Below are positions 1 to 29,954 of a stretch of DNA of 29,954 nucleotides, one piece after another. Position 1 is the first letter of the stretch. Each line of letters starts with the position of its first letter. The translations under genes were made by a program, and so were the position numbers. The notes beneath the pieces are model-generated. The model ran no database searches and had not been told where the DNA came from. It saw only the letters and a list, made by a program, of their open reading frames with translations. The DNA is taken from positions 1 through 29,954 of the IMG/VR virus record IMGVR_UViG_3300028008_000074; one strand, 5' to 3'. Origin of the DNA: a virus.

Positions 1-75
1 TACCGTCAAGCACTAAGGGATGTCACAAGTCAGGCTGGCTTCCCGACAAACGTAACTTGGCCGACTAAACCGTAG
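1..75 (+). CDS. Tail fibre assembly/chaperone protein, C-terminal end (partial)
   Basis: Reading from base 1 gives 24 residues and a TAG stop. The peptide contains YRQALRDVT and ends FPTNVTWPTKP. This tail, with RQALRD followed by a FPxNVxWPxKP ending, is the usual C-terminus of small phage tail fibre assembly or tail assembly chaperone proteins, which help fold or mount fibres. Its place just before other tail genes fits. The rest of the gene lies outside the window, so only the ending supports the call. Confidence 0.6.
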   Translation, partial: YRQALRDVTSQAGFPTNVTWPTKP

Positions 76-84
76 GAGTAACAC

Positions 85-744
85 ATGCTAGGTTTCAGCC
101 CACTAGCGTCTGCCCCACTAGCGGATATTGGGGCTGTTGCAGCTGTTGCATATAACTTAACAGCGGATGCTGGAAGTTTTGCTCTTACTGGTCAAACTGT
201 TGAGTTAAATAAAGCCGCAAAGATATCTGGCAATACAGGATCTTTTACTCTTACAGGTCAAGATGCTGGTATCCTGATTGGGGAAATATTTGAAACAGGC
301 GCGTTTGCATTATCAGGGCAGACTGTTGGTTTAAACAAAGCTGTAAAGCTGTCGGCTGGCACTGGTTCGTTTACCCTAACAGGGAAAAATGTTTCGATTG
401 CTGTTAACGTAAAGCTTGTTGCTGATGTCGGTTCGTTTGCTCTTACAGGCCAAGACGTATCTCTTAAAAGATCTATAACTGAAAGCTTTGGCGCGGGTTC
501 GTTTGCTTTAACTGGTCAAAGCATTGTCTTTAGAAATGGCAAGTTAATTCTTGCAGACGCTGGTAGTTTTGCCTTAACAGGGCAGGATTCTTCTTTAGTT
601 TATATTAAGGCTATTGTCGCCAATCCAGATATAGATGTTGCTACTGAAGCAATAATTTACAGCTCTACTTCTCAGGTTTTAATAACAACAAGTTTCAATG
701 ATGTTATCATTCACGATGATATAGTGTTTGCAAATGTAGCTTAA
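85..744 (+). CDS. Tail-associated repeat protein, seven 22-residue GSFALTGQ repeats
   Basis: A 219-residue protein built mainly of a beta-strand-like repeat with core G-S/A-F-x-L-T/S-G-Q/K. The cores begin near residues 30, 52, 72, 94, 116, 138 and 160, so the period is 22 residues with one unit of 20. A hydrophobic N-terminus of about 25 residues precedes the repeats and a non-repetitive tail of about 45 residues follows. I know this repeat from uncharacterised phage proteins near tail genes, where a virion surface or fibre role is likely but unproven. A GGAG Shine-Dalgarno sits 8 bases before the ATG. It lies between the fibre assembly gene and the BppU-like gene. Confidence 0.7.
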   Translation: MLGFSPLASAPLADIGAVAAVAYNLTADAGSFALTGQTVELNKAAKISGNTGSFTLTGQDAGILIGEIFETGAFALSGQTVGLNKAVKLSAGTGSFTLTGKNVSIAVNVKLVADVGSFALTGQDVSLKRSITESFGAGSFALTGQSIVFRNGKLILADAGSFALTGQDSSLVYIKAIVANPDIDVATEAIIYSSTSQVLITTSFNDVIIHDDIVFANVA

Positions 745-776
745 ACTATTGTAGTTAAGGGAAAAGGACTGAGGTT

Positions 777-1100
777 ATGACATTTTACATAAAGCAAAAT
801 GATACAAGACCCATCTTGTCAGCCACTCTAGTTAATAGTGATGGTAGTGTTCCAGATTTAACTGGCTCTACTGTTGTATTTAAAATGAGAAAGTTGGGTG
901 AGTCTTCAGCTAAGGTAGATGCAGCAGCTGCTATAACTGGGGCAACAACAGGCGATGTGCAGTATACTTGGATTGGTGCTAACACAGATACTGTCGGAAG
1001 CTATGAAGGTGAGATTCAAGTTACTTTTGCTGGTGGCGGGGTGCAGACATATCCAAATAGTAAATACATAGAAATAGAAATTGTGGATGATATAGCATGA
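777..1100 (+). CDS. BppU-like (DUF2479) N-terminal domain protein
   Basis: A 107-residue protein starting MTFYIKQNDTRP, followed by a beta-rich domain with a PDLTGSTVVFKMRK segment and a TVGSYEGEIQVTF strand. This is the pattern of the BppU baseplate upper protein N-terminal domain (DUF2479), a small immunoglobulin-like module. Here it stands alone, with no receptor-binding domain attached. It probably serves as a virion adaptor or decoration. The stop overlaps the next start by four bases (ATGA), so translation is coupled to the small coiled-coil protein downstream. Confidence 0.65.
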   Translation: MTFYIKQNDTRPILSATLVNSDGSVPDLTGSTVVFKMRKLGESSAKVDAAAAITGATTGDVQYTWIGANTDTVGSYEGEIQVTFAGGGVQTYPNSKYIEIEIVDDIA

Positions 1101-1288
1101 CTAAGCAAACTGTTGCCTCGGCACATAATAGAATTGATGCTGTTGAGAAACAGTTAATAGCTATGAAGACTGAGATGGATATCCAATTCAAAGATTTGTT
1201 TAATCGTGTAAAGCGGCTTGAAGCTATTATGATTGCAACAAGTGCATTCATTATTGCTTTGCTTTTGCGAATGAACATGATGAGTTAA
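1097..1288 (+). CDS. Small coiled-coil membrane protein, XhlA-like
   Basis: A 63-residue protein with about 40 charged heptad-like residues (HNRIDAVEKQLIAMKTEMD onward), then one C-terminal membrane helix (about residues 43-60) and a very short tail. This layout matches the haemolysin XhlA-like family, which accompanies phage holins. With the holins and endolysin downstream, a lysis accessory role is likely. It overlaps the previous gene by four bases. Confidence 0.55.
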   Translation: MTKQTVASAHNRIDAVEKQLIAMKTEMDIQFKDLFNRVKRLEAIMIATSAFIIALLLRMNMMS

Positions 1289-1291
1289 GTC

Positions 1292-1753
1292 ATGTTAGCT
1301 GAGTTAGCCGCAGCTAATGCAGCTTATTCAACAATTAAAAAGTTTGTATCTAATGGCAAAGAGGTTAGTGATTTTCTTTCGCCTCTTAAGAATCTCGTTG
1401 GTGCAGAGGAAGACTTAAAAGCTAGAGGCAATCGTAAGAAAGATGGCTTGTTCTCTAAGGTTATGGGCAAGTCTGCTGATGACTTTGATGAGTTTATTGC
1501 ACTGCAACAGATACAAGAACAACGAAAAGAATTAGAATCTCTTTGTCGTTTGTATGGCAAGCCCGGCACTTGGGATTCTTTCTTAGCTTTCGAGGCTAAG
1601 ATGCGCGTTCAGCGAAAGAAGGAGGCTGAGCAAAGGCAGAAACAAATAGCTGCTACAATTAAATATATTTCTTGGGGCGTGATTGCTTCGTTAAGCCTTG
1701 GCGGCTTTGCTGTTCTGTATTTCTTAACTGAATTTCTGAAAGGAATGAGATGA
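1292..1753 (+). CDS. Lysis-region protein with one C-terminal membrane segment
   Basis: A 153-residue protein. It has a short hydrophobic N-terminus, a long charged helical body (residues 20-125, rich in K, E, R and Q), and one membrane helix near residues 127-147, followed by FLKGMR. The order suggests a tail-anchored or C-in membrane protein with a coiled-coil body. I do not recognise a named family, although similar proteins beginning MLAELAAANAA occur in marine phages. The lysis context suggests a spanin-like or holin-modulating role, but no lipobox or signal peptide is visible. It overlaps the next gene by ATGA. Confidence 0.55.
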   Translation: MLAELAAANAAYSTIKKFVSNGKEVSDFLSPLKNLVGAEEDLKARGNRKKDGLFSKVMGKSADDFDEFIALQQIQEQRKELESLCRLYGKPGTWDSFLAFEAKMRVQRKKEAEQRQKQIAATIKYISWGVIASLSLGGFAVLYFLTEFLKGMR

Positions 1754-1956
1754 CAATAGCTATGGAAAAAATATTAGCGTGGAAAATAATGCCACGGATT
1801 ATGATGTTAGTTATGACCATTATGTATATTCGTGTTATAGAATGGTTTATGTCTTTGCCTCAGGATGTGGTCAGCACTCAAGCTACCGCGCTTACAGCAA
1901 CGGTTACAGGCGCTCTAACAGGTGCTTTCGCGGTATGGGTAGGGTCTGAGAAATGA
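1750..1956 (+). CDS. Two-helix membrane protein, putative holin
   Basis: A 68-residue protein with two hydrophobic segments (about 12-34 and 44-64) separated by a short loop, and a charged GSEK end. Small size, two membrane helices and a position before a larger holin and an endolysin fit a holin or antiholin. An AAGGAATGAG ribosome site precedes the ATG at 1750. A second ATG at 1762 is also possible, and such dual starts are known in holins. It overlaps both neighbours by four bases. Confidence 0.5.
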   Translation: MTIAMEKILAWKIMPRIMMLVMTIMYIRVIEWFMSLPQDVVSTQATALTATVTGALTGAFAVWVGSEK

Positions 1957-2297
1957 TTGGTCAGATTATAGGTGCAGTTGGTGGGTTAGCTACTAGCTAT
2001 TTAGATGGTAAGGCTGCTGTTCAGAAGGCTAATGCAGAGATTAAACTCAAGCAAGCTACTGGTGAAATGGACTGGGAGCAGTCAGCAATAGAGGCATCAA
2101 AGGATTCTTGGAAAGATGAGCTATGGACTATAGTTTTTGTAGCTATTCTTTGCATGAACTTTATTCCTTCGATGCAGGATGTAATGGCTGAAGGGTTTGC
2201 TAATTTAGAAACTACACCGCTCTGGGTGCAGTGGGGAATGTATGCTTCAATAGCTGCAAGCTTTGGAATCCGTACAATGAAGGGGTTAAAGAAATGA
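1953..2297 (+). CDS. Holin of the GTA/3TM type
   Basis: A 114-residue protein. The N-terminus is amphipathic (MIGQIIGAVGGLATSYLDGK) and is followed by a charged stretch with KDSWKDE. Two clear membrane helices lie near residues 58-76 and 88-106, and the end is basic (KGLKK). This arrangement, including the KDSWKDEL segment before the first strong helix, matches the holin family first defined in gene transfer agents (Holin_3TMs). It would permeabilise the inner membrane and release the endolysin encoded by the next gene, whose ATG overlaps its stop. Confidence 0.65.
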   Translation: MIGQIIGAVGGLATSYLDGKAAVQKANAEIKLKQATGEMDWEQSAIEASKDSWKDELWTIVFVAILCMNFIPSMQDVMAEGFANLETTPLWVQWGMYASIAASFGIRTMKGLKK

Positions 2298-2749
2298 GTT
2301 TTAAATTATCGCAGCGGAGTCTTGATCGAATGCAAGGCATAGATGAGCGCATGATTTCTGTAGTTAAGTTTGCAATTACTGCAACAAAAACAGACTTTGG
2401 TGTTATTCAAGGCATGCGTACTCTTGAAATGCAGAAGGCGTTAGTAGCTAAGGGCGCTAGTCAGACTATGAAGTCAAAGCATTTAGATGGATTAGCTGTT
2501 GATCTGATGGCTTACATTGAGGGTCGTGGTTCTTGGGAGCTTAATTTGTATGACGATTTAGCTGACGCTATGAAGGAAGGTGCTGAAGCTGCTGGTGTAG
2601 CTGTGCGCTGGGGAGCGGCTTGGCATATAGATGACATCCGCACATGGGATGGCACTATGGAAGAGGCTATGAATGCTTACGTTGATTTACGCAGAAGTCA
2701 GGGGCGAAGGCCATTCATTGACGGCCCTCACTTTGAGTTAATGCTTTAG
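2294..2749 (+). CDS. Endolysin, M15-family L,D-/D-Ala-type peptidase
   Basis: A 151-residue single-domain peptidase, as is normal for phage M15 endolysins. The zinc-ligand pattern is complete: H63 and D70 in SKHLDGLAVD, and H146 in DGPHFEL near the C-terminus. An arginine lies in the upstream GMRT motif at about 42. The family cleaves peptide cross-bridges of peptidoglycan. There is no signal sequence, so export depends on the holin just upstream. I chose the ATG at 2294 because it overlaps the holin stop as ATGA and starts the conserved sequence. An upstream in-frame ATG would overlap the holin heavily. It converges with, and overlaps by 12 bases, the minus-strand gene at 2738. Confidence 0.85.
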   Translation: MSFKLSQRSLDRMQGIDERMISVVKFAITATKTDFGVIQGMRTLEMQKALVAKGASQTMKSKHLDGLAVDLMAYIEGRGSWELNLYDDLADAMKEGAEAAGVAVRWGAAWHIDDIRTWDGTMEEAMNAYVDLRRSQGRRPFIDGPHFELML

Positions 2750-3022
2750 GCTATTAATTTTATCTGCGTGACGAGATAAAGTTTTTAAAGTTAGGGTGCG
2801 AGTGTATCCCATAAAGGACATTCGTCTGCATATGGAGTCTCTGCTCTTACCTTCTAAAGCTAGTCTTATTATTTCTTTTGTTTCTGGCTTGGCATCTTTG
2901 CCGCCCATATAATAATTGGTATTGTTTTGCTTTAAGAATCTGCTTTGGCCATCTCTTTCTTTGGCTCTTTTATTAACTTGCTTTGCGTCTTCAAGCATTG
3001 CAGCTAGTAACTTCTCATTCAT
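2738..3022 (-). CDS. Small helical protein, possible HTH
   Basis: A 94-residue charged protein. The first half is lysine-, arginine- and asparagine-rich (AKERDGQSRFLKQNN). The second half, ETKEIIRLALEGKSRDSICRR followed by a GYTRTLTLKTLSRH segment, resembles a helix-turn-helix reader such as those of the Fis/resolvase type. Its start overlaps the stop of the Fis-like gene upstream (ATGA), so the two are co-translated. I do not recognise a named family. Being last in the leftward block and facing the lysis genes, it could be a late-acting regulator. Confidence 0.5.
   Translation of the reverse strand: MNEKLLAAMLEDAKQVNKRAKERDGQSRFLKQNNTNYYMGGKDAKPETKEIIRLALEGKSRDSICRRMSFMGYTRTLTLKTLSRHADKINSLKH
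2759..2786 (+). terminator. Possible terminator for the rightward lysis/late transcript
   Basis: A perfect 7-bp inverted repeat, TTTATCT with AGATAAA, has an 8-base loop and is followed by five T residues at 2782-2786. It lies ten bases after the endolysin stop, inside the end of the convergent minus-strand gene. The stem is AT-rich, so its strength is uncertain. Confidence 0.4.
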
Positions 3023-3213
3023 AATTGTTTTCTCCCTTGCTCTACGACAGGCCAGAATATGTTGTTGCGGTGAATAAAATTATTCAATCCAGTTAGCTTT
3101 ACGTCAAGGATTTTTGCTGCTTGTGTTTGAGTGCAACGAGATTTTGCTAGTGCTTTTACTAGCTCTATTTTTTCACGGCGATGCCGAGTTTCTATTTGCT
3201 TCCATGTTTCCAT
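3019..3213 (-). CDS. Fis-family HTH protein
   Basis: A 64-residue protein with RREKIELVKALAKSRCTQTQ followed by AAKILDVKLTGLNNFIHRNN, the form of the Fis C-terminal helix-turn-helix (HTH_8): a helix, a CTQTQAAKIL turn, and a recognition helix. No other domain is present, so it is a bare DNA-binding module. An AAAGGAAAC ribosome site precedes the ATG. It lies just downstream of a strong terminator, so it needs either read-through or its own promoter. It probably regulates transcription or DNA architecture. Confidence 0.6.
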   Translation of the reverse strand: METWKQIETRHRREKIELVKALAKSRCTQTQAAKILDVKLTGLNNFIHRNNIFWPVVEQGRKQL

Positions 3214-3229
3214 GCTGTTTCCTTTGGGT

Positions 3230-3267
3230 AAAAAAAAGCCCCACTTAAGCGGTGAGTTAAGTGAGGC
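3230..3267 (-). terminator. Intrinsic terminator of the recombination operon
   Basis: Inverted repeat of 11 bases with one mismatch (3238-3248 with 3257-3267) around an 8-base loop, followed on the minus strand by eight T residues (A run at 3230-3237). It lies 50 bases after the SSB-like gene and 17 bases before the Fis-like gene, so it separates the recombination genes from the two HTH genes. Confidence 0.8.
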
Positions 3268-3317
3268 AGTTGTGAGGAGGGCAGGACGCCCCTCGAGTTC
3301 TGGAGAACTAATTTAGC

Positions 3318-3689
3318 TTAGAACGGAATGCTATCTTCTGACAAGGGGGAAGATGCAGTTTGTTGACTTTGTTGTTTGTCGCTTATTTGAAAAGACATAT
3401 AAGGTTTACCATCTTTCATGCGTCTCCATCCAGCAATACGTTTCTCCTCACCAACTGGCCCAGAGTAATCGGGTGCTGCATCATTGCCTTTCTTGTCGTT
3501 GTCAAACATGACCGCCATCTTTTGATAGACCTCGACAATGCCACGCCCATCTTTGGTTTGGTCTTTGACAAGAACTACTTTTGAATCTACGCCTTCTACA
3601 TTGACCTTACCTTGTAAGATCATTTGCTGTGTTGGAAATGGTGTGAAGGCTGCGCCTCTATTTGTGTCGTCGTACTGTTGATCTGCCAT
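3318..3689 (-). CDS. SSB-like protein with acidic SEDSIPF tail
   Basis: A 123-residue protein. The middle contains beta-strand segments such as VDSKVVLVKDQTKDGRGIVE, and near residues 88-103 AGWRRMKDGKPYMSFQI, a strand pattern seen in small OB-fold single-strand DNA-binding proteins. A low-complexity Q/S/T linker follows and the protein ends SEDSIPF. That ending closely resembles the acidic DDDIPF tip by which bacterial SSB recruits partners. It follows the exonuclease and annealing genes in the same operon, so it probably coats single strands during recombination. The fold is inferred, and the tail is plain in the sequence. Ribosome site CAGGAG. Confidence 0.5.
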   Translation of the reverse strand: MADQQYDDTNRGAAFTPFPTQQMILQGKVNVEGVDSKVVLVKDQTKDGRGIVEVYQKMAVMFDNDKKGNDAAPDYSGPVGEEKRIAGWRRMKDGKPYMSFQISDKQQSQQTASSPLSEDSIPF

Positions 3690-3785
3690 GCTTCTGGCTC
3701 CTGTTTTAAAGTTAGTGGGCGGTTCTTGGGAAACCTGCCGCCCTTCAGGCTCTTAAACCCACTAGGATATAGTGTGTCCCAAGAA
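3690..3785 (-). other. Structured gap between annealing protein and SSB-like genes
   Basis: This 96-base gap contains a perfect 9-bp inverted repeat (TTCTTGGGA at 3723-3731 and TCCCAAGAA at 3777-3785) enclosing smaller stems such as CCTG/CAGG. A GGGCGG/CCGCCC pair competes with it. An open frame of 71 codons (3620-3835, minus strand) also runs through it. It could be an attenuator, a processing site or a small overlapping gene, and I cannot decide which. Confidence 0.35.
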
Positions 3786-4235
3786 TTACCATCCGTTGCT
3801 TTTGTTACCACTGTCTTGATCATACTTGTTGCCATCCATCTTACCTAAGAAGATGTCAGCATCACAGCCAATGTGCGACAGTGCTTTGGTTAGGCCATCA
3901 GTAATAGCCATCTTCGGTGCATCTTCAGCCATACGACCCTTAGCTGCATCAAAGAACTTACGGCACCCTGTGAAGGGGCCAAATGAATTTGCTGGCGATG
4001 TATGCCAGACAGTAACATGCGCTAGCACAGCGCTGTCTCCGTTGCTTACAGGCACAATCTCTGTTGTGTTGTGCCAGCCCCAGCCATCACCGACTGCTCC
4101 AAACTGTTCGGTCATCTTTCTGACTTGGTATTGCGGGTCGATGGCGGTGAATGATCGGCTTCCGAAGCTAACCTTCTTCAGATATTTGGGGTCTGAAGAG
4201 GCTAGCTTGTTCCAGATGTCGAGGTTATTAGTCAT
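3786..4235 (-). CDS. Single-strand annealing protein, Rad52/ERF-like
   Basis: A 149-residue protein. The centre has YQVRKMTEQFGAVGDGWGW (about 36-54), then strands with AHVTVWH, and a conserved ending KMAITDGLTKALSHIGCDAD followed by IFLGKMDGNKY. The (K/D)xAxTDGLxKALxxxGxxADxxLGxxD signature is typical of phage annealing proteins related to Rad52/Sak and ERF. These bind single-stranded DNA and pair it with complementary DNA. The gene begins 2 bases after the YqaJ-type exonuclease ends, the classic exonuclease-annealase pair. An AAGGAG ribosome site precedes the ATG. The protein is short for the family and ends soon after the core. Confidence 0.7.
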   Translation of the reverse strand: MTNNLDIWNKLASSDPKYLKKVSFGSRSFTAIDPQYQVRKMTEQFGAVGDGWGWHNTTEIVPVSNGDSAVLAHVTVWHTSPANSFGPFTGCRKFFDAAKGRMAEDAPKMAITDGLTKALSHIGCDADIFLGKMDGNKYDQDSGNKSNGW

Positions 4236-4237
4236 TG

Positions 4238-5005
4238 TTAGGTTCTCCTTATTATGCGGAGTGATCCCCGCTTGTCTCGTTTGATTGTAAGGTGGTCGCA
4301 GTAAACTTCTCGTTCGTTACTACTGACCATGTTTTTGAGATCCTTCTTTGCGTTCTCGAACACGCGGTTATGTTCGTACCCGTTGATGTAGGTAATTGCT
4401 GCGTCGATGAATTGGTTGTCTGTGCTGGCGTCTCGCTTGACCATGTTGTCCACCTCAACCTTGTCAATGGAGATGTCTGGCGTTTGAATACCAATCGGTT
4501 CTTCGTCGCGTACAACGTAACCCCAGAAGTCTGACACCACTGCCCACATAGAATTGAAATACTTGTGGTTGTACGAGACATAGGTTGATTCCCATTTGCT
4601 GTTGCCAAAAATTACTGAGAAGTATGCACCATCTGTATCTGACAAGTAGCAGTACAATTGTATCTGCGGCATGTAGTATTCAATAATGTCATCTATATTT
4701 TTGTATGGATTTGTGTGCTTGGCTTCAACAATACGAGATCCCCAGCGAGCATCTATCATGCCTTTAGCTGGCACAGTGCCAATCATATCTTCTAGTTCTT
4801 CTTGATGCCCAGACAATACGCAATCATGCTCTTGTTCAAACCATTTAAGATTGAAGTCTTCAGTCCAGCTACCAAGCTGTACTGCAATATTGCGAGACAA
4901 GTCGTCTGACTCTACGCGACCAGTCTTGATCTGCCATAGCTCAAGCCAGTTACCTTGCATGATTTTTACGCAGTCACTGCCGCCTATGAAACCTTTGCGG
5001 TTCAT
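4238..5005 (-). CDS. YqaJ/lambda-exo-type PD-(D/E)XK exonuclease
   Basis: A 255-residue nuclease. It shows the family motifs in order: GGSD at 8-11, LW..KTGR at 23-30, E49 in LGSWTEDFN, D85 in GMIDARWG, the E94-x-K96 catalytic pair in VEAKHT, and the PQIQLYCYLS helix after 130. YqaJ-type enzymes degrade one strand from double-strand ends and hand the product to an annealing protein. That partner is the next gene, two bases on. It is the first gene behind the promoter-operator at 5049-5077. Ribosome site AAAGGAG. Length and motifs look complete. Confidence 0.8.
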   Translation of the reverse strand: MNRKGFIGGSDCVKIMQGNWLELWQIKTGRVESDDLSRNIAVQLGSWTEDFNLKWFEQEHDCVLSGHQEELEDMIGTVPAKGMIDARWGSRIVEAKHTNPYKNIDDIIEYYMPQIQLYCYLSDTDGAYFSVIFGNSKWESTYVSYNHKYFNSMWAVVSDFWGYVVRDEEPIGIQTPDISIDKVEVDNMVKRDASTDNQFIDAAITYINGYEHNRVFENAKKDLKNMVSSNEREVYCDHLTIKRDKRGSLRIIRRT

Positions 5006-5048
5006 TTAGTTCTCCTTTGTAACCATTTAAATGGCTTTCTATTTGTAC

Positions 5049-5077
5049 ACTCTACTGCATATGCGCAGCTTACTCAA
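5049..5077 (-). promoter_or_regulatory. Promoter with embedded 14-bp palindrome (site C)
   Basis: On the minus strand TTGAGT (5072-5077) and TAGAGT (5049-5054) are 17 bases apart. The spacer holds CTGCGCATATGCAG (5055-5068), which matches the palindromes at 6236-6249 and 8113-8126. It lies 44 bases before the exonuclease ATG, so binding there would block expression of the recombination operon. Confidence 0.5.
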
Positions 5078-5327
5078 GGTATTTTTTGAAGTCAGCGTGG
5101 TGTAAGTCAGTAAGCTCAAGAAGTTTTTTCTTTTGTTCGCCTTTAAGATATGACTCACCAACAGGCTCACCATTTTTAATGCGCTTGGCTATAATTTCAT
5201 ACTCATCTAGTACATAAGAATATTTCTTGTATTCTTTAGCATAGTGTGGTGAGCTTGTGGCTTTGGTAATGTGTGCATCCCACACGCTGCTAGCTACAGC
5301 AGTGCCTATTGATTTAGGTTTTTTCAT
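5070..5327 (-). CDS. Small early protein of unknown function
   Basis: An 85-residue basic, mostly helical protein (MKKPKSIGTAVASSVWDAH, then Y- and K-rich segments ending LHHADFKKYLE). I recognise no family. The ATG overlaps the stop of the HTH protein upstream (ATGA), showing an operon. It ends inside the -35 region of the exonuclease promoter. Confidence 0.55.
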   Translation of the reverse strand: MKKPKSIGTAVASSVWDAHITKATSSPHYAKEYKKYSYVLDEYEIIAKRIKNGEPVGESYLKGEQKKKLLELTDLHHADFKKYLE

Positions 5328-5521
5328 GGCTTGTAATACTCCGCTACTTTTTTACCGTTTGCTAGCTCAATCATATTTTTTTCTACATGAAAGCCAGAAG
5401 TTTTTAGCTCAGATATTCTGGCTGACAATCTAAAGCAGCCATATAAATCTAATGCTCCCAACGAAGTTAAGGTATGACCTTTTTCAAGGTGAGCTTTTAT
5501 CATTTTGTTTTGTGATTCCAT
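5324..5521 (-). CDS. Winged-helix/HTH_39-like protein
   Basis: A 65-residue protein. The run IKAHLEKGHTLTSLGALDLY and then GCFRLSARISELKTSGFHVE is the common phage HTH_39 pattern. In it, GxxLTxxxALxxxGCxRLxARIxxLxxxG forms a helix-turn-helix plus wing. Members are small phage DNA-binding proteins of uncertain target. Ribosome site GGAGAAC. It overlaps the resolvase-like gene by 38 bases at its start and the next gene by four at its end. Confidence 0.65.
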   Translation of the reverse strand: MESQNKMIKAHLEKGHTLTSLGALDLYGCFRLSARISELKTSGFHVEKNMIELANGKKVAEYYKP

Positions 5522-5837
5522 TTGCGTTCTCCATGAATGTTAGGAATTGTTCGCCAGTCATTATGACTAACGTTTGCGGACTGCCTGTCCGTCTTTTGTA
5601 AAAAGCAATGTCTCGCTTATCTAATACTGTGTATGGACTGGGGAAGTTAGACTTGTCTCTATACTTTACTTCTCCCACCAGTTCTTGACCGAAGAGTTCG
5701 AGTTTGATGTCTCCGCTATACTCTCCTCCCAAACTGCCTGAGAGGGGTTGCCTCTTGGCTTTGATACCCGCTTTCGTAAGCCAGTCGACGAACCACTTTT
5801 CGTGGTAAGTTCCTTTGTTCTTGTTACGGTTTGCCAC
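5484..5837 (-). CDS. Holliday-junction-resolvase-like PD-(D/E)XK nuclease
   Basis: A 117-residue protein with the compact archaeal-resolvase-like nuclease pattern: E13 in the first helix (YHEKWFVDWL), a QPLSGS loop, D43 in SGDIKLEL, and the E56-x-K58 pair in GEVKYR. A hydrophobic strand (QTLVIMTGEQF) follows. It probably cuts branched DNA during recombination or before packaging. The start is GTG at 5837, chosen for the GAGGAGGACAA ribosome site directly upstream. Its first 170 bases overlap the zinc-motif gene in another frame. Confidence 0.6.
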   Translation of the reverse strand: MANRNKNKGTYHEKWFVDWLTKAGIKAKRQPLSGSLGGEYSGDIKLELFGQELVGEVKYRDKSNFPSPYTVLDKRDIAFYKRRTGSPQTLVIMTGEQFLTFMENANGITKQNDKSSP

Positions 5838-5974
5838 TTGTCCTCCTCATAGCAATGAAGGCAGACGTACCAATGTTTCTCGTATGTACCGCCGCTATTG
5901 TTTTTAAGTATTGCAACGAACCAAGTTGTTTCTGTTTCGCAAGCAATGCAGTTAATAGCTTGTGCTTTTTTCAA
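5666..5974 (-). CDS. Zinc-motif protein overlapping the nuclease gene
   Basis: A 102-residue frame starting with TTG, which overlaps the stop of the HTH gene (TTGA). Residues 1-45 look genuine: two CxxC pairs, C9/C12 and C38/C41, separated by 25 residues with aromatic and beta-strand character, typical of a small zinc ribbon. From about residue 47 on, the frame overlaps the nuclease gene. That part is S-, T- and R-rich and less protein-like. No strong ribosome site is seen, so translation may be coupled. I am sure of the ribbon and less sure of the C-terminal half. Confidence 0.5.
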   Translation of the reverse strand: MKKAQAINCIACETETTWFVAILKNNSGGTYEKHWYVCLHCYEEDKWQTVTRTKELTTKSGSSTGLRKRVSKPRGNPSQAVWEESIAETSNSNSSVKNWWEK

Positions 5975-6234
5975 GCTTTAAACTTAGATCTAATTGAAAT
6001 GTTCTTGCGCTTTGATGGGCCTACTTTCTTTGCGTGTTCTCTCATTTCATTAGCCTTGTGTAGATACTCAATAGCATTTGAAACTTTACTTGCTGTTTCA
6101 TATCTAAGCTCAGACACTAAGTTTATTGTACGATAGTAAGTTGAGGTTGGTACATCAGCTTGCTTGAATGCTTTAAGCAAAGGGATATTGCACCCCTCTG
6201 CTTTGTCTTCTAGATATTTGAGATATGATTTCAT
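5971..6234 (-). CDS. HTH regulator, repressor-like, probably leaderless
   Basis: An 87-residue protein. KAFKQADVPTSTYYRTINLV gives a turn-and-recognition-helix pattern like Cro/CI-type or plasmid-regulator HTH domains. It is followed by an amphipathic helix region (ASKVSNAIEYLHKANEMREH) and a basic end. The ATG at 6234 has no Shine-Dalgarno. In-frame codons upstream run directly into TAA, so no earlier start exists. A consensus -35 and a -10 lie so that transcription would begin at the ATG, with a palindrome covering both. This layout recalls lambda cI at PRM. It is the best candidate for the protein that binds the CTGC...GCAG palindromes. Confidence 0.6.
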   Translation of the reverse strand: MKSYLKYLEDKAEGCNIPLLKAFKQADVPTSTYYRTINLVSELRYETASKVSNAIEYLHKANEMREHAKKVGPSKRKNISIRSKFKA

Positions 6235-6270
6235 GCTGCATTAGTGCAGCACTTCATTCATCATTGTCAA
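6234..6270 (-). promoter_or_regulatory. Leaderless promoter and operator of the HTH gene (site A)
   Basis: On the minus strand: TTGACA (6265-6270), an 18-base spacer, CACTAA (6241-6246), six bases, then the ATG. The palindrome TGCTGCA-4-TGCAGCA (6234-6251) covers the -10 box and touches the start codon. Its 14-bp core is at 6236-6249. The -35 lies inside the end of the upstream gene. Confidence 0.5.
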
Positions 6271-6457
6271 GATCTTCTGGTTCTATCTCAATCTCACAGT
6301 CACCATTGCAGTTAAAGCAAGTGTCTTTGTATTCTTCTTCGTAGCCTACATCGACATCAAAACCTTGCCTAATAAACCTAGTGTAAGTCAGAGTGCCATG
6401 ACCGTAGCACTCTGGGCATTCAATAAGGGATGTAGTCATCAACATCTGGTATGTCAT
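6254..6457 (-). CDS. DnaJ-type zinc-motif protein
   Basis: A 67-residue protein with CPECYGHG (C14, C17), an exact CxxCxGxG unit of the DnaJ central zinc domain, and a second near-copy CFNCNGDC (C47, C50). It ends with a very acidic tail (EIEIEPEDLDNDE). It therefore holds one zinc site without J or substrate domains. Stand-alone DnaJ central-domain proteins are common in marine podoviruses, and their role is unknown. I chose the ATG at 6457 for its GGGAGGACAACC ribosome site. It overlaps the upstream gene by 38 bases. Confidence 0.6.
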   Translation of the reverse strand: MTYQMLMTTSLIECPECYGHGTLTYTRFIRQGFDVDVGYEEEYKDTCFNCNGDCEIEIEPEDLDNDE

Positions 6458-6623
6458 GGTTGTCCTCCCAAGCTTTGGTTGCACGTTGTAAAAACTTCTC
6501 ACGATTAAAACGTGGGTTAGTTTTCTCTAGCTCATCAGCTATTGAGTGCAGGTGAGAGGGCCAACCTACCATTGGCCCAATTGTGTCTGCAATAAATTCA
6601 TAGTGTTGTTTACTCATTCGCAT
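6420..6623 (-). CDS. Small early protein, unknown
   Basis: A 67-residue protein with a helical start (MRMSKQHYEFIADTIGPM) and an acidic, aromatic end (DIPDVDDYIPY). The KQHYEFIAD...NPRFNREKFLxxA pattern is a small phage protein type I have seen annotated only as hypothetical. The ATG at 6623 has GGAGAAC seven bases upstream, and a second ATG two codons on is possible. It overlaps both neighbours. Confidence 0.6.
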   Translation of the reverse strand: MRMSKQHYEFIADTIGPMVGWPSHLHSIADELEKTNPRFNREKFLQRATKAWEDNHDIPDVDDYIPY

Positions 6624-6846
6624 TTTTGTTCTCCATTTTCCACACACGAATACCGTTATCAACTTTTCTAGTTACTGCTTTATAACCCAGTCTTTTTATA
6701 GTTAGAGAAAAGCTATTTGCTTTTTTTCTATTTTTAACAACAACGCTATCTCCAACCTCCATTTTTCTTATAATTTTTCTCAAATGACCTGACCTGTTAT
6801 GTCCGTGTTCAGATATTGGAATATTCTTTTCAATTTTATAGTTCAT
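6610..6846 (-). CDS. Small basic early protein, unknown
   Basis: A 78-residue basic protein (MNYKIEKNIPISEHGHNRSG, then MEVGDSVVVKNRKKANSFSL, then RLGYKAVTRKVDNGIRVWK). The V/I-rich alternation suggests a compact beta fold, and 'MEVGDSVVV' recalls small phage proteins that may bind nucleic acid. I can give no family name. The ATG at 6846 is chosen for the AAAGGAGAACCACA ribosome site. The gene overlaps its neighbours by 14 and 11 bases. Confidence 0.6.
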   Translation of the reverse strand: MNYKIEKNIPISEHGHNRSGHLRKIIRKMEVGDSVVVKNRKKANSFSLTIKRLGYKAVTRKVDNGIRVWKMENKNANE

Positions 6847-7069
6847 TGTGGTTCTCCTTTGATTTACAAATAGCCATACAAGATTCATATGACCCGTTAC
6901 CTTTCCATGTGTGAAGGTTATCAATACGACCTTCGTTAAGCTCCTCTTGTCCTCTAGCTAATGCTTTAGCTTTTGTTTTATGTTTGGTTGACAGCACTAA
7001 TGTGCTGCCATCTGTGCGCTTGCTAAACCACCAAGCACTATTCATTCTGTATACTTCACCGTGTCTCAT
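6836..7069 (-). CDS. Small early protein, unknown
   Basis: A 77-residue protein starting MRHGEVYRMNSAWWFSKRTD, with an aromatic beta-rich first half and a basic middle (KHKTKAKALARGQEEL). The ATG at 7069 overlaps the DUF932 gene's stop as ATGA and has a GGAG five bases upstream. An in-frame ATG at 7084 lacks a ribosome site. No family is recognised. Confidence 0.55.
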   Translation of the reverse strand: MRHGEVYRMNSAWWFSKRTDGSTLVLSTKHKTKAKALARGQEELNEGRIDNLHTWKGNGSYESCMAICKSKENHNEL

Positions 7070-7899
7070 GCCATCTCCATCCATTGTTTTGATTTCATTG
7101 CGCTAGCAATTTGTAGTTCACGATTATACTTAGCAATCTCTGGCTTACGCAGATCTTGTGTATGCGTAGCCCAGTAAGTAAGGCAGTTGTATAGTGCCCA
7201 CTTATTGGAACCGAGGCTGCTGCGCTCGTCACTCCAAATACTTAGCAAGTTTTCTAGTTGCTTTTCGTTGGTCTTGGTGACTGACTGCTGACGTGTGAAT
7301 GCTTTGCAGACAGTCTTCTTAAAGAAGTCTTCGATCTGGGGTTGCTCTAGCTTGGTTTGCATCCAGCTTTGCCAGACATCTTTGCGAGACTGAAAGTGCT
7401 CAAGTCCATTGACTACCTTGGCTGCTGCGCCTTCGACGTTGATAGATGCAGTGTGCTTGTATCTACTACGCGCTACCGTGTCAGGTGTAGTGCAACCATT
7501 GAGACACCATAGCCGTAAGCCATTGGCTTGCTGAGAGAAGGACCAAGATGCATCGTAGCTATTGAAGAAGCTAACTCGGAACTTAACGTAGTCACCGACT
7601 GCTGGTTCAACAGTAAGATTATTAAATAGTATTTCACCTCTTAGTTTGCGACCGTCTTCAAGCACATCAACGCTTACTTCATAATCAGTTGATAGATCTG
7701 CTGACTTTACTCCGTCGAGAACTGAGTTAACTACATCATCGTGTGATACAATTTTGTAGCGTGATCCGTGTACGCCCAACACCTGATCGGTGTCGGTACG
7801 CACAACGGCTTGATGACCAGCAATGATATTGCCAAGCTGATCGTGGATTGGTTGCTGCTCAACTGGAAAGTTGAAGTCACTCATTGAGAAATGTTTCAT
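7066..7899 (-). CDS. DUF932 (phage/plasmid-like) protein
   Basis: A 277-residue protein. The first 120 residues carry the family signature: AVVRTDTDQVLGVHGSRYKI near 31-50, then RKLRGEILFNN and YVKFRVSFFNSYDASWSF. Next come LRLWCLNGCTT and a helical C-terminal half (VVNGLEHFQSRKDVWQSW). DUF932 proteins are frequent in phages and plasmids and often lie with replication and recombination genes. Their biochemical role is not settled. The length is normal for a compact member. GAGGAGG ribosome site seven bases before the ATG, formed by the end of the preceding gene. Confidence 0.75.
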   Translation of the reverse strand: MKHFSMSDFNFPVEQQPIHDQLGNIIAGHQAVVRTDTDQVLGVHGSRYKIVSHDDVVNSVLDGVKSADLSTDYEVSVDVLEDGRKLRGEILFNNLTVEPAVGDYVKFRVSFFNSYDASWSFSQQANGLRLWCLNGCTTPDTVARSRYKHTASINVEGAAAKVVNGLEHFQSRKDVWQSWMQTKLEQPQIEDFFKKTVCKAFTRQQSVTKTNEKQLENLLSIWSDERSSLGSNKWALYNCLTYWATHTQDLRKPEIAKYNRELQIASAMKSKQWMEMA

Positions 7900-7900
7900 G

Positions 7901-8089
7901 TTATACCTCCTCTAGTTTTGCATTTATGTCTGCAAAGCAAACTGCAATTTGTTCCATTGCATGTGGCGTAGCGCAATTAGCAATTGCACTTGTGTTATCT
8001 TTAAGAAACTTATGGATTGCATTGATGTCACCTTTGGTAAACATTACAGACAAAGGTAGATCTGCGTAGTCAATGTAGTTTAGTCTCAT
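7901..8089 (-). CDS. Small early protein, unknown
   Basis: A 62-residue acidic helical protein (DYADLPLSVMFTKGDINAIH and then KFLKDNTSAIANCATPHAME). No family is recognised. CGGAGAAC ribosome site. It is the first gene after the 82-base gap holding a 20-bp repeat and a CTGCA...TGCAG palindrome, so it probably heads its own transcription unit together with the DUF932 gene. Confidence 0.6.
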   Translation of the reverse strand: MRLNYIDYADLPLSVMFTKGDINAIHKFLKDNTSAIANCATPHAMEQIAVCFADINAKLEEV

Positions 8090-8112
8090 GTTAGTTCTCC
8101 GTGGGTTATGTA

Positions 8113-8126
8113 CTGCATTATTGCAG
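8113..8126 (-). promoter_or_regulatory. 14-bp palindrome (site B)
   Basis: Minus strand CTGCAATAATGCAG. It differs at one base from the core of site A and shares the CTGC...ATGCAG frame with site C. It lies 24 bases before the ATG of 7901-8089, where a bound protein would hinder transcription or initiation. Confidence 0.45.
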
Positions 8127-8145
8127 CGACAATAGTTAAAGTCAT

Positions 8146-8165
8146 TAGTTACGTTACGTCACTAT
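8146..8165. repeat. 20-bp repeat, copy 1 (TGACGT element)
   Basis: TAGTTACGTTACGTCACTAT. The second copy, at 9884-9903, differs by one base. Both lie in gene-free DNA ahead of transcription units, this one before 7901-8089. It contains an ACGT core and an ACGTCA half-site, the form of an operator. Confidence 0.55.
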
Positions 8166-8171
8166 ACTATA

Positions 8172-8339
8172 TTACTCGGACGCTTTTGGTTTTTGCTTTG
8201 GTCTTATTGCTGGCACCTCATGTTTATGAATGACGCATTGTATTTCACCATGAACAAGTGACGGATTCTTTTCTATAAACTGATTGCAATCTTCTGGCGT
8301 AGAGAATGCTACGAATGCAATCCAAACTGTTTTTAACAT
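8172..8339 (-). CDS. Small early protein (55 aa), unknown
   Basis: A 55-residue frame beginning MLKTVWIAFVAFSTPEDCNQ and ending in a K/P-rich tail (RPKQKPKASE). An AAAAAAGGAAAACCAA ribosome site precedes the ATG at 8339, and codons read as normal protein. No family is recognised. The first 12 residues are hydrophobic, but too few for a sure signal or membrane segment. The frame sits between two regulated gaps, so it may be transcribed alone or by read-through of the terminator upstream. Confidence 0.55.
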   Translation of the reverse strand: MLKTVWIAFVAFSTPEDCNQFIEKNPSLVHGEIQCVIHKHEVPAIRPKQKPKASE

Positions 8340-8380
8340 TTGGTTTTCCTTTTTTAAGTTTGATTTTGCTGGTGACTACA

Positions 8381-8397
8381 TGCAGCTTACTGCTGCA
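8381..8397. promoter_or_regulatory. Palindrome TGCAGC-5-GCTGCA (site D)
   Basis: Perfect 6-bp arms around TTACT, 42 bases before the ATG of 8172-8339 and after the terminator of 8469-9086. It uses the same words as sites A-C but in the opposite order, so it may be a separate operator. Confidence 0.35.
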
Positions 8398-8440
8398 CAC
8401 ACTCACTTCCTTTGGCGCGCTCCCAGAGGAACCTGTCCAA

Positions 8441-8463
8441 ATAAAAAAGGGGCCGAAGCCCCT
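8441..8463 (-). terminator. Intrinsic terminator after the 205-aa early gene
   Basis: Minus-strand AGGGGC-TTCG-GCCCCT followed by a run of six T residues: a 6-bp stem with a C(UUCG)G tetraloop. It begins six bases after the stop of 8469-9086. Confidence 0.85.
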
Positions 8464-8468
8464 TCCTG

Positions 8469-9086
8469 TTACGCTACCTCTTGTGTCTCTACGCCATCAG
8501 TGTTTGCAACACTGGCTGGCTTGAGATCGATGCCTTTCTCTGCCAGCTTTGCTGCCAAGGCATCTTCTTTGTCGCTTGATGCGGCTGGTGCTTCATCAAT
8601 CGCTGTTGTCCATGGTTGGTATGGCTTGTGTGCCATGCCTGTTGCTACCTCCATCATGTCGGCAAACATGTGGTATTGCTCTTCGTATATTGCGAGCTTG
8701 TCTTGTAGCCTGTCCTGCCAGTCGTTGGCTTGGTCAATGGCGTTGAGGGAAATCTCTGTGCCATCGTGCTTAGCAGTGACGTTCTTCAAGTGCTGTGTCG
8801 CACGGTCTAGCTTGATAGCAACGCCTTTGACGTAGCCCTTCTTGTCCATACGGGTATCGTACATCTTAGCCCATAGGTGGTTTGCGATGTTCTGCAAAAA
8901 GAACATCTGTTCCCACTTGTGGATATTCTCTTCTGTGTACGAGCCTTTGTCGTTATCAAATACCATGCGTGGGTCATAGAACTCTGCGCATAGCCGCGCT
9001 ACCGCTTGGCTTAGTGTTACGTTATCTTCACCTGTGTAAGCTGCTTTCAGGTCTGAGTTAATCATCTTAGCTAGTTTCTTATCCAT
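8469..9086 (-). CDS. Early protein of 205 aa, unknown
   Basis: A helical, charged protein: an N-terminal helical domain (KKLAKMINSDLKAAYTGEDN onward), then QMFFLQNIANHLWAKMYDTR, then a QANDWQDRLQDKLAIYEEQY coiled segment near 120-140. The acidic, alanine-rich tail contains DKEDALAAKLAEKGIDLKP. I recognise no domain. Phage proteins of this composition are often annotated as hypothetical or structural accessory proteins, but here the gene lies in the early block with its own terminator. It is thus probably strongly expressed by itself. AAAGAGAG ribosome site upstream of the ATG. Confidence 0.65.
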   Translation of the reverse strand: MDKKLAKMINSDLKAAYTGEDNVTLSQAVARLCAEFYDPRMVFDNDKGSYTEENIHKWEQMFFLQNIANHLWAKMYDTRMDKKGYVKGVAIKLDRATQHLKNVTAKHDGTEISLNAIDQANDWQDRLQDKLAIYEEQYHMFADMMEVATGMAHKPYQPWTTAIDEAPAASSDKEDALAAKLAEKGIDLKPASVANTDGVETQEVA

Positions 9087-9147
9087 GTCGTTCTCTCTTT
9101 CTCATTAAGTTGTGTTATTGTCTTTCGACACTAATCGGAAGCGCCGT

Positions 9148-9294
9148 CTAGTTGTCCAAGTCAAGATCGCGAAGCGCCAGCTCTGCTGGGAAGTCTTGAC
9201 TTTGACGGCTAGTCGACGCCCGAAGTTCTTCTATTGCTCTGTTTACTTCTGCTAGTTTATCTTCCAATCTATCTATCCATTCATGATACTGCAT
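9148..9294 (-). CDS. 48-aa coiled-coil peptide, first early gene
   Basis: A short frame beginning MQYHEWIDRLEDKLAEVNRA, one regular amphipathic helix, and ending with acidic LRDLDLDN. GGAGAAGACA lies at good spacing before the ATG at 9294. The composition and ribosome site match the other early genes, so it is probably real. Its 3' end overlaps a 45-base hairpin (9158-9202). No family is recognised. Confidence 0.5.
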   Translation of the reverse strand: MQYHEWIDRLEDKLAEVNRAIEELRASTSRQSQDFPAELALRDLDLDN

Positions 9295-9330
9295 TGTCTT
9301 CTCCATAAGTTAATAGGTTATTGTTCAAAA

Positions 9331-9845
9331 GAACGCCTGTGGTCACGGCTAATCTTAGGTGGCGGGTCAAGGCCCGAAGGCCAGCTTCGCTGGGCCAGCA
9401 ATGATGCAACGTCAACTTGATTGACGTAGCGTCATTGTGCAGAGCCTTGAGTCGTCATGATCAATCACCTGTGCGGGGAATTACACCCGCTCAGAGATTG
9501 ATCTATCCTTAGATTAGTCGAACCCACATAGAAAAACAGGGGGGGTAAACGGTCATCATTCCGATGATCGTTTAGTCGAAACACTTTGCGGGAGCGTGTG
9601 AGCGACCCCCTCAACTGAGTCGCAACTAAAAGACTATTCAGCCCACATCTTAGGGGCTGAATGTCTATCGGTACGCTGGGGTAGGCTAGCGGGTTGCAAG
9701 GGTGGCCTTTGAACCCTGCTTGGCGAGTCATGGCTCAATGCCATGATACGCCAATCGCGTTAGGTGCAGCAGCTTTGCCGAGTACCATGTACTCGTCGCG
9801 CTTGCGCGATGCAATGCCGACCCCGCTTGCGGGGGAACGCCCTGT
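9331..9845 (+). ncRNA. Candidate long structured noncoding RNA or leader
   Basis: This is the only long gene-free stretch (about 720 bases, 9295-10018). It holds at least nine stems. They are 9371-9396 (9 bp with a bulge), 9399-9437 (17-base arms) and 9459-9503 (8 bp plus GCGGG/CCCGC). Next comes a three-way junction closed by GGGGGT 9541-9546 with ACCCCC 9605-9610 and containing 9547-9573 and 9581-9599. Then 9636-9662 (9 bp), 9696-9719, 9722-9752, 9779-9795 (7 bp), 9796-9809 and 9821-9834 (both with G(CUUG)C loops). Imperfect pairs in these stems are G-U on the plus strand (9405/9431, 9552/9568, 9727/9747; also 9500/9515 in an alternative stem). On the minus strand these would be A-C clashes. 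Two counted lines are 62 and 65% GC against about 42% in a coding line. No known RNA class was recognised, and promoter and 3' end are not defined. Confidence 0.45.
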
Positions 9846-9883
9846 CAACTGTAATAATCAAGTGTGACGTAGGGTAATTAGTA

Positions 9884-9903
9884 TAGTTACGTAACGTCAC
9901 TAT
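9884..9903. repeat. 20-bp repeat, copy 2, next to a TTGACA box
   Basis: TAGTTACGTAACGTCACTAT, 19 of 20 bases as at 8146-8165. It holds the perfect palindrome GTTACGTAAC, and an inverted half-site, GTGTGACGT, lies at 9862-9870. A consensus -35, TTGACA, follows at 9903-9908 on the plus strand, pointing to the small terminase, although no good -10 is seen. This is probably the control region between early and late blocks. Confidence 0.45.
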
Positions 9904-9933
9904 TGACAACCAATGTAGGAATAGTGTCGTAAT

Positions 9934-9956
9934 GGGGGGAGAGAGGGAGAGGGGGG
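9934..9956 (+). other. G-rich tract before the small terminase gene
   Basis: Runs of 6, 3 and 6 G residues separated by AGAGA and AGA. This could form a G-quadruplex or be a recognition element for packaging. A similar tract lies at the end of the gene (10387-10403). Confidence 0.3.
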
Positions 9957-10018
9957 CTAGCGAATGAGACATACGATAGATGTTTTAATAATGACTGAGC
10001 TTAGAAAACAGGGGTGAC

Positions 10019-10393
10019 ATGGTTCCAGCAAACAAGAAGCTGACTGATAAACAGACAGCGTTAGTAGACACGATTGTAGCAAAAGGTTGCACGATAGCAC
10101 AAGCAGCAGAGTTGGCTGGATATGCTAAGGGTGAATCTGGAAGAGTGACTGCAACCAAGACAATGAAGTTGCCACATGTGCAGCAGTACCTGATGCAGCG
10201 GATGAATGATGAGTTTGGATTAAGTGCTACCTTGGCTGCTGGTACAGTGCGTAGGTTGGCTACGAGTGCTAAGTCTGAGTATGTTCAGCTTGAAGCTAGC
10301 AAGGATTTGCTGGATCGTGCTGGGTATAAACCCATTGATCGTTCTCAGGTTCAGGTGGCGGGGGACATAAAGGTTTCAATTGATCTGGGGTAG
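10019..10393 (+). CDS. terS: Terminase small subunit
   Basis: A 124-residue protein. LTDKQTALVDTIVAKGCTIA and then QAAELAGYAKGESGRVTATK form the N-terminal helix-turn-helix of the Terminase_2 small-subunit family. A LPHVQQYLMQRM helix, an oligomerisation region and a short C-terminal tail (VQVAGDIKVSIDLG) follow. It recognises the phage packaging site and loads the large subunit, encoded 2 kb downstream. An AGGGGTGAC ribosome site precedes the ATG. It is the first gene of the rightward late block, separated from the large subunit by nine small genes instead of lying next to it. Confidence 0.75.
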   Translation: MVPANKKLTDKQTALVDTIVAKGCTIAQAAELAGYAKGESGRVTATKTMKLPHVQQYLMQRMNDEFGLSATLAAGTVRRLATSAKSEYVQLEASKDLLDRAGYKPIDRSQVQVAGDIKVSIDLG

Positions 10394-10451
10394 GGGGTGG
10401 GGGAAAAACTGCAAGCTCACGCTATGTTACTGATCCCCCGTTCACATTTTT
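10387..10451 (+). other. G-rich tract and hairpin after terS
   Basis: GGGGTAGGGGGTGGGGGA ends the terS gene and enters the gap. GGGGGA (10399-10404) can pair with TCCCCC (10434-10439), followed shortly by a T-rich run. The 29-base loop makes an efficient terminator doubtful. A partial attenuator or a packaging element is possible. Confidence 0.3.
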
Positions 10452-10497
10452 CTTAAAAAAGGTTCTCAAAAAATATTTTATCTGCTAAGGGTGAGAA

Positions 10498-10602
10498 ATG
10501 AGATATTCTAAGAAACCAGAGAAGATGCCTATTCGGAAGTCTAATTCCAAGGCGAAGCTTTTATTGAAGAGTAAGGGTTATGCGCAAAGAGCACAAAAGT
10601 AA
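10498..10602 (+). CDS. 34-aa very basic peptide
   Basis: MRYSKKPEKMPIRKSNSKAK followed by LLLKSKGYAQRAQK. Thirteen of 34 residues are K or R. An AAGGGTGAG ribosome-like site lies just before the ATG. It overlaps the DUF6321 gene by 23 bases. Like its neighbours it is a tiny basic protein, perhaps nucleic-acid binding or packaged with the genome. Confidence 0.45.
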   Translation: MRYSKKPEKMPIRKSNSKAKLLLKSKGYAQRAQK

Positions 10603-10867
10603 GACTGGTGGTTTGACTGCTGCTGGTCGGCGGCATTTTAAGAAAACTGAGGGTGCTAATTTAAGGCCACCTGTTCAGGGTAAGCCTAAGAGTGATAGAG
10701 AGAAGTCGCGGAAGGTTTCTTTTGCTGCTCGGTTTGCAGGAATGAAGGGGCCGATGAAGGATGAGAAGGGTAAGCCGACTCGCAAGGCTTTAGCATTAAA
10801 GAAGTGGGGCTTTGGTTCTGTTGAGGCTGCTCGTCGGTATGTAAGAAACAATAGGAGTTCTGCGTAA
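10580..10867 (+). CDS. DUF6321 protein
   Basis: A 95-residue basic protein with the marks of DUF6321: GGLTAAGRRHFKKTEGANLR near 10-29, RKVSFAARFAGM near 44-55, and GPMKDEKGKPTRKALALKKW near 57-76. It is widespread in marine phages and large DNA viruses and its function is unknown. The high lysine and arginine content suggests contact with nucleic acid. It overlaps both neighbours. Confidence 0.7.
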   Translation: MRKEHKSKTGGLTAAGRRHFKKTEGANLRPPVQGKPKSDREKSRKVSFAARFAGMKGPMKDEKGKPTRKALALKKWGFGSVEAARRYVRNNRSSA

Positions 10868-11052
10868 TGTGTTTTGGAAATAGTGGACCTAGCGCTTCAG
10901 CGCTATACGCGGCTCAGAAGCCTACGTTTGGTGCGTTACCTTCTTTGGCTATGGATAAGGTCAAGAGGGATAAGCCCAAGCTAGAAGATGTAAAGCGAAA
11001 GGGTTATCAGGCTCGTTCTTTGCTGATGCCCACTGACATAGGAGATTACTAA
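10867..11052 (+). CDS. Small protein, MCFGNSGPS start, unknown
   Basis: A 61-residue protein beginning MCFGNSGPSASALYAAQKPT and ending LLMPTDIGDY, with a basic centre (KVKRDKPKLEDVKRKGYQAR). The N-terminus resembles the gene just after the large terminase (MCFPSGPSS), so the two may share a role in the head. It overlaps the preceding stop by one base and the next start by one base. Confidence 0.6.
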   Translation: MCFGNSGPSASALYAAQKPTFGALPSLAMDKVKRDKPKLEDVKRKGYQARSLLMPTDIGDY

Positions 11053-11129
11053 TGCCAAAGGGTAAGGGAACTTATGGATCTAAGATTGGGCGTCCTCCCA
11101 AGCAGAAGCCAAGTGGAAAGAAGAAGTAG
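11052..11129 (+). CDS. 25-aa K/G-rich peptide
   Basis: MPKGKGTYGSKIGRPPKQKP followed by SGKKK. Peptides starting MPKGKGTYGSKxGRPPK recur in marine phage genomes at this position, so it is likely translated despite its size. GRPP is an AT-hook-like core that could bind the minor groove of DNA. A GGAGATTACTA ribosome site precedes it, and the stop overlaps the next GTG start. Confidence 0.55.
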   Translation: MPKGKGTYGSKIGRPPKQKPSGKKK

Positions 11130-11377
11130 TGGCTGAAACTGTAGAGCAGCGTTATGACCGGCTTTCTAAGGAGATGGCTAAGTTCGAGGAGATGGTTCCT
11201 GACGTTGAGCGTGACGAACCTGATGCCTCAATGTCAGACAAGATGAAGCGTAGATATATTAATGTTACTGGCAATGCAGTTAAGTACATTAGGGATAAGC
11301 ACCCTAGATATAAGAGCTTATTAAAGCAGCTTCAGTCTATTGAGGCTAAGTGGGATAAAGAAGGGAAGCATATGTAA
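11129..11377 (+). CDS. Small helical protein, unknown
   Basis: An 82-residue charged helical protein (YDRLSKEMAKFEEMVPDVER, then MSDKMKRRYINVTGNAVKYI, then a coiled end). It starts with GTG, overlapping the previous TAG. It recognises no named family. Length, operon position and overlaps at both ends support it as a gene. Confidence 0.55.
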   Translation: MAETVEQRYDRLSKEMAKFEEMVPDVERDEPDASMSDKMKRRYINVTGNAVKYIRDKHPRYKSLLKQLQSIEAKWDKEGKHM

Positions 11378-11544
11378 TGGCTGTTAATGCTGCTGGTAAT
11401 TATACCAAGCCCAAAATGCGAAAGTCTTTGTTCAACAGAATAAAGGCTGCGAATGTTCAAGGCACTGCTGCTGGCAAGTGGTCGGCAAGGAAGGCGCAAC
11501 TCTTAGCAAAGCGGTATAAGGCTGCTGGTGGAGGATATACATAA
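11377..11544 (+). CDS. 55-aa WSARKAQ / YKAAGGGY protein
   Basis: MAVNAAGNYTKPKMRKSLFN, then GKWSARKAQLLAKRYKAAGG and a GY ending. The PGQ/GKWSARKAQ...A..YK..GGGY pattern is a small conserved module found in phages, algae and giant viruses. I believe it corresponds to DUF5872, but I could not check. Function unknown. It overlaps both neighbours by one base. Confidence 0.6.
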   Translation: MAVNAAGNYTKPKMRKSLFNRIKAANVQGTAAGKWSARKAQLLAKRYKAAGGGYT

Positions 11545-11876
11545 TGGCCCGTAAGACAAAAGTTATTCGCAACACTAATGCAAAGAATCGTGTGACTGTT
11601 TCTAGCTTAAAAAAAGAGCGCGATAAGTTAGACGTTAATATATCGAATGAAATGATGTTTCAGGAGCTTAATCCTGAAGATCATCCTATTAGCTTTGAGC
11701 CTAGTGCATCGGAAAAGAAAGCATCAGAAAAAAAAGAAAAGAACATGCGAGTTAGGCTTAAAGCAATTAATCGTATGATTTCAAAAATGTCTGGTAAAAG
11801 CGGCGGCGCTGGTGGCAGAATGATGATGCCTCAGGAATATTCTAAGCGTTCTTTGTATAAACCTAAGGCAAACTAA
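11544..11876 (+). CDS. Basic protein, 110 aa, unknown
   Basis: MARKTKVIRNTNAKNRVTVS opens a charged protein with a coiled SASEKKASEKKEKNMRVRLK region, a GGAGG linker and the ending KRSLYKPKAN. No family is recognised. It is of a kind with the other basic proteins between the terminase genes. A GGTGGAGGATATACATA site gives the ribosome signal. Confidence 0.55.
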   Translation: MARKTKVIRNTNAKNRVTVSSLKKERDKLDVNISNEMMFQELNPEDHPISFEPSASEKKASEKKEKNMRVRLKAINRMISKMSGKSGGAGGRMMMPQEYSKRSLYKPKAN

Positions 11877-11888
11877 TTGGAGGTATAA

Positions 11889-12038
11889 ATGAGAATTGAA
11901 TTTTTAAGTGTAAGCATGATGCTTAATATTATTAATGAACTTCGAGCCCAAGACATAAAATTTATTTGCAAGGTTGATGATCTTGGCTGCGGGGATATTT
12001 GGTTAGAGCATGGAAAAGTCTCAAAAATCGCTGCTTAA
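11889..12038 (+). CDS. 49-aa protein, unknown
   Basis: MRIEFLSVSMMLNIINELRA then CKVDDLGCGDIWLEHGKVSK: an alternating helix/strand protein that is not basic, unlike its neighbours. GGAGG lies five bases before the ATG, the best ribosome site in this cluster. No family is recognised. Its end overlaps the next gene by 29 bases. Confidence 0.55.
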   Translation: MRIEFLSVSMMLNIINELRAQDIKFICKVDDLGCGDIWLEHGKVSKIAA

Positions 12039-12246
12039 TTGGGGCAAGCAGAAGTGGCGCACTAAGTCTGGCAAAAAGTCTAGTGAGACTGGTGAGCGTT
12101 ATCTTCCTAGTAAGGCTATTGCTGCTCTTAGTGATTCTGAATATGCAGCTACAACCAGAGCTAAACGAAAGGGTAAGGCAGCAGGTAAGCAGCATGTGGC
12201 TCAACCGAAAGCTATTGCCAAGAAAGTAAGGCAGTACAGAACATGA
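12010..12246 (+). CDS. Small basic conserved protein, unknown
   Basis: A 78-residue protein with KSLLNWGKQKWRTKSGKKSS, then ETGERYLPSKAIAALSDSEY, then a K/R/A-rich end with RAKRKGKAAGKQHVAQPKAI. This 'LxxWxxQxWxTKSGK.S..TGERYLP' pattern recurs in marine phage and large algal virus proteins. I give no function. It overlaps genes at both sides (29 and 4 bases). Confidence 0.6.
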   Translation: MEKSQKSLLNWGKQKWRTKSGKKSSETGERYLPSKAIAALSDSEYAATTRAKRKGKAAGKQHVAQPKAIAKKVRQYRT

Positions 12247-12443
12247 GTTTTACCTCTACGCTAAAGCCAGAAGAGATTAGTATGCTGCGTAAGATAGTAC
12301 GCAAGGTTCACTTTGCTCATGTGGTTGATAAGTTGGGCGAATCATTTGTTGATGATTATAAGTGCGATCAGCTTATAAATAGTATTGCGCCTGAGGTTGT
12401 GGAAAACATGATTCGTTTTGGAGTCAACAAGGGGCTTAGATGA
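12243..12443 (+). CDS. Small protein before the large terminase, unknown
   Basis: A 66-residue protein (KPEEISMLRKIVRKVHFAHV, then ESFVDDYKCDQLINSIAPEV). It is helical with a mild charge. Start and stop overlap the flanking genes by four bases each (ATGA both times), so it is co-translated with the large terminase. No family is recognised. Confidence 0.6.
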   Translation: MSFTSTLKPEEISMLRKIVRKVHFAHVVDKLGESFVDDYKCDQLINSIAPEVVENMIRFGVNKGLR

Positions 12444-13963
12444 CTGACTTCAAGTACAAACCAGATGGTGACGTACTCAAAGCTTTTATGAAAGACGACA
12501 CTTTCTTTCGTGGCATAAGAGGCCCAGTTGGTTCTGGTAAGTCTGTTGGTTGCTGTGTTGAAGTATTTCGCCGCGCGCTTTCTCAAAAGAAATCAGAGGG
12601 CGGTATACGCAAAAGCCGTTGGGCTATTATTCGTAATACCAATCCACAGCTAAGAACTACCACTATTAAGACTTGGCTTGATTGGTTTCCCGAAAGCGAC
12701 TGGGGTAGATTTACTTGGTCTGTTCCGTACACTCACCGCATTAAAAAAGGAGACATAGACCTTGAGGTTATTTTCCTTGCACTTGATAGGCCAGAAGATG
12801 TTAAAAAACTCTTATCTTTGGAACTTACCGGCATCTGGATTAACGAGGCGCGAGAGATTCCTAAAAGTATTATTGATGCCTGTACGATGCGTGTTGGGCG
12901 GTTTCCTTCTATGCGTGATGGTGGCCCTAGTTGGACTGGCGTTATTGCCGATACCAATGCCCCTGAAGAAGATCATTGGTGGCCCATTATGGCTGGAGAG
13001 GTTCCAATCCCAGATCATATACCGCGTGAGCAAGCTAAGATGCTGGTTAAACCAGACAACTGGTCTTTCTATACGCAGCCCTCTGGGATGGTGGCGCAGA
13101 AGAATGAAGAAGGTGAAGTAGAGGGTTACGTTCCAAACACTAAGGCTGAGAACACAAAGCATATGTTGAAGTCTTATTACCCTAATTTAATTCAAGGTAA
13201 GACAAAAAGTTGGATAGATGTTTATGTAATGAACCAGCTTGGAACCATTCAAGATGGCAAACCTATATACCCAATGTTCGCAGCAGACACACATGTTGCA
13301 AAAGAAGAAATCGCCATTGCCGCTTCGTTGCCCCTTTATGTAGGCTTAGACTTTGGCCTAACCCCCGCCGCCGTGCTAGGGCAAAAGGTAAGGGGAAGAT
13401 GGCTAATCCAAGCTGAAGTCGTTGCATTCGATATGGGCATTGTAAGATTTGCCGAGGTGCTGCGACAAGAAATAGCCACAAGGTTTTCAGAATGTTCTGA
13501 TGTATATATTTATGGCGATCCAGCGGGAGACTTTAGAGCGCAGACTGATGAATCGACTCCTTTTCATATTCTGCGCGGTGCTGGCTTGAAGGCGTTTCCA
13601 GCGCCCTCCAACTCTGTTGACCTACGTCTTGAATCAGTTAGCTCCCAGCTGAACAAGATGACCGAAGGTAAGCCAGCATTTTTAATTGATAGGCGTTGCC
13701 CACAGCTTATTAAAGGTTTTGAGGGTGGCTATCAGTATAAGCGCATGGAGGTGTCTGGTGAAAGATATGCTGACAAACCAGATAAAAACATGTATTCGCA
13801 TATTCATGATGCGCTTCAATACCTCTTGCTAGGTGCTGGCGAAGGACGAGCCTTGATGAATAATCAGAAACCGTCTAAGCCTGTAGTAGCTAAAAGAAAC
13901 TTTGATGTGTTTAACAAAGGCCCACGTATGCGAAGATCCGCTAGCGTTTGGTCTAGGATGTAG
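12440..13963 (+). CDS. terL: Terminase large subunit
   Basis: A 507-residue packaging motor. The ATPase domain has Walker A GPVGSGKS at 28-35 and Walker B GIWINEA at 131-137. In the latter, N and E occupy the usual D-E places. The nuclease domain has D304 in GLDFG, D360 in YGDPAG, and D457 in SHIHDALQYLLLG, the metal-binding acids of the RNase-H-like fold. The length is normal. It pumps DNA into the prohead through the portal, encoded 240 bases on. The four-base overlap with the upstream gene shows coupling. Confidence 0.9.
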   Translation: MTDFKYKPDGDVLKAFMKDDTFFRGIRGPVGSGKSVGCCVEVFRRALSQKKSEGGIRKSRWAIIRNTNPQLRTTTIKTWLDWFPESDWGRFTWSVPYTHRIKKGDIDLEVIFLALDRPEDVKKLLSLELTGIWINEAREIPKSIIDACTMRVGRFPSMRDGGPSWTGVIADTNAPEEDHWWPIMAGEVPIPDHIPREQAKMLVKPDNWSFYTQPSGMVAQKNEEGEVEGYVPNTKAENTKHMLKSYYPNLIQGKTKSWIDVYVMNQLGTIQDGKPIYPMFAADTHVAKEEIAIAASLPLYVGLDFGLTPAAVLGQKVRGRWLIQAEVVAFDMGIVRFAEVLRQEIATRFSECSDVYIYGDPAGDFRAQTDESTPFHILRGAGLKAFPAPSNSVDLRLESVSSQLNKMTEGKPAFLIDRRCPQLIKGFEGGYQYKRMEVSGERYADKPDKNMYSHIHDALQYLLLGAGEGRALMNNQKPSKPVVAKRNFDVFNKGPRMRRSASVWSRM

Positions 13964-13972
13964 GAGATAGCT

Positions 13973-14206
13973 ATGTGTTTTCCAAGTGGGCCTTCTAGTG
14001 ACGAAAAGCAAGCAGCGGCAGATCAAAGAATTGCAGCAGAACAAGCTAAGCGAGAAGAAGTAGAAAAACGTGCAGGAAGCAAACGTGAAGATATTAGCGA
14101 GGCTTTATCTGCAAAAACGCAACAACGCGGTATGCGCGGCGGTCGTGGTCGTAGATCCTTGTTTCGTGCTGGCGGCGCTGGATTCTTAGGACGGTTTAAC
14201 TCATGA
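13973..14206 (+). CDS. Small head-module protein, MCFPSGPSS start
   Basis: A 77-residue protein with a charged coiled helix (DEKQAAADQRIAAEQAKREE) and a glycine/arginine-rich end (RGMRGGRGRRSLFRAGGAGF then LGRFNS). The basic GR/SLF tail is typical of small proteins between terminase and portal in marine podoviruses. In T7 the comparable small protein gp7.3 is a virion component, but homology here is only suggested. AGGAG ribosome site, and four-base overlap with the portal gene. Confidence 0.6.
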   Translation: MCFPSGPSSDEKQAAADQRIAAEQAKREEVEKRAGSKREDISEALSAKTQQRGMRGGRGRRSLFRAGGAGFLGRFNS

Positions 14207-15747
14207 ATACATTGGCAGAGCAAAAACTAAAGAAGTACCAGAAGGCAAAAGCCTTTCGGGAAAACTGGGTTCCTCTCTTTGAGGAGTGTTATGAATACGC
14301 TCTGCCTCAACGTGAGTCGTTTTATTATGAAGAAGCTGGACAACGCAGAGATGAAAAGATCTTTGATGAAACAGCGGTAGTTGGTGTTCAAGAGTTTGCT
14401 AGCAGATTGCAGTCTGGCATTGTGCCTAACTTTGCTAGGTGGGCTGATCTTATGTCTGGCAGTGAAGTGCCAAAGGATCAGCGTGAAGCGATTGATAATG
14501 AGCTAGATGAAGTTACTGAATATGTATTCGAGGTATTACAAAACTCTAATTTTAGCCAAGAGGTTCATGAATCTTTCATGGACTTGGCTGTTGGTACTGG
14601 TGTCTTGTGCGTCGAAGAAGGGGATTCAATTAATCCAGTAAACTTTACCGCAATACCCCTTCCACATGTCGTACTTGATACTGGGCCAGACGATAAGATT
14701 GATCATGTATTTAGAGAGCGCAAAAAGATCCCTTTTGATGAACTACGGATTCTTTTCCCTAATGGTCAGTTTGACCCAAAAGTTGAGCAGCAAATGGGCA
14801 AGGATAGAGAAACTACTGTTCTTGAACTTGTATGCCGCGACTATAGTAAGCGAAACGAAGAAGCTTACTATCACTATGCATTCTGCATGAGTACCAAAAC
14901 AACGCTATACGAAAAACAAATGAAGGGTGTGGGGTCTAATCCTTTTATTTGTTTTAGATGGTCTAAGTGTTCTGGTGAAGTATATGGTCGTGGGCCTATT
15001 CTTAATGCTCTATCTGCTATTAAAACTACGAACTTAACTATTGAGCTTATTCTTGAAAATGCTCAGATGTCTATATCTGGTATATATCAGATGGAAGATG
15101 ATGGTGTAGTTAATGTTGATACAATTAATTTAGTACCGGGAACGATTATACCAAAGGCTATGGGGTCTGCTGGCCTTCAGCCTATACAAGCAGCGGGTCG
15201 ATTTGATGTAGCGCAGCTTGTTCTTAATGATATGCGCCTTAATATTCGTAAGGCTTTGTTCATGGATATGCTTGCTGATCCTAACAAAACTCCTGCGACT
15301 GCAACTGAGGTAGCCGAAAGAATGGCTGACTTATCTAGGAGAATGGGTTCTTCATTTGGAAGGTTGCAAGCAGAACTCGTGCAGCCCGTACTTCAGCGTG
15401 TAATTTACATCCTAAAGAAGCAGGGCCGCATAGAAGTACCTACAGTAAATGGTAGGGAGGTTAAAGTGCGTTCTGTATCTCCTCTTGCTCAAGCGCAAGC
15501 AAATGAGGATATCTCAAGTGTTGCGCGTTTCTTAGAGCTTGTTGGTGGAGCCTTTGGCCCTGAGATGATGCAGATGTTAATTGATTCAGAAAAAACAGCT
15601 ATATTTTTATCTAAAAAGTTTGGTGTACCAGAGAGCTTGATTCGTGATGAGGAACAGCGTAGACAAATAGCTGCGGTTGCACAGCAAATGGCTCAGCAGC
15701 AAATGGCTCAACAGCAACAAGGAATGCAAGTTGGCGACGAAGGCTAA
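14203..15747 (+). CDS. Portal (head-tail connector) protein, T7 gp8-like
   Basis: A 514-residue protein beginning with a helix and FRENWVPLFEECYEYALPQR. Other marks are GVQEFASRLQSGIVPNFARW near 64-83, PFICFRWSKCSGEVYGRGPI near 246-265, a DPNKTPATATEVAERM segment, and a Q/M-rich end. This is the T7-type head-tail connector family. Twelve copies form the ring at the capsid vertex through which DNA enters and leaves. Its C-terminal low-complexity repeat (MAQQQ) is usual. It overlaps genes on both sides. Confidence 0.85.
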   Translation: MNTLAEQKLKKYQKAKAFRENWVPLFEECYEYALPQRESFYYEEAGQRRDEKIFDETAVVGVQEFASRLQSGIVPNFARWADLMSGSEVPKDQREAIDNELDEVTEYVFEVLQNSNFSQEVHESFMDLAVGTGVLCVEEGDSINPVNFTAIPLPHVVLDTGPDDKIDHVFRERKKIPFDELRILFPNGQFDPKVEQQMGKDRETTVLELVCRDYSKRNEEAYYHYAFCMSTKTTLYEKQMKGVGSNPFICFRWSKCSGEVYGRGPILNALSAIKTTNLTIELILENAQMSISGIYQMEDDGVVNVDTINLVPGTIIPKAMGSAGLQPIQAAGRFDVAQLVLNDMRLNIRKALFMDMLADPNKTPATATEVAERMADLSRRMGSSFGRLQAELVQPVLQRVIYILKKQGRIEVPTVNGREVKVRSVSPLAQAQANEDISSVARFLELVGGAFGPEMMQMLIDSEKTAIFLSKKFGVPESLIRDEEQRRQIAAVAQQMAQQQMAQQQQGMQVGDEG

Positions 15748-15991
15748 TATTGGCATAGACGGAATACAGCGTCACGTAGATAGAGACGTTGAAATAAGTA
15801 AGAATATAGCTCAAATATTTAACACGCCTACTGGAAAGGCTGTGCTTCAATATCTCAGGTCTGTAACCATTGAGATGGTTAATGGGCCTAATGTATCTAC
15901 AGAAGAGCTAAGGCATATAGAGGGGCAGCGATATATTGTTGGCCTTCTTGAACAGCGCATATCACATGCACATAGGAGTAAAGACAAATGA
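15731..15991 (+). CDS. Bbp19-like small head protein
   Basis: An 86-residue protein. KNIAQIFNTPTGKAVLQYLR and then RHIEGQRYIVGLLEQRI match the Bbp19-like phage protein pattern (F.TP.G..VL..L, then a G.R..V...I helix), usually found beside the portal. The start is most likely TTG at 15731: AAGGA lies seven bases upstream and no ATG is placed better. A longer reading would run inside the portal's Q-rich end. It overlaps the portal by 17 bases and the scaffold by four. Confidence 0.55.
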   Translation: MATKANIGIDGIQRHVDRDVEISKNIAQIFNTPTGKAVLQYLRSVTIEMVNGPNVSTEELRHIEGQRYIVGLLEQRISHAHRSKDK

Positions 15992-16725
15992 ATGATGAAT
16001 CAGCAATCGAAGCAGCGGAAGCAGATGGCCGTGATTTTGTAACTCAAGAGGATGTAGATCAAGCGGCTGCACCTGAGCGCCCAGAGTGGTTGCCTGAAAA
16101 ATATAAAACAGGTGAAGACCTAGCAAAAGCGTATAAGGAACTTGAATCCAAGCTTGGTGGCAAGGATGAAGAAATACGAGAGGCTTTGCTTGAGGAAATA
16201 AAAACAGAAGCTTTTGCTGATAGGCCAGAAACTGCTGGTGATTATCAGCTTCCAGATATTGTTGACGATGATCTTGCTGTTGATAATGAGCTTTTGCAGT
16301 GGTGGTCTGAACATTCTTTTGAAAACGGCTACGGTCAGGAAGAGTTTCAAAAGGGCATAGAAATGTATGCTCAGGCAATTAATGGAAGCCAGCCAGATAT
16401 AGAAGCTGAGTCAGCAAAGCTTGGTGATAATGCCAGCACAAGAATTGAAGCTGCGTCTATGTTTGCTAATAAGTTTTTTCCAGAAGATGCACTGCCAGCA
16501 ATTGAGCGTATGTGCGAATCTCACGAAGGCATTATAGCGCTAGAAACCATTATGGAAAAAATGAAGGATGGTAATTTTGCTGGTAATACTAGCCCATCTC
16601 CATCTCTTGATGAGACTGGATTAAAGGAATTGATGAAAGACCCAAGATATTGGGAGCCTAAAAGTAGAGATCCAAACTATATAAAGCAGATAGACGATGG
16701 CTGGCAACGACTTCACAGAAGTTAA
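15988..16725 (+). CDS. Capsid assembly scaffolding protein
   Basis: A 245-residue very acidic, helical protein. It contains PERPEWLPEKYKTGEDLAKA near 29-48, where WLPEKYKTGEDLAKAYKELE is the usual opening of T7 gp9-like scaffolds. A predicted coiled stretch and a conserved C-terminal helix (DPNYIKQIDDGWQRLH) follow. Scaffold guides prohead assembly and then leaves before packaging. Its position between portal and capsid is canonical. Confidence 0.8.
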   Translation: MNDESAIEAAEADGRDFVTQEDVDQAAAPERPEWLPEKYKTGEDLAKAYKELESKLGGKDEEIREALLEEIKTEAFADRPETAGDYQLPDIVDDDLAVDNELLQWWSEHSFENGYGQEEFQKGIEMYAQAINGSQPDIEAESAKLGDNASTRIEAASMFANKFFPEDALPAIERMCESHEGIIALETIMEKMKDGNFAGNTSPSPSLDETGLKELMKDPRYWEPKSRDPNYIKQIDDGWQRLHRS

Positions 16726-17236
16726 GATTATAAAAAGGGGGAGTTATTATTTGACTCCCCTTAAATCTTTTCACATTGATGAGCTTGAAAAAGTTCTTTC
16801 AAAAGAAAATCGCAGAGAAATAAAATTACTTGGATACTGCGATGTAAGGACTGCATTAGAGGTAATGAGCAAAACATCTGAGGCTTATGTTTGTCGTAAA
16901 GATGGGGGTGAGCTTTTGTTTGTTGGCGGTCTTTGGTTCTGCGAAGATCAAGACTGGCCTCAAATGTTTGCTATGTTCTCCAATAAAATAAGGGAAAACT
17001 TTACTATGCTAGCGCGTGGATCAAAGATGTTGGTAGAGTTTTTTGATCAAAGCCAATCGCATATGTCTATGACAATTCTTGCTGATTACGAAGGCATGGT
17101 AAGCTGGGCAACGTGGCTAGGCTTTGATCCTGTTGGTGTGTCTACGCAGAACGGAAATAAGTATGTTGAATTTGTTCGTTGCAATTTAGATCAAAATTGT
17201 GTTTATGATGAACCACGACAGCCCGTAATACATTGA
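16697..17236 (+). CDS. DUF2833 protein, T7 gp13-like, acetyltransferase-like fold
   Basis: A 179-residue protein with the GNAT-like layout of DUF2833: a first strand and helix (PLKSFHIDELEKVL), AYVCRKDGGELLFVGGLWFC near 67-86, and a late WATWLGFDPVGVSTQNGNKY near 146-165. In T7 the related gp13 is needed for proper assembly of internal virion proteins. No enzymatic activity has been established. It overlaps the scaffold gene by 29 bases. The stop is followed in frame by 18 sense codons, noted separately. Confidence 0.65.
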   Translation: MAGNDFTEVKIIKRGSYYLTPLKSFHIDELEKVLSKENRREIKLLGYCDVRTALEVMSKTSEAYVCRKDGGELLFVGGLWFCEDQDWPQMFAMFSNKIRENFTMLARGSKMLVEFFDQSQSHMSMTILADYEGMVSWATWLGFDPVGVSTQNGNKYVEFVRCNLDQNCVYDEPRQPVIH

Positions 17237-17293
17237 GAGGCCCGTAAGGATACCCTCGCTGAGATAGAAAAGCGGATACCTGTGATTAACTGA
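17237..17293 (+). other. In-frame coding-like extension after the gp13-like stop
   Basis: After the TGA at 17234-17236 the same frame reads EARKDTLAEIEKRIPVIN and then TGA. The segment is charged, helix-like and has no start codon apart from a GTG three codons from its end. The main gene ends PVIH and the extension ends PVIN. A direct repeat GGATACC (17248-17254 and 17274-17280) lies here. Confidence 0.3.
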
Positions 17294-17315
17294 AACTTCT
17301 AATAGGACTGTAAAA

Positions 17316-18125
17316 ATGGCTAATACTATAGACGTAGCTTTTATCAAGCAGTTTGAAACTGAAGTACATATGGCGTATCAGCGTATGGGTTCCAAGTTAC
17401 GGAATACTGTTCGTACGACAAATGTCACAGGTTCAACTGCTCGTTTCCAAGTAATTGGAAAAGGCACTGCAAGTACTAAATCTCGCAACGGTAATGTAAC
17501 TCCAATGGAGTTAGCGCACACCAATGTCGAAGTAACAATGGCTGACTTCTATGCCTCAGAGTACATGGACAAGCTTGATGACTTAAAGATTAACATCAAC
17601 GAGCGTCAAGCTGTAGCTCAATCTGCTGCTGCTGCACTTGGTCGTAAGACTGATGAAATCTTGGTCACAGCAATGGATGCTGGTGCTAACAGCACTCAGA
17701 TTGGTTCAACTGGCAGCGCAGTAAGCAAAGCTGACTTGCTGTCATTGTTTGAAACTCTTGGAAATGCTGACGTTCCAGAAGATGGGCAACGCTATTTAGC
17801 TATGTCTCCTTCTGGTTTTGCTGACTTGTTTAACATTAACGAGTTTGCTTCTTCTGATTACGTTGGCCCTCAGAATCTGCCATTTGCTGGCGGTATGACA
17901 ATGAAAGAGTTCTTGGGATTCAAGATCTTTTCAACGTCTGCTGTAGCTGGTGGTAAAAACTTTTCGTACCATACATCTTCAGTAGGGCTTGGCGTAAATG
18001 CTGATGTTCAAACTGAGGTAAACTATATTGCGGAAAAAGTCTCACACCTTGCCACATCAATGATGTCTATGGGTGCTGTCGTTATTGATAGCGATGGTAT
18101 CTATGAAGTCCTTGATAATAACTAA
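17316..18125 (+). CDS. Major capsid protein
   Basis: A 269-residue protein starting MANTIDVAFIKQFETEVHMA, with a TARFQVIGKGTASTKSRNGN strand region, DDLKININERQAVAQSAAAA near 89-108, and a LAMSPSGFADLF segment. This is the capsid family of short-tailed marine phages with the HK97 fold. It is shorter than T7 gp10 (345 residues). A small gap of 79 bases upstream is the largest in this part of the late block and could hold a promoter. Ribosome site TAGGAC. Confidence 0.8.
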   Translation: MANTIDVAFIKQFETEVHMAYQRMGSKLRNTVRTTNVTGSTARFQVIGKGTASTKSRNGNVTPMELAHTNVEVTMADFYASEYMDKLDDLKININERQAVAQSAAAALGRKTDEILVTAMDAGANSTQIGSTGSAVSKADLLSLFETLGNADVPEDGQRYLAMSPSGFADLFNINEFASSDYVGPQNLPFAGGMTMKEFLGFKIFSTSAVAGGKNFSYHTSSVGLGVNADVQTEVNYIAEKVSHLATSMMSMGAVVIDSDGIYEVLDNN

Positions 18126-18136
18126 GAGGATTAATC

Positions 18137-18400
18137 ATGGCTTATAATTCAGCAAACCTTACTCGTCTTGGTGGTGCGTCTAATGGTGATCTTTGGCTTT
18201 ATAGCTCTGCCGATGCTATTGGAACTGTAAACACAAGCGGTTATTTTAACGATGCAGCAAACATGCTTTCTGTTCGTGATGTAATCATTGTTTGTGATAC
18301 AAACACACCAACAACAAACTTTGTTAATGTTCTATCGAACACTGGCACTGTAGTCGATGTTTCAGATGGCACTGCCATTGCTGAAACTGATGGCGATTAA
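18137..18400 (+). CDS. Small capsid-associated protein, possible decoration
   Basis: An 87-residue beta-rich protein beginning MAYNSANLTRLGGASNGDLW, then YSSADAIGTVNTSGYFNDAA and a VRDVIIVCDTN strand. Small proteins with the MAYNSANLTRLGG opening directly follow capsid genes in many phages. They are thought to decorate or stabilise the head, though this is unproven. A GAGGA ribosome site lies six bases upstream. The 33-base gap after it holds a strong hairpin. Confidence 0.6.
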   Translation: MAYNSANLTRLGGASNGDLWLYSSADAIGTVNTSGYFNDAANMLSVRDVIIVCDTNTPTTNFVNVLSNTGTVVDVSDGTAIAETDGD

Positions 18401-18401
18401 T

Positions 18402-18436
18402 AAAGGAGTGGGGGCTTCGGCCCCCAAACCAACATG
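18402..18436 (+). promoter_or_regulatory. Hairpin-bridged ribosome binding site of tail tubular A
   Basis: AAAGGAG (18402-18408) is 25 bases from the ATG at 18434, too far for normal initiation. Between them lies T-GGGGGC-TTCG-GCCCCC-A (18409-18426), a 7-bp stem with a C(UUCG)G tetraloop. Folding it out leaves exactly seven bases (18427-18433) between Shine-Dalgarno and ATG. No other Shine-Dalgarno is present. There is no T run, so a simple terminator is unlikely. Confidence 0.65.
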
Positions 18437-19018
18437 CCAAGAGTAGCTGATTCATCATTAGAAGTTGCAAGTAACGCATTATATCTTATTGGTGCTGACG
18501 GGATTACCGACTTTGCAGCTAGTACATCTGAAGCAAAAGTAGCTAATGCTTTATATGAAGACATTATTCAGACTTCATTTGCTTCTTTTCGTTGGCGCTT
18601 TGCTACAACTCAAATAAATCTTACACGTTTAGCAACTGCCCCAAAGGGTAGGTTCTCAGCGTCTTATCATATTCCAGCATCTTGCGTTACCGTAATAAGC
18701 GCAACCATTAATGATGCACTAATTAAGTACGACATCTACGGCAATAAAATATTCTGTGACGCGGATGCAAGCGATACTGTTGTCTTAGATTATGTTGAGA
18801 GAGCGCCTGAGTCTAGCTGGCCTTCTTATTTTACTACAGCAATTGAGTTTACTCTTGCTGGTTCCTTTGCAATCTCTTTGGCTAGAGATGCACAGCTTGC
18901 TCAGTTAATGGAGCAGAAAGCTGCGGCATTGTTTATGAAAGCTAGGAACATTGATTCTCAGCAGCAAACAACGCGCAAGCTAACAACATCGAGGTTTATT
19001 GCTGAAAGGCGCAGTTAA
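18434..19018 (+). CDS. Tail tubular protein A (T7 gp11-like)
   Basis: A 194-residue protein. SSLEVASNALYLIGADGITD near 7-26 is the usual opening, followed by FRWRFATTQINLTRLATAPK and a VVLDYVERAPESSWPSYFTT strand-loop typical of tail tubular A. It forms the adaptor ring between portal and nozzle. The length is close to T7 gp11 (196). Its start codon is fixed by the conserved N-terminus even though the Shine-Dalgarno is far away. Confidence 0.85.
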   Translation: MPRVADSSLEVASNALYLIGADGITDFAASTSEAKVANALYEDIIQTSFASFRWRFATTQINLTRLATAPKGRFSASYHIPASCVTVISATINDALIKYDIYGNKIFCDADASDTVVLDYVERAPESSWPSYFTTAIEFTLAGSFAISLARDAQLAQLMEQKAAALFMKARNIDSQQQTTRKLTTSRFIAERRS

Positions 19019-21606
19019 TGCAGAAAGTAAGAGTTCCAATTAACAGCTTTCAGTATGGAGAAATCAGTGACTCATTAATAATGAGAACAGATTCACCTGT
19101 TTACAACCAATCGGCTCAAAGATTAGAAAACCTTCTTGTTGCACCAGAGGGCGCTGTAATAAAACGTAAAGGTTTAGAGCATCAATATACTTATTCTTTA
19201 ACGTATGATTCTGCTCACGAGCAATCACATTTGTTTAAATTTGTTTTTGATTCAAATGAAGAGTATGTAATTTCAGTTGAGCATCAAAAAGTAAGATGTT
19301 TCCAGAAGAGTAATAATAACTTAACACTTTGCTCAACATTAACTCAGGATGTTGATGGAGCAGCACTTCCTTTTGATGAAGACTATTTGCAAGAATATAC
19401 TGTTGCTCAGTATGGCGATGTAATGTTTATATCGCATCCTTTGTTTGCACCTAGAATGCTTATTAGAACAAGCCTTACTTCTTTTGAAATAGATACTTAT
19501 TCATTTGATGCGCGCGCAGATAATAAAGTTACTTATCAGCCATATTCAAAATTTCATGCTAGTGGTGTTACGTTAGATCCTTCTGCGGTTTCTGGATCAA
19601 ATGTAGATGTAGAGGTTTGTAGCAAGTCTACTGCTATTGTAAATGCAATTTGTTCTGAGCAGAGTGCTTCTGGCTCAGGCAGTATACAAATGACTTTAAA
19701 TGGAACGCTTGTAAGTAATTCAAAAGTTACAATTCCTAACGCTAGAATTGTTACAATTACATCTCCAAATGCTACTTCTAATTCTAGTAAAACATTTACT
19801 ATTTTTGGAAAAGACAATGAATCTAATGATATTTATGAAGCAATAACTGGCCCAACTGGCAACGCTACTGTTACTACAAGCAAATTGTTTTCAGTTGTAT
19901 CCACAGTATCAGTAAGTGGGCCTATAGTTAGCATTAATATTGGCCTTGGTGAAAAGACCGCTGTAAAGTATTTTGATATTACTGGAAGTAAAACAGGTTC
20001 AGATTATTTAAACTCTACTCATGTTGGGGTAACATTAAGATACCATGAATCTGAAATGGACATAGTAAGTGTTCAGTCTTCATATCAAGCTACTGTTATT
20101 ATTACAGATAGTCTTGTTGCTCGCTTATCTGTTTTAAATCCTCTTAGAACAAGAGATGGTTCAAGCACAGTTGAGGTTACTCAGATTGAGCATGGTTTTA
20201 ATGTAGGAGATGAAATTACAGTACAAGATGCTTCTGCAACGGGCGGTATTAATACTGCTCAGTTAAATGTTACAGATCAAGTTAGAGAAATAATAGATGA
20301 TAATACCTACACCTATCAAGCTGGTAATACTGCAAGCAGTAGTGAAGATGGTGGTGGACAAGTGTCTATATCTTGTCATGCCCCAACAACAACATGGGAT
20401 GAGCAATCATTCTCTGCTGTAAGAGGATACCCTGCGGCTGTTGCTTTTCATGAAAATAGATTGTGTTTTGGTGGCACGTTATCTGAACCTGATACAATAT
20501 GGATGAGCAAGATTGGTAGCTTTTTTAACTTTGATGTAGGTGAAGCTGCTGACGATGATTCAATTAACTTAGTTGCTGCTACTGGTGATTCTCACGAAAT
20601 TAGATATTTAATTTCTAACCGTGACTTGCAGGTCTTTACTGCTACTGGTGAGCTATATGTTCCTACTTACTTAAACCAAGCGATTACTCCGACTAACGCT
20701 CAAATAAGAATGCAAACACCATATGGTACTAGCTTTGTTACTCCCGCTTCTATAGATGGCGCTACTGTTTTTGTTCAAAAGAATGGAAAAAATGTTAGAG
20801 AGTATTTGTATTCAGATTCAGAAGATGCATATACATCTTCTACTATATCTACATTAGCATCTCACCTTATAGATAATCCTAAGTATCTTACTGTTTCGCA
20901 TGGTTTTTCTGATCTCCCTAATTCTTATGCAGCATTTACTTTAAGCAATGGTGACTTAGCTTTGTTTACATCTAATAGAGCTGAGAAAAAAGCAGCTTGG
21001 ACTAGGGTAACTGTAGATGGAAGGTTTGGATCTGTTATTGCCATAGGCGATCAGCTTTATGCAAATGTTTATGATTCTGAAAACAAGTTGCAGCTTTGTA
21101 ACTTTTCTATGCCTAATTTAGATTTTGCTACAGCATATGCTTTTTCTTCTGCATTAACAGTTGGCCCTCTATATACAAATGGAGATGTAGTAACAGTTAA
21201 TGCTGTTGTTAGCAGCACTTTCGAAATTATAAACTTAGGTGATTTTACTGTTCAAGATATTAGTGGAGTTGCAAATAGAATTGACTTATCAGCATATTCT
21301 TCTTCTGGATATAATATTATCCATGTAGGTAAAAAGTTTACAACACAATTAATAAGCAATCCAATAGATGCAAACATGGGCAATGGGCCTTCGACTGGAA
21401 CCTCAAGGGGCATTACCAACATTATTGTTGACGTTAAGTCTACAGACTCAATGAAAGTAAACTCAAACGATGTTATTGCTTCAAGCTTTACTGGCAAAAA
21501 AGAAGTAAAGACCTTGGGGTACAATAGAAATCCACAGATAACTATTGAGCAAGACAAGCCACTAGGCTTACAGATTAATGGAATAGTAGCGGAGTTAATA
21601 GTTTAA
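19018..21606 (+). CDS. Tail tubular protein B (T7 gp12-like nozzle)
   Basis: An 862-residue protein. It starts with SFQYGEISDSLIMRTDSPVY and NLLVAPEGAVIKRKGLEHQY, the family's N-terminal pattern (GxISxxLxxRxDxPxYxxg..r..N..p.p.G...rRpG). The segment YTVAQYGDVMFISHPLFAPR follows, then a mid-domain with AVAFHENRLCFGGTLSEPDT and DLQVFTATGELYV. It builds the tail nozzle. About residues 170-450 are unlike the T7 protein, rich in S, T, V and N, and may be an inserted surface domain. Start overlaps the previous stop by one base. Confidence 0.85.
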   Translation: MQKVRVPINSFQYGEISDSLIMRTDSPVYNQSAQRLENLLVAPEGAVIKRKGLEHQYTYSLTYDSAHEQSHLFKFVFDSNEEYVISVEHQKVRCFQKSNNNLTLCSTLTQDVDGAALPFDEDYLQEYTVAQYGDVMFISHPLFAPRMLIRTSLTSFEIDTYSFDARADNKVTYQPYSKFHASGVTLDPSAVSGSNVDVEVCSKSTAIVNAICSEQSASGSGSIQMTLNGTLVSNSKVTIPNARIVTITSPNATSNSSKTFTIFGKDNESNDIYEAITGPTGNATVTTSKLFSVVSTVSVSGPIVSINIGLGEKTAVKYFDITGSKTGSDYLNSTHVGVTLRYHESEMDIVSVQSSYQATVIITDSLVARLSVLNPLRTRDGSSTVEVTQIEHGFNVGDEITVQDASATGGINTAQLNVTDQVREIIDDNTYTYQAGNTASSSEDGGGQVSISCHAPTTTWDEQSFSAVRGYPAAVAFHENRLCFGGTLSEPDTIWMSKIGSFFNFDVGEAADDDSINLVAATGDSHEIRYLISNRDLQVFTATGELYVPTYLNQAITPTNAQIRMQTPYGTSFVTPASIDGATVFVQKNGKNVREYLYSDSEDAYTSSTISTLASHLIDNPKYLTVSHGFSDLPNSYAAFTLSNGDLALFTSNRAEKKAAWTRVTVDGRFGSVIAIGDQLYANVYDSENKLQLCNFSMPNLDFATAYAFSSALTVGPLYTNGDVVTVNAVVSSTFEIINLGDFTVQDISGVANRIDLSAYSSSGYNIIHVGKKFTTQLISNPIDANMGNGPSTGTSRGITNIIVDVKSTDSMKVNSNDVIASSFTGKKEVKTLGYNRNPQITIEQDKPLGLQINGIVAELIV

Positions 21607-22055
21607 TGGAACCAATGACAATGGCTATGATTGCATCAAGTGCATTAAGTGTATTTGGTCAAATCGCAGCTGGCAAAGCTGAACAAGAAGCATCTAAGTT
21701 AAATGCCTTTCAAATCAAAACAGATCAAGCCTTAAACAAAACGCAAGCTATGCAAATGTCTAGGTCAAGAAAGGAAGAGTATGACTTAGCAACATCAGCT
21801 AATATAGCTGCATTTGCTGCTGCTGGTCGTGATGTTGGCTCTGATAGAAGTGTTCAAGCATTCTTAGATAGGCAAAAAGAAATTATTGCTCAAGACACTA
21901 GTCGCATAGATCAACAAATTCAGTTTCAAAATATGAAGTCTAAATCAGGGGCTATGGCTGAAAGAAGGCGTGGAGACAATGCTTTAACTGCGTCTTTGTT
22001 TAGCGCTGTTGGCACTGCTGCTCAAGGCATTTATCAATATAAAACGGTGGCATAA
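21606..22055 (+). CDS. Internal virion protein, gp14-like
   Basis: A 149-residue helical protein: MIASSALSVFGQIAAGKAEQ at 8-27, NIAAFAAAGRDVGSDRSVQA near 68-87, and a hydrophobic end near FSAVGTAAQGIYQYKTVA. Small, Q/A-rich, with a hydrophobic N-terminal helix, it fits T7 gp14, which makes the outer-membrane pore of the DNA ejection channel. It is the first of three consecutive internal protein genes. One-base overlaps with both neighbours. Confidence 0.75.
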   Translation: MEPMTMAMIASSALSVFGQIAAGKAEQEASKLNAFQIKTDQALNKTQAMQMSRSRKEEYDLATSANIAAFAAAGRDVGSDRSVQAFLDRQKEIIAQDTSRIDQQIQFQNMKSKSGAMAERRRGDNALTASLFSAVGTAAQGIYQYKTVA

Positions 22056-25000
22056 TGGCTGTTATTAGACAAAAGACACAGATATTTAATCAGCCCGTTG
22101 GTGTTGTTCGTGCAGATGCTGGCGGCGCGCAAGTAGGTGAAGCCATTAGCAACGCAGCCTCAAGGATTTCTCAACTTGCATATAGAGAAGCTGCTCAAAA
22201 TGCAGAAGCTGCTGGTAAAAAAGCTGCTCAATCTCAACCATCTGATAAAATAATTGCTATTGATCCTACCACGAATATGCCTGTGGCTTACACGCCGCCT
22301 GCTTCATTTGGAACTATTGCTGCTAGATCATATCAAAACATGATTGATCGCAGATTTGAAGAATCTATTCTTAGTGAGTTTGCTGCTAAAGGTTCAGAGT
22401 TTGCATCTAGCTCTTCAAGTGCAGATCAATATAAATCTCGTATAAGTAATTACATACAAGAAATGTACAACTCAGAAGGTGAAGCAACTCCTTATAGTAG
22501 ATACATTGAAGAAGCTGGGAAAGAATATGTAGCTAGCACATATGCGTCTTTAGCAAAAAAACAGGCTGAAGCGGCAAAGAAAGCATTAATAAATCAGCAG
22601 TTAATGGCCGGTTATCTTGATGAAAAAAAGCTGGTTAATCTTATTGGGGCTGGTGCATCTAATGAAGACATAACAAGTTTAGCTAACTCTCTTCGCGCTA
22701 GGTATTTAGATTTAAAAGACACAGACAGCATGACATTTAAACAATGGAGATCAGCTAATGATCGCATTGATGGGCTTGAAGGGTTATATGCTAACAATAA
22801 TCTTATAGATATATACTCTACGCTGTCGCCTTCAGATCAATCTTTATTTAAGCTTGGCCTTACTAAGCCAAATATTATGAGTAGCTTGGCTAATAAAATA
22901 GGCAGTAATAACTTAGAGACTTTAGCTTTAGAAGCCAAGACAACAACAAGCATACCTACTTTGCTTGCTGGTTTAGATTCTTTTGCCTCTATTGCTGATG
23001 AATATGTAGAGAACCAGACTAATAGCATTCTATCTGAAGTAGGTCCAAATATAAGCGCCTCAACATCAGTAATAGATATAGTTGGCATAGGTTCAAAAAT
23101 CGAAGACGAGTCTGTTCAAAAAGAAGTAATGTCAGAGTTGCTAGCAAAATGGGTAGAAAAAAACTTAGACGCAGCTGGAAAAAAAGCATCTGATATAGAC
23201 ATTATTTCTGAAGCTCTTTTAGATGAATCTTCACCAGATTATCAAGCAATAGCTGATTTGATTGGTGGTAATCAAGGTGAGTCTGTAGCAAAACAAATAC
23301 AAGGAATGACTCAAGAGCAGAGATCTAATCTTGCAACTGAGATTAGTGAAAGACGAGCGGCTTTATTGCGGATGGAAAGTAAAGCTGACTTAGAAGAAGA
23401 AAACAGATTACGTCAAAGTCTAATTGATTTTCAAAACGCTACTGATTTAAATGCAAGCTTTCAGTCTGCCTTATCAAACATAGAAAGTTCTACTTTAGAT
23501 GAAGTAAAGCAGCAAACTTTAAGAGAACTTGCTAGGCAAAACTTTGCTGAACAATCTAGAATAAGAGTAGACAGAATAAAGTTAAGCAAGACAGATATCC
23601 AAAACTTAAAAAATGCTGTAACTCAAGAAAAAACAGATTTAAAAGGCAATGTTAAAGAAGCTTACGACTTGCTTAGGGAGGCTTACAAGTTTGATGCCTC
23701 AAGCACTTCTGCTTATTTAGATAGAAAACTAAAAGCAATTACAGAGCAAAACAATAGATATATTATTGGCATGAAGATAGATGCTATTCAAAGCAATCTT
23801 CCTACTGCTAGCCCTAATGATTTAGCAGAGTATGATTCTTATTTATTTAAAGATGAGTTTATAACTGCTGGTAATATGCTTGAGTTTCCTCAAATCGTAG
23901 AAGCTTTTAATCAAGGCGTTGTACTTCCATCTGCTAAAGTAGCTATGGAATCCGCTCTTACCTCACTTAATGAAGATGTTTTAAATAATGCAATTCAAGT
24001 ATTTGATAAATTCTCTAATCTTGAAGCCACTACCGAAGATGGTCGACGCACTGACTTAGATGTAATGCGTAAAAACCTTAGTCCAGAAACATATGCTTTA
24101 TACTCTGCATTAAATTTTGTTGCTCGGGAACAGGGCGTAGAGCCATTGTCTATTGCGCTTGAGTTTAGAAATTACGATGGAAATGTTGATAATGACATTA
24201 AGGCAGATCTTGATTTGCCTAAAGGTGGAAATATTAATAGAGCATTAGATACTTATCCAATGAGTAGTAATTATAAAAAAGAAATATTAGCAACGCTCCG
24301 AATGCAAAAGGTAAGAGGTAATGTAATTACTGAAGATTTAATATCTTCTGTAATAAATACCTACACTTCAAGAATGAAAAAAGATCCTAGTGTTGTTGGG
24401 CCTTATATTGGTGATAGCACTGCATTTCCTAGGAATAATTATTTTTCAAATGATGAAATTATAGCAAACAGAAACCAGCTAACAAATCTTCTTGCTGATT
24501 CAGGTCAGTTTAATGATCTTTTAAAAGGAGATAATGCACTTGATGCAATGGCTTCTACTTTAGGTGGTATTCTTGGTAGCGATGTGATTCTTACTTCAAG
24601 GGCTATTGTTGAAATATTTACTACTGGAGTAGGCGCTAATGAAGAGCTATCTGATAGAAATAGAATAAGACAAGGTTTAGCTGCTTTAAATATAGATTTA
24701 AAATACAATCCTGTTGTTTCGTCTATTGAGTCAGGTGTTCCTATGTATGAGGTTGGATACCTAGATCAGTTTGATAGTTTTCAACCTATTATGATTAATG
24801 ATCAAACTTGGACTTTAGAAAAAACTGAATCAACAAGAAAACAAGATCTAACTCTTCAGTCTTTTAATAATTTAACTGTAGCTAACAATGCAGATGCTCC
24901 AAAGTCTGAAAGGGCTATTGCAGAAATAAATTACTTAGCAAGTCTTCCTCACATGGATGAAGAAACATTTATTAACAATCCTTCTAATATGGCAACGTAC

Positions 25001-25498
25001 AAAGAAATTTTTGGTGATAATGCAACAGCATTAAATATTTTTAGAAGTCGCCGCGAAGTTTATACAGGATCTAAGAATGCTAAAGATTTAAATTTGTCTT
25101 TGCAGGAAATAGAAGAGATACAAAACTTGCCTACTAATGTACCACCAAGGCCAAATCGAGATTCTAAATATACTGATACAGAAATTATGACAATGAATAG
25201 AAATCAATTGGCTTCTGCATTTTCTGATATAGAAGCATGGGATTCTAAATATGGAAATTATTATAATCTTGATGGCTCTTTAAAAGAACAATATGCAGCT
25301 GCCCATGCTGTTCCACCGCGTCCATTACGCACTGAACTTTATCCACAGTACACTGATACTGAAATAATGACCATGACTCCAGAACAGCAACATGCTGCAT
25401 TTCCAGCCTTATATGCTTGGGACAGACTTTACACAAACACACATAATAATGATGGAAGCCTAAGAAAGAAGCCAATAATAACTGGTTTAAATAAATGA
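22055..25498 (+). CDS. Internal virion protein, gp15-like, with duplicated C-terminal unit
   Basis: An 1147-residue, mostly helical protein of the ejectosome. By position and composition it matches T7 gp15, which spans the periplasm during DNA ejection. It is larger than gp15 (747). It starts with a helix-poor segment, VGVVRADAGGAQVGEAISNA. At the C-terminus two units repeat: PPRP...YTDTEIMTM..........AF...AWD..Y....N.DGSL at about residues 1030-1079 and 1087-1136. I see no lysozyme or transglycosylase motif. AT-rich codon use is slightly stronger than in the head genes. Confidence 0.65.
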   Translation: MAVIRQKTQIFNQPVGVVRADAGGAQVGEAISNAASRISQLAYREAAQNAEAAGKKAAQSQPSDKIIAIDPTTNMPVAYTPPASFGTIAARSYQNMIDRRFEESILSEFAAKGSEFASSSSSADQYKSRISNYIQEMYNSEGEATPYSRYIEEAGKEYVASTYASLAKKQAEAAKKALINQQLMAGYLDEKKLVNLIGAGASNEDITSLANSLRARYLDLKDTDSMTFKQWRSANDRIDGLEGLYANNNLIDIYSTLSPSDQSLFKLGLTKPNIMSSLANKIGSNNLETLALEAKTTTSIPTLLAGLDSFASIADEYVENQTNSILSEVGPNISASTSVIDIVGIGSKIEDESVQKEVMSELLAKWVEKNLDAAGKKASDIDIISEALLDESSPDYQAIADLIGGNQGESVAKQIQGMTQEQRSNLATEISERRAALLRMESKADLEEENRLRQSLIDFQNATDLNASFQSALSNIESSTLDEVKQQTLRELARQNFAEQSRIRVDRIKLSKTDIQNLKNAVTQEKTDLKGNVKEAYDLLREAYKFDASSTSAYLDRKLKAITEQNNRYIIGMKIDAIQSNLPTASPNDLAEYDSYLFKDEFITAGNMLEFPQIVEAFNQGVVLPSAKVAMESALTSLNEDVLNNAIQVFDKFSNLEATTEDGRRTDLDVMRKNLSPETYALYSALNFVAREQGVEPLSIALEFRNYDGNVDNDIKADLDLPKGGNINRALDTYPMSSNYKKEILATLRMQKVRGNVITEDLISSVINTYTSRMKKDPSVVGPYIGDSTAFPRNNYFSNDEIIANRNQLTNLLADSGQFNDLLKGDNALDAMASTLGGILGSDVILTSRAIVEIFTTGVGANEELSDRNRIRQGLAALNIDLKYNPVVSSIESGVPMYEVGYLDQFDSFQPIMINDQTWTLEKTESTRKQDLTLQSFNNLTVANNADAPKSERAIAEINYLASLPHMDEETFINNPSNMATYKEIFGDNATALNIFRSRREVYTGSKNAKDLNLSLQEIEEIQNLPTNVPPRPNRDSKYTDTEIMTMNRNQLASAFSDIEAWDSKYGNYYNLDGSLKEQYAAAHAVPPRPLRTELYPQYTDTEIMTMTPEQQHAAFPALYAWDRLYTNTHNNDGSLRKKPIITGLNK

Positions 25499-28400
25499 GA
25501 ATAACTGTTCCAGAAGCAAGACCTTTTAATATTGGCAGACAGCCAATGCAGTCTACAGTTCCAACATTAGGGCAGACAGGTAATGCTCAGTATGGAAGAA
25601 TATTTAATCCAATAAAAAACCAGTTAAATTTTTATTCTAGGATTTCTACTTACGATCCAGAGTCAATTAATCGTGTTGAAACAGTAATAGAAAAACAAGG
25701 GTTTAATGAAGAAGATGCCCGTTATCTTCGTTTGTTTGGGATTGGTTCTCAAGATAACTTTTTATCTGCATTAGAGTTTATTAAGAATCGTAATAATAAT
25801 CAAAGCATATTAAATCGGTCTACTGGTCTTAATTTATTTCTTACTGATCCTAGTTTTCATGCGTCTATTGCTATTCCTTACGGCGGTGTTGCTGCCTCTT
25901 TGCATCTTGGCAGGGGTCTTAATGCTTTAGGCTTTCAAGGAAGCGTTAGACAAATTGCGCGCGCAAAACAATTAATGCAAGGTAAGAATCTTACTGCTCA
26001 AGACCTTGCTAAAATCGGCGCTCTGGATGCAGCGGTTGTAGATGGCAGCATTACGCTTATTGAGGCGCTTACTGAGATTAGCGAGGGTAAAGACCCGATA
26101 GCTGAAATAGGAGATGCAGCGCTTTATACAATGGGCACAACAGCTGTTGGGGGTTTACTCGGATATGGTATAGGCGCAGCGCTTAATAGACCTATTTCTG
26201 CGCAAGCTAGGCAAGCAACGTTTGGTCGTAGGTATAAAGAATACCTTAATAGTGTTTCTGATGAGCCAGCAAAAAGAGGCGAAGACTTATCATTTACAGG
26301 TGAGTGGTTTAATAATTCTTGGTTTATGAAAGCAATACCAACGCCTCTTCGTGTAACAATACAAGATAAGTTATTACCAGACTGGGCTAAGATGGATATG
26401 CTTCAGCTTGGTGGCGATAATGGAATGCCTTTTGCTATGAATCAACTTGGTAAAAGTGTAGGCAGTTCTGCATTTACTGAAACCGCAAGGCGACAAGGTG
26501 ATTGGTTTAAAGCGCTTGATGTCATTAATCAAAACTATCGTGAAGTAAGCCCACGTGGTTCTGCTGAGTTTTTTAATATTCCTTTTGGAGAATATTTAGA
26601 GCGTACTCTCCGCAAGCTAGGCAAGGATAGCTTTGCACCTGATGAGTGGTACAATCACATTGGTCGTTTAATGGTTGATGAAGTGCCATATGATAAGATG
26701 ACGTCACAAGAGGCTGCGTCTGTTCAAGCTGCGCGTGGATTCTTTGAACAATATGGAAAAGAGCTAGAAGAAGTTGGGCTTATTAATCCAAAAGATCTTT
26801 TTGAAGACAACTATTTAAAGAATGTTGGTCGGCAAATGGAGCTTCAAAGTGTTACCAAAAGCATTGTTGAGCAAAACAAACGTTGGATGCGCCTACAACA
26901 AGATAGACTTTCAAAAGATTTAGAAAAAATAAATAACAAGCTTAAACAACTTAGTAAAACTGCTACAACCAGAGGTCTTACTAATAAGCAAGTTAAATTT
27001 AAAACAGACTTAGAAGAAGAGTTTGTTATGAAGCAAACTTTGCTAGGTCAGTTTGATGATGCATTTGATAAAATACAAAACGCAAAATCAATTGATGAGC
27101 TAGCTTTGCTTTATAAAGAATTAGATCTTACAGCAGATATGCGTAATGCCTTGCAAGACTTAGCTAAGGCTATGGATGACACAAGAGCTAGAATTAATAA
27201 CGCTATGGATATGATTGATGAAATGCCATCGGTTAAATCTCCCAGCAATTATCTTATGCGTATCTTTAATCGCCGCAAAATTGAATCAGACCGAGAAGGT
27301 TTGAAAAACATTTTGATGAACTGGTATCGCGAGAATCCTGAGATTATTGTTAAAGGAGATGACAATCTATTTAAAAGACAACAGTTAGCAACTGACCCTG
27401 CATCTGTTGAGCGTAGAGCAAACGAAACTATAGACAACATTCTTGGAGAAACAGACGAAGATGCTGTTGATGCAATTTTTACTGGATTTGGTCGCAGCGG
27501 CCCGCTTGTATCTCGTCGCCTTAATATTCCCAATCACTTAATTAAAGACTACATTGTGACTGACATTAAGGAAGTTATGATTGCTTACACTAATCGTGTT
27601 GGCCCTCGACTAGAATACCACAAACGTTTTCGTGATCCAGAAACTGGTAAACTAATGCCATTAGAGGCACGAATAGATTATTACAGATCTAGGTTAATTA
27701 AAGATGGCGTTAATGAGCAGACAATAAATAAGTTTATTAAAAACTTTGTTGCTATTTACGATCAGGTTGTTGGCACAACCCTTAAACGTCCTGATGCTAT
27801 AGATACAAAGATAGCTGACTTTCTTAGAACAGCAACAAGCTGGACGTTTCTTGGCGGCTCTGGCTTAGCTGCTATCGGTGATACTGCTTCGATTTTTATG
27901 GATCATGAGCTTAAAGCTATTGGTATGTCAGTGCTTGGTTCGATGGATGATATATCTTTAAAACTTTCTAAGAGAGAACTTAATCTTGCTGGCGAAGGTT
28001 TAGAAATCACACGCGGTATAACGCATTTAAAATACATGGAGAGCCTTACTAACGATGTGTTTAGTAAAACTATTCCTGATAAATTAAACAATGCTTTTTA
28101 TATTATGAATGGTTTAGCGCCTATAACTGTAGCGATTAAAACTTTTGATGGCTTAGTTAGAGGGCATACTATTATTGACTCAGCAATTAAGTTAGGTGCT
28201 GGTAAAGCTAGTAAGTTTGAACAAGAGTTTTTAGCTAGGTATAATATTACTCCTAAGCTTGCTAAACAAATAGCTGATTCACCTTATGAAAAAAGCCAAG
28301 GTGGTTTGTTTTTGCCTAACACAGAGGCTTGGACTGATGAGGCCGCTGTTAAAGCATTTAGAAATGCTTTGTCATCTGGTGTTATGAATAGAGTTATTAT

Positions 28401-29064
28401 GGGAACGCCAGCAGATAAACCCATTGTAATGAGTGGTGTTGCTTATATTCCAGAGCATTTAGCTAGAATGTTGCCGTTTGAAACATCTGTTGATCCAAGA
28501 GTTAAAGGATATCGTAGAGTAGAAAGTGGCTTGCTTGCTTTACCGTTTACTTTTTACAGTTATACAATGGGTGCTTTAAGCAAAATTACTGCTAACCATG
28601 CCTCTGGTGCAGTCCGCAATCGTTTGTCTCATATAGCTGTTGCTATGGGTCTTGGCTATATGATTGTAAACACACGCACTCCAAACTGGGCTTGGAAGGA
28701 TATGGATTTAGAAGATAAGATTATGAGATCTTTTGACTTTTCAGGTCTTGCTGCAATTTATAGTGATGCGGCTTATCGAGGTATAGCAATGGCTAGTGAA
28801 ATGGGATTTGAAAACAACTTTCCTATCCAACCAAAGTTTCAAGCTCCACCAGATAAGATTGGTGCATTAGTTTCTTTAGGTGGTGCTCCTGCTGATTGGA
28901 GTTATGAAGTATTAAGCTCTGTAGGGCAGATGCTTTCTGGTGATGTGCAAGACGGAGCTAAAGGTCTTATTCGCATGACGCCTCTTATAGAAACTATGGC
29001 TACTGGTGATGTAATTAAAGATACAGCAAAAGATCTGACTGGGTATTTACCTAACAGACAGTAA
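25495..29064 (+). CDS. Internal virion protein, gp16-like
   Basis: An 1189-residue protein, third of the ejection set and comparable in size to T7 gp16 (1318), which spans the inner membrane. Features in order: an N-terminal region, a glycine-rich hydrophobic stretch near 185-230 (MGTTAVGGLLGYGIGAALNR), a charged coiled-coil zone near 450-620 (LQQDRLSKDLEKINNKLKQL), a conserved middle (FLRTATSWTFLGGSGLAAIG), and a C-terminal membrane-like segment with LPFTFYSYTMGALSKI. No transglycosylase signature is seen at the N-terminus, unlike T7. It overlaps gp15-like by ATGA. Confidence 0.65.
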   Translation: MRITVPEARPFNIGRQPMQSTVPTLGQTGNAQYGRIFNPIKNQLNFYSRISTYDPESINRVETVIEKQGFNEEDARYLRLFGIGSQDNFLSALEFIKNRNNNQSILNRSTGLNLFLTDPSFHASIAIPYGGVAASLHLGRGLNALGFQGSVRQIARAKQLMQGKNLTAQDLAKIGALDAAVVDGSITLIEALTEISEGKDPIAEIGDAALYTMGTTAVGGLLGYGIGAALNRPISAQARQATFGRRYKEYLNSVSDEPAKRGEDLSFTGEWFNNSWFMKAIPTPLRVTIQDKLLPDWAKMDMLQLGGDNGMPFAMNQLGKSVGSSAFTETARRQGDWFKALDVINQNYREVSPRGSAEFFNIPFGEYLERTLRKLGKDSFAPDEWYNHIGRLMVDEVPYDKMTSQEAASVQAARGFFEQYGKELEEVGLINPKDLFEDNYLKNVGRQMELQSVTKSIVEQNKRWMRLQQDRLSKDLEKINNKLKQLSKTATTRGLTNKQVKFKTDLEEEFVMKQTLLGQFDDAFDKIQNAKSIDELALLYKELDLTADMRNALQDLAKAMDDTRARINNAMDMIDEMPSVKSPSNYLMRIFNRRKIESDREGLKNILMNWYRENPEIIVKGDDNLFKRQQLATDPASVERRANETIDNILGETDEDAVDAIFTGFGRSGPLVSRRLNIPNHLIKDYIVTDIKEVMIAYTNRVGPRLEYHKRFRDPETGKLMPLEARIDYYRSRLIKDGVNEQTINKFIKNFVAIYDQVVGTTLKRPDAIDTKIADFLRTATSWTFLGGSGLAAIGDTASIFMDHELKAIGMSVLGSMDDISLKLSKRELNLAGEGLEITRGITHLKYMESLTNDVFSKTIPDKLNNAFYIMNGLAPITVAIKTFDGLVRGHTIIDSAIKLGAGKASKFEQEFLARYNITPKLAKQIADSPYEKSQGGLFLPNTEAWTDEAAVKAFRNALSSGVMNRVIMGTPADKPIVMSGVAYIPEHLARMLPFETSVDPRVKGYRRVESGLLALPFTFYSYTMGALSKITANHASGAVRNRLSHIAVAMGLGYMIVNTRTPNWAWKDMDLEDKIMRSFDFSGLAAIYSDAAYRGIAMASEMGFENNFPIQPKFQAPPDKIGALVSLGGAPADWSYEVLSSVGQMLSGDVQDGAKGLIRMTPLIETMATGDVIKDTAKDLTGYLPNRQ

Positions 29065-29121
29065 AGTTTGAAATTAATTAGTAACTATGGTAACGAAAGC
29101 TAAGCCAGATAGGAGATAAAC

Positions 29122-29568
29122 ATGGCGTCCTTTGTTAAAGTAAACGACTTCGTTGCAAACGCCGTTGAGAATATGGATTTAGAAAGTGATCAACTTGTGA
29201 TTGCTTTATCAGATACAGCGCCATCATCTGAAAGTTCTAACCCAACTGCTGATGGTAATGGCATTCTTGGTAATGTAACGCAAATAAGCTACAGCAATAT
29301 TTCTGGATCTAATCCTCGAAATTTAACAACAACTTCATCTGGACAAACGGGTGGTGTTTACAAACTTATTCTTGCTGATTTAACGCTTACTGCATCAGGC
29401 GGTAGTGTTGCTGCGTTCCGTTACATCTACATTTATAATGACACTGTAACATCGCCAGCCGATCCGTTAATTGGTTATTATGACTATGGCTCAAGCTTAA
29501 CTCTCAATGATGGTGATACGTTTACCATCGACTTTAGCCCATCAAACGGTGTTATTCAGCTTACCTAA
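29122..29568 (+). CDS. Minor tail/virion protein
   Basis: A 148-residue beta-rich protein starting MASFVKVNDFVANAVENMDL, then DQLVIALSDTAPSSESSNPT and a GNVTQISYSN segment. Proteins with the opening 'MASFxKxNxFVxxxxxxxxxL.xDxLxvaLs' are common among phage tail and capsid accessory genes. Their role is uncertain. TAGGAG lies upstream. It sits between the ejection proteins and the fibre. Confidence 0.6.
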   Translation: MASFVKVNDFVANAVENMDLESDQLVIALSDTAPSSESSNPTADGNGILGNVTQISYSNISGSNPRNLTTTSSGQTGGVYKLILADLTLTASGGSVAAFRYIYIYNDTVTSPADPLIGYYDYGSSLTLNDGDTFTIDFSPSNGVIQLT

Positions 29569-29581
29569 TAAGGAGTAGTTT

Positions 29582-29954
29582 ATGGCCGTTCTTAAAAATC
29601 GGGCAAAGATGTCCACCAGTACAACGGGTACTGGAACCATTACGCTTGGCAGTGCTGAGAGTGGTTATCAGACCTTTGCCGATGCTGGCGTGGCAAACGC
29701 AGATGTGGTTCGTTATGTCATTGAGGACGGTAATAATTTTGAAATAGGCACAGGTACTTATACAAGTTCTGGCACTACGCTGTCACGCACCGTAAGCGAG
29801 AGCAGCAACTCAAACAATGCCATTAATCTTAGTGGTTCAGCTACCGTGTTTATTGGTGCTACAGCTGAGGATATTCCAGCGCTTTATGCTGAGAATACTA
29901 CTCTTAGTGTAGTTGCTCCAATTGCTACAGGCAACGACTCTATATCCCTTGGTT
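29582..29954 (+). CDS. Tail fibre / virion attachment protein, N-terminal part (partial)
   Basis: The frame starts MAVLKNRAKMSTSTTGTGTI and continues for 124 codons to the window end with no stop. VRYVIEDGNNFEIGTGTYTS and TLSRTVSESSNSNNAINLSG are the classic N-terminal attachment module of phage fibre proteins (GTGTxTL...YxIxDGNxxExGxGTYTxSGTTLxRT). AAGGAG ribosome site. The receptor-binding part lies beyond the window. Confidence 0.75.
   Translation, partial: MAVLKNRAKMSTSTTGTGTITLGSAESGYQTFADAGVANADVVRYVIEDGNNFEIGTGTYTSSGTTLSRTVSESSNSNNAINLSGSATVFIGATAEDIPALYAENTTLSVVAPIATGNDSISLG

Follow-up and report, generated by a model that had tools for sequence, protein, structure and literature searches.

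The pRNA of phage phi29 is a ring-forming RNA that drives the packaging ATPase. In plasmid ColE1, where RNA II and RNA I stem from opposing transcription, a structured RNA of ~0.5 kb lies before a G-rich tract, and a primer is cut from RNA II after its 3' part has hybridised at the origin. The put antitermination RNA of phage HK022 is a structured RNA of a phage control region, which acts downstream of its promoter. Finally, GOLLD and ROOL are large and ornate structured RNAs of phages and prophages whose function is unknown (PMC12286853). The locus described here belongs to IMG/VR record IMGVR_UViG_3300028008_000074, which may be a fragment and whose whole analysed stretch of 29,954 nt is called the window below. 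Its best reading is a putative new modular family of plus-sense phage non-coding RNAs placed in the control region between early and late genes. Like GOLLD and ROOL, the element is large and ornate. However, these RNAs have conserved folds of their own and are often, if not strictly, found near tRNA islands, whereas ARAGORN found no tRNA gene in the window, and the present element lies beside the terminase genes, where early and late genes diverge, and matches no Rfam family. Indeed, neither the window nor any of 20 relatives gave a match to Rfam 15 at gathering threshold, permissive searches returned unrelated low scores only, and no match was obtained for the families that an earlier note on this DNA had proposed to check (GOLLD, ROOL, group I and II introns, pRNA). 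As for phi29 pRNA, position ties a structured phage RNA to packaging; in addition to the lack of an Rfam match, however, this phage has genes for both terminase subunits, and not all relatives with these genes carry the RNA. No description of the element was found in the open-access literature searched.

The leftward genes, at ~2.7–9.1 kb, encode a RecE-like exonuclease, an exonuclease, and SSB-like and RusA-like proteins, and those running rightward from position 10,019 encode the small and large terminase subunits, a head-tail adaptor, and major head, tail and internal virion proteins. The slot that holds the element lies between the leftward early genes and a rightward late-promoter-like element with the terminase small subunit gene terS (Table 1). 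In the 29,954-nt window, which may not cover a complete genome, none of the genes was recognised as coding for a DNA polymerase, helicase, primase or RNA polymerase. By TerL, the closest cultured relative is the Pelagibacter phage EXVC031P Hodr (67%), the only one found for this phage group and a distant one. The GC content, already reported as raised, is 0.49–0.51 here versus 0.33–0.45 across most late genes (500-nt windows), and the GC skew reverses near the structured region. The start codon of the small early gene at 9149–9306 marks one end of the module shared by the relatives, the other end being the operator region. This ORF keeps its C-terminal motif, RQSQD(F/Y)PAELALR, in the relative L104, while its N-terminus is swapped among relatives. 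A long hairpin at 9141–9219 lies inside it, and since the gene carries the conserved protein motif RQSQD-PAELALR, the paired changes of this hairpin may reflect a coding constraint.

On the plus strand, the 515-nt region 9331–9845 folds at −245.5 kcal/mol (z −10.62; none of 100 shuffles folded as well), whereas coding-sequence controls gave z values mostly between +1 and −2. The stems listed in the earlier note were recovered in place, including the junction closed by 9541–9546/9605–9610, which the predicted fold contains with a 12-bp hairpin and the GC-GGGA-GC hairpin; folded alone, this junction exceeds chance only moderately (z −2.97). Folding better than chance is seen on the minus strand as well, at −216.4 kcal/mol (z −7.65).

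Table 1. Positions of the structured element, its parts and the adjoining control region in the window
Feature	Positions	Strand	Remarks
Small early ORF	9149..9306	−	On direct reading, the start at 9294, preceded by a Shine-Dalgarno sequence, is likelier
Structured RNA module	9292..9845	+	Common to 12 IMG/VR contigs at ~88–97% identity
Multibranch domain	9338..9528	+	Closing helix 9338–9359/9507–9528
Three-way-junction domain	9358..9456	+	Outer stem, CCAGCYYYGCTGG hairpin, and long hairpin with a CUUG-type loop
Long hairpin	9398..9438	+	Apical helix swapped for a different helix in L080/L082, L084 and L086
Hairpin arm	9459..9503	+	Compensatory changes in L095
Nearly invariant core	9520..9680	+	3 variable positions in 9 distinct sequences, single-stranded stretches included
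Second three-way junction (that of the earlier note)	9535..9615	+	Essentially invariant in homologues
14-bp hairpin	9720..9754	+	G-U/A-U and U-A/U-G exchanges; pairing preserved on plus only
Exchangeable 3' hairpin block	9755..9840	+	Swapped as a unit in L084, L086, L088 and L090 (four sequence types)
TTGACA	9843..9848	−	Conserved; may be an early-promoter element or operator
Tandem palindromes, GTGACGnnnCGTCAC type	9864..9900		Conserved in many relatives; probable operator
Minus promoter-like site	9880..9909	−	TTGTCA-18-TATACT
Late promoter-like element	9903..9933	+	Conserved TTGACA and a −10-like box ending in T; abuts the purine tract
Purine tract	9934..9956	+	GGGGGGAGAGAGGGAGAGGGGGG; between the late promoter-like element and terS
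terS	10019..10393	+	Terminase small subunit gene (phrog_2538)

The region had been reported to lack homologues, which was wrong. Exact-pattern scans of IMG/VR, which saturated at 12 contigs, provided a set of near relatives (class A), and more divergent copies exist besides. A pattern scan of genome collections for the class A motif gave no matches, and BLAST of the element against cultured phages gave nothing real. For nine distinct class A sequences, the RNAalifold consensus holds 165 plus-strand pairs, 8 of them with double compensatory changes, and leaves 4 cells unpaired in 1475 (99.7% paired); none of 500 shuffles matches these measures, and slid structures give 0–2 double-change pairs. 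Within the multibranch domain, long-range pairs covary, with C-G replaced by A-U in L095 and with G-U/A-U and U-A/U-G changes, and L095 has an extra hairpin inserted in the 9459–9503 arm. The second junction says little about pairing by itself because its sequence is conserved: its sole pair supported by covariation is 9581/9599, A-U becoming G-C in L090/L095. The adjacent terS genes are only ~74–85% identical in contigs whose modules are ~88–97% identical, and conversely L002 and L003 encode TerS proteins that are 99% identical but differ in their slot DNA; the module therefore appears to spread by recombination. The description of the region as devoid of genes was nearly right, although an ORF of ~50 aa on the minus strand adjoins its left edge. 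The only ORF across the core is an open minus-strand frame at 9465–9731 (88 aa), which could in principle make this a protein-coding region whose repeats merely resemble structure. This frame is interrupted by stop codons in L085 and in L086 and by a frameshift in L095, and the coding reading, to which we give virtually no chance, was rejected for the core.

Evidence from more distant phages comes from the 9358–9456 three-way junction. A covariance model of this domain (R2), trained on the class A near relatives only, finds it in ten further contigs (L104, L076, L051, L002, L174, L048, L154, L073, L075 and L159; E from 5e-10 to 0.003), each time 5' of terS and in constant orientation. Domains of this type lie ~310–500 nt before the conserved purine tract and terS. 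By contrast, a covariance model of the second junction (9535–9615) found no relatives outside class A. Additional contigs were collected by a pattern scan that disregards structure, using the conserved 16-mer GCCCAACTGGAAGTTA, which follows the domain closely on its 3' side in the divergent group; in ~40 contigs, the domain is found 11–13 nt upstream of GCCCAACTGGAAGTTA on the same strand. Among 28 distinct sequences, 27 of the 35 domain pairs show double compensatory changes, with 95.3% of cells paired. The covariation score reaches 0.608, versus 0.204 after shuffling and at most 0.096 for slid structures; this alignment was fitted to the model and leans towards the structure, the effect being large against both controls. 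Covariation among homologues, on which the earlier note had staked the RNA, is thus present in both sets (8/165 class A pairs and 27/35 domain pairs). The 9358–9456 domain, a different junction from the one highlighted before, is the best-supported part of the element. Selection keeps a multi-helix secondary structure of the encoded nucleic acid, and one divergent three-way-junction domain is common to many phages, in a fixed slot and a fixed orientation. From its sequence, the element is, with high probability, a real structured RNA.

Which strand folds was addressed by a nearly strand-symmetric test, in which both strands were folded with Watson-Crick pairs only and 1x1 mismatches within helices were counted. 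The class A element gave 7 G-U and 0 A-C mismatches, as expected from the previous reading that its odd pairs are G-U on the plus strand and never favour the minus strand. For 26 representative slots, which are not fully independent, the G-U:A-C ratio was 68:13, whereas dinucleotide shuffles gave 119:64 (p 0.002) and coding DNA gave 39:28 (p 0.0008). The domain consensus energy is −47.2 kcal/mol for plus versus −32.6 for minus, fold energies in the more divergent group are −152 (plus) and −129 (minus), and all one-sided changes in the clear class A helices preserve pairing on plus only. Other measures are less one-sided: the class B elements of other relatives fold slightly better on minus (RNAalifold), and pairwise-substitution counts on Watson-Crick-only folds are 249 for GU and 173 for AC (28:24 in class A), with many helices in weakly structured relatives probably spurious. 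Taken together, the folding strand is very probably plus, and the plus-strand structured RNA proposed in the earlier note gains support from covariation, from the constant orientation of homologues and from several strand tests.

Two other readings bear on this choice. The structure could form in a minus-strand RNA, as the 5' leader of the early operon that runs leftward, where it would control early translation, transcript stability or antitermination. Such a leader agrees with the divergent minus promoter-like site to the right of the structure, with the fold of the minus strand beyond chance, and with a gap of ~10–15 nt, in several relatives, between the end of the structure and the Shine-Dalgarno sequence that serves the first early gene. 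We nevertheless regard it as unlikely given the G-U over A-C asymmetry, the consensus energies and the one-sided changes of the clear class A helices. Alternatively, the element could act at the DNA level, as hairpins of single-stranded plus DNA at an origin or a packaging site. Inverted repeats would persist for single-stranded DNA as well, which tolerates G-T better than A-C, and an origin or pac region could plausibly lie in a slot next to terS; however, a covarying three-way junction, conserved unpaired stretches and swapped helix modules are typical of RNA, and contig ends, which a cos or terminal site would concentrate at the purine tract, are not clearly enriched there. The DNA-level reading is quite improbable. 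A plus-sense structured RNA remains the likely identity of the element, an assignment we make with good confidence.

The control region right of the structure combines palindromes and overlapping divergent promoter-like elements at 9864–9909. These are conserved in the family and form a candidate operator of the early/late switch. A second operator-like palindrome copy, inverted, was seen in L077 (positions 3780–3840), ~1 kb left of the main one. Leftward transcripts from the 9880–9909 site would, by geometry, read through the structured region. On the other side, the purine tract GGGGGGAGAGAGGGAGAGGGGGG is exact in 46 of 73 relatives selected by terS, with similar variants in many others. At least 120 IMG/VR stretches contain it, nearly always with terS right after it, and among contigs of another exact-match scan that had enough downstream sequence, terS came next in all, bar one chance match. 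In genome collections, a scan for the tract matched two contigs (L208 and L209), in MAG bins assigned to Rhodobacterales and Euryarchaeota. They are probably phage contigs in bins, too weak a hint to name a host. The tract is near mirror-symmetric and prone to RNA:DNA hybrids or G-quadruplex formation. The likeliest reading is a late promoter that starts transcription inside it. Since this promoter would sit downstream of the structured RNA, the latter is not obviously part of the late mRNA.

This geometry weighs on the reading of the element as a leader of the late mRNA, for instance a put-like antitermination RNA. It has the orientation of the late genes and lies directly 5' of them, and a 20-kb late operon transcribed by the host polymerase, as suggested by the absence of a recognised RNA polymerase gene in the window, might need antitermination. 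Like put, it would be a structured RNA in a control region of a phage that probably uses the host RNA polymerase, but it is several times longer, and here a conserved promoter-like element is found between the structure and terS. We therefore give the late leader a small chance. Whereas the earlier note had left a free RNA and a late-operon leader side by side, a free plus RNA fits better and the leader is not favoured.

The same tract invites a comparison with ColE1. Size, a G-rich tract downstream and, as predicted from the sequence here, opposing transcription are alike in both systems, with no sequence match between them. A replication pre-primer of this kind would fold co-transcriptionally on plus, hybridise by its G-rich 3' part at the purine tract and prime the host DNA polymerase. 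A structured RNA of ~0.5 kb directly before a conserved G-rich purine tract, the nearby turn in GC skew, and a window in which only RecE-like exonuclease, exonuclease, SSB and RusA-like proteins were recognised, with no polymerase, helicase or primase, are consistent with it. Yet the late promoter can also account for the tract, as its initially transcribed region, the structure is missing from some phages bearing the tract, divergent genes alone would be expected to turn the skew, and the record may be a fragment; the pre-primer is thus improbable. Similarly improbable is its extension to a large modular plus-sense RNA family that would occupy one slot at the early/late switch, with interchangeable hairpins and even non-homologous structured replacements, and would act in cis as a ColE1-like pre-primer with the purine tract as the hybrid site. 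If true, this would be a pre-primer family in phages without a recognisable replication polymerase.

The content of the slot varies across the phage family. Class B relatives (L034, L077 and others) carry a different, strongly folding sequence in the same slot, L006, L060 and L122 have little structure there, and the equivalent slot of EXVC031P Hodr (L097:4215–4360) holds a long hairpin that is nearly perfect (z ~−5.5 on both strands). The class B sequence at L034:880–1010, and likewise in L077, L067 and L016, opens with a hairpin, GCGAGGACCACCCTCGC, whose stem varies and which immediately precedes the Shine-Dalgarno sequence of the early gene. For the family as a whole, a role that is accessory or modular is a better fit than one needed by every member.

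With plus as the folding strand, the simplest account is a separate plus-sense non-coding RNA of ~350–550 nt, and a free RNA seems fairly probable as against a leader. Its promoter would lie at the slot's left edge, where a sigma-70 weight scan for a plus promoter gave no clear peak, and no terminator for the plus RNA was recognised. Once made, it may fold as a scaffold that displays the invariant unpaired stretches, and regulate the early/late switch. The start of the leftward early transcripts has to lie within the structure or to its right; a minus leader RNA therefore probably exists too, and the plus and minus transcripts would be complementary. By this geometry, the plus RNA would be antisense to the leader of early transcripts from the divergent minus promoter, and is probably regulatory. 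A free plus-sense RNA regulating the early/late switch is tentatively the best explanation overall, although it still falls a little short of being probable. The mechanism we favour, though more doubtful, is that such an antisense RNA would damp expression of the early genes once infection is late.

GOLLD, ROOL and other large structured phage RNAs form a small group of unknown function. The element presented here would add a further family of this kind, absent from Rfam, with strong covariation in dozens of contigs. It is located at the control point between early and late genes, adjacent to the terminase genes, and its function may be testable because the slot is fixed while the modules are exchanged.
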